64,000 nucleotides of DNA from NCBI GenBank assembly GCA_012960155.1, contig DUBU01000039.1, forward strand, positions 110,745-174,744, given 5' to 3'. This DNA is from Micavibrio sp. Its GTDB lineage: Bacteria; Pseudomonadota; Alphaproteobacteria; Micavibrionales; Micavibrionaceae. The position numbers and the translations under genes were made by a program. The notes beneath the pieces are model-generated. The model did no database searches. It was not told the DNA's origin and was given only the letters and a program-made list of their open reading frames with translations. This document shows positions 1 to 64,000 of the stretch, in pieces. Within the stretch, counting starts at the first letter, position 1, and every line of letters begins with the position of its first letter.

Positions 1-1797
1 CAACAAAAAGATTACTTCCTGCCTCGATTGGCAAATGGTGTCGACATCCCCTGCTTTGGTTTGACCGAGCCTAACGCAGGTTCTGATGCTGCCGGTATTC
101 AAACTACAGGTGTTGTTTTCAAAGGAGAAGACGGCAAGCCTCAAATCAAGATTAACGGTCAGAAGCGCTATATCACACTGTCTGGTGATGTCGGTACTCT
201 GATTGGCCTGGCAATTCGTCTGGAAGATCCTGAGAACCTTCTTGGTAAAGGCGCTCAGCCAGGTATTACCTGTGTGTTGGTGCCCCGTGAAGAGCAAGGC
301 GACGCTATCAAGATTATGCGTCACCGTCCTATGGATATTCCGTTCCAGAACGGCCAGATCTTTATTAAAGACGCTGTTGTTTCAGCCGATAATATTATAG
401 GTGGCCCTGATATGGCGGGTGAAGGCTGGCGTATGTTGATGGAGAGCCTTGGTATCGGCCGCTCTATTTCATTGCCTGCGAACTCAGCCTCTGCCGGTAA
501 ACGCACATCTTATGCGATTGGTGCCTATATGGGTATCCGTCAGCAATTTGGTTTTCCGCTCGCTAATATGAAAGGTCTGCATCAGCAAATGGCTGAAGCG
601 GGTGCACTGACATATATGATTGATGCGGCGCGTACTGCAATGGCGCAGCGTGTTGATAACGGCGAGCGCCCTGCTATCGGTTCTGCTGTGCTAAAAGTTC
701 AGGCTACAGAAGCTATGGCGACAATTGTTGAAAACGGCATGCGTTTGCAAGGCGGTAACGGCGTTATTCAAGGGCCGCGTAACTTTATGGGCATGACACC
801 GCAAGGTGAATATGTTGGTCGTACAGTGGAGGGTGATAACAATATGACCAAGTCTGTTGTGATCTTTGGCCAAGGCTCCAAAAAAGGTCACCAGTTCCTG
901 ACGGACGAAGTGAATGCAGCGACAGCCGGTGATCTGCCTGCCTTTAAAAAGCTGTTTAAGGCACACACGCAAGACGTTTTGGACAATATGTTCATGTCTC
1001 GTAAGCAAAGTAAAAAAGGCTTCGGCGGTGTAGCACCTGAATTCGCGGATGAGAGAACAGAAAGATACTTCCAGCAAATCAACCGTATGTCAGCGGCGTT
1101 CAATTTCTCTGCCAATCTGACATTGGCACTGTTGTCAAAAGACATCCAAATCGAGCAAGCAACTTCAGAGCGCCTAGGCGAAATCTACGGCAACATGGAA
1201 ATGCTATATTACACACTAAGACACTTCCATAAGGTCCACGGTGGTGACGAAGCCTTTTTGCCGCTGGTAGAATGGGTTGCCCAGACAAAACTGTATGAAG
1301 CTGAAGAGGCGATGCAGGATCTGATCGATAACTACCCAACGAAGCACAAGGCAGTAAAAACTCTGCTGCGTCAGGCTATCTTCCCAAAAGGTCGTAAGTA
1401 CAAAAAGCCTTCTGACGAGTTGAACGCGAAAGTAGCTGAAGCTATTTCCCGCCCTGGTAAAGTTCGTGATTGGCTGCGTGATGGTATGATGGTGCCAAAT
1501 GATCCGACAAACGTGACCCGTCACTTGGAATTGGCCTTCGAATTTATCACTGAAAAAGAAGAGCCGTTAATGGCAGATATCCGTGGTCGCTTTGACCGTA
1601 AGGAATTCAAGGCTATGGCAGAACACGGTCAGGATAAATTCATTGATGCACTGGAGGCTGCAGGCAAAGCATCAGCTGATGAAATTGCAATCCTGCGTCA
1701 GGCACAGAAATACCGCGATGAAGTTGTAGAAGTAGATTACTTCGAGGCGAAAGACCTGCGCAAAGGCATCGTTGCGAACAAACTGGAACTGAGATAA
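1..1797 (+). CDS. fadE: FadE-type acyl-CoA dehydrogenase, 3' part (5' end outside window)
   Basis: The frame is open from the first base, so the gene starts upstream; 598 residues are visible. FAD-dependent acyl-CoA dehydrogenases catalyse the first step of fatty acid beta-oxidation. The segment begins in the acyl-CoA dehydrogenase signature (FGLTEPNAGSDAA, about codons 20-32) and continues through the helical flavoprotein domain (QGGNGVIQGPRN region near base 750). It then has the long C-terminal extension (about the last 290 residues) that separates the FadE family (about 800 residues) from ordinary 380-residue enzymes. About 200 N-terminal residues are therefore missing. An in-frame TTG at 28 is internal, not the start. 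A bidirectional terminator follows. No fadA or fadB is visible. Confidence 0.93.
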   Translation, partial: QQKDYFLPRLANGVDIPCFGLTEPNAGSDAAGIQTTGVVFKGEDGKPQIKINGQKRYITLSGDVGTLIGLAIRLEDPENLLGKGAQPGITCVLVPREEQGDAIKIMRHRPMDIPFQNGQIFIKDAVVSADNIIGGPDMAGEGWRMLMESLGIGRSISLPANSASAGKRTSYAIGAYMGIRQQFGFPLANMKGLHQQMAEAGALTYMIDAARTAMAQRVDNGERPAIGSAVLKVQATEAMATIVENGMRLQGGNGVIQGPRNFMGMTPQGEYVGRTVEGDNNMTKSVVIFGQGSKKGHQFLTDEVNAATAGDLPAFKKLFKAHTQDVLDNMFMSRKQSKKGFGGVAPEFADERTERYFQQINRMSAAFNFSANLTLALLSKDIQIEQATSERLGEIYGNMEMLYYTLRHFHKVHGGDEAFLPLVEWVAQTKLYEAEEAMQDLIDNYPTKHKAVKTLLRQAIFPKGRKYKKPSDELNAKVAEAISRPGKVRDWLRDGMMVPNDPTNVTRHLELAFEFITEKEEPLMADIRGRFDRKEFKAMAEHGQDKFIDALEAAGKASADEIAILRQAQKYRDEVVEVDYFEAKDLRKGIVANKLELR

Positions 1798-1820
1798 TCA
1801 GGGATCAAATAAAGAATAAT

Positions 1821-1857
1821 AAAGGCGGCTTAGGCAGTAGTGTTTAAGCCGCTTTTT
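1821..1857. terminator. bidirectional rho-independent terminator
   Basis: Stem GCGGCTTA (1825-1832) pairs with TAAGCCGC (1845-1852), followed by a T run on the plus strand. On the minus strand the same stem is followed by TTTATTATT. It lies between convergent fadE and the minus-strand gene at 1830-2813, whose TAA stop is inside the left arm. Confidence 0.8.
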
Positions 1858-2813
1858 GTTGCGCTTAGGGCGCTGCTAACCAGACGTTTGATCTGATTAA
1901 AAATGCTAGGCGGGAACTGCTCTTCCTCTGTAAAGCGGGCCTCGAATTCTTTAACCAGCTGCTCAATTTGCAGCGAAGAATCTTTGTAAGGCGGTAAGTA
2001 TTTAGATTGCAGAGCGCCAATCGGATCTTTGTAAATGTCGGCAACTTCGCGCGGCGCCGGTGAGGCGCTTTCGCCACTACCCTGCTCGATTGTAATCGTG
2101 CGCTCAGCTGCGATATTTAAAGAAGATGCCGTTAGCTCTGTACTGTTGGATGTGTATGTCAGACTGTCACTATCGGCTTCAATGCTTTGCGTTGTCACTT
2201 TGCCTGATAGAAAATCAAAGTTCAGCGTGACGCTTTCTTCTATAGTGATTTTAGTGCCATCAGATGTCTGGATCTGCGTAACGCTGTTAAAACTGGCAGA
2301 CAGACTAAAGGCTTCAATTGAAGCACTGCTCTTTTCAAGTGATACACCTTCAGAGTCACCCAAAAGCCCTAACTGGCGCCCAACTTTCTCAAGGTTATCG
2401 GCTTGCTCGCCGATACCTTTGATTATCGTATCACGTGATTCGCCTGTTGCTGCTTGCAACAAGTTTTCCAGTACACCCAAGGCTTCTTGTATTTGCGCGA
2501 GTTGCGCACCCAAACTATCGCGAGCTTGCTGTTCAAGCTCCCCCCGGCCTGCAGATAACGTATTCAGAGCATCCTGATTCGCCTGCAATGAACGCAGAGC
2601 TTCAGGTGACAGATCCAAGCGATCTATCAATGTATTCAAGGCATTATCCTTGTTGGCATTGTCTGAATTTGCGGAATTGGCAGTAGCGCGTGTAAGCCCG
2701 CTTTGCTGAGCTAGCTGCGCCAGAACTGAATTTTGTAGGAGCGACTGAGCGCCCGTATTTTCTATACCAGTAGCCATATCCTTAGCCATTTTCGTTGTTT
2801 CGTCCTGAAACAT
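1830..2813 (-). CDS. uncharacterised protein, 327 residues
   Basis: I do not recognise this protein. No Sec signal peptide or membrane segment is visible. Residues 1-60 are rich in Gln, Ala, Ser and Asn. About 65-150 is predicted helical, with heptad-like Leu spacing around ALGVLENLL. About 165-255 is Ser/Thr-rich with alternating hydrophobic residues, as in a beta structure. The last 60 residues are again helical. Start choice is uncertain: the first ATG (2813) has only a weak upstream GGCGG, and in-frame ATGs follow at codons 9 and 13. It lies downstream of the histidine kinase and receiver genes on the same strand, 89 bases after the receiver stop, so it may be a later member of that operon. 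The intervening DNA contains a TAGGTA-N4-TACCTA inverted repeat. Confidence 0.75.
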   Translation of the reverse strand: MFQDETTKMAKDMATGIENTGAQSLLQNSVLAQLAQQSGLTRATANSANSDNANKDNALNTLIDRLDLSPEALRSLQANQDALNTLSAGRGELEQQARDSLGAQLAQIQEALGVLENLLQAATGESRDTIIKGIGEQADNLEKVGRQLGLLGDSEGVSLEKSSASIEAFSLSASFNSVTQIQTSDGTKITIEESVTLNFDFLSGKVTTQSIEADSDSLTYTSNSTELTASSLNIAAERTITIEQGSGESASPAPREVADIYKDPIGALQSKYLPPYKDSSLQIEQLVKEFEARFTEEEQFPPSIFNQIKRLVSSALSATKSGLNTTA

Positions 2814-2902
2814 ACCGCCATTCTGACGGCAAATAGGTACACTTACCTACTGTCAGCGTACAGGAGAAAAGTAAAAAAATCATTACTTATTTAGAAGTAT
2901 AC

Positions 2903-3283
2903 TCAAGAATTCAGAATGTTATTTATTGTCTCGAGCAATAGGTCAAAGTCTAGCGGTTTAGATAGGTAAGCCGCGGGTGCTAGATGTTCTACTGCCTTTT
3001 TATCACTGTCTTCTGTAAGTGCAGTGAGGAATATAAAAGGCACTGTTGCGTATTGCGGGTATACGCCTCGTAAGCGTTCCAACAGCTCGTACCCTGTCAT
3101 AGCAGGCATCGCGCGGTCACATATGATTAAATCCGGTTCAACATCCTGTATGAGGGCAAGGCCTTCTATGCCATTGCTAGCAGTAATGCAGCGGAATCCC
3201 TGCTCGGTTAGCTCATCTTTCAAAATATCGCTGAGACTGATTTCGTCTTCGATGACAAGAATGGTTTTTCTAAGTTCACGCAT
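2903..3283 (-). CDS. stand-alone receiver-domain response regulator
   Basis: 126 residues, exactly one CheY-like receiver domain with no output domain. The acidic pair E12-D13, phosphoacceptor D56 (in ICDRAMP), T87 and K109 (LSKP) are all present, so phosphorylation should be possible. It starts 19 bases after the stop of the histidine kinase at 3303-4871 on the same strand, so the two are probably co-transcribed and form a cognate pair. Single-domain receivers of this kind usually act by protein-protein contact or phosphate relay; the target here is unknown. Confidence 0.93.
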   Translation of the reverse strand: MRELRKTILVIEDEISLSDILKDELTEQGFRCITASNGIEGLALIQDVEPDLIICDRAMPAMTGYELLERLRGVYPQYATVPFIFLTALTEDSDKKAVEHLAPAAYLSKPLDFDLLLETINNILNS

Positions 3284-3302
3284 ACTAAATTGCTACCATA
3301 TA

Positions 3303-4871
3303 TCAAAGGGATGACGCAATTTTAAAGGTGAGGGTAAAGCGTGTGCCCTTCCCTAATTCACTTTCAACTTCGATGGTTCCGCCATGTAATTCTACGAGTG
3401 ATTTGCTTAGGTTGAGACCGATACCTGTGCCCGGAATACCGCTGGATACAGTTGATCTGAAGAAACGCTTGAAGATCTGCTTTAGTTCGTTCTCGGGGAT
3501 GCCGATGCCCTGATCACTTACAGTAACTGTCAAAATATCGTCTTCAAACTCAGCAGCCACTTTGACATGAGTTTCTTTAGCGGAAAACTTCACGGCATTA
3601 GAGATCACATTGCCGACTGATAAGGTTATAATCTTGGGGTCTAGGTTTAGTTTGCTGGGCACGCTGTAATAATCGCGCTCAATATTTACTTTGCCGCTTA
3701 AGTTCACATGTTCATTGCAAAGCTCATTCAGTATATCCCGCACATCAATATCCTGAGGCACAAGGTTCATTTTGCCAGACTGCAGCATATTCGAAGATAG
3801 GATGCCTTCCATCATGCCAATAAGGCGTGACACACCGCTACGAACGATCCCTGCTCTTTCATGGACGTCTGTCGGGGAAAGCTTCTCGGCACGGCGCTGT
3901 AAAATCTGCGCATGACCATCAATAATAGATAAAGGCGTTCTGAATTCGTGTGAGACCATGTTCACAAATTGTTTTTGTACGGCACTCGCCTCTTGCTCTT
4001 TTTCCAGAGCTTCGCTGAGGGCCTCGGCCTGAATTTCGAGCTGTTTTTTCTGCTGTAGGTAAGAGGTAATATCTGTAGTGGTCACAATAGTGCCCTGCCC
4101 ATCAGACAGCGGCTGGGCAGTTAACCGCCATGTGCGCCCGTTAGAGGTCGAAAACTCGATGCTGCCTTTTGGATCTAACCAGAACTGCTTCATCGCATTA
4201 TATCGAGGGTCTCCTGGGAATACCTCCTGCTCAGCACTCAATATGTCGTAGGCCGCGTTAATATCCAGTCCGCGTATAAGCTTATCGCGGTTCTTAGGGT
4301 ATGCTTTCTTATAGTGTTCGCTGACAAAAAACAGCTTGTTATCCTCGTCTAGGACAATAAAAGCGTCAGGACTTGCTGAAAGAGCACTTTTAAAGCGTTT
4401 ATATTCTTCTTGTTGTCTGCGGTTGCGAAGGCTGATCATTCCTTTATCAAGGCGCTGTGTAATGAGCTTCTTAAATACGGGGTAATCAATAAAGTTTTGA
4501 TTGAAAACACCGTCATAGCCCTCAGCAAGAACAGCCATTCTGTCTTCGCTGGCTGTTTGTTCCGGTAAAAACGCCAGAATGTCGCAGACAATGCGCGGGT
4601 TCTCTTGTTTGATGTCTGGCAAATGAGGTTGAGAATCTTCGTTCGTCTGAAGAGGTACGATGATAAGAATCGCATTTGTAGCCAAAGATTTAAGTTGATT
4701 TAGGTCCTGCGCTTCCTTTATTTGTACATTCTTGGCCGACAACAGAGCCCAAATAGCCTTGCTATAGACTTTGTCTTTGTCTTTGAAAACCACGATATAC
4801 GGCGCTTCTAAGTCTGATTCTTGAGTGCTCATGGAATTTATTTTAACAGAGGGCGAGATTTCATGCTTCAT
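3303..4871 (-). CDS. PAS-domain sensor histidine kinase
   Basis: 522 residues with no obvious membrane segment, so probably cytoplasmic. Residues about 24-150 resemble a degenerate receiver-like fold without a clear phosphoacceptor. About 160-275 is a PAS domain (SASPDAFIVLDEDNKLFFVSE), followed by a short coiled coil. The HisKA dimerisation domain has H308 in the motif VSHEFRTPLS. The ATPase domain shows the N box (NVISNAVKFS), G1 (DQGIGIP) and G2 (GTGIGLNLS). The first ATG (4871) abuts the divergent rplU promoter; an in-frame ATG at 4832 is an alternative, and neither has a convincing Shine-Dalgarno. The downstream single-domain receiver is the likely phosphotransfer partner. The signal sensed is unknown. 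Confidence 0.92.
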   Translation of the reverse strand: MKHEISPSVKINSMSTQESDLEAPYIVVFKDKDKVYSKAIWALLSAKNVQIKEAQDLNQLKSLATNAILIIVPLQTNEDSQPHLPDIKQENPRIVCDILAFLPEQTASEDRMAVLAEGYDGVFNQNFIDYPVFKKLITQRLDKGMISLRNRRQQEEYKRFKSALSASPDAFIVLDEDNKLFFVSEHYKKAYPKNRDKLIRGLDINAAYDILSAEQEVFPGDPRYNAMKQFWLDPKGSIEFSTSNGRTWRLTAQPLSDGQGTIVTTTDITSYLQQKKQLEIQAEALSEALEKEQEASAVQKQFVNMVSHEFRTPLSIIDGHAQILQRRAEKLSPTDVHERAGIVRSGVSRLIGMMEGILSSNMLQSGKMNLVPQDIDVRDILNELCNEHVNLSGKVNIERDYYSVPSKLNLDPKIITLSVGNVISNAVKFSAKETHVKVAAEFEDDILTVTVSDQGIGIPENELKQIFKRFFRSTVSSGIPGTGIGLNLSKSLVELHGGTIEVESELGKGTRFTLTFKIASSL

Positions 4872-4875
4872 TTTC

Positions 4876-4905
4876 TTGACAGGTATATCAAAATACGTAT
4901 ATATA
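4876..4905 (+). promoter_or_regulatory. sigma70-type promoter for rplU-rpmA
   Basis: TTGACA at 4876-4881, an 18-base spacer and TATATA at 4900-4905, about 35 bases before the rplU ATG. The -35 box lies just outside the start of the divergent histidine kinase gene. Confidence 0.65.
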
Positions 4906-4939
4906 ACGCCTTCGAACTTCCTAACTAGGTAATGAGATT

Positions 4940-5221
4940 ATGTTTGCAGTAATTCGTACAGGCGGCAAGCAATATAAAGTCGCCAAAGATGATAAAATTC
5001 GTGTCGAGAAGATTGAAGCCAAAGAAGGTGATGCAGTCGAGATCGATGTACTTTACGCCGAAGGTGGTAAGGGCGCGAAGGTAACAGCTAAAGTTGTATC
5101 ACACGATCGTGATCCAAAAGTTGTGATCTTCAAGAAAAAGCGTCGCCAGAACTACCGTCGCAAAAAAGGTCATAAGCAGCCACGAACAGTGCTGCAAATC
5201 ACAGATATCAAAGCAGCTTAA
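4940..5221 (+). CDS. rplU: 50S ribosomal protein L21
   Basis: 93 residues, a basic protein of the large ribosomal subunit that contacts 23S rRNA. The N-terminus [14 protein letters not shown] and the basic segment [17 protein letters not shown] are diagnostic of L21. It is slightly shorter than the roughly 103-residue E. coli protein and lacks the C-terminal extension seen in some alphaproteobacteria. It is first in the rplU-rpmA pair, with rpmA 31 bases downstream, and a strong promoter lies just upstream. Confidence 0.97.
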
Positions 5222-5252
5222 TTTAAAGTCTGCATACTAAGGAGAACTAGAT

Positions 5253-5537
5253 ATGGCACATAAAAAAGCAGGTGGTAGTTCCAGAAACGGTCGTGACTCC
5301 GCTGGTCGTCGTCTTGGCGTTAAAGTTTACGGTGGTCAAACAGCAGTTGCTGGTAATATCATTGTTCGTCAGCGTGGTACAAAAGTTCAGCCAGGCATGA
5401 ACGTAGGTATCGGTAAAGACCACACAATTTTCGCACTGGTTGACGGCGTTGTTCGTTTCTCAGTTGGTCGTACAGGCCGTAAAGTTGTAAATATTGATCC
5501 GGCCAACGACGCAGCAGCAGCTAAAGCCGCTGAATAA
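5253..5537 (+). CDS. rpmA: 50S ribosomal protein L27
   Basis: 94 residues. L27 sits near the peptidyl transferase centre; its N-terminal tail ([16 protein letters not shown]) reaches the tRNA acceptor ends. The segment [24 protein letters not shown] is family-typical. An AAGGAG Shine-Dalgarno precedes the ATG. The start is directly on MAHKK, so there is no cleavable N-terminal extension of the Firmicutes kind. A GC-rich terminator follows, before obgE. Confidence 0.98.
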
Positions 5538-5562
5538 GTCAAACGGCAGTTTTGAAATTGAC

Positions 5563-5587
5563 AAACCCCCGGCTGTCCGGGGGTTTT
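5563..5587 (+). terminator. rho-independent terminator after rpmA
   Basis: Stem CCCCCGG (5566-5572) pairs with CCGGGGG (5577-5583) around a CTGT loop. It is extended by AAA/TTT, and the T run starts at 5584. Confidence 0.9.
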
Positions 5588-5589
5588 GA

Positions 5590-6708
<1,119 letters not shown>

Positions 6709-6744
6709 TCCTTTTCCTAAATTCCTTGCCATATATCAGCAAGA

Positions 6745-6772
6745 TTGATAATCTGCCTGCAATAATTATAAC
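6745..6772 (+). promoter_or_regulatory. candidate promoter for the first pepN gene
   Basis: TTGATA at 6745-6750, a 16-base spacer and TATAAC at 6767-6772, 16 bases before the ATG at 6789. An overlapping alternative is TTGCCA (6726) with TAATCT (6749). Confidence 0.4.
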
Positions 6773-6788
6773 AAACAGGTAGGTCAAT

Positions 6789-9524
6789 ATGAGTAAGAAC
6801 AAGGTCATGCGCCTTGCTGACTATCGTCCGTCAGCGTTCACAGTAGAAAACGTATATCTAAAATTTGATATCTATGAAGAGCACACAGTCTGTCGCTCTT
6901 TCGTGAACTATAAACGTAATAAAGATTCCAGCTCGGACGGTAAGACAGCCACACAACTTGTATTGGATGCCGAGAACCCTAATCCTAAAGGCACTCCGTT
7001 TATTAAGTCTGTTAAAGTCGGCGGCTTGGATTTAGCTGAGGGTACGGGCTACACATATGACGAAGAAAATAAAAAGCTGATCATTGATTTTGATCTGTAT
7101 TCCGATGACATGGATGTAGAGATCGAAACATATCTAGAGCCTAAACATAACGCAGCACTGACAGGTTTGTACCAAAGTGACAGCGTAATCGTAACGCAGT
7201 GCGAATCTCAAGGCTTCCGCCGTATTACACCGTTCCTAGATCGTCCTGACGTAATGGCTAAATACGAGGTGACGATTACAGCAGATCCGAAGCACTGCCC
7301 TGTTCTCATGGCCAATGGTAACAAGACACAAGAAGGCACAATTGCCAATAGTGGCCGCCATTATGCTGTATACGAAGATCCATGGCCAAAGCCATCCTAC
7401 CTGTTCTGTACAGCAAACGGTAAATTGGAATGCGTAGAGCAGCCATTTACGACCAAGAATAAAACAAAAGTAATGCTGCGCGTATTCACAGAAATCGGTG
7501 AATCTGAAAAAGGCAAGCATGCCCTTGAATCATTAGCGCGTTCTATGAAATGGGATGAAGACGTTTTTGACTGCGTCTACGACTTAAAAGACTTTAACGT
7601 TGTATCCGTCGCAAAATTCACATTCGGTGCCATGGAAAACAAAGGATTGAATGTCTTCCGCGATAGCTTGGTTCTTGCGAGCCCAGAAACAGCTACGGAC
7701 GGTGACTATCAACGCATCCTTGATGTTATTGGACATGAGTACTTCCACAACTACTCGGGCAACCGTGTGACGCTCGCGAACTGGTTTAATATCAGTTTGA
7801 AAGAAGGTCTGACTGTAATGCGTGAGCAAATGTTCACGGCCTACACAACGTCAGATGCGTTAGAGCGCATTAATACCGTTGCCGGTCTGCGCGCGACACA
7901 GTTTGTGACGGATGATAGTCCGTTGGCGCACCCAGTGCTACCGCAGGAAGTTGAATCCGTTGAGAACTGCTATACATCGACAATCTATGAAAAAGGCTCT
8001 GAAGTCCTGCGCATGATGAAAGTCATGATGGGTGAAGAGAAATTCATTGAAGGTGTGAAGCACTATTTTAAAACATATGACGGTCAGGCTGTTACTATTG
8101 AAGAATTCAAAAAGAGCATGGAACACGTTTCCGGCTTGGATCTGTCGGGTCAGTTCTCTTTGTGGTACACACAATCTGGCCGCCCCCGCGTAAAGGCAGA
8201 GGGTGTATATGATGCAGCAGCAAAAACATATACGCTGACTTTGGAACAGCGCGTGCCCCCTACTCAGGATCAGCCAGTTAAGAAAAACATGATGATCCCG
8301 CTGGATGCAGCGCTGGTTGATGCGCAAGGTAACGATATGAGCGTGACCCTTGATGGTGACACGAAATCAGATCATCAACTGGTTCTGACAAAGTCGAAGC
8401 AGACATTCGTATTTGAAGATGTCGATAGTGAGCCGGCAATCCATTCATTGCTGCGCGGGTTCTCGGCCCCTATCACGCTGGATTCAGGTCTGGATGAAGA
8501 TCAGCTCTACTTCCAGATGACAAACGATCCTGATGGCTTTAACCGTTGGGACGCAGGCCAAAAACTGATGCTGGCTGAATTGCAGTCAATGTATGATCAG
8601 GCTATGGCAACTGGGACTGTGCCACAGCCGTCTAGACGTCTTTTAACGGCATTGGGGCAAATTGCTATGGATGAAAGTTTAGATCCTGCGCTTAAAGCAA
8701 AAAGCTTATCTCTGCCAAGTATCAAAGAACTGGAAGGCACCCGTGAGAACGCATCCCCATCTGTTATTTCGGATGTATTTAAGACTATGCGCGATACGAT
8801 AGGTATTCAGGTAGCCTCTGAATTGGCGCTGATGTTCGTACATCATGATAGTTCTGATGCGTATAGCTTTGACTATGATGCTGTAGGGGCACGTTCAGCC
8901 AGAAACCTGGCGATGAACTATATTGCAAAGTCGCCGGCGCATATGTATGCCGATGAAGCATGGGTGAAGCGCTATTATGATACTGCTGATAACATGACGA
9001 ACCGTTTGGCAGCTATGGCTATACTGAAAGATATGCCAGGTGCCGAACGTGAAGCAGTGTTCTCTGATTTCTATGCGCGTTTTAAGGACGACACACTTAC
9101 TATCCAGAAGTGGTTCTCTATGCAGGCTGCTACGAAGGATAATCAGGTGCTCGAAATTCTGCGTGATGTAATGGATAGCGAAATCTTTAACTGGGAGAAC
9201 CCTGGTCACGTTGGTTCTACTGTGGGTGGGTTCATCGGTAACTATGAACAGTTCCATCGTGCTGATGGGGCTGGATATGATTTCGTGGCCGATGTGATCA
9301 TCAAGATGGATAGCATCAACCCTGTGACGGCAGGCCGTTACGTCGAAGCGCTGGGACGCTGGGGTAGCTACTCCGAAGATCACCAGAAGCTGATGATTGC
9401 CGCGCTAGAGAAAATTGCGGCCAAGCCCGATCTGTCGACACCTGTGGCGGACAAGGTATTCAAGTCCCTGCCCAAGGACGACGTAAGGCAGCAACTGGGT
9501 TTGCCGCCAGCCCCTAAAATTTAA
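6789..9524 (+). CDS. M1-family aminopeptidase, divergent PepN paralogue
   Basis: 911 residues. M1 metallo-aminopeptidases remove N-terminal residues from peptides. The substrate-anchoring GAMEN motif is at 280-284. The zinc site HEYFH is at 316-320, with the third ligand E339 (HEXXH-X18-E), and the likely transition-state Tyr lies in IYEKGSE. All catalytic parts are therefore present. It differs from canonical PepN just after the zinc motif: NYSGNRVTLANWFN replaces the usual NWTGNR-TCRDWFQ, and it is about 45 residues longer than the second copy at 10750. PepN C-terminal helical domains extend to the end. No signal peptide, so it is presumably cytosolic. An ancient duplication with altered specificity is the simplest reading. 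Confidence 0.95.
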   Translation: MSKNKVMRLADYRPSAFTVENVYLKFDIYEEHTVCRSFVNYKRNKDSSSDGKTATQLVLDAENPNPKGTPFIKSVKVGGLDLAEGTGYTYDEENKKLIIDFDLYSDDMDVEIETYLEPKHNAALTGLYQSDSVIVTQCESQGFRRITPFLDRPDVMAKYEVTITADPKHCPVLMANGNKTQEGTIANSGRHYAVYEDPWPKPSYLFCTANGKLECVEQPFTTKNKTKVMLRVFTEIGESEKGKHALESLARSMKWDEDVFDCVYDLKDFNVVSVAKFTFGAMENKGLNVFRDSLVLASPETATDGDYQRILDVIGHEYFHNYSGNRVTLANWFNISLKEGLTVMREQMFTAYTTSDALERINTVAGLRATQFVTDDSPLAHPVLPQEVESVENCYTSTIYEKGSEVLRMMKVMMGEEKFIEGVKHYFKTYDGQAVTIEEFKKSMEHVSGLDLSGQFSLWYTQSGRPRVKAEGVYDAAAKTYTLTLEQRVPPTQDQPVKKNMMIPLDAALVDAQGNDMSVTLDGDTKSDHQLVLTKSKQTFVFEDVDSEPAIHSLLRGFSAPITLDSGLDEDQLYFQMTNDPDGFNRWDAGQKLMLAELQSMYDQAMATGTVPQPSRRLLTALGQIAMDESLDPALKAKSLSLPSIKELEGTRENASPSVISDVFKTMRDTIGIQVASELALMFVHHDSSDAYSFDYDAVGARSARNLAMNYIAKSPAHMYADEAWVKRYYDTADNMTNRLAAMAILKDMPGAEREAVFSDFYARFKDDTLTIQKWFSMQAATKDNQVLEILRDVMDSEIFNWENPGHVGSTVGGFIGNYEQFHRADGAGYDFVADVIIKMDSINPVTAGRYVEALGRWGSYSEDHQKLMIAALEKIAAKPDLSTPVADKVFKSLPKDDVRQQLGLPPAPKI

Positions 9525-9544
9525 GTAACCGAATTACGGGATAG

Positions 9545-9579
9545 AAAGCCGCTTTTGCTGGACAAAGGCGGCTTTTTTT
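9545..9579 (+). terminator. rho-independent terminator after the first pepN gene
   Basis: AAAGCCGC (9545-9552) pairs with GCGGCTTT (9568-9575), followed by a run of T to 9579. Confidence 0.88.
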
Positions 9580-9686
9580 CGTACATTGGCTGTGAGAGCG
9601 CTTCTTGAAGACCTCAATGTTAATTCTGAAAACGGCTCAGATTGTTTTCAGGGATAAGATTGGAAAGGGAAAAAGGAGTTACCTAT

Positions 9687-10148
9687 ATGACAGACAAAAA
9701 AGATAAGCCTGAAGACGCAAAAACAGGCACGAAAAAAGAGTCTAAAAATCCACCAGCAGCTAAAGATGCTTTTGACGCGGTTGCAGATTTCGCGAACGAT
9801 GTTACGCGCGAGCTAAAAGAGTATCGCGAATATTTCGGTGAAGGCACATTCATGAGTGATGCTGCCGATTACGTTCGTAAACACGGTAAAGATCGCCTGA
9901 AAACAGGTGCTGCGACAACGGCCAAGGTCGCGGCAACAACATGGAAGAAAGGCCCGCTGATGAAGTTCACCCTGCCCGCTGCCTTTGCCATCGGTGCTAT
10001 TGGCGGTCCTAAGGCTTCAGAATATGTTGCTGGTAAAATGGATAAGCTAGCTGAGAAGATGCCGAAATTTGGCAAAAAGTCTGAAGCGCCTGAAGAAAGC
10101 GCCAGCGACGATGATAAACCAAAGCCGCCTACCCCGAGTGACCCTTAA
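9687..10148 (+). CDS. small charged helical protein, unknown function
   Basis: 153 residues from the ATG at 9687, chosen because AAAAGGAG ends 8 bases upstream; the earlier in-frame ATG at 9642 has no ribosome site. Layout: a Lys/Asp-rich N-terminus (1-30), a helical middle (about 35-100, with ANDVTRELKEYREYF), one short hydrophobic stretch FTLPAAFAIGAIGG near 105-118, and an acidic Pro-rich tail ending KPPTPSDP. The hydrophobic stretch could be a single membrane anchor. I recognise no family. Its stop overlaps by 4 bases the stop of the convergent GNAT gene. The terminator upstream separates it from pepN. Confidence 0.8.
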   Translation: MTDKKDKPEDAKTGTKKESKNPPAAKDAFDAVADFANDVTRELKEYREYFGEGTFMSDAADYVRKHGKDRLKTGAATTAKVAATTWKKGPLMKFTLPAAFAIGAIGGPKASEYVAGKMDKLAEKMPKFGKKSEAPEESASDDDKPKPPTPSDP

Positions 10149-10696
10149 CCGTTACGGTAGGCGCGCCAGCTTTCGGCTGTGATTTCCCAGATGTCTTGTA
10201 CTTTCTCACCTTCGTGATATTTGCCGACATCTTGGCCGATATGGCGTGCGCCCGTCTTTTCTTTGACGCGACGTGACGCAACATTATCAAAGGCATTCTT
10301 GGCAATGACTTTGTCTTTACCGAGTTCAAAGAATATCCAGTCCTGCGTGGCTTCAACGGCTTCACTCATATAACCGTGCCCCCAGTGATCCTCACTAAGC
10401 CAGAAGCCGCGATTATCATCCATTTCTTCCCTGAAACGAAACTCGATAAGACCTATCGCCTCATTAGGCGCGTCTTTAAGGTTGATCGTCCATAGGAACA
10501 CCTTGCCATCACGGATAAACTCCTGCTGCATTTTCAGAAAACTCTCCGCGCCATCCTCAGGATATGGCCAAGGCGCATTAACGCCAATACGGCGGATAAT
10601 GTTCCAGTTATTGAAATGCTTTTGCAATGACGGCGCATCGTCCATTGTCACAGGACGCAAAATCAATCGCTCGGTTTCCAAAACAGGTGTTTTCAT
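10145..10696 (-). CDS. GNAT family N-acetyltransferase (RimJ/RimL-like)
   Basis: 183 residues. Begins with the typical LETERLILRPVTMDDA. The acetyl-CoA binding region HWGHGYMSEAVEA is near 110-122, and NVASRRVKEKTGARHIG near 145-161 matches the C-terminal part of the RimJ/RimL-type acetyltransferase_3 domain. Substrates of this branch include ribosomal proteins, other proteins and small molecules, so none is assigned. It is convergent with the small gene at 9687 and diverges from pepN at 10750 across a 53-base gap. Confidence 0.93.
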   Translation of the reverse strand: MKTPVLETERLILRPVTMDDAPSLQKHFNNWNIIRRIGVNAPWPYPEDGAESFLKMQQEFIRDGKVFLWTINLKDAPNEAIGLIEFRFREEMDDNRGFWLSEDHWGHGYMSEAVEATQDWIFFELGKDKVIAKNAFDNVASRRVKEKTGARHIGQDVGKYHEGEKVQDIWEITAESWRAYRNG

Positions 10697-10749
10697 AGAG
10701 TGATGTTAGTTGCATAATACCGTGAAAGTCAAAGAAAGGATTCTCTTCC

Positions 10750-13347
10750 ATGCGTACCGACATGCCAAAAACGATTTACCTGAAAGATTACAAGCCTGCC
10801 CCATGTAGTGCAGAGCATATAGATATGACCTTCCGTATTGAGGAAGCGCGCACAATCGTTACGGCAGTCACACAGTACAAGAAGGAGAGTGACGAGCCGT
10901 TAGTTCTGCATGGTGAACACGTTGTGCTGCGCTCTATCGCTCTGGATGGACAGCCTTTGACTGAAGGCGCGGACTATGTCGCTGACGATAAAACGCTGGC
11001 GATTAATTGCGACCTGCCAGACAGCTTCAAACTAAGTATTGAGACAGAAATTGATCCTGCGTCTAACACGCGTTTGGAAGGCCTGTACAAATCAGGCGGT
11101 AACTGGTGTACGCAATGTGAGGCCGAGGGCTTCCGCACTATTACATACTTTCAAGACCGTCCTGACGTAATGGCTACATTCACAGTACGTATCGAAGCCC
11201 CTAAAGATATCTGTCCTGTTCTGCTGTCTAACGGTAACTTGAAAGAAAGCGGCGAACTTGATGGCGGTCTGCATTACACGGTATGGGATGACCCATTCCC
11301 GAAGCCTTGTTACCTGTTTGCACTTGTGGCGGGTGATCTTGTTCATATCGAAGATACATTTAAGACATGCGGTGGCACGGATGTGACGTTGCGTATTTTC
11401 GTGCGGAAAGGTGATGAAACACAATGTGATCACGCCATGGAGTCTTTGAAGAAATCCATGAAATGGGATGAAGACGTCTATGGCCGTGAATATAACTACA
11501 ACATCTTTAATATCGTTGCGGTGAGCGATTTCAATATGGGCGCGATGGAAAACACGTCCCTGAACATTTTCAATACCGCCCTTGTACTGGCACAACAGGA
11601 AACAGCAACCGACCATGACTTTTTACGTGTTGAAGGCGTGATTGCACACGAATACTTCCATAACTGGACTGGTAACCGTATCACTTGTCGTGACTGGTTC
11701 CAGCTATCACTGAAGGAAGGTCTGACCGTATTCCGTGATCAGGAGTTTACAGCCGATATGAATTCACGCGGCGTAAAGCGCATTGATGACGTGGCACTAC
11801 TGCGCCGTATGCAGTTTGCCGAAGACGCTGGGCCGATGGCGCACCCTATTCGCCCTGATAATTACATCGAGATCAATAACTTCTACACTGTAACGGTCTA
11901 CGAAAAAGGCGCGGAAGTTATCCGTATGCAGCACACGCTGTTAGGGCCAGATCAATACCGTAAGGCCACGGATCTGTATTTCGATCGCCATGACGGTCAA
12001 GCTGTTACATGTGAAGACTTCGTGAAATGTATGGAAGATGCATCAGGCCGCGACCTCTCACAGTTCTTCCGCTGGTATAAACAGGCTGGCACGCCCGTTG
12101 TCACTGCCAAAGGCGAATATGATGAAGCCAAACAGGAATACAAACTGAACCTGTCACAGGAAATTCCTGATACGCCCGGCCAAACAGATAAGAAACCTCA
12201 CCACATTCCTGTGCGTGTAGGTCTAGTTGGTCCGAATGGCGAGGATATGGCAGAAGAGCTTCTGGAATTGACCGAGGATAGCCAGACATTCACTTTCAGT
12301 GGCATCGGCTCAAAACCTGTTCCCTCAATCCTGCGCGGCTTCACAGCCCCTGTAAAGCTGGTACAGGAGCAAACAGAGGAAGATCAGCGCTTCCTGATGG
12401 TGCATGACAATGACGGCTTTAACCGCTGGGAAGCTGGCCAGAACTACTTCCTGTCTGTGGTACAGGACATCATGGATAATGGCAGCGAAGTCCCCTCTTC
12501 CTTCCTGAATGCTTATGATGCCCTGCTGGATGATGCGCTAAAGCCTGAGGCCGATAAGGCGTTGATGGCGCGTACGATCAGTATCCCGGGCATTCCGCAA
12601 ATTGCCTATTTGCAGGATGTTGTTGATCCTGATGCGATTAATGATTCCCGTGAGAAGGTGTTAAACACGATCGCGACCGAGTTCGGCGATAAGCTGGATA
12701 AAATCTATCAGGCTAACCGTAGCGGCACTGATTTCTCTATTTCTCCCGAATCCATGGGGCAACGCGTATTGCAGAATACAGTGATGCTGCTGATGTCTAA
12801 CCGTCTGACCGACGAAGACGCGGCACGCGCGCTGGAGCAGTACAACACGGCCAACAACATGACAGACCGCATGGCGGCCTTCATGCTCGGTTGTGCGCTG
12901 GATGGCAAGGTGCATGATGAAATTGTCGGTGACTTCTATGACCGCTTTAAAGATTACCAGCTGGTAATCGATAAATGGTTCAGCGCCCAAGCATGTATCC
13001 ATTTGCCGAAGACACTGGATGTCGTTAAGTCCCTGCGTGCGCATAATGACTTCACAATCAAAAACCCGAACCGTGTGCGTTCGCTTTATGGCGCGTTTGC
13101 TATGAACAACCCTGTGCGTTTCCATGATACAAGCGGCGAAGGTTACGCGTTCCTGACTGATGCGATTATCCAGCTGAACGAGATCAACCCGCAGATTGCC
13201 TCCCGTCTGGTAACGCCTCTGCGTGAATGGAAGCGTTACACATCCGATCGTCAGGATATGATGAAGAAGAGCCTGCAACGTATTCTGGACACTAAAGACC
13301 TCTCCAACGACGTTTACGAAGTGGTCAGTAAATCTTTGAAGGCATGA
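10750..13347 (+). CDS. pepN: aminopeptidase N (canonical PepN)
   Basis: 865 residues, close to the E. coli PepN length of 870. This is a cytosolic zinc aminopeptidase acting late in protein turnover. GAMEN is at 264-268, HEYFH at 300-304 and the third ligand E323, within 3 residues of the E. coli positions. The segment NWTGNRITCRDWFQ is canonical, as is VYEKGAEVIRM with the catalytic Tyr. AAGGA ends 9 bases before the ATG at 10750; an internal ATG at 10762 is less likely. Its stop overlaps the rnhB start (ATGA), implying translational coupling. A second, divergent M1 enzyme lies 3.9 kb upstream. Confidence 0.97.
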   Translation: MRTDMPKTIYLKDYKPAPCSAEHIDMTFRIEEARTIVTAVTQYKKESDEPLVLHGEHVVLRSIALDGQPLTEGADYVADDKTLAINCDLPDSFKLSIETEIDPASNTRLEGLYKSGGNWCTQCEAEGFRTITYFQDRPDVMATFTVRIEAPKDICPVLLSNGNLKESGELDGGLHYTVWDDPFPKPCYLFALVAGDLVHIEDTFKTCGGTDVTLRIFVRKGDETQCDHAMESLKKSMKWDEDVYGREYNYNIFNIVAVSDFNMGAMENTSLNIFNTALVLAQQETATDHDFLRVEGVIAHEYFHNWTGNRITCRDWFQLSLKEGLTVFRDQEFTADMNSRGVKRIDDVALLRRMQFAEDAGPMAHPIRPDNYIEINNFYTVTVYEKGAEVIRMQHTLLGPDQYRKATDLYFDRHDGQAVTCEDFVKCMEDASGRDLSQFFRWYKQAGTPVVTAKGEYDEAKQEYKLNLSQEIPDTPGQTDKKPHHIPVRVGLVGPNGEDMAEELLELTEDSQTFTFSGIGSKPVPSILRGFTAPVKLVQEQTEEDQRFLMVHDNDGFNRWEAGQNYFLSVVQDIMDNGSEVPSSFLNAYDALLDDALKPEADKALMARTISIPGIPQIAYLQDVVDPDAINDSREKVLNTIATEFGDKLDKIYQANRSGTDFSISPESMGQRVLQNTVMLLMSNRLTDEDAARALEQYNTANNMTDRMAAFMLGCALDGKVHDEIVGDFYDRFKDYQLVIDKWFSAQACIHLPKTLDVVKSLRAHNDFTIKNPNRVRSLYGAFAMNNPVRFHDTSGEGYAFLTDAIIQLNEINPQIASRLVTPLREWKRYTSDRQDMMKKSLQRILDTKDLSNDVYEVVSKSLKA

Positions 13348-13991
13348 GTAATCTAGCGCTAGAACAAACACCTGACTTCTCGATAGAGCAGGAATATGAC
13401 GGCCTCGTTGTCGGTATCGACGAGGCTGGTCGTGGTCCGCTCGCTGGGCCTGTGGTTGCTGCCTGCGCCTATATCTCTACAGAGGTGGCTAACGCACCTT
13501 TTGTGTCTGTTCTTAATGATAGTAAAAAACTAACCGCCAAAAAGCGTGAATTACTGGAGCCGCAAATCATAGAGCTATGCCCCCACGGGATAGGCATATG
13601 CTCGGCAGAGGAAATCGACACGCTGAACATTCACCAAGCCACCCTGCTCGCTATGCGCCGTGCCTATCATGCTATGCTTGATAAGTTTGATGTGCAGCCC
13701 GCTGCCGCGCTGATAGACGGTAAGTTCACCCCGAACCTTCCTTGCGAAGCACAGGCCGTTATCAAAGGTGACGGACGCTCCTGTTCAATAGCCGCCGCCT
13801 CGATCCTTGCCAAAGTCCACCGCGACCGTTTGATGCTTGAATACCACGAAGAACATCCGCATTACGGCTGGGACAGAAACGCTGGGTACGGCACTAAGGC
13901 CCATATAGAGGGGCTAAATACCCATGGCGTTACAGCCTATCATCGCAAGTCATTTGCCCCTGTTAGAGACCGAGTGCTTGCTGGTAAGTAA
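13344..13991 (+). CDS. rnhB: ribonuclease HII
   Basis: 215 residues. RNase HII nicks 5' of single ribonucleotides in DNA (ribonucleotide excision repair) and degrades RNA-DNA hybrids. The GIDEAGRGPLAGPVVAA motif gives acidic residues D26 and E27; further acids lie in ALIDGKF and in the KVHRDRLM region. The GR(G) triplet and the later Tyr, which sense the ribonucleotide, are visible. It overlaps the pepN stop by 4 bases. Its 3' end overlaps the convergent lipoprotein gene by 29 bases. In many alphaproteobacteria rnhB lies next to ccrM, as here. Confidence 0.97.
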   Translation: MSNLALEQTPDFSIEQEYDGLVVGIDEAGRGPLAGPVVAACAYISTEVANAPFVSVLNDSKKLTAKKRELLEPQIIELCPHGIGICSAEEIDTLNIHQATLLAMRRAYHAMLDKFDVQPAAALIDGKFTPNLPCEAQAVIKGDGRSCSIAAASILAKVHRDRLMLEYHEEHPHYGWDRNAGYGTKAHIEGLNTHGVTAYHRKSFAPVRDRVLAGK

Positions 13992-14589
13992 GTGATGGCG
14001 TGCCGCCTGTCGTGATGTTGGAGTAATCCGTGCTGCGCGTATGTCTTACGCTAACATCTTCGCCGATACTATGCCCGCCCAGATGAACACCATGGTTGCT
14101 GGAGATTGTTACGTCATTGGCGATATCACCTGTCACCACAATCGCTGGGTCGGTATCTTGTGAGTAGATAAAGCCCTCAAAATTATAATGCGTCTGTGGC
14201 ACCATGATCGTTGACTTACCATTAGATATAGGAATGATTGTTGTGTAAGAGCTGATGTCTTCGGGAACAGATGCAGATAGTCTTGCGTCTTCTGCGACAT
14301 CACCATCAACAAATAGCTTTCCGTCATCAACGTTTATACGTGCATTTGCAGGGATATCGCCGTTGATATACAGAAGCCCGTCACTGAAGGTATAGCGCCC
14401 GCCTTCGGCAAGCTGACTGGCATTAATGATACAGACTTTGGAAGATTCTGCAGCGCCATTGAAAATCTGGCTGTAACTCTCACGGCCAGAAAACTCACTA
14501 GAACATAATTCTGTGGTGGGGGTACAACCGCTAAGTAATAAAGCAGACGCGGTTAAAGCTGCTATTCCGAATTTAGATATGAGGTTCAT
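13963..14589 (-). CDS. lipoprotein with repeated GD(I/V) beta-helix-like motifs
   Basis: 208 residues from the ATG at 14589. This start is chosen because GGAG sits 6 bases upstream and the protein then opens with a lipoprotein signal: MNLIS, a hydrophobic stretch, and the lipobox LLSGC with C22. In-frame ATGs further upstream would bury the signal. After about residue 70 there are four spaced copies of a motif like x-G-D-(I/V)-x-x-(N/D)-(A/V)-x-(I/L): NGDIPANARI, DGDVAEDARL, TGDIANDVTI and GHSIGEDVSV. Such periodicity suggests a right-handed beta-helix like bactofilin or FapA-type domains (inference). It is probably anchored to the outer membrane. Divergent from ccrM and shares its GANTC-rich intergenic region. 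Confidence 0.85.
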   Translation of the reverse strand: MNLISKFGIAALTASALLLSGCTPTTELCSSEFSGRESYSQIFNGAAESSKVCIINASQLAEGGRYTFSDGLLYINGDIPANARINVDDGKLFVDGDVAEDARLSASVPEDISSYTTIIPISNGKSTIMVPQTHYNFEGFIYSQDTDPAIVVTGDIANDVTISSNHGVHLGGHSIGEDVSVRHTRSTDYSNITTGGTPSLTYQQALGL

Positions 14590-14660
14590 TTCCGTCTCCA
14601 TCTCGTGGTGAATACAAAAATCAACCTTATGAATACTACTAAACCACATCGATAAATTAC

Positions 14661-15933
<1,273 letters not shown>

Positions 15934-15954
15934 AGTTATAGATTTGTTTGGCGA

Positions 15955-16962
15955 TTAGTCCGCAAGTGGGTTGCCGCTTTCGGACTCTTCGTAGTTTTCG
16001 CCGCCATAAACGCTCTCTTCACCAGCTTTTTCAGGGATCTTCTTGATACGCTTAAGGACGCGGCGACGCGTGCTACGGTCATCAAAGACTTTGAAGTGAA
16101 GAGGTTTCAAAAGATTTGAGTCCGCATAAATCTCATAGCCTTCTAGACGGCCGAACACAACGGCACGCAAGTCACCGGAAATAGATGAAGATGTTTCTTT
16201 ATATTGAAGGACACGAATTTTCAGGCGCAGATAGGCAAGACGCTCATAAATCTTGATCTGATACTTAGGCGGCAGAGATTCAAACTGGCGCTTTGATTCC
16301 TCGATATACAGTTTGGCTAGCTGTGGCTTGACGGGAATACTATCCAGTGTCAAAGGACGGTTCATGATAATAACCATGTTCGCAGGATACCCTTCGATAA
16401 AACCAGGGTTACCACAGTTACCTTTATCAACCACACGGTTCATAGTGAAGTCCAAACGACGCAAACCACTAATCTGACTATCAGGTAGGATTTCGAATGC
16501 TTGTGTATCCTCATTGTAACGGCCTACTGAAATCGCATTGGTGATTTCAAATGTCGTTGGGAACTCTGCTAGACTTGATTGAATATGCTCACGGGTCGCA
16601 TCACGGATTTGTTCCCATTCAAAGTCGTTATGATAAAAACGAAGATACAGATCACATTCATTGATACGCAGAAAGTTATCAATATGGACATTGTTGTTCA
16701 GGTCCATTTTACCTATCGCCCAATATAGCTTGGACAGGTTCGGTACCGTCGGACGCACATAACCGTCGTCCTTTTCTGAGACAGCTTTCGTGAATACATA
16801 TTCATCCAGCAGCGGGATATCCATATCCTCGCGCTCCTGTTCGACCCTATTGCTGTTTGGCTTTGTGTAAAGTGGTTCATCTTGCGCACTTGCCAGTGTA
16901 GGAAACAGGACGGAGCCTGCTAGAAGAAGCGTAAGCGCAAGTATTTTCAAATCAGGTTTCAT
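15955..16962 (-). CDS. secreted protein of unknown function, 335 residues
   Basis: A Sec signal peptide is clear: MKPDLK, a hydrophobic core LALTLLLAGSVLFPTL and the cleavage site ASA-QD near residue 26. The mature part is hydrophilic and charged, with many Tyr and Arg and no membrane segment, so it should be periplasmic or secreted. The C-terminus has a basic patch (STRRRVLKRIKK) followed by an acidic Glu/Ser/Asn tail. I recognise no domain. Its start overlaps the mutY stop by 11 bases on the same strand, so it is probably co-transcribed with mutY, although the functions look unrelated. Confidence 0.85.
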   Translation of the reverse strand: MKPDLKILALTLLLAGSVLFPTLASAQDEPLYTKPNSNRVEQEREDMDIPLLDEYVFTKAVSEKDDGYVRPTVPNLSKLYWAIGKMDLNNNVHIDNFLRINECDLYLRFYHNDFEWEQIRDATREHIQSSLAEFPTTFEITNAISVGRYNEDTQAFEILPDSQISGLRRLDFTMNRVVDKGNCGNPGFIEGYPANMVIIMNRPLTLDSIPVKPQLAKLYIEESKRQFESLPPKYQIKIYERLAYLRLKIRVLQYKETSSSISGDLRAVVFGRLEGYEIYADSNLLKPLHFKVFDDRSTRRRVLKRIKKIPEKAGEESVYGGENYEESESGNPLAD

Positions 16963-18070
16963 TCTCTATTACCAGTTTTGCAAATTTTTTAAAAAGAGTC
17001 GGCAGACCTACGTTGAGTATATCATCTCTACTAACCCACACATAATGATCACTTGAATTCGTTATTTTTTCGTGAAGATCGAGCCTAAACCCTTTTAATT
17101 TAAGGCTAAAATGCGTGAAAACGTGATGTACGGTGACATCCTTGCCCATGGACGCGGCATTGTCGAAGTGCTCGGGATGCCCGACTGTCTGTTTGTGATC
17201 TACCCATTCGGACGTCGGAAAAGCAAGCATGCCGCCGAGTAAGCCTGTGTCAGGTCTTCTCTCTAACAATATTTGTCCATCCGCATTTGTAACCAAATAT
17301 ATATTCCCGTGCTTAGCTGGTTTAGGTGCCTTCTTAACTTTATACGGCAACTCGGCAGCAATCCTTTGCTTGCGTCCCAAGCAGTTATTACTTACGGGGC
17401 AGATAGCGCAGCGCGGTGATTTGGGAATACAAACCCCTGCCCCGATATCCATCAAAGCCTGTGCATAATCCCCTGGTCTTTGATCTGCGCTACAATCTGA
17501 AAGCGTTTGGGCGTATGACTTGATTTCAGCCTTGCTATCAGGAAGCGGAGTTGTAATGGCGTATAGCCTCGACATAACACGCTCGATGTTGCCATCAACG
17601 ACTGTCGACTGTTTATTGAACGCAATGGATGTAATGGCAGCACTAGTATAATCGCCAATACCAGGAAGTGCTTTTAGATCTTTTTGATTGTTCGGAAATT
17701 TACCGCCCAATTCGTAAGCAACAACTTGGGCGCATTTGTGCAGGTTGCGTGCGCGTGCGTAATACCCGAGACCCGCCCAAGCGGCCATAACGTCGTCATT
17801 ATGGGCGTTAGCCAAGTCAGTGACCGTAGGCCATTTGTCCACAAATTTTTGGAAATACGGGATAACTGCGGCGACAACGGTCTGCTGTAACATAACTTCT
17901 GACAGCCATACATGATACGGATCTGGCTGCTCGTAAGGTCTGGCGCGCCAAGGCAAGATGCGGGCATGTGTGTCATACCAGTCTAATATGGACTTTCTGA
18001 AGGCCTTGATATCCTCATCAGGCCTCTTGTAGGTCGCAGTTTCCCCTGCCATAGTCAGATCATCATTCAT
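16952..18070 (-). CDS. mutY: adenine DNA glycosylase MutY
   Basis: 372 residues from the ATG at 18070 (MNDDLTMAGE). Removes adenine mispaired with 8-oxoguanine or guanine. The LPW and SEVMLQQT segments, the helix-hairpin-helix LPGIGDYTSAAI followed by the catalytic Asp region (VDGNIERV), and the iron-sulfur loop C-X6-C-X2-C-X5-C (CIPKSPRCAICP...C) are all present. A C-terminal NUDT1-like domain is seen from about residue 235 (GNIYLVTNADGQILLERRP). Longer readings of the frame start inside the divergent dciA gene and are unlikely; in-frame ATGs at 18091 and 18097 are possible. No good Shine-Dalgarno decides the start. Confidence 0.95.
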   Translation of the reverse strand: MNDDLTMAGETATYKRPDEDIKAFRKSILDWYDTHARILPWRARPYEQPDPYHVWLSEVMLQQTVVAAVIPYFQKFVDKWPTVTDLANAHNDDVMAAWAGLGYYARARNLHKCAQVVAYELGGKFPNNQKDLKALPGIGDYTSAAITSIAFNKQSTVVDGNIERVMSRLYAITTPLPDSKAEIKSYAQTLSDCSADQRPGDYAQALMDIGAGVCIPKSPRCAICPVSNNCLGRKQRIAAELPYKVKKAPKPAKHGNIYLVTNADGQILLERRPDTGLLGGMLAFPTSEWVDHKQTVGHPEHFDNAASMGKDVTVHHVFTHFSLKLKGFRLDLHEKITNSSDHYVWVSRDDILNVGLPTLFKKFAKLVIENET

Positions 18071-18089
18071 TATTACGTTTAGTTTAGCC

Positions 18090-18581
18090 ATGGGCATGAA
18101 GCTTTTATCAGTCACCGTTCCAAAAGTAACGGGCAAGGTGTTTGACCGCAAGTATACTATGCTTGGGCGGTTGCTGACGCAATGGGATGAAATCATCGGT
18201 CCAGAACTTGCGACAAAAACCCAGCCCGTGAAGCTTAAATACATGAAGTATAAGCAGGGCGAAAAAAATAGTGCTGGCTCAAATGCCACTCTCGAGATTG
18301 CTTGCTCTTCCGCGGATGCCACAATCCTGCATTATCAAAAGACATTGATTCTAGAGCGTATAAATCGAATTTTTGGTGATGACTGGATCAGGGATATCAA
18401 GTTCGTACCGACAGTATCAAACGGCAAAGACGCTTTAAAAACCCGCCGTAAAAGCACGAAAAACTTGACAGAAGCCGATAAAAAGCATTTATCACTGATG
18501 CTTGAGGGTGTCGATGACCCCGACTTGCGAGAAAGGCTTGAAAGTATGGCAAAGGCTTTTTTGCAAGATCAGCAAAACTGA
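18090..18581 (+). CDS. dciA: DUF721 protein, DciA-like helicase loader
   Basis: 163 residues. The DUF721 domain fills about residues 10-110, with the conserved LLTQWDEIIGPELATKTQPVKL and the beta segment ATLEIACSSADATILHYQ followed by helix LILERINRIFGDDWI. DUF721 includes DciA, which replaces DnaC as partner of the replicative helicase DnaB in most bacteria. The C-terminal 50 residues are charged and probably flexible. In many alphaproteobacteria the order is mutY / DUF721 / thiol oxidoreductase / smc; here efp, suhB and an OmpA-domain gene have come between. Only 19 bases separate its start from the divergent mutY start, so promoters must lie within the opposing genes. The domain match is sure, the DciA role inferred. 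Confidence 0.88.
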   Translation: MGMKLLSVTVPKVTGKVFDRKYTMLGRLLTQWDEIIGPELATKTQPVKLKYMKYKQGEKNSAGSNATLEIACSSADATILHYQKTLILERINRIFGDDWIRDIKFVPTVSNGKDALKTRRKSTKNLTEADKKHLSLMLEGVDDPDLRERLESMAKAFLQDQQN

Positions 18582-18625
18582 ATTATAACCATCTTACGAA
18601 TTAGTAATTTGAAGGAAAAATCCAA

Positions 18626-19195
18626 ATGAAAGTAACTGCTATTACTTTGCGCCCCGGTAACGTTGTCGATAGAGACGGCCGCCTCTTTGTTGTTACCAAA
18701 TACGAAATTATCCAACCTGGTAAAGGCGCATCAGTGATTCAGGTTGAAATGCGTGATATCCGCTCCGGTTCAAAAGATAACGTTCGTTACAGAACGCAGG
18801 AAACTGTTGAGCGCGTTAGACTGGAACAAGACGATTACCAATACCTATTTGCAGGCGATGATGATATTTACACATTCATGAATGTTGAAAACTACGAGCA
18901 GATCGAAGTTAAAGGCGACATTCTCGGCGAACCGAAGCAGTTCTTGCAAGAAGGCATGATCGTTGTCATTGAAACATTTGAAGGCGAACCACTGGGCGCA
19001 CAATTCCCTGATATGGTCACAATGGAAGTTGTTGAAGCCGAACCTGTTGTCAAAGGACAAACTGCCACAACATCATACAAACCTGCTATACTGGAAAATG
19101 GTACAAAGGTTATGGTGCCTCCGCATATTGATGTCGGCACACGCATCGTTGTCAAAACAGAAGATGCAACTTACTACGAACGCGCTAAAGACTAA
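18626..19195 (+). CDS. efp: translation elongation factor P
   Basis: 189 residues. EF-P relieves ribosome stalling at polyproline stretches. Three beta-barrel domains are expected; the first has the loop PGKGA with K33, the residue modified by EpmA-type enzymes in other species. The C-terminal motif GTKVMVPPHIDVGTRIVV is diagnostic. GAAGGA precedes the ATG. It is followed 19 bases later by the suhB-like gene. Note the strongly proline-rich product of the gene at 20014, a natural EF-P client. Confidence 0.97.
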   Translation: MKVTAITLRPGNVVDRDGRLFVVTKYEIIQPGKGASVIQVEMRDIRSGSKDNVRYRTQETVERVRLEQDDYQYLFAGDDDIYTFMNVENYEQIEVKGDILGEPKQFLQEGMIVVIETFEGEPLGAQFPDMVTMEVVEAEPVVKGQTATTSYKPAILENGTKVMVPPHIDVGTRIVVKTEDATYYERAKD

Positions 19196-19214
19196 TTCAT
19201 AAGGATCATAGAGT

Positions 19215-20024
19215 ATGGCTCTGTCACCCAATATCAACGTAATGCTGCGTGCTGCTGAAAAAGCAGGCCGCTCCCTTATCCGTGACTTCGGCGAAGTCGA
19301 ACAGCTTCAGGTATCCCGCAAGGGTCCTGGCGACTTCGTGTCTGCCGCTGACCGTCGCGCAGAAGAAATTATTTATGAAGAGCTAAGCAAAGCGCGCCCT
19401 GATTATTCTTTCTTGATGGAAGAAGGTGGCACCAAAGGCGATCAGAACTCAGAGTTCCGCTGGATTATTGATCCGCTGGATGGCACTAGCAACTTCCTGC
19501 ATGGCATTCCTCACTGGTCAATTTCTATTGCACTGGAGCAAAAAGGCGAAATCGTAGCGGGTATTATTTTTGATCCTGTTAAGGATGAAACATTCCGCGC
19601 AGAAAAAGGCGATGGCGCTTTCATGCGTAACATGAGACTGCGTGTCTCAGGTCGTAACGATATGAGCACGTCTATGATTGCTGCTGGCCAGCCTCGTCAC
19701 AAGACTGAGGATATTGACCTGTTTATGCGTGAATACAGCACTGTATTTAGACTAAGTGGTGGTGTTCGCCGTTACGGGTCTGCAGCCCTTGATCTGGCTT
19801 ATGTGGCAGCTGGCCGTTACGAAGCATATTGGGAGCGCTGTGTGAATGCATGGGATGTAGCCGCAGGCGCACTGATTGTTCGTGAAGCTGGTGGTAGTGT
19901 CACACAAATTGACGGCCGCGACGGAGCCGTTCATGCCGGAAACATTCTGGCGGGTAATCCGACCATTTACGGGGAGATGAAAACACTCCTCGCAGGAGTC
20001 AAAAAACAAAGAGATGCTGCGTAA
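19215..20024 (+). CDS. suhB: inositol monophosphatase family protein (SuhB-like)
   Basis: 269 residues. Mg2+-dependent phosphatase fold. Metal motif 1 WIIDPLDGTSNF is near 83-94 with the preceding acidic EEGG. Motif 2 CVNAWDVAAGALIVREAGG is near 214-232, where the WDVAAG Asp binds metal. Family members hydrolyse inositol-1-phosphate or related sugar phosphates; E. coli SuhB also acts with the NusA/NusB antitermination complex on rRNA operons. Which role holds here cannot be read from sequence. AAGGA precedes the ATG, and the gene end overlaps the next gene by 11 bases. Confidence 0.94.
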   Translation: MALSPNINVMLRAAEKAGRSLIRDFGEVEQLQVSRKGPGDFVSAADRRAEEIIYEELSKARPDYSFLMEEGGTKGDQNSEFRWIIDPLDGTSNFLHGIPHWSISIALEQKGEIVAGIIFDPVKDETFRAEKGDGAFMRNMRLRVSGRNDMSTSMIAAGQPRHKTEDIDLFMREYSTVFRLSGGVRRYGSAALDLAYVAAGRYEAYWERCVNAWDVAAGALIVREAGGSVTQIDGRDGAVHAGNILAGNPTIYGEMKTLLAGVKKQRDAA

Positions 20025-21651
20025 CGCCAAAACATTTTTGGTTTATATGTCTCTGGCGCTAATAGTTCTGGGCGCCCCTTCACCTGCGAATTCTCAGGAT
20101 GCTGAAGTTGAAATTGATATGACTGTGCTCGGTGATATGGAGCCAGCTGCAGGCGCTGACTCCGCGCAGGGGCTTCCGATATCGAGACCGATTGAAAGGC
20201 CTGCGCGCCCTACTCTGACACAGCCCACTATTACTAGCCCGACAATACAGCGCCCTAAAATCAGCACGCCAGTTATAGAAACACCGACAATGAAACCGAC
20301 GGTGTTTAAACCTACAGAAATCAAACCTGTGGTAAATGAGCGTCAGAATGTTGATCCTGTCCGTGTAGAAAACAACGGGGGTATGATCTCCAGCAAAGAA
20401 CTGATGGATTATCCTGTCGACCCTGAGGCTCAAATCAGGCCGCCAGTCAGAAAGCGCGAGAAGCCACGAATTATTTCATTTCCTATCGAGGAAAAGGTGC
20501 GTTCGGACAGTACTAACCCTGCTTTTGTACAAGAAGACCTGAATGCTGTTATCCCGCAAGCAGGTACATCAGCCGCTAAAAATGTAGCTGAAGTTCCCAT
20601 GCCGGCCTTAAAGCCAGTTGCTATACCATCCGTAGAAAGTCTGCCTAAGGAGGCTATAGAGCGTGCTGATGTCGTTAAGGCCGCCAAGCCTAAGCGTGAT
20701 GTCGAGAAAGTCTATGCCAATATAGGTAATGTGCCTATTCCGGGACGACGTCCGGCAAGGCAGGTGGCATCAAAGTCTTTTGTGAGTACAGCGCGCGTCC
20801 ATGCCGTGAAGGATGTCAGCAAGGCGGGTATGGACATGCCTGCGTTACCGGCTAAGCGTGTTTTTGCTGAACCACTCAATGCGCCGCCTGATATTGGGTT
20901 GAAGCTTGGTGCCAAAGACGGATCAGGCATGCGCAATGTCCAGAATGATGATCTCGCACGCAAACTGAAGACCCCGAACAAAGAAGAAATGGTCGCAAGC
21001 ATCGAGCGCATGGCTGAGGTAATTGAAGCTATTCATGGTAAACAAGGCACAACAAAGGTGGTCCCTAACCCTGATCGTCTTGAAGTGCCTAAACTTAAAA
21101 AGCCTGAGCAGGCATTAGACGGAGAAAGCATTCACCCTGTCTTTGCTGTACCGCTTGAAGTGCCCACACCCGAACGCAAGCCTATAGCTATAGTCGAAAA
21201 CAATATAGCGGCCCTAGAGCCAGCGGCTGGCAATGAACAGTCAGAAGAGGACATTGTCGATATTACGGAGACTATCCCTGCCGCTAAAACCATTATGAAG
21301 GCCGAAACGCAGACTGAAATTGCAGCTTTTAATGGTAATAAGGACGCATTTAGTATTCCGTTTGCCAGCGGCCAGATAGAAGCTGACGAGAATATGTTAG
21401 GCACGCTCAATTCTGCAATTATACAACGTATGCGCAGCGACCATTCTTTACGTCTTCAAATGCAGTCATTTGCGATCCCTGATGGAAAAAACATTAAAAA
21501 TGCGCGCCGTGGGTCTCTGACGCGCGCTCTATCACTGCGTAAGTATCTGATAGATCAGGGAATTGAATCCTCCCGCATAGATGTGCGTGCTTTAGGGAAT
21601 ACAGAAAACTTGGACAGGGTTGATCTATTACTCGTGAATCCGAACGGCTGA
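20014..21651 (+). CDS. secreted Pro-rich protein with C-terminal OmpA-like domain
   Basis: 545 residues. A signal peptide (LVYMSLALIVLGAPSPANSQD) covers about residues 8-28. About 55-110 is a Pro/Thr/Ile low-complexity run with repeated short PT(I/L/M)xxP units, followed by a long hydrophilic spacer. The last 105 residues (from FSIPFASGQIEADENMLGTL) match the OmpA/MotB peptidoglycan-binding fold: the F-SG start, helix SLTRALSLRKYLIDQGI and RIDVRALGNTE. The peptidoglycan-contacting NRRVDL-type Arg site appears as NLDRVDLLL. It is probably a periplasmic protein tethering peptidoglycan. It overlaps the suhB-like gene and is likely co-translated with it. It lacks a lipobox, so it is not a typical Pal. 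Confidence 0.87.
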   Translation: MLRNAKTFLVYMSLALIVLGAPSPANSQDAEVEIDMTVLGDMEPAAGADSAQGLPISRPIERPARPTLTQPTITSPTIQRPKISTPVIETPTMKPTVFKPTEIKPVVNERQNVDPVRVENNGGMISSKELMDYPVDPEAQIRPPVRKREKPRIISFPIEEKVRSDSTNPAFVQEDLNAVIPQAGTSAAKNVAEVPMPALKPVAIPSVESLPKEAIERADVVKAAKPKRDVEKVYANIGNVPIPGRRPARQVASKSFVSTARVHAVKDVSKAGMDMPALPAKRVFAEPLNAPPDIGLKLGAKDGSGMRNVQNDDLARKLKTPNKEEMVASIERMAEVIEAIHGKQGTTKVVPNPDRLEVPKLKKPEQALDGESIHPVFAVPLEVPTPERKPIAIVENNIAALEPAAGNEQSEEDIVDITETIPAAKTIMKAETQTEIAAFNGNKDAFSIPFASGQIEADENMLGTLNSAIIQRMRSDHSLRLQMQSFAIPDGKNIKNARRGSLTRALSLRKYLIDQGIESSRIDVRALGNTENLDRVDLLLVNPNG

Positions 21652-21825
21652 TTTTAGTTTGTAACGCTTAAAGGATTACCCGCGAATTGACCGTATAAGT
21701 AAGTAGCTTTGATGTGGATAAGCTACGGCAAACAGCGCGGTTTTATTGACTTTCCTACGAATAAAGTTGATTTTCGAGCTATAGCCTATTATGAATTGAA
21801 CCTAAATTATGACAAGGAGAGCGTC

Positions 21826-22599
21826 ATGACGCGTCAGAATCTCATTGGATTCGGAGTAATAGTAGTAATTATCGCCGTCGCAGCGGGTGTAGTTATGTCT
21901 TCCAATTCAAAAACTACAGTTGCTAGCGATACAGTATCAGTAGAAACACAAGCTGAAACAGGTGTTGTTGCAGAAGTGACCGAAGCTGCTACTGAAGAAG
22001 TCTCTGCTGCTGTTACAGCAAGTGCCGCTGTTGATTATAGCGATGCAGAAGCTGTTAAAGCTCATGTAATGAAAGTCAGAACGCTCGGTAATCCAGATGC
22101 GAAAGTTAAGCTTGAAGAGTTTGCCTCACTGACTTGCAGCCACTGTGCAAACTTTCATACGCAGACATTCGGCGAAGTAAAATCTGAAATGATTGATAAA
22201 GGCGAAGTATTCTTTACGTTCACAGATTTCCCTTTGAACGCACCAGCGCTAGAAGCGTCTATCGTGGCACGTTGTCTGCCTGAAGATCGTTACTTTAAAT
22301 TCATCTCATTCCTGTTTGAAAACCAGAGTGACTGGGCATTCAATGGTGACTTCAGCAAATCACTGCGTCAGAACGCAAAGCTTGTTGGCGCATCTGATGA
22401 AATGCTGGATGCTTGTTTGACTGATGATATCCGTGCCGCATTGCTGACACGTATGCAAGAAGCCGGTCAGAAGCATGGCATTAGTTCAACACCAAGCTTC
22501 GTCTTTAACGACGGTGCAGAGAAACTGTCAGGTTCACAGCCATACCCGATTTTCAAGGCTATGGCAGAAAAACTGACAAGTGATGGTGAGAGCCAGTAA
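21826..22599 (+). CDS. DsbA-family thiol:disulfide oxidoreductase, membrane-anchored
   Basis: 257 residues from the ATG at 21826, preceded by AAGGAG; the in-frame ATG at 21709 lacks a ribosome site and gives an implausible N-terminus. A single hydrophobic segment (LIGFGVIVVIIAVAAGVVM, 5-23) acts as signal anchor or uncleaved signal. An Ala/Thr/Val-rich linker precedes the thioredoxin domain. The active site is C104-S-H-C107, and the cis-Pro loop reads STPSF. The catalytic domain should face the periplasm and oxidise or isomerise disulfides. It lies 3 bases upstream of smc, a neighbour pair common in alphaproteobacteria. Confidence 0.93.
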   Translation: MTRQNLIGFGVIVVIIAVAAGVVMSSNSKTTVASDTVSVETQAETGVVAEVTEAATEEVSAAVTASAAVDYSDAEAVKAHVMKVRTLGNPDAKVKLEEFASLTCSHCANFHTQTFGEVKSEMIDKGEVFFTFTDFPLNAPALEASIVARCLPEDRYFKFISFLFENQSDWAFNGDFSKSLRQNAKLVGASDEMLDACLTDDIRAALLTRMQEAGQKHGISSTPSFVFNDGAEKLSGSQPYPIFKAMAEKLTSDGESQ

Positions 22600-22602
22600 T
22601 TT

Positions 22603-25600
22603 ATGATCCAGTTTTCCAAACTCAGACTTCACGGCTTTAAGTCTTTTTGCGAAAAGACCGAGCTGGATATCGGCCCCGGCCTGACAGGAATTGTCGGGCC
22701 GAACGGCTGTGGGAAGTCTAATTTGGTGGAAGCATTGCGCTGGAGTATGGGTGAAAGCTCAACCAAGCGTATGCGTGGCGGAAGCCGCAGCATGGATGAT
22801 ATGATCTTTAACGGGACGGCCAAGCGCCCTGCCCGCAACACTGCGGAAGTGTCTATCTTACTTGATAACACTTCCCACAGTGCCCCTGCCCCTTACACAA
22901 AAATCGAAGAAATCGAAGTTGTGCGTAAGATCGAGCGTGACCATGGGTCAGGTTACCGCATTAACGGCAAGAACGTCCGCGCGCGTGACGTTCAGCTGCT
23001 TTACGCTGATATGCTAGCAGGTGCGAATTCACCTTACCTCGTATCACAGGGCAAAGTTGCCAATATGATTCAGGCCAAACCTTCAGAGCGTCGCATGATC
23101 CTCGAGGAAGCTGCCGGTATCACTGGTCTATATGCCCGCCGTCATGAAGCTGAGCTGCGCTTGCGTGCCACAGATAACAATCTGAAGCGCATGGATGATT
23201 TGCTCGGAAGCATGGAAGGTCGTCTGAATGACCTTAAGAAACAAGCACGCCAGGCAAATCGCTACCGTAATTTGAGTGCACAAATCAGGCAGCTTGAAAT
23301 CAGCATCGCTTGCTTGGAATACCGCACCGCATTTGAAAAGCTTAACGACGTAAAAAGCCGCTACGGTGAAGTTGAAAGCCGCGTCGCCGAACATATGGTC
23401 GTTGTGAACCAGCTGACCAAGACGCAAACAGAACAATCAAAAGATATGCCCGATCTCCGCCAAAAAGATGCAGAGATGGGCGCAGCGCTGCAAACTCATA
23501 ATCTGGCTTTGCAGCGTCTGGAAGATGAGCAGGCGCGTTTGTCTGAGGAGCTTGAGACAACCAAGTCACAGCTGTCACAGATCATCACTGACCGTAATCA
23601 CGAAAAGCAGAGCCTGACTGAGAACACAGCAGCGTTGGAACGTTTGACTGCGGAAGAAGAAACACTACGCTCCAAAGAGCAAAACCAGAACGATGACCTT
23701 TCCGATAAGGAAAAAGTGCGTGATGAGCTCAAGGAAATCGTTGGTAAGCTTGAAGAGCGTTTAAACGCCCTTGTACAAGACGCCGCCGAAGTGCGCGCCC
23801 GCAAGCAAAGCCTTGAAAGACAGGTTGAGCAAGACGAAGCTTCCAAAGAACGCCTTAGTGCTCGTCTACAAGATGCCGAAGAGCAGTTAAAAACGACCAA
23901 AGAAGACATGAAGAGCGCCGTAGATACAGAAGGTCTGCGCAAGATTATCGCCAAAGCGGAAAAGCAGTTGGAAGATATCGTAGCCAAGATTGAAAAAGGC
24001 GAAACCGAAAAACAAGCACTGCAAGATAAACAGCGTGAAGTTAGCGAAAGCCTGACTGAGAAATCTAAAGAGCTGTCTAAGATTGATACAGAAATCAGTA
24101 TGTTGGAATCAATTCTGAACGCTGATTCAGATCTGGAATTCAAGCCTGTCTTTGATGATGTTAAAGCCGAGCAAGGTTTTGAGATTGCTCTGTCACGTGC
24201 ATTAGGCGACAGTTTGATGGGCTCTATTGCCGAGGATGCGCCTGTTGTCTGGAAGAAGCGCGAATTTAAAGATAGTGATATCCCTGCCTTGCCTGCCGGT
24301 GCCCAGAAACTGGAACCACATGTTAAAGCACCTGAAGCGCTGAAGTTTGCTTTGAACCTAATTGGTTTTGTGGAAGACGTCGCCGCTGGTGATAAACTGG
24401 CACAGGAACTTAAGCCCGGTCAGTCCTTGGTATCGCGTGAAGGCGCATACTGGCGTTGGGATGGATTGTTTATCAAGGCAACAGCACAAGACAGTAACGC
24501 GCAGCGTTTGAAGCATAAAAACCAGCTGGCTGAATTGCAGAAACAGCGCCCCGCTCTGGAAAAAGCATTAGAAAAGCTAGAGACCTCAAAGCAGGACGTG
24601 GCTGACAAGCTGCAATCCCATGAGGAAACATTGCGTGCCACGCGTCTTGAAAAGATCGAACAAGACGATCTGATTAAAAAGACCCAGTCTGAGCTTAACG
24701 CCGCTATTGAATCACAAGCAGGTGCGCAGGCCGAAGTCGCCAAGATTGAAGAGACAATTTCACTGGCTAAAGCGGATCTTGCATCTCTTGAAATACGTCT
24801 CGGCGATACAAAACTTGCATTGGCTGACTTTAATGACGAGTCAATTGAAGCACAGCAGGTGAATACAGAAGAACTGAAAGTCGAACTGGCTACCGAGCGT
24901 GAAAAACTGCAAGATGCCATCAACACATTAGAAATGGCGCGTCAGGATCACAATCGCCGTCAGGCACGTCTGCAGGCAATTGGTGATGAACGTGTGAATT
25001 TGCAAAACCGCTGCATCCGTGCGCAAGAACGTCTCAAGGATTTGGATACACGCGAAACGCAGCTTAGCGAAAAATCCGAAAGCCTTAAAAAGCGCCCTGC
25101 TGAAATCAAGGTTGAGAAAGAAACGCTTCTGTCAAAGATTGCTAATCTTGAATCAGAAAAAGCAATAGTCTCTGACAAGCTGCAAATCTGTGAAAATGAA
25201 TTAGGTGAAACGACAACTGCGCTGAAAGAAGCCGAAGCCAAACTGGCAACAGCACGTGAACAGCGTGCATCGGCCCAGGCCACAGCCGAAGAACGTCATC
25301 AACAGATGGAAAGCACAAAGCGTTACATTCGCGAGCATTTTGACCTGTCCCCTGAAGAACTGATGCGCGAAGCAGCTATGGATCCTGAGAACTTGCCAGA
25401 ACTCGGCAAGCTTAAGGCAGAACGTGAGCAAGCCATCCGCAGTCGCGACATTATTGGTGCGGTAAACCTGCGCGCCGAACAGGAAGCAACAGATCTTGAA
25501 AAAGAACTCGGCGGCATCCTGAACGAGAAACAAGACTTGGTCGAAGCAATTGAAGAGCTGCGCGGCGGTATCAATAAACTGAACGCCGAAGCACGCGAAC

Positions 25601-26082
25601 GTCTACAGGCAGCGTTTGATCACGTAAACGGTTATTTCCGTGAAATGTTCACGCGTCTGTTCCATGGTGGCAAAGCCCATTTGGCGCTAATCGAATCTGA
25701 TGATCCGCTGGAAGCCGGTCTAGAGATTTTCGCGCAGCCTCCCGGCAAAGCTTTGCAATCACTGACATTGCTATCAGGTGGTGAACAAACACTAACGGCA
25801 ATTGCTCTTATTTTTGCGATGTTCCTGACCAACCCGGCACCAATCTGTGTGCTTGATGAGGTCGATGCGCCTTTGGATGATGCAAACGTTGATCGTTTCT
25901 GTGACCTTTTGGAAGAGTTCGCTGATCGCGGTGAAACACGTTTCCTTGTTATTACCCACCACCGCCTCACCATGGCGCGTATGGATCGACTCTATGGTGT
26001 CACAATGGCAGAGCGTGGCGTGTCAAAACTGGTATCTGTAGATCTGAACCAGCAATTTGATTTCCTTGACGCTGTCGCCTAG
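22603..26082 (+). CDS. smc: chromosome partition protein SMC
   Basis: 1159 residues, the usual SMC length. The ATPase compacts and segregates chromosomes together with ScpA/ScpB. Walker A GPNGCGKS is at 32-39. Long Glu/Lys/Gln coiled coils (about 165-500 and 650-1000) flank a hinge around 510-640. The ABC signature LSGGEQ is at 1057-1062, Walker B CVLDEVDAP near 1082-1090, and a D-loop follows. The start follows the DsbA-like gene stop by 3 bases, with a GGTGAGAG ribosome site inside that gene. Confidence 0.98.
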   Translation: MIQFSKLRLHGFKSFCEKTELDIGPGLTGIVGPNGCGKSNLVEALRWSMGESSTKRMRGGSRSMDDMIFNGTAKRPARNTAEVSILLDNTSHSAPAPYTKIEEIEVVRKIERDHGSGYRINGKNVRARDVQLLYADMLAGANSPYLVSQGKVANMIQAKPSERRMILEEAAGITGLYARRHEAELRLRATDNNLKRMDDLLGSMEGRLNDLKKQARQANRYRNLSAQIRQLEISIACLEYRTAFEKLNDVKSRYGEVESRVAEHMVVVNQLTKTQTEQSKDMPDLRQKDAEMGAALQTHNLALQRLEDEQARLSEELETTKSQLSQIITDRNHEKQSLTENTAALERLTAEEETLRSKEQNQNDDLSDKEKVRDELKEIVGKLEERLNALVQDAAEVRARKQSLERQVEQDEASKERLSARLQDAEEQLKTTKEDMKSAVDTEGLRKIIAKAEKQLEDIVAKIEKGETEKQALQDKQREVSESLTEKSKELSKIDTEISMLESILNADSDLEFKPVFDDVKAEQGFEIALSRALGDSLMGSIAEDAPVVWKKREFKDSDIPALPAGAQKLEPHVKAPEALKFALNLIGFVEDVAAGDKLAQELKPGQSLVSREGAYWRWDGLFIKATAQDSNAQRLKHKNQLAELQKQRPALEKALEKLETSKQDVADKLQSHEETLRATRLEKIEQDDLIKKTQSELNAAIESQAGAQAEVAKIEETISLAKADLASLEIRLGDTKLALADFNDESIEAQQVNTEELKVELATEREKLQDAINTLEMARQDHNRRQARLQAIGDERVNLQNRCIRAQERLKDLDTRETQLSEKSESLKKRPAEIKVEKETLLSKIANLESEKAIVSDKLQICENELGETTTALKEAEAKLATAREQRASAQATAEERHQQMESTKRYIREHFDLSPEELMREAAMDPENLPELGKLKAEREQAIRSRDIIGAVNLRAEQEATDLEKELGGILNEKQDLVEAIEELRGGINKLNAEARERLQAAFDHVNGYFREMFTRLFHGGKAHLALIESDDPLEAGLEIFAQPPGKALQSLTLLSGGEQTLTAIALIFAMFLTNPAPICVLDEVDAPLDDANVDRFCDLLEEFADRGETRFLVITHHRLTMARMDRLYGVTMAERGVSKLVSVDLNQQFDFLDAVA

Positions 26083-26100
26083 CAGGCATAGCATCATCAT

Positions 26101-26394
26101 ATGAATGATGATTTGAAAAATCTTTCCGATAAACTTGATGCCATCCAGAGCAAGGAACGCGAATCCGAGGCTAAACAAGCCACTAAGGATAATGAGCGTA
26201 AAGAGCAAGAAAACGGTTTTGGTGCGGGTGTCGAGCTAATTGCTAACATGATTGCAGGCGGTATTGTCGGCTACGGCATTGACTACCTGACAGGCACGCA
26301 ACCCTTATTCACTATGCTGTTTTTCCTTATTGGGTTTGGCTGGGGACTGTACCGAGTCTACCGCATCATGGAAAAATTGGATAATTCTGACTAA
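26101..26394 (+). CDS. atpI: ATP synthase protein I (AtpI/AtpZ-like)
   Basis: 97 residues. A Lys/Glu-rich N-terminus (1-38) precedes two membrane helices (FGAGVELIANMIAGGIVGYGIDYL and LFTMLFFLIGFGWGLYRVYRI), the pattern of AtpI/AtpZ, a small accessory protein thought to help assemble the c-ring or supply Mg2+. It is first in the F0 operon, 84 bases before atpB. It is conserved in position but weakly in sequence, so the family call rests partly on context. Confidence 0.9.
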   Translation: MNDDLKNLSDKLDAIQSKERESEAKQATKDNERKEQENGFGAGVELIANMIAGGIVGYGIDYLTGTQPLFTMLFFLIGFGWGLYRVYRIMEKLDNSD

Positions 26395-26478
26395 AAATCA
26401 CCGAAAGCCATTGCAAAACGTAGTAAAAGACGCTAAAAAACGCCCCAAGAGTGTTTTAATATAGTGAGTGGGATTACT

Positions 26479-27225
26479 ATGGCTGACCCTATCCACCAGT
26501 TTGAAATTCAAAAGATTGTCGACTTTCAGGTCGGCAGCATGGATTTATCTTATACAAACTCTGCTCTCTGGATGACTATTGCAGTCGTCGTTTCAACAGT
26601 ATTTCTAACAATGGCAATGGGGCGTAAGTCTCTTGTTCCTGGCCGCGCGCAAGTGCTGGCGGAAATGTTGTATGAATTCATAGCAGGCATGATACGGGAA
26701 AACATAGGCGCCGACGGTCGCAAATACTTCCCGTTCATCTTTACAATCTTCATGGTTGTACTGATGGGTAACTTACTGGGGCTTATCCCCTACTCCTTCA
26801 CGTATACAAGTCACATCGTTGTAACCTTCGCACTGGCTGCGCTTGTGTTCTTTGCGGTTGTGATCTTTGGTCTGATTAATCACGGCATGCACTTCTTTAG
26901 CTTGTTCTTGCCACCTGGCCTGCCGAAATGGCTGTGGCCCATGATCATTCCTATTGAGTTCATTTCATTCCTGATCCGTCCTGTAACGCTGTCTGTCCGT
27001 TTGTTCGCAAACATGATGGCTGGTCACTTGATGTTAAAAGTGTTCGCAGGTTTCAGTGTTGCTATGGTAAGCGCCGGTGCTTTAGGTATGCTGGCAAGTA
27101 CAATGCCAATGGTGTTCAACACTATTCTAATCGGATTCGAGTTCCTGATCGCACTGATCCACGCTTATGTGTTTGCTGTGCTGTCATGTATCTACCTGAA
27201 AGATACAGTTGAACTGGCACACTAA
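26479..27225 (+). CDS. atpB: ATP synthase F0 subunit a
   Basis: 248 residues from the ATG at 26479 (MADPIHQFEIQ). An in-frame GTG at 26464 would add five residues but is less likely. Forms the proton half-channels against the c-ring. Five to six membrane helices are visible. The essential Arg lies in LSVRLFANMMAGH, and the last helix ALIHAYVFAVLSCIYL has the conserved Gln/His/Tyr region. Order a-c-b'-b follows, with F1 genes elsewhere, as is usual for alphaproteobacteria. Confidence 0.97.
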   Translation: MADPIHQFEIQKIVDFQVGSMDLSYTNSALWMTIAVVVSTVFLTMAMGRKSLVPGRAQVLAEMLYEFIAGMIRENIGADGRKYFPFIFTIFMVVLMGNLLGLIPYSFTYTSHIVVTFALAALVFFAVVIFGLINHGMHFFSLFLPPGLPKWLWPMIIPIEFISFLIRPVTLSVRLFANMMAGHLMLKVFAGFSVAMVSAGALGMLASTMPMVFNTILIGFEFLIALIHAYVFAVLSCIYLKDTVELAH

Positions 27226-27294
27226 TTACAGATGTTGCCCAAATAGGTTTATTAAACAAAAACGAAACTAACTAAACTAAAAAGGAAAGTTAAA

Positions 27295-27522
27295 ATGGAA
27301 AACGAAGCTATGAAATTGATCGCTGCAGCTCTTGCTCTGCTCCCAATTCTGGGTGTTGGTATTGGTCTGGGCATGATCTTCTCATCATACAACGAAGCTG
27401 TTGGTCGTAACCCACAAGCTGCTGAACTGCTGAACAAAAGATTCTTCATCACGTTCGCTCTGACAGAAGCTCTTGCGATTTTCGCTCTGCTTGTTTGTCT
27501 GATGATCCTGTTCGTATTCTAA
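27295..27522 (+). CDS. atpE: ATP synthase F0 subunit c
   Basis: 75 residues, two membrane helices forming the c-ring hairpin. The glycine motif GVGIGLG is at 20-26, the polar loop RNPQ at 38-41, and the ion-binding carboxylate E58 sits in TEALAIF. There is no Na+-type Gln/Glu pair evident in helix 1, so proton coupling is expected (inference). AAAGGAAAG lies upstream of the ATG. Spacing of 69 bases to atpB and 47 to atpF' fits one transcript. Confidence 0.97.
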   Translation: MENEAMKLIAAALALLPILGVGIGLGMIFSSYNEAVGRNPQAAELLNKRFFITFALTEALAIFALLVCLMILFVF

Positions 27523-27569
27523 TCTATCCAGATTAAGTACAAACAGTTAAACGTTATAAGGATACAGGC

Positions 27570-28205
27570 ATGATGGCTGGTATATCTAAAACTTTGGGAT
27601 TAAAGCTCGGCGGCATTTTCGCCGGGCTGTATGGCGTAACAATCACGCTGGCAACTTCTGCACATGCTGCAGTTGATGCGGGTGAGCACCATGAATCTGG
27701 TGGCTTGCCGCAGTTTGATTTGACAACATTCCCAAGTCAGATTTTCTGGCTGCTTATCATGTTTGCCTTCCTATATATGTTCTTTGCCAAGAAGACATTG
27801 CCGGAAATTTCCAGCACGTTGGAAAACAGACGTGAACAGGTCAAAAGTGATCTGGAAATTGCTGAAAAACTGCGTGCTGAAGCCGAGCAAGCTCAACATG
27901 ACTATGAAACAGGCCTGATTAAGGCCCGTGAAGAGTCAACAAAGACAATGGCAAAGACACAACAAAAAATCTCAGAAAAAGCCGAGAAAGCTTCGAACGA
28001 TTACCGTGAGAAGATGGAAAAAGAGATGGCCGCGCTTGAAGAGCGTTTAGGCAAGGCTCAATCCGAGGCTATGGATGATATGAATACGATTGCTGCGGAA
28101 GTAGCAAGCGAAGCTGCAAAGAAGATCGTGGGCATTTCCCCTGATCTGAAGGAAGCAAAGACAGTGGTTAAATCACTGAATGACAATGGTAGAAAGGCTG
28201 CTTGA
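27570..28205 (+). CDS. atpF': ATP synthase F0 subunit b'
   Basis: 211 residues. The peripheral stalk subunit b' pairs with b in alphaproteobacteria and photosynthetic organisms. The N-terminal 35 residues are hydrophobic (LGGIFAGLYGVTITLATSAHA), resembling a signal peptide. The true membrane helix (TFPSQIFWLLIMFAFLYMFFAKKTLPEI, with the usual P-I) follows near 50-75. A long charged coiled coil runs to the end. It is longer than the usual 160-180 residues because of the N-terminal extension. The end overlaps the region of the atpF start. Confidence 0.95.
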   Translation: MMAGISKTLGLKLGGIFAGLYGVTITLATSAHAAVDAGEHHESGGLPQFDLTTFPSQIFWLLIMFAFLYMFFAKKTLPEISSTLENRREQVKSDLEIAEKLRAEAEQAQHDYETGLIKAREESTKTMAKTQQKISEKAEKASNDYREKMEKEMAALEERLGKAQSEAMDDMNTIAAEVASEAAKKIVGISPDLKEAKTVVKSLNDNGRKAA

Positions 28206-28207
28206 AA

Positions 28208-28705
28208 ATGATGGAATTTCTTTCTGATACAGGTAGCTGGGTTCTTATCTCATTCCTGATTTTTGCTTTCCTTGCATATACAAAAGGCAAAGCAGCATTC
28301 TTGAATATGCTGGATAGCCGTATTGAAGCGATTAAAAACGAAATCGAAACAGCTGAGTCACTGCGCGTAGAAGCTCAAGAGCTTTTGGCACAGTACCAAC
28401 GCAAGCAGCGCGATGCTGCTAAAGAAGCTGAAGAGATTGTCAAAACAGCAAAAGAGCATGCTGAAGAAATCAAAAAGCAGGCAGACACAGATCTTAAAGC
28501 TTTGACGAAAAAGCGTGAAGAGCAGTTAAAAGAACGTCTGAGCCGTATGGAAGAAAAAGCTATGCGCGAAATTCAGGCTTACGCTGCTGAGCTTGCAGTG
28601 AATGCGACTAAAGAGATCATTGCCAAGCAGATGGATAAGAAAACCAACGAAAATCTGGTTAAAGAGTCTATCAAGAATATCTCTAAGCAAGTCAGTTCCA
28701 AATAG
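28208..28705 (+). CDS. atpF: ATP synthase F0 subunit b
   Basis: 165 residues from the ATG at 28208; the frame opens at a TTG (28202), and AGAAAGG upstream suits the ATG. One N-terminal membrane helix (WVLISFLIFAFLAYTKGKAAF) is followed by an Ala/Glu/Lys coiled coil that forms the peripheral stalk with b'. The C-terminus (NATKEIIAKQMDKKTNENLVKESIKNI) is family-typical. Last gene of the F0 operon; nadD starts 20 bases after its stop and may be read through. Confidence 0.95.
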   Translation: MMEFLSDTGSWVLISFLIFAFLAYTKGKAAFLNMLDSRIEAIKNEIETAESLRVEAQELLAQYQRKQRDAAKEAEEIVKTAKEHAEEIKKQADTDLKALTKKREEQLKERLSRMEEKAMREIQAYAAELAVNATKEIIAKQMDKKTNENLVKESIKNISKQVSSK

Positions 28706-28724
28706 AACTGCATAAATCAAAATC

Positions 28725-29342
28725 ATGAGTGCTGTTTTTTCACCGCCGCATATACATGACAGCGGCCGCTGGAAGAATAAGCGCGTCGGATTACTCGGCG
28801 GTTCTTTTAATCCCCCGCATGAAGGTCATATTCACGCCAGTATGGTGGCACAGCGCGCTTTGCAGCTAGACGTCGTTTGGTGGATGGTTACGCCGCAAAA
28901 CCCTCTAAAAGAGAAATCATCATCAGCATTTGAGAAACGTATGGCTCTGTGTGAAGATTTCACACGCCATTATCCGGAAATTCTAGTCACTGACATAGAA
29001 AACGAGATCGGTACAAATAAAACGTGGCTGACGGTTTCAAAGTTACGGCGTCTTTTCCCCTTAACAGAGTTTGTCTGGATTACAGGCATGGATAACGCAT
29101 TGTCTATGCACAAATGGCACCACTGGCGTCGTATCCTTCAAGCTGTACCCACAGCACACGTTGCAAGGCCACCAGCATGGAATTTGATAGAGCAATGCCC
29201 TCTTAAAATGCTGTCCCAACAGAATCACTTTTTCCTCGATAGATCCCAAAAAGTAAATCTAAAGCCCGGAAATACCTACTGGTTACTACAAAAACAGTTA
29301 CTTGATGTATCGTCAACGAATATAAGAAAATCAAATAGTTAG
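28725..29342 (+). CDS. nadD: nicotinate-nucleotide adenylyltransferase
   Basis: 205 residues. Transfers AMP to nicotinate mononucleotide in NAD synthesis. The nucleotidyltransferase signature GGSFNPPHEGH is at 25-35, and the C-terminal SSTNIR near 197-202 matches the SSTxIR motif. The 18-residue N-terminal lead before the first strand is longer than in E. coli. It begins the nadD / rsfS / rlmH block common in bacteria, although rsfS is separated by a 253-base gap holding a possible small RNA. Confidence 0.96.
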   Translation: MSAVFSPPHIHDSGRWKNKRVGLLGGSFNPPHEGHIHASMVAQRALQLDVVWWMVTPQNPLKEKSSSAFEKRMALCEDFTRHYPEILVTDIENEIGTNKTWLTVSKLRRLFPLTEFVWITGMDNALSMHKWHHWRRILQAVPTAHVARPPAWNLIEQCPLKMLSQQNHFFLDRSQKVNLKPGNTYWLLQKQLLDVSSTNIRKSNS

Positions 29343-29427
29343 GTTATTTTTATAATGCGATGCATCAATGATTCATATGTCAGGTAGTTGCTTGAGGCTC
29401 TCAAAACACGTAAAATATAAGTATGAA

Positions 29428-29557
29428 TGTAGTTATACGTTTATATATCGAAAGGACGGGTTCGTAACATTGGGTAGGTGTTGTCAAACCGTGCGGACGA
29501 CTAAAAATAAGCATTATGCTGGCGCTTCGATGTTGCTCGTCGAGGCGCTTTTGTTTT
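29428..29557 (+). ncRNA. candidate small RNA or leader between nadD and rsfS
   Basis: A promoter-like pair TTGAGG (29392-29397), 18-base spacer and TATAAG (29416-29421) predicts a start near 29428. The transcript would end at a hairpin: GCGCTTCGA (29522-29530) pairs with TCGAGGCGC (29540-29548, one G-U pair), then TTTTGTTTT. The roughly 130-base span has no convincing coding frame; a 63-codon frame across it has no ribosome site. It could be an independent small RNA, the 3' end of the nadD transcript, or an attenuating leader for rsfS. I recognise no family. Confidence 0.4.
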
Positions 29558-29595
29558 AATAATGTTTTGTGGTTAACAAAAGAAGGAGATAGACC

Positions 29596-29985
29596 ATTTT
29601 AAAAACATACAACGCAGGGGCTTTGAGCCCTGAAGAGATCAAAAGCATGATTGAAGAATCACTGGATCTCGATAAAGCCCAGGACATAAAGACTATTGAT
29701 CTGAAAGGTCAGACATCTATTGCTGACTATATGATCGTGGCCTCGGGCACATCTACACGTCAAGTTGCAGCGCTTGCCGAAAAGATTAGAGACAGACTTA
29801 AAGCCAAAGGCCTTGAGTATGTTCGTATCGAAGGGCTTGATCAATGTAACTGGGTCGTGCTGGATGCTGGTGACGTGATTGTTCACCTTTTCAGACCAGA
29901 AGTTAGAGACTTCTACAACATCGAAAAAATGTGGCAAATGGGCGGGCATTCTTCATCCCATATGTCTGGTGTACCCGCAGCTTAA
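29596..29985 (+). CDS. rsfS: ribosomal silencing factor RsfS, apparent ATT start
   Basis: 129 residues if translation starts at ATT (29596). RsfS binds L14 on the 50S subunit and blocks subunit joining in starvation. Family segments are clear: ADYMIVASGTSTRQVAALAEKI, EGLDQCNWVVLDAGDVIVHLFRPE and FYNIEKMW. There is no ATG or GTG in frame before residue 27 of the conserved part. AAGGAG (29583-29588) stands 7 bases before ATT, an ideal spacing, and the frame is closed by TAG just upstream. A TTG at 29623 is the alternative but has a poor ribosome site. E. coli infC is a precedent for ATT starts. Confidence 0.9.
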   Translation: MLKTYNAGALSPEEIKSMIEESLDLDKAQDIKTIDLKGQTSIADYMIVASGTSTRQVAALAEKIRDRLKAKGLEYVRIEGLDQCNWVVLDAGDVIVHLFRPEVRDFYNIEKMWQMGGHSSSHMSGVPAA

Positions 29986-30061
29986 CATCTGTGCGGCGCT
30001 GAGGTAGTATTCAGTGTACTCCAAGTTCAGGACTTGGAGCAGAGAACGAGAGTGCTACACG

Positions 30062-30499
30062 ATGCAATACGAAATAATCGCAGCGGGCCGTATGCGTGAT
30101 AAAAACCAACTGGCCCTTTGGCAGGACTATGCCAAACGTCTTTCCCCTACTCCTAAACTAATCGAAATTGAAACACGAAAACCCAATGAGATTGACAAGC
30201 TCATTGCCGAGAAGCTTGATCCGCAGGCGTTTATTTTCATGCTAGATGAACGTGGCAAATCTTTGGGCAGTGTGGAGTTTGCCAAGAAGCTGTCAAACAT
30301 CACAATGGACGGCATCGGCAAAGTCCAGTTTGTGTTGGGCGGTGCTGACGGTTTCAGCGACGATTTACGCAAAAGAGCAAATTTCCTGTTATCATTTGGC
30401 AAGCAAACATGGCCTCATATGCTGGCGCGTATTATGCTGATAGAACAGATTTACCGCGCTGTGCAGATACAGGCGGGACATCCCTATCACCGCGAATAG
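30062..30499 (+). CDS. rlmH: 23S rRNA (pseudouridine1915-N3)-methyltransferase RlmH
   Basis: 145 residues from the ATG at 30062 (MQYEIIAAGRM), matching the family start; upstream codons in the frame look non-coding. SPOUT methyltransferase with a C-terminal knot. The AdoMet-binding stretch FVLGGADGFSDDLR and the C-terminus QIYRAVQIQAGHPYHRE are diagnostic. Methylates helix 69 of 23S rRNA in assembled ribosomes. It follows rsfS by 76 bases, the usual partner order. Confidence 0.97.
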   Translation: MQYEIIAAGRMRDKNQLALWQDYAKRLSPTPKLIEIETRKPNEIDKLIAEKLDPQAFIFMLDERGKSLGSVEFAKKLSNITMDGIGKVQFVLGGADGFSDDLRKRANFLLSFGKQTWPHMLARIMLIEQIYRAVQIQAGHPYHRE

Positions 30500-30514
30500 A
30501 TATCGGATTTAAGC

Positions 30515-31723
30515 GTGCCAAGACTGCTACATCTCATAGCAATAATCTGCCTCGGTTTCACACCGATGCTCGCACACGCCCAGACACCACCTAAACCTGA
30601 AAGTAAGACCAAGGCTCTGTCCACAATTCAGGACCAGCTGGCCGAAGAGCAGCAGCGACAAGAGGCGCTTAACCAGTCTGCAGAAGATGCCGAGCGTGAT
30701 CTGGAGAAAACCAAGAAAGAGATCGTAAAATTTGCCGACGTTATTCGCGAAAGTGAATTTAAACTTTCACAGCTAGAGGAAAAGATTGCGGCGCTTACAC
30801 AAGAAGAAAAAGAGCTGACAGAATCTCTTGAAAAAGACTATGGCTCCATTGGTGAGCTGATTTTAGCATTAGAGCGCATTAAGCGTGTGCCGCCGGAAAC
30901 ATTGATCATGCGTCCAGGCGCCCCGCTGGAAACAGCGCAATCCGCGTTGCTTTTGAGCGGAGTCTTGCCGGTAGTGAAAACGCGTGCCGAAAAACTGTCT
31001 TCAGATCTAAACCGTTTAGCTGAAATTAAAGAAGGCTTGGCAACAGATCGCGAGCAAGCCTTGGATGATCGTAAGAAGCTTGATGAACGTTATGATGATA
31101 TGCAGAAGCTTCTTAAAAAACGTGAAGGTCTTTATGCCAAGACCCAGCAAAACCTGTCCGAGAATAAAGCGCGCATAGCAGCGTTATCCAAAGAAGCTAA
31201 AAGCTTGGAAGATCTAATTGCAAAACTTGAGGCAGAACGCGCAAGGCAGCGCCAAGCATCGCGGACTGCAAAGCCTAGTCAAAAACCTGCAGCCGCTGCA
31301 TCTAATACTTATGTTGATGTTTCTGTACCATCCGCAGGACAGCCGCGTCTGCCTGTTACCGGTTACATCGCCGTAGGTTTCGGTCAGCGTGATGAAATTG
31401 GTGCCAAAAGCGAAGGCGTTCGTATTGAGGCGCGTCCCAAGGCTATTATCGTAGCGCCCATGGGTGGTGTAGTGCGTTATGTCGGCTATTTTAAAAACTA
31501 CGGCAACATTGTCATTATTGAACATAAAGGCGGCTATCACAGTCTTATTGGAGGCTTTGAGAGTATAGAGACGGCTATTCAGCGTCAGGTAAAATCTGGT
31601 GAGCCAATCGGAAAATTACCTTCTAAGTCTTCCTATGGCGCAAGCCCTTCACTATATTACGAATTAAGGTATAATGGTCAGTCAGTTGACCCCTCAGTAA
31701 AATTCTCTGAACTAAAAAGCTAG
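30515..31723 (+). CDS. envC: EnvC-like murein hydrolase activator with degenerate LytM domain
   Basis: 402 residues from a GTG at 30515. The signal peptide LLHLIAIICLGFTPMLAHAQ is cut near residue 23. A long Glu/Gln/Lys coiled coil (about 30-260) precedes a C-terminal LytM/M23 domain (about 280-400). The zinc ligands of active M23 peptidases are missing: the first His/Asp segment reads SEGVRIEARP, and the last HxH-type segment reads LYYELR. EnvC of E. coli shows the same losses and works by activating amidases at the division septum. It is therefore called an activator, not a peptidase. ctpA follows 8 bases later, the standard neighbour. Confidence 0.93.
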   Translation: MPRLLHLIAIICLGFTPMLAHAQTPPKPESKTKALSTIQDQLAEEQQRQEALNQSAEDAERDLEKTKKEIVKFADVIRESEFKLSQLEEKIAALTQEEKELTESLEKDYGSIGELILALERIKRVPPETLIMRPGAPLETAQSALLLSGVLPVVKTRAEKLSSDLNRLAEIKEGLATDREQALDDRKKLDERYDDMQKLLKKREGLYAKTQQNLSENKARIAALSKEAKSLEDLIAKLEAERARQRQASRTAKPSQKPAAAASNTYVDVSVPSAGQPRLPVTGYIAVGFGQRDEIGAKSEGVRIEARPKAIIVAPMGGVVRYVGYFKNYGNIVIIEHKGGYHSLIGGFESIETAIQRQVKSGEPIGKLPSKSSYGASPSLYYELRYNGQSVDPSVKFSELKS

Positions 31724-31731
31724 GACATATT

Positions 31732-33183
31732 ATGAAATCGACACACTGCTTCCGCAAAGCGGCTCTTTTAACTGTATTCTGTGCCACTTTAGGATTTGTA
31801 GGTCACAGTCCTGCTAATGCTCAGGATGAGCCCCGCACAGCAGGCGAAGATCAAAACGCCGTATCAGACAGCAGCGAAACTTACCGCCAGTTAAACCTAT
31901 TTGGTGATGTGTTTGAGCGTGTGCGTAGTCAGTACGTTGATGAAATGACAGATGAGGACCTGGTTGAAACAGCCATTAACGGTATGTTGATTAGCCTTGA
32001 TCCCCATTCTTCTTATCTGGATGAAGATGACTTTGAAGAGATGCAAGTCCAGACACGTGGTGAGTTCGGCGGTCTGGGTATCGAAGTCACAATGGAAAAC
32101 GGCTTTGTAAAAGTGGTCGCCCCTATTGATGATACACCAGCATATAACGCGGGTATTCAGGCAGGCGATTACATCACGCATTTGGATGGTGAAGCTATTC
32201 AAGGCCTGAACCTCAGCGAAGCCGTAGATAAAATGCGCGGCCGTGTTGGTACGGATATCGTTCTTACTGTGCGTCGTGTCGATGTTGCGGAGCCTCTGGA
32301 GTACACAATTACGCGTGACATCATCAAGATCCGCTCAGTACGTCATAAAGTGATCGACGGTAATATCGGTTACATACGTATCACGACATTTAACCAGCAC
32401 GCCGATAGCGGCATGCGCGAAGCTTACAATAAGATCAAGGAAATCACTGGTGAAAACCTGAAAGGCGTTATTCTTGATTTGCGTAACAACCCAGGCGGCT
32501 TATTGGATCAGGCGATCGCCGTATCCGACTCATTCCTTGATCGCGGCGAGATCGTATCTACACGCGGCCGTAACGAACAAGATACTAAGCGTGATAACGC
32601 GACACCAGGCGACATTACAAACGGCCTGCCTGTCGTTATTCTGATTAATAGTGGCTCTGCCTCGGCTTCTGAAATTGTGGCAGGTGCGCTGCAGGATCAT
32701 CGCCGTGCGATCGTTTTGGGCACAAAATCATTTGGTAAAGGCTCTGTGCAAACAGTTATCCCGCTACCTGGCCACGGCGCGATGCGTCTAACAACAGCAC
32801 GTTACTACACACCGTCAGGCCGTTCTATTCAGGCTAAAGGTATTGAACCGGACATTACTGTAGAACCAGCGAAAATCGAGCAGTTCAAAGTAAACCGCGT
32901 TTATGAAGGTGACTTGCGCGGAGCACTTGCTAATCCCGACGACGCGGAAGCTGCGAAAAAGGCTAACCCTGAAGGTGAAGAAGCAGAAGAAGAGAAAAGC
33001 GCTCTGGATAGCAATAAAGAAGAGATTTCTACTGAAGAAATTGAAGATTATCAGCTATCACGAGCCGTAGATCTCGTGCGCGGTGTGGCACTTTACGAAA
33101 GCCGTCTGAGAGAAGAGCCAATGCAGATGGTTGAGCCTGAAGAAGAAGGCGAAGCTACTACAGAAACTGAAGGTGCTCAGTAA
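31732..33183 (+). CDS. ctpA: C-terminal processing protease (S41A) CtpA
   Basis: 483 residues. A signal peptide ends near SPANAQ (residue 31). The PDZ domain is about 100-180 (GGLGIEVTMENGFVKVVAPIDDTPAYNAGIQ). The S41 catalytic core has dyad S311 (GSASASE) and K336 (SFGKGSVQ), 25 apart as in plant D1 protease. The C-terminal 90 residues are acidic and low-complexity (EGEEAEEEKS, EEEGEATTE). Periplasmic protease that trims lipoproteins or murein enzymes. It shares the last base of its stop with the next ATG (TAATG). A second S41 enzyme is at 50295. Confidence 0.96.
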   Translation: MKSTHCFRKAALLTVFCATLGFVGHSPANAQDEPRTAGEDQNAVSDSSETYRQLNLFGDVFERVRSQYVDEMTDEDLVETAINGMLISLDPHSSYLDEDDFEEMQVQTRGEFGGLGIEVTMENGFVKVVAPIDDTPAYNAGIQAGDYITHLDGEAIQGLNLSEAVDKMRGRVGTDIVLTVRRVDVAEPLEYTITRDIIKIRSVRHKVIDGNIGYIRITTFNQHADSGMREAYNKIKEITGENLKGVILDLRNNPGGLLDQAIAVSDSFLDRGEIVSTRGRNEQDTKRDNATPGDITNGLPVVILINSGSASASEIVAGALQDHRRAIVLGTKSFGKGSVQTVIPLPGHGAMRLTTARYYTPSGRSIQAKGIEPDITVEPAKIEQFKVNRVYEGDLRGALANPDDAEAAKKANPEGEEAEEEKSALDSNKEEISTEEIEDYQLSRAVDLVRGVALYESRLREEPMQMVEPEEEGEATTETEGAQ

Positions 33184-34277
33184 TGAGCGCCCTCGCCGGT
33201 GCAAAGAATAACTTTTCAACCAAGGCTTTTGGCCAGGGGTTAGTGTTCTTTGCGCTGGTACTCGCATTATTAGGTGGCTGGCTTTATACCGAACGCGATA
33301 ACGCCATCACTATTCTGCAAAAGAAACTGGCTTCAAAAGTAATCGAAGTTGATTGGTCTGCCATCAGTACCGAGGCCGATAAAGTTGTTTTCAGATCCGC
33401 GGGCAGTAATGAGCGTACGGCAGGTAAAGATATTAGTATTCCTAACATCAATGTTCCTGCGGCCGAGCCTCTGGAGCCTGCGCCGTTAGAGGGCCTGACA
33501 GAACGCACACCCGCTGGCGCGACGTTGCCGGTTATTCGTGAGCGTGATGGCTTAACACCTTTTAAAGCGTATCGCCGCCCATTCAATTTGCAGGCGACTA
33601 CAAAACCAGTCATTGCGCTCGCTATTATGGATGTAGGTCTCTCAGATGTAGCCACAGAATCTGCTATTCGCACGATGCCGCCTGAAGTGACGATGATCTT
33701 TTCACCTTATTCGGAAGCATCATCATTCTGGGTGGATCAGGCGCGCGGCCGCGGTCACGAAGTCTGGCTAAGCCTGCCGATGGAATCTCGTTCATACCCA
33801 CTAGAAGACCCAGGCCCGCACACAATGTTGATCGGTGCGCCAGAACGCGAAAATCTAAACAAACTTGAATATTTGATGACCCGTGCCTCTGGCTATGTCG
33901 GCTTTGTCTCAAGCTACCACCCTACTTTTATGCAGTCTGCCACAGATATGCGCCCTATTATTGGTAATATTTATACGCGTGGACTTGGCTTTATTGATGG
34001 TTCTATGGAAGCCAGCTTAGTGGCTCAAACAATGGCTCTCGGCCAAAAAGCGCCGTTCTCGTCCATAGACGTCTGGATTGATAGGCCGAACAGTGACAAG
34101 GAAGATGTAAATCTACAATTGCAGCTGCTCGAAACTATGGCCAGACAAAATGGCAGCGCAGCGGGCGTGTTCCATACTATGCCGCTTAGTTACCAGCAGG
34201 TTCTGGAATGGATCGAAAAAACGAGGGCCAATAACGAATTTATTTTAGCGCCGCTTTCGGCAACAACCAGTTTTTAA
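33183..34277 (+). CDS. yibQ: divergent polysaccharide deacetylase (DUF610/YibQ)
   Basis: 364 residues. One N-terminal membrane segment (GLVFFALVLALLGGWLY, about 20-36), a Pro/Glu-rich linker, then the YibQ domain from about 140: IALAIMDVGLSDVATESAI, MIFSPYSEA, HEVWLSLPMES, GYVGFVSSYHPTFM and GLGFIDGS. The fold is that of NodB-like carbohydrate esterases. The usual first metal Asp pair reads MDVG. The order envC-ctpA-yibQ-rppH is widely conserved in alphaproteobacteria and suggests a role in the cell envelope; activity is not established. Confidence 0.92.
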   Translation: MSALAGAKNNFSTKAFGQGLVFFALVLALLGGWLYTERDNAITILQKKLASKVIEVDWSAISTEADKVVFRSAGSNERTAGKDISIPNINVPAAEPLEPAPLEGLTERTPAGATLPVIRERDGLTPFKAYRRPFNLQATTKPVIALAIMDVGLSDVATESAIRTMPPEVTMIFSPYSEASSFWVDQARGRGHEVWLSLPMESRSYPLEDPGPHTMLIGAPERENLNKLEYLMTRASGYVGFVSSYHPTFMQSATDMRPIIGNIYTRGLGFIDGSMEASLVAQTMALGQKAPFSSIDVWIDRPNSDKEDVNLQLQLLETMARQNGSAAGVFHTMPLSYQQVLEWIEKTRANNEFILAPLSATTSF

Positions 34278-34299
34278 GTAGTAATTTTGAGTAAGACGT

Positions 34300-34764
34300 A
34301 TGAGTACAGAACTTCCTTATCGCCCTTGCGTTGGTATCGCCCTATTCAATGATGACAATCATGTTTTTGTAGGTGAGCGCATCGATAATCCTGGCGCATG
34401 GCAAATGCCGCAAGGTGGTATAGACGAAGGTGAAACTGTCGAAGATGCTTTCTTCCGTGAAATGGAAGAAGAGATTGGCTCTACACTAGCCGAGATTATC
34501 AGAGTTCATGATACTCCTCTAAGATACGAGCTGCCGCCCCATTTACTAGGAAAGCTTTGGAACGGCCAGTTTGGTGGTCAGGAACAAATCTGGGTGGCCG
34601 CGCGCTTTATGGGGCTCGATAGCGACATCAATATACACGCCCACAGGCAGCCCGAGTTTCAAGCTTGGCAATGGGCTCCTTTAGATCAAATTCTGGATTT
34701 GATCGTTCCCTTCAAGCGTAATACATACGCAGAAGTAATAACGGCCTTTAAAGACATTGTCTAA
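34300..34764 (+). CDS. rppH: RNA pyrophosphohydrolase (Nudix) RppH
   Basis: 154 residues. Removes pyrophosphate from mRNA 5' ends and so triggers decay. The Nudix box G-X5-E-X7-REUXEEXG is complete at 39-60 (GGIDEGE...REMEEEIG). The lead-in YRPCVGIALFN and WQMPQGGI are typical of RppH/IalA. Last gene of the nadD-to-rppH series. A perfect 11-bp-stem terminator includes its stop codon. Confidence 0.96.
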   Translation: MSTELPYRPCVGIALFNDDNHVFVGERIDNPGAWQMPQGGIDEGETVEDAFFREMEEEIGSTLAEIIRVHDTPLRYELPPHLLGKLWNGQFGGQEQIWVAARFMGLDSDINIHAHRQPEFQAWQWAPLDQILDLIVPFKRNTYAEVITAFKDIV

Positions 34765-34777
34765 AGGCCGTTAGTAT
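34740..34777. terminator. terminator between convergent rppH and tolB
   Basis: AACGGCCTTTA (34740-34750) pairs perfectly with TAAAGGCCGTT (34762-34772). The left arm is coding and the rppH TAA lies at the start of the right arm. A T-rich tract follows shortly downstream. Confidence 0.75.
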
Positions 34778-34804
34778 TCTTTTTAAATCAGTAAGATCTA
34801 TCTA

Positions 34805-36130
34805 TTACGGATTAAGCGGTGACCATGCAGGGTCAGAGGCGTCAACAGGTGTTGGCAGCATACGCTCGTTATAACCAGTCAGATCAACTGTGTAGACGCG
34901 TGTCTGACGCGTTTCACCTTTAGGGCCAGTTGGTACTTCTTTGAAATATGCCAGAACACGACCGTTTGGTGACCATGTCGGCCCTTCAACGTGATAGGCC
35001 GTTGTAATCAGACGCTCGTCTGAACCGTCTGGGCGGATAACACCGATATAGAACTTACCTTGGTGCATACGCGTAAAGGCAATGAGATCGCCACGCGGTG
35101 ACCATACCGGGTTCGCGTAACGGCCTTGACCGAATGTAATACGTTGCGGGTTAGAACCGTTAGCACCCATTACGTAGAGCTGCTGAGAGCCTCCACGATC
35201 AGATTCAAATACAACCTTGTTGCCATCTGGAGAGAATGATGGGCTTGTATCAATAGCATGGTGGTTTGTCAGACGTTCAACCTTACGGGAATTGATATCC
35301 ATCGTGTAAATATCACTATTGCCGTCTTTCGCCATACTCATGATGACTTTACGACCATCCGGAGAGAAACGCGGCGAGAATGTCATGCCGGGGAAATCAC
35401 CAAGTACGCGCTGCTTACCGCTATCAATGTCATACAGATATACGCGTGGCTTATTGTTGTAGTATGCCAGATATGTGATCATCTGCTGGTTAGGGGAAAA
35501 GCGTGGCGTCAGAACGAGCGTATTGCCGTCTGTCAGGTAATGGTGGTTAGCACCATCCTGATCCATAATAGCCAAGCGCTTTTTACGCGCTGTACCTGGA
35601 CCTGTCTCGGCAATGTACACAATGCGTGAATCAAAGTAGCCGTCTTCACCTGTAATACGCTTGTAGATCTCGTCAGAGATAATATGCGCAATTCGGCGCC
35701 AGTTTTGTTGCGTTGTTGTGTAAGCCATGCCGGAAAGCTGTTGCTCACTAAAGACATCCCAGAGACGGAATTCAACGCGGGCGCGGCCGTCAGGTGCTTT
35801 GGTAACGACGCCAGTCACAAGCGCCTGCGCATTAATTGCGCGCCATTCGCCGAAGCGAGGGCCGTCTTTGGCAATTGAGTCAGGCTGTTGAATAAAGGCA
35901 CGTGGACTAATGGGGTCAAACAAGCCTGTGCGTTCTAAGTTCTCGCTGATAACTAAAGGCATCTCTTGTGCCATTTTGCTGTCAGCGCCCGGCTCAGCAT
36001 AGAATGTGCTGATAGCAATCGGTAGTTTTTCAACCCCGCCTGATCCAACAACAATGCTAACTTCCGCTTTCGCAGGTGCTGCAAAAAAGAAGGCAAAGAT
36101 AAGGGCGAGTGGCAGAAGTCTTTTCATCAT
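34805..36130 (-). CDS. tolB: Tol-Pal system protein TolB
   Basis: 441 residues. The signal peptide [22 protein letters not shown] ends near 22. An N-terminal alpha/beta domain precedes a six-bladed propeller with repeated (F/R)SPDG/NG-(R/K) blades: [47 protein letters not shown]. Periplasmic; binds Pal and helps outer membrane constriction at division. It is last in the ybgC-tolQRAB operon. The usual next genes pal and ybgF/cpoB are absent: rppH is met head-on instead. Confidence 0.97.
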
Positions 36131-36176
36131 GTCAGTGTCCTTTAATGGTCAGTATGGCTATCAGTCTTTACGCAGT

Positions 36177-37076
36177 TTAGAGCATCTCACTAGGATCAAA
36201 ATTAATCGTAATGATATCCCATAGATCGGGTTTGTTCGGTGGCAAGTCAAGTGGGCTACATTTGTAAACCGCTCTTACTGCACTATCCGCAGCAGCCCTG
36301 TAAAAACTGTCGGTATTGTAACGTATCGAGTCCACGATTTTAACGTCTCTTACCGTTCTGTCAGGATTTACAAACAGTTTAAGTGTAACAACAAGTTCTT
36401 CCGCATAACGGGAGCCAGCCTGAATACTCCAGCATTGTGAGAGCTGTCGTTTAAGCGCATCAAGTTCGCCCATCGTCATCTTCTCACTAAAACGTGTCAG
36501 TAGTGGCTTTTGTTCCTCGGCTTTTTCCTCGGTCTTATTTTGCGCTTCCTGAGCGTCATTTTCTTCAAGGTTCTTAAGCAACGATTTGAATTTTTCGCTC
36601 GTGTCCTCTTTTGGCTCTGGCTTAGGTTCCGGCTCTTTAGGCTTTTCAGGTGTTTTAGGCTTGGATTTCGGCGGCTCAGGCTTTGCAATAGGATCTGGCA
36701 CATCCTGCGGTGCAGGTGGTGTCGGCGATTCAATTTTTTCTGGTGGTGCAGGTGCAACAGGCTTCGGCGGCTCCTCGGCTTTATTAGTCGGTTGCACAGG
36801 CTTCGGCGGTGCTTCTGACGTGTTTGTCGGCGGGCGCTCTATAGTCTTTTGCACAGGCTTTTCGTTCGTTTTAGCCACATCATCAACATCAAGAATTTCA
36901 ACGCTAATTGGTGTGTCCTCAATAACCGGAGGATCAAGCGTAAAAAGTGGCAGCAATACCAGCCCGAAGATCACAAGAGACAAATGGAAAACAACAGAGA
37001 CAATCAAAGGCAGTTGCATGCCTTTGAACGCTTTACTTTCCAGTCTCATTGCCATCGTCGTGGCAGTATCAGCCAT
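36177..37076 (-). CDS. tolA: TolA, energy-transducing protein
   Basis: 299 residues from the ATG at 37076, chosen because GTGAGG lies 5 bases upstream; the reading frame extends further up into tolR. A single membrane helix (LPLIVSVVFHLSLVIFGLVLLPLF, about 21-44) is followed by a Pro/Lys/Glu-rich periplasmic arm (about 75-190) with repeated PPKP and PEPKP units. A TonB/TolA-like C-terminal domain starts near LDALKRQLSQCW. It spans the periplasm and couples the TolQR proton motor to TolB/Pal. The low-complexity arm creates open frames on the opposite strand that are not genes. Confidence 0.94.
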   Translation of the reverse strand: MADTATTMAMRLESKAFKGMQLPLIVSVVFHLSLVIFGLVLLPLFTLDPPVIEDTPISVEILDVDDVAKTNEKPVQKTIERPPTNTSEAPPKPVQPTNKAEEPPKPVAPAPPEKIESPTPPAPQDVPDPIAKPEPPKSKPKTPEKPKEPEPKPEPKEDTSEKFKSLLKNLEENDAQEAQNKTEEKAEEQKPLLTRFSEKMTMGELDALKRQLSQCWSIQAGSRYAEELVVTLKLFVNPDRTVRDVKIVDSIRYNTDSFYRAAADSAVRAVYKCSPLDLPPNKPDLWDIITINFDPSEML

Positions 37077-37083
37077 AAAAGCC

Positions 37084-37515
37084 TCACTTTTGCTCAGATA
37101 GTAACGCGATTTTGCGGAAGCCCGCAGCGTTAAGACCGCCAAGAACACTCATGACCTCACCGTAATCCAGACTTTTATCAGCACGGATAAAAATACGGCG
37201 ATCAGGCGTATCTTTTGTAATGGCGGATAGTAATGGCACTAAACGCTCCTGCTCGACTTCCTGTTCCCCGACAAATATTTTGCCGTCCGGTGATAAGGAA
37301 ATTTCCAGAGGCTTGTTATCCTCATCGGCAATTGGTTTAGCTTCACTATTCGGAAGATCGATTGTTACGCCTGCCGTTAGCAGTGGCGCAGTAATCATAA
37401 AGACAACAAGAAGCACGAGCATAACGTCAACAAAAGGCGTGACGTTAATATCGGACATAGGGCGGCGCCCTCTTCCGCGTGAACCTCTGCTGCTCGGTTG
37501 AAGTGATGCGCCCAT
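37084..37515 (-). CDS. tolR: TolR, ExbD-type proton channel subunit
   Basis: 143 residues. The N-terminal cytoplasmic Arg/Ser/Gly tail (QPSSRGSRGRGRRP) and the motif MSDINVTPFVDVMLVLLVVFMITAPLL hold the conserved membrane Asp (near 30) that carries protons. The periplasmic domain ends RADKSLDYGEVMSVLGGLNAAGFRKIALLSE, typical of ExbD/TolR. Only 2 bases separate it from tolQ and 7 from tolA. Confidence 0.97.
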   Translation of the reverse strand: MGASLQPSSRGSRGRGRRPMSDINVTPFVDVMLVLLVVFMITAPLLTAGVTIDLPNSEAKPIADEDNKPLEISLSPDGKIFVGEQEVEQERLVPLLSAITKDTPDRRIFIRADKSLDYGEVMSVLGGLNAAGFRKIALLSEQK

Positions 37516-37517
37516 GA

Positions 37518-38282
37518 TTATGCAGCCTTCTTAGGACTAGTAGACGCGGAAGCTTCCTGCATATCCAGATGACGTGAAAGGATAGCGGAGAAGTCGCTGG
37601 CAAAGACATCCAGACGGCCCGCATAACGATCAAGCGCGTTGCTGTAAATGTTGTAACCAATCACAGATGGTATAGCCGCCACAAGACCAAGGGCTGTCGC
37701 AAACAAAGCTTCGGCAATGCCAGGCGCCACTACGGCGAGTGATGTATTGTTAGAGCTGGCAATAGCTGTAAAGGAGTTCATGATCCCCCAAACCGTACCA
37801 AATAAACCGATAAACGGCGCTGTAGAGCCGATACTGGCAAGGAATGTCATACCGCGCTCCAGAAGGTTCATTTCCTTGTTGATCGTTGTGGTCATCGCAC
37901 GCTCAACACGCTGCTTCAGACTAGCTTTAACACTGTCCGATTTAGGGATACCGCCAGCAACGCCGTTATGCCATTCTTCCATGCCGGCGATAAACGTTTG
38001 AATAAGCGGATCGCGCTTACCCTTTTTAACACGCTGGTATAGCTTATCCAGAGGCTCGCCAGACCAGAACGCTTCTTCGAATTTGTTTCCGCGCTTATTT
38101 AATCGCGACAGAGTGCCCTTCTTTTCAAAGATGATGGCCCAGCACCAGACAGATGCCATCAGTAACATAAACATGACAAGCTTAACGATCAGGTCAGCCT
38201 GCATAAATAGGCCAAACATACTCATGTCGTGGGCAACACTCTCACCAACGGCAACAGCTTCTACTAATCTATCTTCCATCAT
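37518..38282 (-). CDS. tolQ: TolQ, proton channel subunit
   Basis: 254 residues, three membrane helices: about 27-50 (LIVKLVMFMLLMASVWCWAIIFEK), about 140-175 (LASIGSTAPFIGLFGTVWGIMNSF) and about 185-215 (VAPGIAEALFATALGLVAAIPSVIGYN). The SIGSTAPFIGLFGTVWGI motif is diagnostic of the MotA/TolQ/ExbB family. Its ATG overlaps the ybgC stop by 4 bases. Confidence 0.97.
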   Translation of the reverse strand: MMEDRLVEAVAVGESVAHDMSMFGLFMQADLIVKLVMFMLLMASVWCWAIIFEKKGTLSRLNKRGNKFEEAFWSGEPLDKLYQRVKKGKRDPLIQTFIAGMEEWHNGVAGGIPKSDSVKASLKQRVERAMTTTINKEMNLLERGMTFLASIGSTAPFIGLFGTVWGIMNSFTAIASSNNTSLAVVAPGIAEALFATALGLVAAIPSVIGYNIYSNALDRYAGRLDVFASDFSAILSRHLDMQEASASTSPKKAA

Positions 38283-38677
38283 GACTCAGCTCCTAAAGCC
38301 TTTCTTAAATAATCCGGGACACGCGTTGGCTTGCCGCTTTTTGTTACACAAACAAGTGTGACATTTGCTTCAAATATCAATTGATCTTGTTTATATAATG
38401 ACTGTTTCATGGCAAAGCTTGCATTATTCATGGCACTTAAAGAGGTTTGCATCGTGACGATGTCGTCAAGAAACGCAGGCGCTAAATAGTCTGCTTCCAA
38501 TTTACGCACCACGAACATAAATCCTTCGCGATCCATTAAGGGTTTGTTCTCGAACCCTGCAGCACGCAAAAGCTCGGTCCGTCCCCTTTCACAGAATTTA
38601 AAGTAATTTGCGTAATATACAATGCCCCCCGCGTCAGTATCCTCATAATAAACGCGGATATCCAATTCATGTTCCAT
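38279..38677 (-). CDS. ybgC: YbgC acyl-CoA thioesterase
   Basis: 132 residues from the ATG at 38677, preceded by GAGGGA at ideal spacing; the TTG further upstream is not needed. Hot-dog thioesterase with the motif YYEDTDAGGIVYYANYFKFCERGRTE; the Asp of the DTD segment is catalytic. Acts on short- or medium-chain acyl-CoA or acyl-ACP and heads the tol operon. Overlaps tolQ by 4 bases. Confidence 0.96.
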   Translation of the reverse strand: MEHELDIRVYYEDTDAGGIVYYANYFKFCERGRTELLRAAGFENKPLMDREGFMFVVRKLEADYLAPAFLDDIVTMQTSLSAMNNASFAMKQSLYKQDQLIFEANVTLVCVTKSGKPTRVPDYLRKALGAES

Positions 38678-38713
38678 GATATCCCTCAATCAATTCTATA
38701 AATGTGGCTAATT

Positions 38714-39757
38714 CTATTCGTCGAGCATATTGAGCTGGGCTGATTTGCTAGGCTGCAAACCCAGATAGCGGAAGCCCTTTTCGGACAGAACGCGACCACG
38801 CGGTGTCCGTTGTACCATGCCTTGCTGCATCAGGTAAGGCTCTATGACATCTTCAATCACATCTCTTTGCTCGGATAAAGCCGCCGCCAATGTCTCGGCA
38901 CCAACAGGGCCTCCACCATAGTTTTCGGCAATGCAAGCTAGATAGCGCCTATCCATAAGGTCAAGGCCGCTGCTATCTACATCCAGACGTTGCAAAGCCT
39001 TGTCAGCCGCTTCGGCGTCAACCTGTCCCGTTTTCTGTACTTCTGCAAAGTCACGAACGCGGCGCGTTAGACGTCCTGCAATACGCGGCGTGCCACGTGA
39101 TCTGCGCGCAATTTCCATGGCGCCGTCATCTGTAATCGCCATATTCAGTAGACCTGATGTGCGTTTTACGATGCGCATTAATTCTTCGGGGGCATAAAAC
39201 TCCAAACGCAGCGGAATACCAAAGCGGTCACGCAAAGGATTGGCAAGCAAGCCGCTGCGCGTTGTTGCGCCGACCAATGTAAAAGGTGGCAAATCAATCT
39301 GCACTGAGCGTGCCGCAGGGCCCTCACCAATAATCAGATCGAGTTTGTGATCTTCCATGGCAGGATACAGCACTTCCTCGACCATAGGGTTTAGGCGATG
39401 AATTTCATCAATAAACAGAACATCATGCTCTTCCAGATTAGTCAGGATAGCAGCAAGATCGCCTGCTTTAGCAAGTACCGGCCCTGATGTTGCACGAAAT
39501 CCAACACCCAGCTCCTTGGCAACAATCTGCGCCAATGTAGTTTTACCAAGTCCCGGAGGCCCGAAAAAGAGCACATGATCCATAGCGTCTTTGCGCGTCT
39601 TCGCCGCCTCGATAAATACTTTAAGATTCTCGCGAAGAGATGGCTGGCCAATAAACTCATCAAGTTTTAAAGGGCGCAATGAATGCTCTTCACCACGCTC
39701 TTCAATGTGAACGTCCGTATCAAGATCCGGGGCACGGTCAAGGATTGCTTCATTCAT
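38714..39757 (-). CDS. ruvB: Holliday junction helicase RuvB
   Basis: 347 residues. AAA+ motor that drives branch migration with RuvA. Walker A GPPGLGKT is at 66-73, Walker B is in [11 protein letters not shown], sensor 1 is in LVGATTRSG and the Arg finger is in LRDRFGI. The C-terminal winged-helix domain contains [18 protein letters not shown]. Start overlaps the ruvA stop by 4 bases; probably co-translated. Downstream, 36 bases separate it from ybgC. Confidence 0.98.
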
Positions 39758-40377
39758 GATGCAAGCTCCTTAAGTGCTAGCTTAATAAGATCGTTTAAAC
39801 TGCTGTTATCATTAGCCTTCTGCTTGGCTTGCAGTACAGCCGTGTAAGCATCCGTACGGCCATAGCCCAGATTAACCAGAGCGGATACAGCATCATTTTC
39901 AATGCCACCCTCCTCGTTGGCAGGCGCAGGTGATGCAGCCGCCTGAACACCCTTAGGTTTGGCCTGTAGATCAATCTTTCCGGCCTTGTCTTTTAGCTCT
40001 GTCAGAATACGCGTGGCTAGTTTTGGCCCTACACCGTCAGCGCGTGTAAGAGCTGTCTTATCCCCTGCGGCAATTGCAAAGCCAAGCTGGTCAGGCGGTG
40101 TCACTCCCAGAATAGCCATGGCGGCTTTAGCGCCAACACCTTGGACAGTTGTTAAAAGTCTAAACCACTCTTGCTCTGAAGCTTCTAAAAAACCGTATAA
40201 CGTTATGGCGTCCTCACGTACATTTGTATCAATCAACAGAGACGCCGTATCACCATGTCCGCCGACGCGCGATAATGTGCGCGGGCTGGCATGGACCAGA
40301 TACCCTACACCCTGCACATCAAGTATGACGGCATTTTCCAGCACGGTGTCAATTATTCCTGAAAGTTTGGCAAACAT
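39754..40377 (-). CDS. ruvA: Holliday junction binding protein RuvA
   Basis: 207 residues. An N-terminal OB fold ([28 protein letters not shown]), tandem helix-hairpin-helix motifs ([16 protein letters not shown] and [16 protein letters not shown]) and a C-terminal domain III ([22 protein letters not shown]) that contacts RuvB. A Pro/Ala linker near 145-165 joins domains II and III. It follows ruvC by 3 bases. Confidence 0.98.
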
Positions 40378-40380
40378 GGA

Positions 40381-40872
40381 TTACCTCTGACTAACTCTAA
40401 GCGCGGATTGCGCGTGATGTGCGTGGCATAGGGCAATGGCCAGCGCGTCGGCTTCATCTTCGCTTACTTTGCCTGCTTTGGGCAACAAAGTAGCGACCAT
40501 CATCCCCATCTGATTTTTATCAGCGTGACCTGTGCCGACTATAGATTTCTTTATAAGATTAGCTGCATACTCGCTAACTACTAAACCTGTGCGCGCAGCC
40601 GAGAGAATGAGCGCCCCTCGTGCTTGGCCTAGTTTTAGCGCAGACCGCGCATTATTATTCATGAAGGTTTCTTCAATAGCTGCCTGATCAGGCTGATACA
40701 TAGCAATAGCTTTTTGTAAGCCGTCATCCAGCATGGCAAGGCGCGCATAGAGTGGCAGGTTCGCAGCCGTCTTGACAAGGCCTGACGCAACAAAACTAAG
40801 GCGATTACCGGTTGCTTCGATAATCCCCCAGCCAGTTTTTTGTAATCCGGGATCTATGCCGAGAATCTTCAT
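40381..40872 (-). CDS. ruvC: Holliday junction resolvase RuvC
   Basis: 163 residues. The RNase H-like fold begins MKILGIDPGLQKTGWG with the first catalytic Asp D7; the Glu in AAIEETF and the Asp pair in SEDEADALAIALCHAH complete the active site. Cuts four-way junctions moved by RuvAB. A GTTC-N7-GTTC box sits 21 bases before the start, so the ruvCAB operon should be SOS-regulated by LexA. Confidence 0.98.
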   Translation of the reverse strand: MKILGIDPGLQKTGWGIIEATGNRLSFVASGLVKTAANLPLYARLAMLDDGLQKAIAMYQPDQAAIEETFMNNNARSALKLGQARGALILSAARTGLVVSEYAANLIKKSIVGTGHADKNQMGMMVATLLPKAGKVSEDEADALAIALCHAHHAQSALRVSQR

Positions 40873-40893
40873 GTTCTTATTAAATCACAAAAA

Positions 40894-40908
40894 GAACATA
40901 AAGTGAAC
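40894..40908 (-). promoter_or_regulatory. LexA (SOS) box upstream of ruvC
   Basis: On the minus strand GTTC, seven bases (ACTTTAT), GTTC; on the plus strand GAAC 40894-40897 and GAAC 40905-40908. GTTC-N7-GTTC is the established LexA operator of Alphaproteobacteria, and ruv genes are classical SOS targets. It lies 22-36 bases before the ruvC ATG, where a promoter would be. Confidence 0.85.
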
Positions 40909-40925
40909 ATGCTTTCTTGCGATTA

Positions 40926-41342
40926 TTACAGGTGTATCTTGCGCGCTATATATCCAGCAGAAAATAAGTAGTGCAGCGGTATCGCAAACAGCAATAAATA
41001 GGCAATTATAGCAATTTTATCGGGATTCAAATTGATTATAACGCCTCTATATTGACCCGTAAAAATACAGAAAAAGTGCAGTAAGCAAGAGACGACACCA
41101 CTGGCCAGCAGAATCAAAACAGCATATCTAAACCACTTTGTGGAATTTGAAGGTTGTCTGCTTATAACAATACCGCAAAAATAGCCTGTTAAGCCAAGAT
41201 ACGCTGTAACTGAGATCACAGTGTATATACTGAGTGAATCCCCTGTCAGGTAACCTGCGTAAAGCAAAAACAATGCTTGAAACGCAACGTAAAGCGCTGG
41301 AAATATGAAAAGCGCAGAAACCTGCTTGGCCAATTTTTGCAT
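40926..41342 (-). CDS. small integral membrane protein, unknown
   Basis: 138 residues, four predicted membrane helices: about 10-32, 40-62, 75-96 and 108-133. Short loops; a basic N-terminus (MQKLAKQ) and C-terminus (ARKIHL) suggest both ends face the cytoplasm. No family recognised. Its ATG overlaps the yebC stop (TAATG), implying coupled translation with yebC. It sits between yebC and ruvC, which are usually adjacent. Base composition is more AT-rich than its neighbours. Confidence 0.8.
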   Translation of the reverse strand: MQKLAKQVSALFIFPALYVAFQALFLLYAGYLTGDSLSIYTVISVTAYLGLTGYFCGIVISRQPSNSTKWFRYAVLILLASGVVSCLLHFFCIFTGQYRGVIINLNPDKIAIIAYLLLFAIPLHYLFSAGYIARKIHL

Positions 41343-42097
41343 TACCCCGCAGCCATCAATTTTTCCATGATCTCATCGCTGACTTCGAAGTTAGTTGTAA
41401 CGGTTTGTACGTCGTCATTATCTTCCAGCAAATCGATCAATTTGATAAGCGTTTGTGCTTGTTCTTCGGAGATTTCCGCCATTGTATTTGGGCGCCAGAT
41501 CAGGCCAGAGCGAATGGCTTCGCCCATAGTGCTCTCCAGATTTTCTACAACGGCGGCAAATTCATCAGGGTCCGTTGTGATAACGTGTTCTTCATCATCT
41601 GTTTCACAATCCGCTGCACCTGCTTCAACAGCAGCTTCGAACATTTTTTCAGAGTCAGCTTTGTCCAGTGGGTAAGCTATCTCGCCCACACGATCAAACA
41701 TGAAGCTGACACAGCCTGTTTCGCCGAGGTTGCCGCCACATTTGGAGAAGTAGGAACGTACATCACCAGCCGTACGGTTTTTGTTATCTGTCAGTGTATC
41801 CACGATAATCGCAACACCGCCTGGGCCATAACCCTCGTAACGCATTTCAACGTAATCTTCGCCTTCTGTGCTGCCTACACCTTTTTGAACAGCGCGTTCG
41901 ATACCGTCTTTAGGCATAGATTGACCGCGGGCAGTAGCAATGGCAAGGCGCAAGCGCGGGTTCATATCAGGATCACCACCGCCGAGCTTCGCTGCGACGG
42001 TAATTTCGCGCCCGAGTTTAGAAAAAATCTTTGCGCGTTTTTTGTCCTGAGCACCTTTACGGTGCTGAATATTTTTGAATTTGGAATGGCCAGCCAT
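41342..42097 (-). CDS. yebC: YebC/TACO1 family translation or transcription regulator
   Basis: 251 residues, the usual length. Begins [25 protein letters not shown], which is unmistakable, and continues with [19 protein letters not shown] and [18 protein letters not shown]. Family members are linked to relief of ribosome stalling and, in some species, to transcription regulation. It is first in the yebC - membrane protein - ruvCAB series; ruvC has its own SOS box. Confidence 0.97.
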
Positions 42098-42309
42098 AGT
42101 CCTTAACCTCTAAAAATTTGATATTGGCCTATAAATGCCTAAATTCTGGGAAAAATTCAAGGGGGTGTCTAATATTTAAAAAATGGCGTTAATATGCTAT
42201 GTTACTAATATTGTTAAGTTTTTATCAATAACCAGCGTATATACTTTTCTTAAGGGTAAAGCTCAAATTATATTAAAAAGCTTATTTTATATACAGATAG
42301 GTCGTCATA

Positions 42310-42942
42310 ATGGCGTATGAACTACACAAAATAAGTGTCCTCGTTGTAGAGGATAATCAGCCTATGCTGGACATTACCAAGTCACTTTTGCTGACTTTTG
42401 GTATTGGTCATGTGGTCGGCGCACAAAACGGTGAGCAAGGCTATGATCGTTTCTGTGAGTATAATAACGACATTATTATTGCTGACTGGATGATGAAGCC
42501 TATGGACGGTATTTCTTTTACACGTCTTGTGCGCAATGACCCTAAAAGCCCAAACCCTTACGTCCCTATTATTCTGATGACAGGCTTTAGCGAGCGCCGC
42601 CGTGTGATCCAAGCACGCGATGCCGGTGTTACAGAGTTTCTGGTAAAGCCTTTTAACGCAAAAGATTTATATCGCCGATTGGTTCAGGTCATTGAAAGGC
42701 CTAGGCAATTTGTGCGGGCACCTGATTTCTTTGGCCCTGACCGTCGCCGTAAGTCCGTTGGTAAAACGATTGCCAATTACGAAGGACCTTTCAGACGCGA
42801 TGCTGACATGAAAAATCCCGAGATTTTGAAAATGATGCGCCAGCAGCAAATGGCTGCTCATGATACACTCGACCGTATTCGTAAGCGCGAAGGACTTAAT
42901 AAAGGTGACAAGTTCGATCTTTCACCTCAAGATGATCGTTAG
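42310..42942 (+). CDS. response regulator with basic C-terminal tail
   Basis: 210 residues. The receiver domain is about 8-130, with acidic E14-D15, phosphoacceptor D59 (IADWMMKP), T91 and K113 (LVKP). There is no DNA-binding domain; instead about 80 residues follow with RAPDFFGPDRRRKSVG and a Glu/Lys/Met-rich helix. The FGPDRRR-type tail is seen after receivers in several alphaproteobacterial regulators of unknown output. The gene at 42951 starts 8 bases later and is probably its functional partner. It diverges from yebC across 212 AT-rich bases that contain several weak promoter-like motifs but nothing I can assign. Confidence 0.92.
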   Translation: MAYELHKISVLVVEDNQPMLDITKSLLLTFGIGHVVGAQNGEQGYDRFCEYNNDIIIADWMMKPMDGISFTRLVRNDPKSPNPYVPIILMTGFSERRRVIQARDAGVTEFLVKPFNAKDLYRRLVQVIERPRQFVRAPDFFGPDRRRKSVGKTIANYEGPFRRDADMKNPEILKMMRQQQMAAHDTLDRIRKREGLNKGDKFDLSPQDDR

Positions 42943-42950
42943 GTTTTGAC

Positions 42951-43514
42951 ATGATATCCGATCCTGACCATTACAAACAGAAGCCGCGCCGTAAGGCGGA
43001 ATATATTAAGCCTCCGAATCTGCTGAAGGCTAAAGTTGGCTCGGGCGGGTTGAGCGACAACATTCTGGCTAAGGCGCAGGCACTTCTCGAAAATAACAGT
43101 GTAGATTTTCAGCCGTTAGCAGAATTGTACTTAAACTCACTATTTAGTGGCATCGAACGTACGCGCAAAGATTTGAAAAACGGCGAAACTGAATTCCAGA
43201 TCGCATCGATGCTTTACCCTGCTATGCAGTTAAAAGCCAATGGCGGTATGTTTCATTACCCGCTAGTCACAACAATAGCTGACCGTTTGGTGCAGTTTCT
43301 TGAGGTCATTGAGCTGGTCGATGATAACGCGATCGAGATTGTATTGGCATTTCATACGACGCTGCGCGCAGTTATTATGGGTAAAATTCAGGGTGATGGT
43401 GGCACACATGGTGCCGATTTGATAGCAGCCCTTGATCAAGCGTGTATGCGATTCTTCGAACGTTACCCTGATCATAAGGTCGGCGGTCAGCCGGACCATA
43501 GTAGTAGTTTCTAG
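42951..43514 (+). CDS. unknown helical partner of the response regulator
   Basis: 187 residues, no signal peptide or membrane segment. A basic N-terminus (KQKPRRKAEYIKPPNLLKAKVGSGG) is followed by mostly helical sequence: ILAKAQALLENNSVDFQPLAELYL, TIADRLVQFLEVIELVDDNAIEIVLAFHTTLRAVI and a C-terminal helix ending in FFERYP. A conserved-looking His in LAFHTTL could suggest a phosphotransfer (HPt-like) bundle, but this is conjecture. It follows a receiver gene by 8 bases. The stop overlaps the convergent TIGR00282 gene by 4 bases. Confidence 0.85.
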   Translation: MISDPDHYKQKPRRKAEYIKPPNLLKAKVGSGGLSDNILAKAQALLENNSVDFQPLAELYLNSLFSGIERTRKDLKNGETEFQIASMLYPAMQLKANGGMFHYPLVTTIADRLVQFLEVIELVDDNAIEIVLAFHTTLRAVIMGKIQGDGGTHGADLIAALDQACMRFFERYPDHKVGGQPDHSSSF

Positions 43515-44323
43515 AAATCAGGCATTCTATTCGTTAGGCGAGGTCCTATGATCACCTGACCATAATTTTTGGTCAGACCGTTACTGTCTGTTTCTATCAA
43601 GCATCCGCAAACTGTCCCCTCGCCGTCTGCTGGTTGCATTGGCCCACTGGAAACTTTCTTGGTAAAGCGCGTAACAGGCACTTCCTTCTGCATACCTATG
43701 ACAGAGTTGTAATCACCGCACATTCCGGCATCCGCCTGAAACGCAGTGCCGCCATCCAGTATTTGCCCATCCGCAGTCGGCAAATGTGTGTGCGTACCAA
43801 CAACAGCCGTAACCTGACCATCAAGCATATGAGCTAGTGCCATTTTTTCGCTGGTTGTTTCGCCATGGAAATCTACAAAGATAGCATGAACGGTTTTACC
43901 GAGAGGGTTTCTGCTCGCAAGCTCACGCGCCTGAGCAAACGGATCATCCATGGGATCCATAAAAAGACGCGCCATATAGTTAGCGACCAGTATCTTTGCA
44001 CCGTTGCGTGCTTCAACAACGACGTGTCCATTACCTGGGGTGCCTTCAGGAAAGTTTGCAGGACGAAGCAAACGTGGTTCACGCGTAATATAAAGCATGG
44101 TCTCATTCTGATCCCATACATGGTTGCCTGTAGTGATACAGTCCGCACCTAACTCGAAGAGCTCTTTACAGATTTTTTCAGTAAGGCCACGGCCATGCGC
44201 TGCGTTCTCGGCATTGATGATAATCGCATCGGGCTTCAGTTTCTCTTTCAATGTAGGTAGATGCTTCTTAACAGCCTCACGCCCTGAGCGCCCCATGATA
44301 TCGCCGAGAAATAAAATACGCAT
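43511..44323 (-). CDS. TIGR00282 (YmdB-like) metallophosphoesterase
   Basis: 270 residues. Calcineurin-like fold: MRILFLGDIMGRSGREAV (metal Asp in GDIMGR), IINAENAAHGRG, CITTGNHVWDQ (the GNH motif), FVDFHGETTSEK and VVGTHTHLPTADGQIL. YmdB of Bacillus is a cyclic-nucleotide phosphodiesterase; the substrate here is not known. The position downstream of the 5-FCL gene is conserved in alphaproteobacteria. The first 76 bases overlap the end of the upstream small gene. Confidence 0.95.
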   Translation of the reverse strand: MRILFLGDIMGRSGREAVKKHLPTLKEKLKPDAIIINAENAAHGRGLTEKICKELFELGADCITTGNHVWDQNETMLYITREPRLLRPANFPEGTPGNGHVVVEARNGAKILVANYMARLFMDPMDDPFAQARELASRNPLGKTVHAIFVDFHGETTSEKMALAHMLDGQVTAVVGTHTHLPTADGQILDGGTAFQADAGMCGDYNSVIGMQKEVPVTRFTKKVSSGPMQPADGEGTVCGCLIETDSNGLTKNYGQVIIGPRLTNRMPDF

Positions 44324-44712
44324 AAATAATCTAACTCTCTGATTGTGAATTTACCAAGAACAGTCTGGCACGCTGCTACAAAACTGTCCATACGGGCTTC
44401 CTTGCGAAGTGCTTTTGCGCGAGCGCCTTGATCGCGTGCCGCCTCAAAATGTTCTCCTGCCTTTGAACCCGCCTCTGTGGATCTAGAGCGGTATTCGTGT
44501 GCAGGCACGGCTCTTTCACTAGGTGGGAAGCAGTGTGAGAGTTGTGCTCGCGTACCGAATACTCTTGCATCACTTGCGTAATTGCCACCTGCGTCATTAT
44601 GAATAGAAGCTGCTTTTTCAAGAGCCGCTGCAAGTTCACGTTTAGTGGCCGCTAATTCACGACGTTGCGCACCAGGCGCTGTTTCGATTTCACCTAAAGA
44701 ATTTAAAGCCAT
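44248..44712 (-). CDS. small helical protein of unknown function, overlapping the next gene
   Basis: 154 residues from the ATG at 44712, preceded by a strong GGAGAGG. The N-terminal 50 residues are Ala/Glu/Lys-rich and helical (RRELAATKRELAAALEKAASI). A polar middle has several Tyr, His and Arg, followed by EHFEAARDQGARAKALRKEARMDSF. The last 25 residues (CVFYFSAISWGAQGVRLL) are read from the TIGR00282 coding region in another frame and look unlike the rest. In the adjacent frame a TAG stop lies just before that ATG, so a one-base frameshift near the 3' end is possible. I recognise no family. Confidence 0.65.
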   Translation of the reverse strand: MALNSLGEIETAPGAQRRELAATKRELAAALEKAASIHNDAGGNYASDARVFGTRAQLSHCFPPSERAVPAHEYRSRSTEAGSKAGEHFEAARDQGARAKALRKEARMDSFVAACQTVLGKFTIRELDYLCVFYFSAISWGAQGVRLLRSIYLH

Positions 44713-44770
44713 AATATCCCTCTCCAAATTAAAGAAAGCGTTATACTACCAAACAACTGGCAATACAAAT

Positions 44771-45355
44771 TTAGATGAAAGATTCAACTTTCTGCGGCGT
44801 GACGATCCAGTCCATGATCTCGTCATGATCTTCGTATGGCAGATTGAAAATGACAGCCTGCTTGGCATAGGCGAGACCAACGACAATAGGTTTTTTCTGA
44901 TTCTGGCGTAGTTCGGCAATAGTCGCATCGTAATATCCGCCGCCATAACCTAGGCGCCTGCCCTTGCGATCAAATGCCAGTAAAGGTGTTACTATAATAT
45001 CTGGTACGACGGGCGTTGCCCCTTCTGTAATAGGTTCGGCAATACCGTATTTATTGTCTCGCAGTGCTTCGCCGTCATGCCATGTATAGAACTCGAGTAT
45101 GCGGCTGCCCTCTTTTACAACGGGTAAGGCACATTTGACACCATTTTGCTGCAACTCATCCATTAAAGCAGCAGTGCTGAACTCCCTGCCCTTAGGATAA
45201 TAAAGCGCAACAATCATGTCTTTTGTAGGCTTAAACGTTTCCATGAACAGCTCACATGCTGACTCTATGCATTCTGAAGGGTCACTGGGGTCTATCCGAT
45301 CCCTGTGACGAATAGCTTCTGTACGCATGGTGTCTTTGGTGAGTTCTTCAGTCAT
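44771..45355 (-). CDS. fau: 5-formyltetrahydrofolate cyclo-ligase
   Basis: 194 residues. Converts 5-formyl-THF to 5,10-methenyl-THF using ATP. Motifs: the YYPKGREFSTAALMDEL strand-helix, then VVPDIIVTPLLAFDRKGRRLGYGGGYYD near 120-147, whose GYGGGYYD is the family signature. In E. coli the homologue (ygfA) is co-transcribed with 6S RNA; here a 6S candidate lies just upstream on the same strand. Confidence 0.96.
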   Translation of the reverse strand: MTEELTKDTMRTEAIRHRDRIDPSDPSECIESACELFMETFKPTKDMIVALYYPKGREFSTAALMDELQQNGVKCALPVVKEGSRILEFYTWHDGEALRDNKYGIAEPITEGATPVVPDIIVTPLLAFDRKGRRLGYGGGYYDATIAELRQNQKKPIVVGLAYAKQAVIFNLPYEDHDEIMDWIVTPQKVESFI

Positions 45356-45371
45356 GGCGAGTATTCTATCA

Positions 45372-45548
45372 GAAAAAGCCGCGAGAGCCGTGTACTATAT
45401 CTATCCGCTTCTGGCCCCATTGACCAGGTGGGTGCCGTATAAAAACGCGAAGCGGCAAAACACTAAGCGTATCCAGTGACAGCTCCCTAAATGCGAAAGC
45501 ATCGGCCCGAGGGATTAGGTTGTATCACGTACTCCGCAGCCTCTTGGT
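45372..45548 (-). ncRNA. ssrS: candidate 6S RNA
   Basis: The 248-base gap before the 5-FCL gene has no coding frame but is structured on the minus strand. Going 5' to 3' it has a possible closing arm GAGGCTGCGGAGTAC, then CCTAATCCCTCGGGCC with a GATGC-TTTC-GCAT hairpin and TTAGGGAGCTGTC. A central region follows with TGCCG...CGGCA and CTGG...CCAG hairpins, then GGGGCCAGAAGC, and finally GTACACGGCTCTC, which can pair back to the 5' arm with bulges. A T run follows. Segments AGGGAGCTGTC and GGGGCCAGAAGC look like alphaproteobacterial 6S RNA as I recall it, and the position (zapA side upstream, 5-FCL downstream) is the usual one. Ends are approximate. 6S RNA sequesters sigma70 polymerase in stationary phase. 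Confidence 0.72.
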
Positions 45549-45603
45549 AGATACCATCATATAGGCTAGAATGCAGCAAAATAAAGAGAATCAGGGGAAA
45601 ATT

Positions 45604-46827
45604 ATGGATACGAAAGACTATATTGAACGCGAAAACAAATATCTGGCTCAGAATTATCACCCGCTACCTGTGGTTTTGACTAAAGCGGAAGGTGTCTGGG
45701 TATGGGATAATGACGGTAATAAGTACCTGGATTTCCTAAGTGCCTATAGTGCCGTAAGCGCAGGACACCTGAATGCACGTATCAAAAAAGCCATGATTGA
45801 CCAGCTTGAAGACATGGATGTACCTTCCCGCGCTTTTTATACGGATAAGCTTGGCGCTTTTGCAGAAAAGCTGTGCCAGGTGACAGGCATGGATAAAATG
45901 CTGCCGATGAATACGGGCGCTGAAGCTGTGGAAACAGCAATTAAAGCAGCGCGACGTTGGGGTTATGAAGTTAAGGGTATTGCCGAAGATCAGGCGAAAA
46001 TTCTGGTTGTAGATGGTAACTTCCACGGTCGCACAACCACAATCGTAGGCTTTTCATCTGACCCTGCTTATAAGAAAAATTTTGGTCCTTATGATGGTGG
46101 TTTTGACATCATTCCTTATGGTGATGCGGATGCACTGGAACAGGCTATTACACCTGACACGTGCGCCTTTATGTTCGAAACTATGCAAGGTGAAGGTGGC
46201 ATCATTATCCCGCCTAAAGGGTATTTGAAGAAAGTTCAGGAAATCTGCCGTAAGCATAACGTATTGTTGATCCTTGATGAAATTCAATGCGGTATGGCGC
46301 GCACAGGTAAAGATTTCGCGTTCCAGCATGAGATTGATAAGCCAGATGGTTTGATCCTTGGTAAAGCTCTCGGCGGTGGCATCTATCCAGTCTCTGCATT
46401 CTTGGCACGTAAGGATGTCATGGATATTTTTGTCCCTGGCACGCATGGCTCTACATTTGGCGGCAATCCAATTGCGGCAGCTATTGGCTTAGAAGCTTTG
46501 AACATCATGGAAGATGACAAGCTAGCTGAACGCAGTGCAGAGCTCGGCGCTTATCTGAAAGATCAACTCGAAGACATTAATACGGACTGTATTACAGAGA
46601 TCCGCGGTGCAGGTCTTTGGATTGGCGTGGATATAGATCCTGATGTAGTCAGTGCGCGCGAAGTCTGCGAACGTTTACAGCATAAGGGCTTGCTTTGTAA
46701 GGAGACGCACGAAACTGTTGTGCGCTTCGCCCCGCCTCTGACAATTACAAAAGAGGATATTGACTGGGCTATTTCTCAGGTCCGTGAAGTGCTATCGGAC
46801 ATAGCAGATCGCCATGAGGCAGCTTAA
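45604..46827 (+). CDS. rocD: ornithine aminotransferase
   Basis: 407 residues from the ATG at 45604, preceded by CAGGGGAAA; the ATG at 45571 would extend into the 6S promoter region. PLP enzyme that converts ornithine plus 2-oxoglutarate to glutamate semialdehyde and glutamate. Matches to the ornithine class: NYHPLPVVLTKAEGVWVWD, FLSAYSAVSAGHLN, NTGAEAVETAIKAARRWGY, LDEIQCGMARTGK and the PLP lysine K254 in LGKALGGG. Together with the YciI-like gene it is inserted between zapA and the 6S/5-FCL locus, which are normally neighbours. Related acetylornithine enzymes are less similar at the N-terminus. Confidence 0.94.
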   Translation: MDTKDYIERENKYLAQNYHPLPVVLTKAEGVWVWDNDGNKYLDFLSAYSAVSAGHLNARIKKAMIDQLEDMDVPSRAFYTDKLGAFAEKLCQVTGMDKMLPMNTGAEAVETAIKAARRWGYEVKGIAEDQAKILVVDGNFHGRTTTIVGFSSDPAYKKNFGPYDGGFDIIPYGDADALEQAITPDTCAFMFETMQGEGGIIIPPKGYLKKVQEICRKHNVLLILDEIQCGMARTGKDFAFQHEIDKPDGLILGKALGGGIYPVSAFLARKDVMDIFVPGTHGSTFGGNPIAAAIGLEALNIMEDDKLAERSAELGAYLKDQLEDINTDCITEIRGAGLWIGVDIDPDVVSAREVCERLQHKGLLCKETHETVVRFAPPLTITKEDIDWAISQVREVLSDIADRHEAA

Positions 46828-46841
46828 ATAAGGAAACTATA

Positions 46842-47144
46842 ATGCAATTTATAATTATCGGCCGTGATGCTAATGACATTGATGCTTTGACGCGCCGTAC
46901 GGGCGCCAGAGATGCGCATCTTAAGAATATCGAAGATAATGCTGCCAATATGATAATGGGCGCAGCGACAGTCGATGACGAAGACAAGATGAACGGCTCT
47001 GTTATGTTTGTCGAGTTTCCGACGCGTGAAGATCTTGATAACTGGCTTGCCGCTGAGCCTTATATAACGGATAAGGTATGGGATGATGTGCAGGTAATTC
47101 CCTGTAAAATTCCGCCGTTTTTTTACAACAAAATAAAAAGCTAG
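46842..47144 (+). CDS. YciI-like protein
   Basis: 100 residues. Small ferredoxin-like alpha/beta protein: MQFIIIGRDAND, RTGARDAHLKNI, GSVMFVEFPTREDLDNWLAAEPYITDKVW and DDVQVIPCKI. This pattern (an R-x-x-H helix and GS--(V/I)-EF) fits the YCII/muconolactone-isomerase-like superfamily, some members of which are small hydrolases or peroxidases. It follows rocD by 14 bases, so an accessory role there is plausible but unproven. A terminator follows. Confidence 0.88.
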   Translation: MQFIIIGRDANDIDALTRRTGARDAHLKNIEDNAANMIMGAATVDDEDKMNGSVMFVEFPTREDLDNWLAAEPYITDKVWDDVQVIPCKIPPFFYNKIKS

Positions 47145-47168
47145 AACGTAATTCGTTTGCTAAAATAA

Positions 47169-47205
47169 AAACCTGAGTCCCCTCCCGGAATCTCAGGTTT
47201 AATTT
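47169..47205. terminator. bidirectional terminator between YciI-like gene and zapA
   Basis: AAACCTGAG (47169-47177) pairs with CTCAGGTTT (47192-47200), flanked by A-rich and T-rich tracts on both sides. It lies between convergent genes. Confidence 0.85.
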
Positions 47206-47232
47206 AGCGCAATAAATAATTGTTTTTATTGT

Positions 47233-47580
47233 CTAAGCGGCTTTCGCCAATCTTGAAGCAACACTTTCAATACGGCCCGCAAGATTTTCAATTGATTGAA
47301 CAATTGTACGTTCTTCTTCCGGCTTAAGGCCAGCATACACAGTTTGTGCAGGCATTTGGCCGCCATGTTGCATATTGTCACGTAATTCTTTGATTTGATC
47401 TGCAAGAACCAGAGCTGTCAGAACCAGCAAATGATTCTCGTTGCTAGCTGCACCTGCGCTTGAAATATCTTTTGCGCAGCTGTCTACATATTGACCAACT
47501 TCAATGACGCGGCCTTCTTGACCGTCATCACAAGCGATGCCGTAGTTTTTACCGTTAATGTTAAGATTAACTTCGGCCAT
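47233..47580 (-). CDS. zapA: cell division protein ZapA
   Basis: 115 residues. Begins MAEVNLNINGKNYGIACDDGQEGRVIEVGQYVDSCAKDI, the ZapA head domain. A helix follows (NHLLVLTALVLADQIKELRDN), then a C-terminal coiled coil. Bundles FtsZ filaments at the division site. The upstream DUF4164 gene stops 2 bases before its ATG, a standard alphaproteobacterial pair. The 6S RNA that usually follows is displaced by the rocD/YciI pair. Confidence 0.93.
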   Translation of the reverse strand: MAEVNLNINGKNYGIACDDGQEGRVIEVGQYVDSCAKDISSAGAASNENHLLVLTALVLADQIKELRDNMQHGGQMPAQTVYAGLKPEEERTIVQSIENLAGRIESVASRLAKAA

Positions 47581-47582
47581 GA

Positions 47583-47804
47583 TTATCCCTCTCTCAGAAC
47601 TGTTTCAACGCGTTCGATAGCAACATCCAGTTTCTTTGCGAGGAATGCAGGATCAATCTGCTGGGCACCGCCAAACAGATCATGCTGTGAAGACGCAATA
47701 TCTACTTTACGAGTAGTGACAGCGCGCTCTTGCTTTTCACAGGCTGTCTCAAGGTGTCCAAGAGATTGGTCCAGCTTAGTAAGGGCTTCTAAAATATTCG
47801 TCAT
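47583..47804 (-). CDS. DUF4164-like coiled-coil protein
   Basis: 73 residues, mostly heptad helical (LEALTKLDQSLGHLETACEK near the start, LDVAIERVETVLREG at the end) with an FGGAQQ break in the middle. Small coiled-coil proteins annotated DUF4164 sit directly before zapA in many alphaproteobacteria and may act with ZapA/FtsZ; no function is established. Assigned by position and coiled-coil pattern. Confidence 0.8.
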   Translation of the reverse strand: MTNILEALTKLDQSLGHLETACEKQERAVTTRKVDIASSQHDLFGGAQQIDPAFLAKKLDVAIERVETVLREG

Positions 47805-47845
47805 AAAAATCCTCCCGCGATCAAAAACGAATGCGAAGTTAGGGT

Positions 47846-47874
47846 TGATAGCAAATCAAACGCATTTTGGTCAA
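47846..47874 (-). promoter_or_regulatory. candidate promoter for DUF4164-zapA
   Basis: On the minus strand TTGACC (plus 47869-47874), a 17-base spacer and CTATCA (plus 47846-47851), about 40 bases before the gene start. Confidence 0.45.
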
Positions 47875-47965
47875 TACAACGGGGTGTAAATAACCGAGTT
47901 AATCACAGAAATATTTCAGGTAAATGGAACTAATTAGATTCTATATATAAATGCCCTAGTTTTTG

Positions 47966-47994
47966 TTGACCTGAACGGCTCGAAAAGGCATTGT
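47966..47994 (+). promoter_or_regulatory. candidate promoter for tkt
   Basis: TTGACC (47966-47971), a 17-base spacer and CATTGT (47989-47994), 38 bases before the tkt ATG. The -10 box is weak. Confidence 0.35.
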
Positions 47995-48031
47995 ACTGTG
48001 GATTTTCACTATATCTGCACAGGAAAGACAC

Positions 48032-50050
48032 ATGCAAAACGCAGCCGTTAAAAAAGACAACGCACAAATCGCCAAAATTGATTACAAGAACATGGCAAAT
48101 GCCATTCGCGCCCTATCTATGGATGCCGTGGAAAAAGCTAACTCAGGTCACCCCGGTATGCCTATGGGTATGGCCGATGTGGCGACTGTGCTATTCAGCA
48201 AATACCTGAAATTTGATCCGCGTAACCCTTTGTGGCCTGATCGCGATCGTTTCATTCTATCTGCTGGTCACGGCTCAATGCTGCAATACAGCCTTTTGTA
48301 TTTAACAGGCTACGAGAAAATGACACTGGACGAGATCAAGAATTTCCGCCAGTTGCATAGCATGACACCAGGTCACCCTGAAGTGATGCCGGAAGTTGGT
48401 ATCGAAACTACGACAGGCCCTCTTGGCCAAGGTATATCGACAGCCGTTGGTTTTGCGCTTGCAGAAAGTATTATGCACGCTCGCTTTGGTGACCTCACAG
48501 ATCACTACACATATGTGATTGCCAGTGACGGCGACCTGATGGAAGGTATCAGTCACGAAGCCTGTGCATTTGCGGGTCACTTGAAATTAGGCAAGCTGAT
48601 CGTTCTGTATGATGATAACGGTATCTCAATTGACGGCCCTACATCCCTGTCATACTCAGACAACGTGCCAATGCGCTTCGAAGCCTATGGCTGGGACGTC
48701 CAAACTGTTGACGGTCATGATACTAAAGCAATTGATCAGGCAATCGATAAGGCGCGTATGAGTGACAAGCCGAGCATTATCTGCTGTAAAACTCATATTG
48801 GTTACGGCGCGCCCACGAAGCAGGATAAGTCTTCTTCACACGGCTCACCACTGGGTGCTGAAGAAATTAAAGGCACACGTGAAAATCTTGATTGGCCACA
48901 CGAACCATTCGAAATTCCTGACGAAGTTCTGGCTGCGTGGCGTATGGTTGGCGAGCGTAACCAAAGCGAATTTGAAGAGTGGCAGAACGTATTGTCACAA
49001 AACCGCTACCGTTCAGAATACGAAAAAGTTCTGGAAGGTGATGTCAGCGATGTTGTCGGTCCGTTGGTGCGCGAAATGAAAGCATCATTTGCAGAGGAAA
49101 AGCCAAAGCTGGCAACACGTCAGTCTTCAGGTAAAGTGCTGGAAATTCTTGTTCCTGCACTGCCGTTCCTGATCGGTGGTTCTGCTGACCTTACAGGTTC
49201 TAACAACACACAAATCAAAGGTCCTGAAATCATCAACAAAAACGATTTCAGCGGTCAGTACATTTACTACGGTGTGCGTGAACACGGTATGGCCGCTGTG
49301 ATGAATGGTATGGCTCTGCACAAAGGCCCTATTCCTTACTCAGGTACATTCTTACAGTTCAGCGATTATAGCCGCCCTGCCCTGCGTTTGGCCGCTCTGA
49401 TGAAACAGCGCGTAATTCACGTTATGACACACGACTCTATCGGTCTGGGTGAAGATGGCCCAACGCACCAGCCTGTCGAACACTTGGCTGCCCTGCGCGC
49501 TATTCCAAACCTGTACACATTACGTCCTGCGGATGCGATTGAAACAGCCGAGTGCTGGGAAATTGCTCTGACGAAAATGGACGCGCCTTCAGTACTGGCA
49601 CTGACTCGTCAAGGCTTGCCAACAGTGCGCGCGGCTGATGAAGAAAATATGAGTGCTAAAGGTGCCTACATCCTGTCACACAGTGATGGTGAACCTGACG
49701 TAACGATCTTCGCTTCTGGTTCGGAAGTTGAGATTGCTCTGGCTACAAAAGAACAGTTGGTAAAAGACAAGCTGAATGTTCGCGTTGTGTCTGTACCTTG
49801 TATGGATCTGTTCTTTGAGCAAGACGCAGAATACATCGAAAGTCTGACTTGCAACGATTCAGTGAAAATTGCGATCGAAGCTGCTGTTCGTCAGGGCTGG
49901 GATCGTATCATCGGTGCTCACGGCTTGTTTGTTGGCATGCAAGGCTTCGGTGACTCTGCCCCTGCCAATGTCTTGTACAAGCACTTCGGCATTACTGCGG
50001 ACGATGCAGCTAAAGCTGTGCGCGAACGTATTAAAAACAAGAAGAAATAA
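48032..50050 (+). CDS. tkt: transketolase
   Basis: 672 residues. Thiamine-diphosphate enzyme of the pentose phosphate pathway that moves two-carbon ketol units. N-terminal SGHPGMPMGMAD, TPGHPEV and TTGPLGQG are typical. The TPP/Mg2+ motif is near 165-200 (SDGDLMEGISHEA...YDDNGISIDG). The pyrimidine-domain stretch YYGVREHGMAAVMNG and SIGLGEDGPTHQPVEHLA follow. The C-terminal domain has LALTRQGLPT and FASGSEVEIAL. AGGAAAG precedes the ATG. It is next to DUF4164-zapA, a conserved neighbourhood in alphaproteobacteria. Confidence 0.98.
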   Translation: MQNAAVKKDNAQIAKIDYKNMANAIRALSMDAVEKANSGHPGMPMGMADVATVLFSKYLKFDPRNPLWPDRDRFILSAGHGSMLQYSLLYLTGYEKMTLDEIKNFRQLHSMTPGHPEVMPEVGIETTTGPLGQGISTAVGFALAESIMHARFGDLTDHYTYVIASDGDLMEGISHEACAFAGHLKLGKLIVLYDDNGISIDGPTSLSYSDNVPMRFEAYGWDVQTVDGHDTKAIDQAIDKARMSDKPSIICCKTHIGYGAPTKQDKSSSHGSPLGAEEIKGTRENLDWPHEPFEIPDEVLAAWRMVGERNQSEFEEWQNVLSQNRYRSEYEKVLEGDVSDVVGPLVREMKASFAEEKPKLATRQSSGKVLEILVPALPFLIGGSADLTGSNNTQIKGPEIINKNDFSGQYIYYGVREHGMAAVMNGMALHKGPIPYSGTFLQFSDYSRPALRLAALMKQRVIHVMTHDSIGLGEDGPTHQPVEHLAALRAIPNLYTLRPADAIETAECWEIALTKMDAPSVLALTRQGLPTVRAADEENMSAKGAYILSHSDGEPDVTIFASGSEVEIALATKEQLVKDKLNVRVVSVPCMDLFFEQDAEYIESLTCNDSVKIAIEAAVRQGWDRIIGAHGLFVGMQGFGDSAPANVLYKHFGITADDAAKAVRERIKNKKK

Positions 50051-50110
50051 TCTAGATTTTATTGTGCAAGAGTGCTAACAATAGCGCTCTTCACTCTAAA
50101 TTACATCGTT

Positions 50111-50184
50111 GGCGCGGTGGCAGAGTGGCTATGCAGCGGATTGCAAATCCGTGTACACCGGTTCGACTCCGGTCCGTGCCTCCA
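50111..50184 (+). tRNA. tRNA-Cys (GCA)
   Basis: 74-base cloverleaf. The acceptor stem GGCGCGG pairs with CCGTGCC (one G-U), the anticodon loop TTGCAAA gives GCA, and the T loop is TTCGACT. Discriminator T73 and encoded CCA fit cysteine identity. It lies 60 bases after tkt, following a weak hairpin near 50069-50091. Confidence 0.97.
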
Positions 50185-50294
50185 TTTATTCTCTTACAAA
50201 ATTGTTAGTTCATATAACTTCTTGACCTCGCATATTTCGAGGTTTACCGTCTTTGAATAAAAATAAAAAAATGTTCATAGTCGGGAGGTTATCT

Positions 50295-52118
50295 ATGAAA
50301 CGTTACTTTACACGCCTAGCAACAGGCGTCATGGCCGCATCTATTGTCTCTACTGCTGCATTGGCACAAGATACAGATGCACAAACACAGATTATTACAG
50401 ACAGCACGCCTATTGTAATAGATAACGCCGCATCGCAAGCGCTGAGTGATGCATGTCTATTCTACCGTAACTTGCTTGGTGTTATTGACCAAAGACATTT
50501 TGACGGCCCGACTACGACATCACATGAAGATATGGCCTATGCAGCTTTGCAAAATATGCTGTCCGATACATATGCTGAGCACTTCTTTGATACAACAACG
50601 CGCACATTTGATGAGAGCGTGATCACTTATAACAATGCCGACGAAACAGACATTGATACTCTGACACTTGGCAACGCAATTCTGGATATTGAAAGACCTG
50701 CTGCTGGTTCATTGTCGTCTTACGAAGACCAATGCCATTACATGCAGAACGCAGCAGTCACAATTAGTGGCGCGGTCGGTACTGAAATTTTTTCGCTTTA
50801 TGAATCTGCAGTGAATGGCGCCATTCATGAATCCCGCGATCCTCACACAAGCTACTTGCCGCCTGTTGACACTCAGGCTATGCGGACATCGACAAATGGT
50901 AGCTTCGGCGGTTTGGGCGTTGAAGTATCAAAAAGCCCGGAAGGCGTTTTGATTAACACGCCTATGGAAGGCACACCTGCAGAAGAAGCAGGTTTACAAG
51001 CCGGTGACATTATTATCAGTGCTGACGGACAACCACTGCAAGCCCTTACGCTAGAAGAAGCTGTAGACCTTATGCGCGGCCCCGTGGGGTCTGATATCAC
51101 TGTGACTATTCAGCGCGGGGATGATGAGCCGTTTGATGTAACGATTACCCGTGGCACTATCCGCATGACGGCAGCTGATGTTGAAGCACTAGAAACAGCG
51201 CCGACAATCATGCATGTCGATGTAGAAACATTTAACAGGCAAACAATCGCAAACATTATAGATGGCTTCAATGATGTATACGGTTATGCCCGTACTGCTG
51301 GTGAACCCATTGCCTCGCTAATTCTTGATTTTCGCAATAACCCTGGTGGACTGCTAACACAGGCTGAGCGTATCTCGGACCTTTTTGTGAGTGCCATAGA
51401 CCCGTCAAATCCAGGTCCACTCGTGGCGACAGGTAAAGACGCTACTCAGGGCATTGTGTTCGAGGATAGCTTTACTGGCCCTCAAGCTATCTTGGATAAT
51501 CTGGATATCGTAATCCTGACAAATCGTGGGTCAGCATCGGCATCGGAAATTGTCGCAGGTACCATGCAGGATGCAGGATTTGAGGTTATTGGTAACAGAA
51601 CCTTTGGCAAAGGATCCGTACAGACTGTTATGTCTGTAACACGTTCAGGCTCACTTCCATGGATACTTGATAGAACGCCATATGGCTCTGTTAAAATTAC
51701 GACAGAAGCCTTCTTCCCTGGCCGCTCAGGATTGAGTAATCAAGGCAGCGGGATTATTCCGAATGTTGATGTTCAATATAATGACATCCGTGATGAATTT
51801 GATCGTGACGGTATGCGTGAAGAAGATTTGCCTAATACTCTCCACGTGGGCCCCTTAAGTCGTGCAGGACAAACCTCAGACTTCATCTGCTCATTAAAAG
51901 CTGAATTTACAGGCGCACTGGATGATCAGCAAATGGCGTTGATTCCGGATGAGTATGAGGCAACATTGCGCATTAGAAATGAACAGACAGACCAAATCGA
52001 AAACCAAACGTTCTTTGATATTGATCTGCATTGTGCGGTAATGCGTTTGCAGGGTGTAGATGATACACAATATGCGACAATTACGCCTACGAATCCTACT
52101 CCTAATCCGCATCCTTAA
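50295..52118 (+). CDS. second S41 (C-terminal processing) protease
   Basis: 607 residues from the ATG at 50295, which has GGGAGG upstream; the frame opens earlier at 50253 without a ribosome site. The signal peptide YFTRLATGVMAASIVSTAALAQ ends near 25. A PDZ domain at about 205-290 (GGLGVEVSKSPEGVLINTPMEGTPAEEAGLQ) is followed by the S41 core, with dyad S415 (GSASASE) and K439 (TFGKGSVQ), 24 apart rather than the more usual 25. The N-terminal 180 residues before the PDZ are larger than in CtpA at 31732, and the C-terminal 90 residues are distinct. Presumably periplasmic. A paralogue, not a duplicate, of CtpA. Confidence 0.94.
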   Translation: MKRYFTRLATGVMAASIVSTAALAQDTDAQTQIITDSTPIVIDNAASQALSDACLFYRNLLGVIDQRHFDGPTTTSHEDMAYAALQNMLSDTYAEHFFDTTTRTFDESVITYNNADETDIDTLTLGNAILDIERPAAGSLSSYEDQCHYMQNAAVTISGAVGTEIFSLYESAVNGAIHESRDPHTSYLPPVDTQAMRTSTNGSFGGLGVEVSKSPEGVLINTPMEGTPAEEAGLQAGDIIISADGQPLQALTLEEAVDLMRGPVGSDITVTIQRGDDEPFDVTITRGTIRMTAADVEALETAPTIMHVDVETFNRQTIANIIDGFNDVYGYARTAGEPIASLILDFRNNPGGLLTQAERISDLFVSAIDPSNPGPLVATGKDATQGIVFEDSFTGPQAILDNLDIVILTNRGSASASEIVAGTMQDAGFEVIGNRTFGKGSVQTVMSVTRSGSLPWILDRTPYGSVKITTEAFFPGRSGLSNQGSGIIPNVDVQYNDIRDEFDRDGMREEDLPNTLHVGPLSRAGQTSDFICSLKAEFTGALDDQQMALIPDEYEATLRIRNEQTDQIENQTFFDIDLHCAVMRLQGVDDTQYATITPTNPTPNPHP

Positions 52119-52136
52119 ACATCGGGTCTGTATTTC

Positions 52137-52177
52137 TTGACGTAATGCAGCATACGGCGCTATATAACGCCGTATGC
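52137..52177 (+). promoter_or_regulatory. metA promoter with inverted repeat over -10 box and start codon
   Basis: TTGACG (52137-52142), an 18-base spacer and TATATA (52161-52166). Arms GCATACGGCG (52150-52159) and CGCCGTATGC (52168-52177) form a perfect 10-bp inverted repeat with an 8-base centre that contains the -10 box; the right arm includes the ATG at 52174. There is no Shine-Dalgarno, and the expected transcription start falls at or next to the ATG. Confidence 0.65.
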
Positions 52178-53100
52178 CGATTAGAGTCCCTGATAATCTG
52201 CCCGCAAGAGCAGTCCTTGAAAAAGAGCGTGTAAGTCTGATTAGTGAAACCCGTGCGGTGACACAGGATATCAGGCCACTGAAAGTGCTTCTGCTAAATC
52301 TTATGCCGGATAAAATCAGCACAGAAACGCAGTTGCTTCGTGCTCTAGGCACGACACCTCTACAAGTTGATCCTGTATTCATCCGAACGGCTAGCTATAA
52401 AGGATCTAACACCCCTACCGATCATTTGGATGCGTTCTATAAAACATGGGAAGATGTAAAGCATCAACGTTTTGACGCCCTGATCGTTACGGGCGCGCCA
52501 GTAGAACAAATGGCATTCGAAAACGTGCTCTATTGGTCTGAGTTACAGGAAATATTTGATTGGTCACGTACCAATGTATATAGCAGTTTCTTTATATGCT
52601 GGGGCGCACAGGCCGCGCTTTATCATTTCCACGGAGTAAATAAACAGGATGCTGACTCAAAACATTTTGGCATATACCCGCACTCGATCAACGATCTATA
52701 CGATCCTCTTGTTGCAGGATTTGATGATATCTCTCATATCCCTGTTTCTCGTCACACAGAAATTTTCAAAGCTGATGTGGAAGATAAAACCAACCTCAAA
52801 ATCCACCTTGATTCTGATGTAACCGGTGTTTGTCTGCTTAGTGATAAAGAAAAACGCCAAGTTTACATGTTCAATCATCTGGAATATGACGCAGAGACGC
52901 TAAAAAATGAATATATGCGTGACGTGAATCAAGGTCTGGAAATTGATGTGCCGCATAACTATTTCCCCGACGATAACCCGCAGAATAAGCCGCCCGTGAC
53001 ATGGCGCGCCCACCGCACGATGCTTTTTAGCAACTGGCTGAATCTGGTGTATCAAGGTACGCCTTATAATTTGGAAGAATTATCCGAAATTTCTATTTGA
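52174..53100 (+). CDS. metA: homoserine O-acyltransferase MetA (probably acetyl-CoA specific)
   Basis: 308 residues, the E. coli MetA length. Acylates homoserine in methionine synthesis. Begins MPIRVPDNLPARAVLEKE and has PLKVLLLNLMPDKISTETQLLRALG. The nucleophile is C142 in FICWGAQAA. Residue 111 is Glu (TGAPVEQMAF). In this family Glu111 marks acetyl-CoA enzymes and Gly111 succinyl-CoA enzymes, so O-acetylhomoserine is the predicted product despite the traditional name. The catalytic His (HSIND or PVSRHTE region) and Glu (FNHLEYD) are visible. The transcript may be leaderless, see the upstream inverted repeat. No SAM-II riboswitch fits in the 55-base gap. Confidence 0.95.
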   Translation: MPIRVPDNLPARAVLEKERVSLISETRAVTQDIRPLKVLLLNLMPDKISTETQLLRALGTTPLQVDPVFIRTASYKGSNTPTDHLDAFYKTWEDVKHQRFDALIVTGAPVEQMAFENVLYWSELQEIFDWSRTNVYSSFFICWGAQAALYHFHGVNKQDADSKHFGIYPHSINDLYDPLVAGFDDISHIPVSRHTEIFKADVEDKTNLKIHLDSDVTGVCLLSDKEKRQVYMFNHLEYDAETLKNEYMRDVNQGLEIDVPHNYFPDDNPQNKPPVTWRAHRTMLFSNWLNLVYQGTPYNLEELSEISI

Positions 53101-53125
53101 CAATTTATCTTGAAAACGGCATAAA
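53097..53125 (+). promoter_or_regulatory. candidate promoter for tRNA-Asn
   Basis: TTGACA (53097-53102, overlapping the metA stop), a 17-base spacer and CATAAA (53120-53125), 10 bases before the mature tRNA 5' end. Confidence 0.5.
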
Positions 53126-53135
53126 AAGGCCTCGT

Positions 53136-53210
53136 TCCTCGGTAGCTCAGCGGTAGAGCAATCGACTGTTAATCGATCGGTCGCTGGTTCGAATCCGGCC
53201 CGGGGAGCCA
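53136..53210 (+). tRNA. tRNA-Asn (GTT)
   Basis: 75-base cloverleaf. Acceptor TCCTCGG pairs with CCGGGGA (one G-U pair). D arm GCTC/GAGC; anticodon stem ATCGA/TCGAT with loop CTGTTAA giving GTT; T arm GCTGG/CCGGC with loop TTCGAAT. Discriminator G and encoded CCA. Confidence 0.97.
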
Positions 53211-53239
53211 TCTCTTCTTTTTCCAAAATATTGAAGATA

Positions 53240-53272
53240 TGTAGCAGCACTTCTAACGAAGTGCTTTCTACA
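53240..53272 (+). terminator. terminator after tRNA-Asn
   Basis: AGCACTTC (53246-53253) pairs with GAAGTGCT (53258-53265) around TAAC. An outer TGTAG/CTACA stem extends it, and a T-rich stretch follows. Confidence 0.65.
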
Positions 53273-53344
53273 TTTTGGGTGTTCGTAAGATCTTAATGAC
53301 ATGCTACCCTCACTCAGGTTTTCAACCGACAACAGGAGCAACAA

Positions 53345-54250
53345 ATGTCATCATCTCAAATTTCCGAGCTAAACAATCAGCGCCCAATACCGCAGGAGGC
53401 TTTTGATTGGTATGATGAATATGCACATGGTTTGATCGATCGCAGAACCTTTATGACGCGCCTTGCAGGCTTAGCTGCGTTAGGCTTTAGTATGAATATG
53501 CTGGTCGGCGCTCTTATGCCTAATTACGCATTCGCTGAGCAAGTGTCATTTAATGATCCTGAAATCAAAGCTAATTACATTAAGTACCAGTCGCCAAAGG
53601 GGCATGGTGAATGCCAAGGTTATATTGTCGTGCCAGCTAATGTTGAAAAGGCTCCCGCCGTACTGGTTATTCATGAAAACCGTGGCTTAAACCCATATAT
53701 AAAAGACGTGGCGAGAAGATTGGCGAAAGCAGGATTTCTAGCGTTTGCTCCAGATGCCTTGTACCCCATCGGAGGCTACCCTGGAAATGACGATGAGGGG
53801 CGCGCAATGCAAGCCAGCATGGACAAAGCTAAAATTGAAGAAGATTTCATTGCCGCAGCTGAACTCATTAAAAATCATGACCACAGCACAGGTAAACTCG
53901 GCGCCGTAGGGTTTTGCTTTGGCGGTTACATCACGAATATGCTGGCAGCGACGATGCCTGATCAGCTAGATGCTGCTGTCCCCTTTTACGGCACTCCATC
54001 GGCTGAGGACCTTCGCCACAATGTGAAGGGCCCTATTCTACTGCAATTCGCCGAACTGGATGAGCGCGTCAACGCGACATGGCCTGATTATGAAGCGCAG
54101 TTAAAAGAAAACGGCGCAGATTATCAGGCGTATATCTATAAAGACGCCAATCATGGTTTCCACAACGATTCCACCAGCCGTTATGATCCTGAAGATGCAG
54201 AATTGGCATGGACCAGAACGATAGATTTCTTCTATAAGCACTTAAAATAA
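53345..54250 (+). CDS. dienelactone hydrolase family protein, probably exported
   Basis: 301 residues. The N-terminal 65 residues carry IDRRTFMTRLAGLAALGFSMNMLVGALMPNYAFA, a Tat-like signal with a single-helix hydrophobic part and a lead of 30 residues. The alpha/beta hydrolase domain has the dienelactone hydrolase triad C191 (GFCFGGY), D239 (ELDERVN) and H270 (NHGFHN). The substrate of this clade (YghX-like) is not known. AGGAG precedes the ATG. It stands alone between tRNA-Asn and a glycoside hydrolase. Confidence 0.94.
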   Translation: MSSSQISELNNQRPIPQEAFDWYDEYAHGLIDRRTFMTRLAGLAALGFSMNMLVGALMPNYAFAEQVSFNDPEIKANYIKYQSPKGHGECQGYIVVPANVEKAPAVLVIHENRGLNPYIKDVARRLAKAGFLAFAPDALYPIGGYPGNDDEGRAMQASMDKAKIEEDFIAAAELIKNHDHSTGKLGAVGFCFGGYITNMLAATMPDQLDAAVPFYGTPSAEDLRHNVKGPILLQFAELDERVNATWPDYEAQLKENGADYQAYIYKDANHGFHNDSTSRYDPEDAELAWTRTIDFFYKHLK

Positions 54251-54332
54251 GTGCGCTGAGTATTTTGCAGAGCAGCACAACTTATCACGCGCTTCGCTAT
54301 AAGATATATGCGAATCCTGTAATATAGGTGGG

Positions 54333-55643
54333 ATGTTGTCTTTCTTAAAATCCCTGCTATCAAGCAGTACAAATAATACGCGCATACAGGCACAACAACT
54401 TCTTCGTGACAATAGCGAGGATGACGCATACACAGTGCCGACCAGAGTTTTGTATCCTTTCCAATGGAACTGGGATTCCTGCTTTACGTCCTTAGGCTGG
54501 GTAACATTTGATGAGGATCGTGCATGGGCAGAGATTGCATCACTTTTAAAGGGGCAGTGCCGCTCAGGTAAGATACCACACATCATTTTTCACAAAGATA
54601 GTGAGAGCTATTTTCCAGGGCCGGATATCTGGCAATATGATAACCCTGAAATGAAAACATCCGGCATAAGCCAGCCTCCGGTATTGGCTACGACAGTACG
54701 TATGGCTTATGAGCGCTGTAAAAATAAAGAACAGGCGCTTAGTTTCATAAACTCTATAATGCCGAAAATACTCGCATACCATCGCTGGTGGCACGAACGG
54801 CGTGACCCCCACAGTACAGGTCTGGTCGCAACATATCACCCTTGGGAAACAGGTAGAGATAATAGCGTTGAATGGGATGAGCCCCTTAAGGCCGTGCCAT
54901 TAGATGATCTCCAGCCCTATGTGCGCAAAGATTTGGCAACAATAAACCCCGCATACCGCCCTACAAACGAAGACTATGATTACTATGTGGCCCTGCTACA
55001 ATTATTCAAAACCCATAAATATGATCAGATTAAGCTGTACGAAATATCTCCGTTTAAGGTAGCCGACATCGGCATAAACAGTATCTTGGCACGCGCGAAT
55101 TCCGACCTCTTATACATGATGACGCTATGTGATAGTTCTGAAGAAGATAGGCAGACAGTCCTAAACTGGCTGGACATGCAAGCAAAAGCATTCGAGCGTT
55201 TTTGGAATAGTGATCGCGGCGTCTATCAATCTATAAACCTTATAACAGGTGAAAAACTGGATTTTGTGACATCAGGTAGTTTCTTATCTCTATGGTCAGG
55301 ACTAATACCTTTTGAGAATGCATCTATTATGGCATCAACACTGGAAAATATGCGTCATGCAACAAAAGTGCTGGTGCCAAGCCTGAGTGCAGATGATGCT
55401 AAATACGATAGATATCGATATTGGCGCGGGCCTGTCTGGGCAATTATAAACTTCATGATTTATGACGGTCTTAAAATTTATGATCAGAAACTATTAGCCG
55501 ACCAAATATTTAACGCTACACGCACGGCGATCAAAACTTATGGGTTTAAAGAATATTATGACCCAGTGAGTGGTGAAGGTCTGGGCGGCGATAACTTCTC
55601 GTGGACCGCCGCTATGTGGTTATACTGGCTGGATAAAAAGTAG
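54333..55643 (+). CDS. GH63-like glycoside hydrolase (glucosylglycerate/mannosylglycerate hydrolase type)
   Basis: 436 residues without a signal peptide. The (alpha/alpha)6-barrel enzymes of this type release glucose or mannose from glycerate-linked compatible solutes. Visible motifs: LYPFQWNWDSCFTSLGW with D48, a candidate catalytic acid in the W-N-W-D-S segment; GQCRSGKIPHIIFHKD; QPPVLATTVRMAYE; HPWETGRDNSVEWDEP; and YRYWRGPVWAIINFMIYDGL. The C-terminal SGEGLGGDNFSWTAAMWLYWL has the likely catalytic base Glu. The length matches mannosylglycerate hydrolases (about 420-450). No matching synthase gene is in the window, so the exact substrate is open. AGGTGGG directly precedes the ATG, a tight spacing. 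Confidence 0.85.
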   Translation: MLSFLKSLLSSSTNNTRIQAQQLLRDNSEDDAYTVPTRVLYPFQWNWDSCFTSLGWVTFDEDRAWAEIASLLKGQCRSGKIPHIIFHKDSESYFPGPDIWQYDNPEMKTSGISQPPVLATTVRMAYERCKNKEQALSFINSIMPKILAYHRWWHERRDPHSTGLVATYHPWETGRDNSVEWDEPLKAVPLDDLQPYVRKDLATINPAYRPTNEDYDYYVALLQLFKTHKYDQIKLYEISPFKVADIGINSILARANSDLLYMMTLCDSSEEDRQTVLNWLDMQAKAFERFWNSDRGVYQSINLITGEKLDFVTSGSFLSLWSGLIPFENASIMASTLENMRHATKVLVPSLSADDAKYDRYRYWRGPVWAIINFMIYDGLKIYDQKLLADQIFNATRTAIKTYGFKEYYDPVSGEGLGGDNFSWTAAMWLYWLDKK

Positions 55644-55688
55644 TTATTAGGGTTACAGAACATTTAATCTCAGGTATTATCTCATACT

Positions 55689-56843
55689 ATGTCTAACGAT
55701 ACTCCCAAATATAAATTGATTTTGATTCTGCTGGCTGTGGTGAATGCCCTGCCGATAATAGGAGTCTTGGGCGGTATCTGGTCCATGCATCAGGTTGGAT
55801 TTTTCTATTGGAGTGAATCTCTCCTGCTCGCTTTTTTTGCCTTAAGTGCCTACGCACGGTACTTGCTAATTTTTATGGCGATTTCTGCACTAGTAGCAGC
55901 CCTTGTCTATATAACAGAACCGTTCTTTTTGAACTTTTATAAAATGACGGCCTTATACTGGGCAATCTACAGTATATGTGTGCTGATCTATATTGAGGTT
56001 ACGCGCTCCACATACGGTGTGACAATTAGAAAGCTACCCACAAAACATAAGCTGGGTGTCTATGCTGCGTTCTTGCTGGTATCTATCTGCTTTACAGTCT
56101 TTCTGACATCGTTCTTGTACCCATATCTTGGCGATGTGCCTTTGGTGGAGTTTGATTATTACCGTGTGTTGATTGTGGCCTCCATCATTGTGCCGTCTAT
56201 TTCTATGGCCATGTTGAAGATGATCAGCATGATTGGAGAAAAGCACTTTATCGACTTCTTGCTCGGCACATACCACACGCCCGTCGAAAGCGAGAGCATT
56301 GTTGTATTCCTCGATATGGTGGGATCATCCGCTATGGCGGAAAAGTTAAGCCCGCAAAAGAGCATGGATTTGATCGCGCGCTTTATCTACGACTGTAGTT
56401 ATCTGTTCCGTATCCATGGTGGTGACATTCTAAACTACACAGGGGATGGTCTGGTAGCCACTTGGCCTTCGACCGACTCTCATCAGGCGTTGTCGGCGAT
56501 GTATGCCTTGCGTAAACATTTTGCAACTCGTGATGTGAAGAAAGCCTACTGGAAACGTTTCGGGCGCGTGCCTGATTTCCGTGTGGGTGTACATGTCGGC
56601 CCTGTTGTTATCAGCCAAATCGGTGAAGAGAAGCTCTTCCTTGGTCTTTACGGCGATACTGTGAATACGGCTGCGCGCCTTGAACAAATGAATAAAGAGC
56701 TAGGTACAAAAATTCTAGTGTCCGAGCCTGTTATTGTGAATGCCGGCCAGACCTGGAAGACCATTCTCAAACCGCTTGGCGAAAAAGAAATCCGCGGCCG
56801 TAAAGGTCATGTAAGGGTTTACACTATTTTAAGCGAGGTTTAG
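55689..56843 (+). CDS. membrane class III adenylate/guanylate cyclase
   Basis: 384 residues. Six predicted membrane helices lie in residues 1-185 (LILILLAVVNALPIIGVL through VASIIVPSISMAML), followed by a class III cyclase domain from about 200. The metal-binding Asp residues are D209 (VVFLDMVGSS) and D253 (NYTGDGLVATW). The later FRVGVHVGPVV and LYGDTVNTAARLEQMNKE provide the base-specifying and transition-state Asn/Arg residues, so the enzyme should be active. Substrate (ATP more likely than GTP) and signal are unknown. Its end overlaps by 20 bases the end of the convergent giant exonuclease gene. Confidence 0.93.
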   Translation: MSNDTPKYKLILILLAVVNALPIIGVLGGIWSMHQVGFFYWSESLLLAFFALSAYARYLLIFMAISALVAALVYITEPFFLNFYKMTALYWAIYSICVLIYIEVTRSTYGVTIRKLPTKHKLGVYAAFLLVSICFTVFLTSFLYPYLGDVPLVEFDYYRVLIVASIIVPSISMAMLKMISMIGEKHFIDFLLGTYHTPVESESIVVFLDMVGSSAMAEKLSPQKSMDLIARFIYDCSYLFRIHGGDILNYTGDGLVATWPSTDSHQALSAMYALRKHFATRDVKKAYWKRFGRVPDFRVGVHVGPVVISQIGEEKLFLGLYGDTVNTAARLEQMNKELGTKILVSEPVIVNAGQTWKTILKPLGEKEIRGRKGHVRVYTILSEV

Positions 56844-59800
56844 AGCCTGACTTCTTCTTAGGCTTGTCCTGCACACCATCATTATCATTAGATGGGATAT
56901 GCGTACGGTATGCCGATGGCGACGGATGCTCACCATTATAGACAAAGCTTGCTTGCGGACGGTGCGGCGGATCAAAGAATGCCCAGCTGTCCTTATCGAC
57001 AGGTTTAAAATCGAGAACCAGAATTTCTTCATCTTCTACACTAGGAGACTCACGATCAAGGAAAGCTGAGTTCACTTTCTCCCACATGTCATAAGCGGCA
57101 GCATAACCACAACGGCGCGCCATTTCGTCAGTGAAAGTGCCATCACATACTTCAGTATAAAGTTCGCCGACTGTCATACGGCGCGCTTTATTTAGTGTGG
57201 TTGTATAGGTATGACCAGTCTCAAGGCCTTCCTTACCATCCATCTTGCTACCCATATCAGCCAACATCTCGCGGAAGCGGATTGGCTTGCCTTCGGTAAT
57301 CTTCTGCGGACAGTAATCGGCAGGAAGTACGAGGCCAGTCAGAGGCTCATCCTTTTTGAAATACGCAAGACGCGGACACACAAGCCCATCAAAATGTAGT
57401 GACGGAATTTTAAAGCTCTGATCAAGTGCATCAACACGGCGCGAATTTGCAATCGGCATAAGCTTGCCAATGCGCATGATATCACGCTTCTTGGCAGGGA
57501 ACTTAACCCCTGCATTATCTTCGTAGGCACGCTGGGCCATTTCAAAATAGTCGCTATAACTAACATTCTCGTCAGATGGTGCTTTGTTTACATTCACCTT
57601 ATCAGGGTAGTACATACGCCCTGTCTGCATACCTTTTAAAACCACAGGTGTCCCTGTTCTGATTTTGGCTTTCTCATCCTTAGTCAAAGACTTGATGACG
57701 AGAGAATAAGGTGTATGACGTAAATCTTGTAACGGTTCTCGTAAATGAGTGTCAGGTACTTCTACAACGATATGGCTTTCGGCTGGAATTTTGTGTTTGA
57801 TCCAGTCACGTGCCAAACCTGTTTCCTCGTCGTAACCGGTCGCCGTCGCAAAGTTACCTTCTTTGCCGACAGTCTTCTTGACCTTCTCTAGCTGGCGACG
57901 GTAATCCGCGAGGAATACCTGCCCCTCTTCGGAGCGCAGGAATACTTCAGCTTCACCTGCGACATAATTAGAGAATACGCGCGCAAGTGACCCCTTGTAT
58001 TCAATAGGCTGGTTGACTTCGAGAGCTAGCAGAGCCTTTTCAAGCACAGGAATAGCTTCCCAACGCATATTTGACGGGTCTTCATTTGGCGGGCCTGCTA
58101 GGTACAGGTCACGCAGCATCTTATAACGGAACTGCCAAAGTGGATCGAGCTCATCCAGACGATCCATATCGGCATGTTTCATGAGAATAGCTGTCGCAGA
58201 TGGTTCTGAACGCATGCGATAGAACTGGATGCGCCATTCGCCCTTCTCGAATTTTTGCTGAACGGCATGAGGCTGGTGTGAGTAGTTCTGCTTGATATAT
58301 TCAATGCTAAGCTCACGCCCCTGTTCCCGACCTGTGGCATCAATCACGCGGAAATCACGGCTTAGATTACCAAGCAGCAAACGGCCTTTTTTGGCATATT
58401 TCTGGTCAAAAATACCGTTGCAGAATTCACTACGTTTATCATTACGCTCGTTTTCATCGTCCGTCAGAATGCGGCGCATACTGGTCCAGCGGAAATCCTC
58501 AATTAGACGGGCAACTGTCTGCAACTGCTCCGTATCCATTTCTTCAAGGTTGACGCGCATAAGCTTGTCGTAGCTCTTCGGATCTTCTTTCTCGCCGATA
58601 ACGACACGGCGCACAGCACCCGGTGCATAAATATTACCGTCATCTTCACGGAACTGTTCAAAGATATGAACATACGGGCTACCTTTCTCACGCAGGCGGC
58701 TACGAACCTTTTTAAAGTTGTCCCAGTAGTTCTGGATCACATCGCGCAGCTCTTCATCACTCTGGCAGTCTTGCCAGTTATCGACGGGCTGCGGTTGAAT
58801 TACAAGACGATGCATAAACTCGTCGATGGCGTTCTGATATTTAAAGATATCAGTCGCGCTTTCGAAAATCATTTGCGTCACGCCTTTTGTCTGCGTTTTG
58901 ACAGGCAAGCGCTTGGCTTTGACAATTTCTTCGCGCGCATCATATTCCATAACATCAAGATCGCCGAAACCGTTAAATACAGCTTCCTCCTCCATCATGG
59001 CATTTGGCTCTGGCTCTTTCTGGCGCAGTTCCCAGTTCAGAATTTCAACTGCATCACGAATGGCTTCCAAAATATCGCCATTATGCTCTTCGGCAATGTA
59101 GCTGTAATTTTGATCAATCGTATCCAGATCCCAGTTACGTGCTGATTCAGTATGAAGAACATTCTCGATCGGCATCACGCCAGGCCATTTACGAATACCA
59201 TCTACGCGGATCAATGAGTCAGGATCGCGTCCCTGCTCGCGCAGCATACGAACAAAATTACGTTGTGTCGGATCACGCTGTGACAAATCTTCACGAGCCA
59301 TTTGCAGAAGTGTCTTACCCTTATATGTGTAACGCTGCAGGTCTACACCATCGAGACGCATTGTAATTGCACGGCGAAGCTGACCTTGCTGGTCATCAAA
59401 TCCAAGAAACGCCATAGCGTCAGCCATAGGCTGGTTAGGATAGCTGTTACGCATAATGGCATAGATAGGTTTATGATCTTCGGTCAGATCATTGGCAGGT
59501 AAAAACTCACGCAAGAAATCTTCATCGCCCTGCATCTCCACAAGCTTCACAACATCTGGCGCCAGTTCACGACAGTAATTGTACATCGAGAATGAAGCCT
59601 TCGAGTCATAAGCTGGTGATTTGTGACCCTTACGAGCATCATAGATGGAACCATCAGGCATTCTGACGCCTTCCCGTAAACGGCGCTTTTTATTCTCGTA
59701 GCGCGTGTTGTTCTCCATCAGAAGTTCAAGCTTCGCAGATGGCACTTTCTCACCACTGCGCTGATCATCACGCTCACCAATCAGTAAACCGTCTTCGCCT

Positions 59801-60837
59801 TGAGGACCGAATAGATGCGTATCCATACCAATAAGAAAACCATCAACCGCCATATTCTTAGGCAGCTCTTTATTACTGATTGTCGCTTTTGAATGCGTAA
59901 AGAAGATGTTTGATGGATGGTAACCCGCACGCACAAGGTTCGCGCGTAATACAGCAATATCGTACCATTTGATACGGTAACCACTGACGAGCAAACGCGG
60001 CATGGTGAATTTCCAACGCTCTTCTGTGACATCGTCGGCCTCATAGGCATCCTCAGATGCTTTGCCATCCGTATAGAACAGATTCTCTATGTTCTCGTAA
60101 TACGGGCTTGATGGGTCACTATCGGCTCGGTACGCAATGCGGTTCTGCCCTGGGTGGATACGAACATCAAAAGTAATGCGGCCATCTTCAGGTTTCATAG
60201 GTCTGAAGACTGTGGAGCGCACTAATGAACCATCAGGCTGCTCGAGCATGGTCGTCTTAGGAATCTTGACAACCTTCTTCTCGGGCCCGATGCAAATTTC
60301 ACCCTTATCATTCAGGCTTAACATTCCTGCTGGGTCGGTGACAATGTTGCCATCAGCATCAAATTCTGTTGCTCGAGTTTCATCGAACAATGGCATATGG
60401 AATGTTTTGATATCTTTATTAACCGGATAGAGCGTTTCACCATTCTTGCGGTAGCTGGCAATCGGGCGCTCTTTATCTTCTTCAACACAGAACTTCATGG
60501 CAGCTAGCGGTGAGTCCTCAAAACGCTTAGCCATCTTTGCCATGGCTTGAGGGTGTTTCATACGACTATCATCGTTAAGCTCTGTGAACGAAGTACGTGT
60601 TACCGCTAGTGCCTGCGGCCCTGGAACATAACGATCAGGGCGCTTAACTTCGATTTCCAGTTCATCATCAAAGTTACCGGCAATATCCCCACGCGCATCA
60701 CCGTAACCCATAATCTGCGCAAAGCTTGTATTCAATGAGTATGCCTCAAAGTCGAAATGGAGCTGCGTGACAATACCACGTGTGACGAGGTGCCATACAT
60801 CTTTCTTATTTGCTACTTTTAACTCGTTCATACTCAT
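56824..60837 (-). CDS. giant exonuclease I (SbcB)-like DEDDh exonuclease
   Basis: 1337 residues from the ATG at 60837, 2 bases after the upstream stop; the longer frame starts at a TTG (60879) and is unlikely. E. coli exonuclease I has 475. Motif I HFDFEAY gives D29 and E31. The following GYGDARGDIAGNFDDELEIEVKRP and YVPGPQALAVTRTS match the ExoI start. Motif II SGYRIKWYD supplies an Asp near 293. Motif III region SPAYDSKASFSMYNYCRELAPDVV aligns with the ExoI ADVYAT helix (Asp near 411), but the nearest His is one residue further away than usual. An SH3-like segment with AITMRLDGVDL follows near 490-500. The remaining 830 residues are mostly unrecognised; about 900-990 may match the ExoI helical domain. 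Basic tail ending SGSKPRLK. Confidence 0.8.
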   Translation of the reverse strand: MSMNELKVANKKDVWHLVTRGIVTQLHFDFEAYSLNTSFAQIMGYGDARGDIAGNFDDELEIEVKRPDRYVPGPQALAVTRTSFTELNDDSRMKHPQAMAKMAKRFEDSPLAAMKFCVEEDKERPIASYRKNGETLYPVNKDIKTFHMPLFDETRATEFDADGNIVTDPAGMLSLNDKGEICIGPEKKVVKIPKTTMLEQPDGSLVRSTVFRPMKPEDGRITFDVRIHPGQNRIAYRADSDPSSPYYENIENLFYTDGKASEDAYEADDVTEERWKFTMPRLLVSGYRIKWYDIAVLRANLVRAGYHPSNIFFTHSKATISNKELPKNMAVDGFLIGMDTHLFGPQGEDGLLIGERDDQRSGEKVPSAKLELLMENNTRYENKKRRLREGVRMPDGSIYDARKGHKSPAYDSKASFSMYNYCRELAPDVVKLVEMQGDEDFLREFLPANDLTEDHKPIYAIMRNSYPNQPMADAMAFLGFDDQQGQLRRAITMRLDGVDLQRYTYKGKTLLQMAREDLSQRDPTQRNFVRMLREQGRDPDSLIRVDGIRKWPGVMPIENVLHTESARNWDLDTIDQNYSYIAEEHNGDILEAIRDAVEILNWELRQKEPEPNAMMEEEAVFNGFGDLDVMEYDAREEIVKAKRLPVKTQTKGVTQMIFESATDIFKYQNAIDEFMHRLVIQPQPVDNWQDCQSDEELRDVIQNYWDNFKKVRSRLREKGSPYVHIFEQFREDDGNIYAPGAVRRVVIGEKEDPKSYDKLMRVNLEEMDTEQLQTVARLIEDFRWTSMRRILTDDENERNDKRSEFCNGIFDQKYAKKGRLLLGNLSRDFRVIDATGREQGRELSIEYIKQNYSHQPHAVQQKFEKGEWRIQFYRMRSEPSATAILMKHADMDRLDELDPLWQFRYKMLRDLYLAGPPNEDPSNMRWEAIPVLEKALLALEVNQPIEYKGSLARVFSNYVAGEAEVFLRSEEGQVFLADYRRQLEKVKKTVGKEGNFATATGYDEETGLARDWIKHKIPAESHIVVEVPDTHLREPLQDLRHTPYSLVIKSLTKDEKAKIRTGTPVVLKGMQTGRMYYPDKVNVNKAPSDENVSYSDYFEMAQRAYEDNAGVKFPAKKRDIMRIGKLMPIANSRRVDALDQSFKIPSLHFDGLVCPRLAYFKKDEPLTGLVLPADYCPQKITEGKPIRFREMLADMGSKMDGKEGLETGHTYTTTLNKARRMTVGELYTEVCDGTFTDEMARRCGYAAAYDMWEKVNSAFLDRESPSVEDEEILVLDFKPVDKDSWAFFDPPHRPQASFVYNGEHPSPSAYRTHIPSNDNDGVQDKPKKKSGSKPRLK

Positions 60838-60839
60838 GA

Positions 60840-63800
60840 TCAGCTCGGTTTCAAATCTTTTGCAGACGTGTTGCTCCAAATAGGTGTTGAGCGCAGGCCG
60901 CTGCTTGCAGGGCCTCTGTCAACGATACTTGGCGCAATCTTTGCCGTACGTCCCTGTGGACGGAAATTAGCCGGATTACTAACGCGATCCCAATCCATAC
61001 GCGTTGTCTTGCGCTGGTAAACGCCATCACTGTCACTGCGCGTCATCAAGCCATCTGTACGGTTCATACCTTCACGACGCAGAAGCGTAACGCGGCGCAG
61101 ATCAAGCCAGCCACCAAAATATTGGGCATATTTACGCTGTAATCTAACAAGTACATAAGATGGGTTGATTTGCGCAATCTTTTTAAATTTGCTGGATGGC
61201 TCTTTAGCATCACGATCGACACGCATGACATTAAAGTCATCAGGTTCGTAATCGGAATGCGGTAAGCCCATCTCTCTAACTAGCGGACGGTAACGCGAGT
61301 GATAGTTATCGCGGCTTGGGTTGTGGTGAATTTCGTGTGTTTCAGACGGCGCTTGCGTCATCATCGTTTTCAGATCTTCACGGAAACCATGTCCATGATA
61401 GTGAATAGGAACGCCGGATACATGGATATTACCCATAGGATCAAGCTGTGGTGTCCAGCCCTGTTTGCGGAACGCATTCATAATACGATCACGATCCCCT
61501 TTAGGGTTGTAGATCTTAAAGCCGTTCATATACGCGCCGATATGCGTCACGTTACGATTACGGCAAAGCTCGTTGATCATGGCTTCCTGATCAGCTTCAT
61601 TGCCGACAATTGCGGACTGTGTCGTGACTGTTACAAAATCCTCAGCATTAATTTTATAGCCTGTGTTACGAACACTCTCATCTACATCAAGTAGTGAGAA
61701 GAAATCTTTGAATTTCTGCAGTGTCGAGAAACGCTCTTCAGCATTACCCTGCGTACCAGTGATAAAGATCATCAGACGGCTTGGGTTGATACGGAAGCTC
61801 TTCGCCATCTGTGAAGTACGTGTGGCACGGATAGAAGCCGTTTCTTGACGCTCCATAATCGCTTTCCACATCAGATAACCGTTTACGTCGTTATCAAATA
61901 CAACAGAGCCATGCTTCATCAGGCTCTTGAGCATATAGTACTTAGTGCTCTTGATATGCTCACGCTCTCTTGGTGGCAGAATTTCTCGGTATGCGCTCAG
62001 CGTGTTCTCTTGCGCTTTCTTAAGCTTAGCCTCGTGGGCAATTTCATAGGCGTCTTGTTCAGCTGCCTCAATGCGTTCCTGCTTTTCAAGGTTAGAAAGA
62101 TCTTCGTTTTCCTTGATTTCTTTTACCAGCTTGCTCTTGGTACGTCTAATGTCAGCATCTGTCACATCAACTTCGTTGAAACTGGCCATGTAGATATCCA
62201 GAACGTCCTGTGGGATAAGCGGATCAGGCTTTCTCATTTCCTCGAAAGGATCGATATAAACTTCACGAAGGTCGTTGTCATGCTGAACACCGAAAAGATT
62301 CTTACATGACAAACGTAGCTCAGCGTTACGGCCAACAGCAGTCAGATCACGGCCACTATTATGGGCAACGTTAAGGCCAATTGTATATTCGGCATCATTC
62401 GTACTGATAGGCGTCATCAGAACACCTTTATCGGACGCCACTATATCAAGAATGTCTTGCAGATTGGTTTCAACTTCTTCGGATGTCGGCGCATGGCCAT
62501 CGTAATTTACAGCCGTGGGGTCATGCAGAGTGACAGTCAGATCGCGATCAACTTTCTCTGGTGTCACGCCATCCATTGCCCCGAGAGCCCGCGTTCCCTT
62601 CTTCAGGAAGTCGATACCCTTCTGCGTAAAGGCATTACCATCACCATATGTCAGTACAGAGCCCTTGTAGTAATCATCTCCGTAACAGCCTGTCACAATA
62701 TAAGGTGTACAACGTGCGGAGTGGCTTACTCCATTCGGACAAGGCTGGACCCATAGACGCGCAGTGCCTGTTTCGTCTTTAATGCAAATCGGTGTTTCGT
62801 CTTTGAGGACCTTGATTTTCGGACGTAATGTGCGTGGTACCTTAAGGAAGTCCATCTTCTTATCAAGGAAGTACTTAACTTCTGCCGTAGCATAAACAGT
62901 CTTTTCCTTCATCTTGCCGGCTTTGGCATAGTAAGCCATGCCGTCGCAGTGATCGTAGTGATCATGTGTAAACGAGAAGCTTTTGATATCATCCCAAAAC
63001 GGAATGTAATCTGGAATAGCGCCATCAAAGTTTGAGTTTGTACCACCAGATGCAAACGGGAAATCCACGGCGTGAGCAACCGAACTTACTGTACCGTCTT
63101 TGCGGAGGCCGCGATGGAAGAACACTTCGGCAAGACCGATCTGATCGCCATATTGCTCGATACGCTTTTCTTGACCTGTACCGTGCAAAGATAAGTACAA
63201 GAACTCGCCGCCTTGCTTCAATGCTGGTGGCGTTGGTAGTTGCGAAATCTGATCCAGCAGATCAAATGACGCGAAGTGGTCCATGTAGCGTGGGTATTCG
63301 TCGCGTGCAACGTCCTTACCAGAACGTTGTGCTGCCCCCATAAGTTTCAAAACATTCTCAGGGTTAGAAATATCGACTTTCTCACCACTAAATGTTGCTT
63401 CGTTTAGTTTATAGGAGTTATCCGATAGCTTCTTAAATTTAAAGTATAAGAGCTTATCAAGCTTTGCGGCGTTTACACCATCAATCTCCTGACGCGGAGA
63501 GATATAATAACGCACAGAGACATCACCGTTTTTATGCGTTTTGAATTCTGGTCCTGTATCAAATACCAAACCCGGTTGCGGGTCTGTAGCGACAAGGTTG
63601 CAACTTTCCGAGAAATCCTTATCAGGCTCAATCGTGTTGATTGTCGCACCCAGCAAAGTTTTAAGGCCAGCCTCATCAAGTCCTGAGAATGTGAAGTCTT
63701 TGCCCTTCCCTGCCTTGCGCACAAAAAGCGGCGCCAAGGTAAAGGCAAAGCCACCTTCCTTGTGAAGGCCGCGAATAGTAAGGTTCTCACCAATGGCTTC

Positions 63801-64000
63801 TTCAATATAGCAATCGGCAAGAATTTTGGCGGTGTCAGACACATCGCCTTTGTTACGCAAATGCGTGTTAAGACGGTTCATGCCTTCGAGGACACGATTA
63901 ACGCGCTTGATAACCTCGGGATCGTTGGCATCGTCTTCGCCGCGTTTATATACACGCGCTGACTGTACCCAAAGCTCGTCAATTTCAACATTATTCTTAG
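60840..64000 (-). CDS. giant RNase J-like beta-CASP metallo-nuclease, 5' end outside window
   Basis: The frame is open to the window edge, so at least 1052 residues; the ATG at 63881 is internal. RNase J proteins are about 555 residues. Metallo-beta-lactamase motif THDHYDH lies at 62949-62969, followed by GVSHSARC (His ligand) and TYGDGN (Asp ligand). Beta-CASP parts follow: LHDPTAVNYDGHAPTSEE, like the RNase J SDSTN segment, then DLTAVGRNAEL, ITGTQGNAEERF (bases near 61743-61760), NIHVSG and HGHGFREDL, and EIHHNPSRDNYHSRY. Compared with RNase J there are about 270 or more extra residues before the HxHxDH motif and about 150 inserted, charged and helical, between GRNAEL and TGTQG. The C-terminal 150 residues are Arg-rich. 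Likely 5'-3' exo/endoribonuclease by family; actual substrate unknown. Confidence 0.85.
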   Translation of the reverse strand, partial: KNNVEIDELWVQSARVYKRGEDDANDPEVIKRVNRVLEGMNRLNTHLRNKGDVSDTAKILADCYIEEAIGENLTIRGLHKEGGFAFTLAPLFVRKAGKGKDFTFSGLDEAGLKTLLGATINTIEPDKDFSESCNLVATDPQPGLVFDTGPEFKTHKNGDVSVRYYISPRQEIDGVNAAKLDKLLYFKFKKLSDNSYKLNEATFSGEKVDISNPENVLKLMGAAQRSGKDVARDEYPRYMDHFASFDLLDQISQLPTPPALKQGGEFLYLSLHGTGQEKRIEQYGDQIGLAEVFFHRGLRKDGTVSSVAHAVDFPFASGGTNSNFDGAIPDYIPFWDDIKSFSFTHDHYDHCDGMAYYAKAGKMKEKTVYATAEVKYFLDKKMDFLKVPRTLRPKIKVLKDETPICIKDETGTARLWVQPCPNGVSHSARCTPYIVTGCYGDDYYKGSVLTYGDGNAFTQKGIDFLKKGTRALGAMDGVTPEKVDRDLTVTLHDPTAVNYDGHAPTSEEVETNLQDILDIVASDKGVLMTPISTNDAEYTIGLNVAHNSGRDLTAVGRNAELRLSCKNLFGVQHDNDLREVYIDPFEEMRKPDPLIPQDVLDIYMASFNEVDVTDADIRRTKSKLVKEIKENEDLSNLEKQERIEAAEQDAYEIAHEAKLKKAQENTLSAYREILPPREREHIKSTKYYMLKSLMKHGSVVFDNDVNGYLMWKAIMERQETASIRATRTSQMAKSFRINPSRLMIFITGTQGNAEERFSTLQKFKDFFSLLDVDESVRNTGYKINAEDFVTVTTQSAIVGNEADQEAMINELCRNRNVTHIGAYMNGFKIYNPKGDRDRIMNAFRKQGWTPQLDPMGNIHVSGVPIHYHGHGFREDLKTMMTQAPSETHEIHHNPSRDNYHSRYRPLVREMGLPHSDYEPDDFNVMRVDRDAKEPSSKFKKIAQINPSYVLVRLQRKYAQYFGGWLDLRRVTLLRREGMNRTDGLMTRSDSDGVYQRKTTRMDWDRVSNPANFRPQGRTAKIAPSIVDRGPASSGLRSTPIWSNTSAKDLKPS

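Follow-up and report, generated by a model that had tools for sequence, protein, structure and literature searches.

Ribonuclease J (RNase J; TIGR00649; PF22505) and exonuclease I (ExoI, SbcB; 1fxx; PF08411; NF008746) are compact nucleases, with PDB chain lengths of ~555 aa and 459-482 aa, respectively. Here we describe a bacterial cassette encoding giant relatives of both, termed B and C, together with a third protein, A. B shares with RNase J the HxHxDH motif, the motif-3 His, the motif-4 Asp, the beta-CASP motifs, and the order of the core, but has ~2x the length, a long N-terminal extension, and, in many family members, an insertion within the core. C likewise shares with ExoI the DEDDh residues, the SH3-like and helical parts, and the fold, but has ~2.8x the length, with an additional C-terminal half of ~600 aa; a first-pass annotation of this DNA had called both proteins more than twice the normal size, in agreement with these ratios to PDB chains. 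Protein A is best compared with the DUF4406/nucleoside deoxyribosyltransferase superfamily (PF14359, PF05014), from which it would differ in consisting of two tandem copies with helical insertions.

Several described systems also resemble the cassette in their likely physiology. Classical deo genes use nucleoside phosphorylases, and we know of no published deo-type version with relatives of RNase J and ExoI. DNA-foraging bacteria of marine sediments combine extracellular nucleases with cytoplasmic catabolism of DNA components (PMC8289736); the cassette would be alike in digesting DNA, but its proteins are without an evident secretion signal. Bdellovibrio, likewise a bacterial predator, is reported to have the DNA-degrading nucleases Bd0934 and Bd3507 (PMC7925074); these differ from the cassette in being secreted and in belonging to a different predator. 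We found no paper on the A-B-C composition in the open-licence literature. Both nuclease superfamilies are known, but in the sources searched we found no description of such enlarged cores, of the two combined, of protein A, or of a natural protein in which B and C are fused.

Results and Discussion

Gene layout

The window, by which we mean the whole stretch of 64,000 nucleotides analyzed (G000:C39:110745-174744), comes from a genome of 2.58 Mb in 39 contigs. The first-pass annotation described a two-gene cassette on the minus strand, with products of at least 1052 and 1337 aa and a gap of 2 bases. Both genes are real open reading frames, and the gap is as described: the TGA stop of B is followed by the two bases TC and then by the ATG start of C, for which an alternative in-frame TTG further upstream would give 1351 aa. 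B runs past the window edge, with 1052 aa inside the window; extension of the contig upstream, a check that the annotation had proposed, completed B at 1140 aa and revealed gene A, outside the window and 54 bp upstream of B (Table 1). The B/C pair is therefore real, but the cassette has at least three genes: A both adjoins B and co-occurs with it, ruling out the B-C pair alone as the unit. The gene past A is divergent and the gene past C is convergent on C, making A-B-C a self-contained unit by layout. GC content is 0.47 for each of the three genes, and we saw no excess of promoter-like sites around them.

Table 1. Genes and features of the cassette. Positions are those of the window unless another contig or locus is named.
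Feature	Position	Strand	Remarks
Gene A	L002:10062-12440 = G000:C39:175061-177439 = window-equivalent 64317-66695	same as B/C	792 aa
Gene B, RNase J-like giant enzyme	60840..64000, on to window-equivalent 64262	(-)	1140 aa complete
N-terminal extension of B (~residues 1-344)	63231..64000, cut by window edge	(-)	also in G050 fusion
HxHxDH metal motif of B (H433-H438)	62949..62966	(-)	identical in 19/19 homologues
H514 of B, motif 3 (GVSHSA)	62721..62723	(-)	19/19
D541 of B, motif 4 (YGD)	62640..62642	(-)	19/19
D581 of B, beta-CASP motif A (DPT)	62520..62522	(-)	Asp 17/19, Glu 2/19
GTQG of B (residues 836-839)	61746..61757	(-)	G839 19/19; T837 variable
H958 of B (HxHGHG, beta-CASP motif C)	61389..61391	(-)	19/19
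Gene C, ExoI-like giant nuclease	56824..60837	(-)	1337 aa from ATG at 60837
ExoI-like core of C (exonuclease, SH3-like, helical parts)	58620..60837, borders approximate	(-)	PDB profile, G055 model
DxE motif of C (D29, E31; exonuclease motif I)	60745..60753	(-)	identical 21/21
D293 of C, aligned to ExoI GYNNxxxDD motif	59959..59961	(-)	21/21
H405-D411 of C (HxxxxxD, DEDDh-type motif III)	59605..59625	(-)	His and Asp 21/21
C-terminal extension of C (~600 aa)	56827..58619	(-)	missing from G050 B-C fusion

Enlarged nuclease-like proteins

The RNase J and ExoI cores proposed at first pass are borne out by profiles and conserved residues and, for ExoI, by a structure model. A profile of the B family matched RNase J in the PDB at 2e-13, and a profile of the C family matched exonuclease I there (8e-08), with the match split into three collinear segments. 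We modeled a 1200-aa homologue of C from G055 (pLDDT 84, pTM 0.80); the model matched ExoI 1fxx at E 1.6e-12, with probability 1.00 and TM 0.63 by target length, and all 18 of its fold-search matches at E <= 0.001 were ExoI. The motifs quoted by the annotation are all present, with HxHxDH, the motif-3 His, and the motif-4 Asp kept in 19/19 homologues of B and all five DEDDh residues in 21/21 homologues of C. Because many of these homologues are only ~20% identical overall to the window protein, such invariance excludes chance. Conservation thus shows active sites of the RNase J type in B and of the ExoI type in C that are predicted to be intact.

By curated cut-offs, both proteins are superfamily members and not the enzymes proper. 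B reaches 13.6 bits against TIGR00649, whose cut-off is 400, and a homologue in G358 is over the cut-off of PF22505 (RNase_J_b_CASP); as far as such profiles can place it, B is a member of the MBL/beta-CASP superfamily and not RNase J proper. The window's C protein has no Pfam or NCBIfam ExoI match and PF08411 finds weak matches in 2/21 members of its family, so that C is, on profile and fold comparison, a member of the ExoI superfamily and not SbcB proper. The C-terminal extension of C had no match in Pfam, NCBIfam, or the PDB, and the N-terminal extension of B is likewise without an assigned family. Single-sequence searches with B and C are nearly blind, whereas profile searches succeed; this explains the failure at first pass to place the additional segments in any family. 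Genome contigs could be searched with a profile from a sub-alignment of the B family; the named relatives retrieved were MAGs of alphaproteobacteria, including one submitted under the name Micavibrio aeruginosavorus.

Protein A

Database searches gave no convincing family match for A, and none in Pfam. Its AlphaFold model is confident (pLDDT 84.6, pTM 0.85), and a fold search with the model found nothing at E <= 0.001 in the PDB or the viral collection BFVD. The two halves of A are homologous to one another (hhalign probability 92.7%, E 4e-7; 95.9% and E 5e-9 after adding two distant homologues), by which comparison A is an internal tandem duplication. Both halves also align with the motif region W..S.(GA)..E...A...G of DUF4406 (PF14359), with scores beyond all 60 column shuffles. 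The pooled profile gave P 1.3e-4 and a probability of 54% against DUF4406, with scores of 24.0 and 29.3 for the A halves and <=20.1 for control windows from the B and C families, in the motif region only and against a set chosen by that motif: these proteins were drawn from viral contigs by a DNA pattern for the motif, making the motif common to members by construction and the test not independent. Other ways of collecting DUF4406 proteins yielded one member.

Three residues of A, S202, R203, and E208, are invariant in 17/17 homologues. They form an SRxxxxE motif in the N-terminal half, while the C-terminal half is without the Glu; the motif is equated with the superfamily Glu only through the weak DUF4406 alignment. 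We take the similarity to DUF4406 as a weak lead, which would make A an enzyme on N-glycosidic bonds with SRxxxxE as its putative active site. Two other assignments of A were rejected: comparison by hhalign with PF05014 members gave no support for an ordinary nucleoside deoxyribosyltransferase, and a relationship to B or C had an hhalign probability below 1%.

An activity of this kind would also fit DNA repair or cleaning of the nucleotide pool, with C trimming 3' ends and A removing modified dNMPs in the manner of DNPH1. DNPH1, an enzyme that hydrolyses dNMPs, belongs to the deoxyribosyltransferase superfamily, and ExoI has a role in repair; ~8 kb from the B-C fusion gene described below there is also a cytidine deaminase-like gene. 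However, B resembles RNase J, A is tied only weakly to the superfamily, no repair genes were seen nearby, and the distribution of the cassette is patchy, leaving repair a very doubtful explanation.

Distribution, co-inheritance, and fusion

We searched 142 genomes of the order, finding matches to B in 22, to C in 24, and to A in 21. The A-B-C system as a whole occurs in 22/142 genomes from 14 genera, a count that omits short C matches in G007, G021, and G133 and the fusion genome G050, and that uses neighborhood clusters for members too diverged for pairwise search. The short matches are ORFs of 458-532 aa (L057 in G007, L054 in G021, L056 in G133) that match the first 100 residues of C, and may be the ordinary ExoI genes of cassette-free relatives. 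A, B, and C are neighbors in the same order wherever the contig permits, in 20 relatives' loci and the window's; absent members coincide with contig ends, and in G042 A lies on a second contig. Outside the order we found the cassette in two genomes of other alphaproteobacterial families: G358, with the order A-B-C and A separated from B by a 142-aa ORF, and G447, with the order B-C-A. An evenly drawn sample of 398 genomes of the phylum held no cassette except that of the window genome.

Trees of A, B, and C have 13, 10, and 9 of 16 splits in common in pairwise comparison, against a permuted maximum of 2-3. The trees are thus largely congruent, showing that the three proteins were inherited together. 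The first-pass annotation had staked its pairing on the giant genes occurring together elsewhere, and so they do, with kept order and congruent trees and, in one genome, as a fusion.

The fusion, in G050 of genus g22, is one ORF of 1571 aa (L256:1550-6265; G050:C116) in which the extension of B, the MBL/beta-CASP core, and then the ExoI core follow one another, without the C-terminal extension of C. NCBIfam recognizes it as RNase J plus exodeoxyribonuclease I, the match to NF008746 being at 2.7e-13 and 49 bits with a cut-off of 260. No A was found on the contig of the fusion gene. Such a natural fusion is strong genomic evidence that B and C would be functionally coupled. Some records labeled as phage also match the fusion (e.g., MT836951.1, OR845008.1); these are short and unannotated, match the RNase J part only, and look like host DNA in their RNase J-like sequences. 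The other genomes of genus g22, G046-G049, all have deoC.

Union of two polarities in one protein might be expected of an accessory RNA-decay complex in which B works 5'-3', C works 3'-5', and A handles released or damaged nucleotides, and RNase J is itself an RNA enzyme. ExoI relatives, however, are DNA enzymes. Moreover, the window genome has a separate RNase J gene besides B and most relatives are without the cassette, which argues against a core RNA-decay machine; we consider a role in RNA turnover or processing improbable.

Probable exchange between genomes

Genomes with and without the cassette occur within one genus. In G108, of the same genus as the window genome, the cassette is missing, and the gene immediately after the flanking cyclase is a different one. 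Within single genera, G042 and G043, and likewise G059 and G065, hold very different versions of the cassette. A block of ECF-sigma and membrane-protein genes lies near the cassette in five genomes (L002, L066, L073, L081, L258); the block, at 15881-18041 in L002, recurs by diverged cassette versions, as if marking an exchange site. The simplest reading is that the cassette has been exchanged or replaced between genomes. We found no relatives of B in IMG/VR or plasmids and none of C in phages, and reject a viral or plasmid origin.

Patchy distribution, divergent versions within a genus, and a recurrent ECF-sigma block are also features that a defense system against phages or plasmids could show, and defense is the main rival explanation. 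A would then sense infection or deplete a nucleotide, while B and C break down the nucleic acid of the invader or of the host. PADLOC adds a weak match (E 0.0032) between the first 80 residues of C and RTasSbcB, an SbcB-like component of defense-associated reverse transcriptase (DRT) systems, but the cassette differs from these in that no reverse transcriptase is among the neighbors read. Further against defense, no PADLOC family matched A or B, the neighbors read include no recognizable defense or mobile genes, relatives are lacking in the phage, plasmid, and viral collections, and the deoC and nucleotidase neighbors described next would be left unexplained. Defense therefore seems to us unlikely, though a serious contender, with RNA turnover and repair less likely still.

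Neighboring deoC and nucleotidase genes

The cassette is linked to DeoC-dependent deoxynucleotide catabolism by deoC or nucleotidase-like genes that directly adjoin it in nine loci, a subset only of those found. Seven of these have a deoC-type gene (cluster c3). In G068, G069, G071, and G090 deoC directly follows C on the same strand and is over the TIGR00126 cut-off. In G016, G054, and G065 a diverged deoC relative lies upstream of A in divergent orientation; none of the three has a Pfam match, those of G016 and G065 match TIGR00126 weakly, and that of G054 was assigned by clustering only. The two arrangements correspond to two clades of the cassette trees, so that the association with deoC is likely to have arisen two or more times. 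Within genus g30, the only genomes with a strong deoC match are the three that bear the cassette. The remaining two loci have an HAD gene, which follows C in G059 and lies between B and C in G119; its product is matched best in NCBIfam by pyrimidine 5'-nucleotidase, though short of the cut-off.

At most loci, the window's among them, no deoC adjoins the cassette. The window genome carries deoC on another contig, beside an aldehyde dehydrogenase gene, and G109 and G110, which are of the same genus and have the cassette, gave no TIGR00126 match. Neighbors in G358 include dihydroorotate dehydrogenase and dihydroorotase, which may be a coincidence. In loci of genus g30, deoC is followed by a gene for a 250-aa protein (L072:15034-15786, L080:4819-5586) with a zinc-peptidase-like HESAH motif and no Pfam match. 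The first-pass annotation had left predation, defense, and RNA turnover open as roles; these all remain among the readings weighed here, but the recurrent deoC and nucleotidase neighbors point to nucleotide catabolism, which it had not considered.

Proposed function

We suggest, with about as much confidence for as against, that A-B-C is a horizontally exchanged chromosomal operon for the intracellular digestion of nucleic acids, as food or for recycling. B would cut RNA or DNA internally or from 5' ends, and C would digest single strands from their 3' ends, yielding (d)NMPs; the idea of a two-ended attack, 5'-3' and 3'-5', as envisaged at first pass, is carried over by analogy from the characterized families. 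A, as a tandem DUF4406/deoxyribosyltransferase-like enzyme, may then take the base off the (deoxy)nucleotides so formed, or transfer it. A dNMP N-glycosidase of the DNPH1 kind makes deoxyribose 5-phosphate, which DeoC would split; the deoC gene adjoins the cassette in some genomes and lies elsewhere in the window genome. The benefit would likely be carbon, phosphorus, and bases recovered from prey, environmental, or own nucleic acids.

At the N-termini of A, B, and C no hydrophobic stretch stands out and no secretion signal is evident, so the proteins are probably cytoplasmic, acting on nucleic acid that is either taken up or the cell's own. A link to predation is plausible from lineage, Micavibrionales being treated among Bdellovibrio-like predators (PMC7034301).

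A more far-reaching form of the digestion proposal is that A, B, and C are a physical multi-enzyme digester, in which two nucleases with opposite polarities pass their products to tandem N-glycosidases of a new family, which remove the bases from nucleotides: a self-contained, exchanged module that yields base and sugar phosphate in the cell, with DeoC or an HAD nucleotidase as interchangeable additions. We put this form forward tentatively, and think it unlikely to hold in full.

If the digestion proposal is true, predator-related alphaproteobacteria have a portable cassette with which nucleic acids are consumed intracellularly, and with it a route for recovering carbon, phosphorus, and bases from nucleic acid. 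If the cassette serves defense instead, it is a new defense composition. On either reading there is now a functional hypothesis, open to checking, for three giant proteins so far only "hypothetical": A is an undescribed protein family with testable chemistry, and the RNase J-ExoI fusion can be assayed directly.

Other genes near the cassette

We considered one further gene as an extra partner and rejected it. It lies ~20 kb from the cassette in the window genome (L003:11351-13564), directly before an ordinary PhoH-like gene and a YbeY-like gene, and encodes a giant PhoH-domain protein of 737 aa with a long N-terminal part of no assigned family. The protein is full length in G000 only, with no full-length relatives seen in the order, while PhoH-domain matches as such occur in 125/142 of its genomes. 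In G447, too, a PhoH-family ATPase gene (L090:13163-14443) lies only a few genes away from the cassette, there ordered B-C-A. Upstream of the cassette in the window genome, L003:3779-7609 encodes a protein of 1276 aa that reads as a long coiled coil with N-terminal membrane segments.
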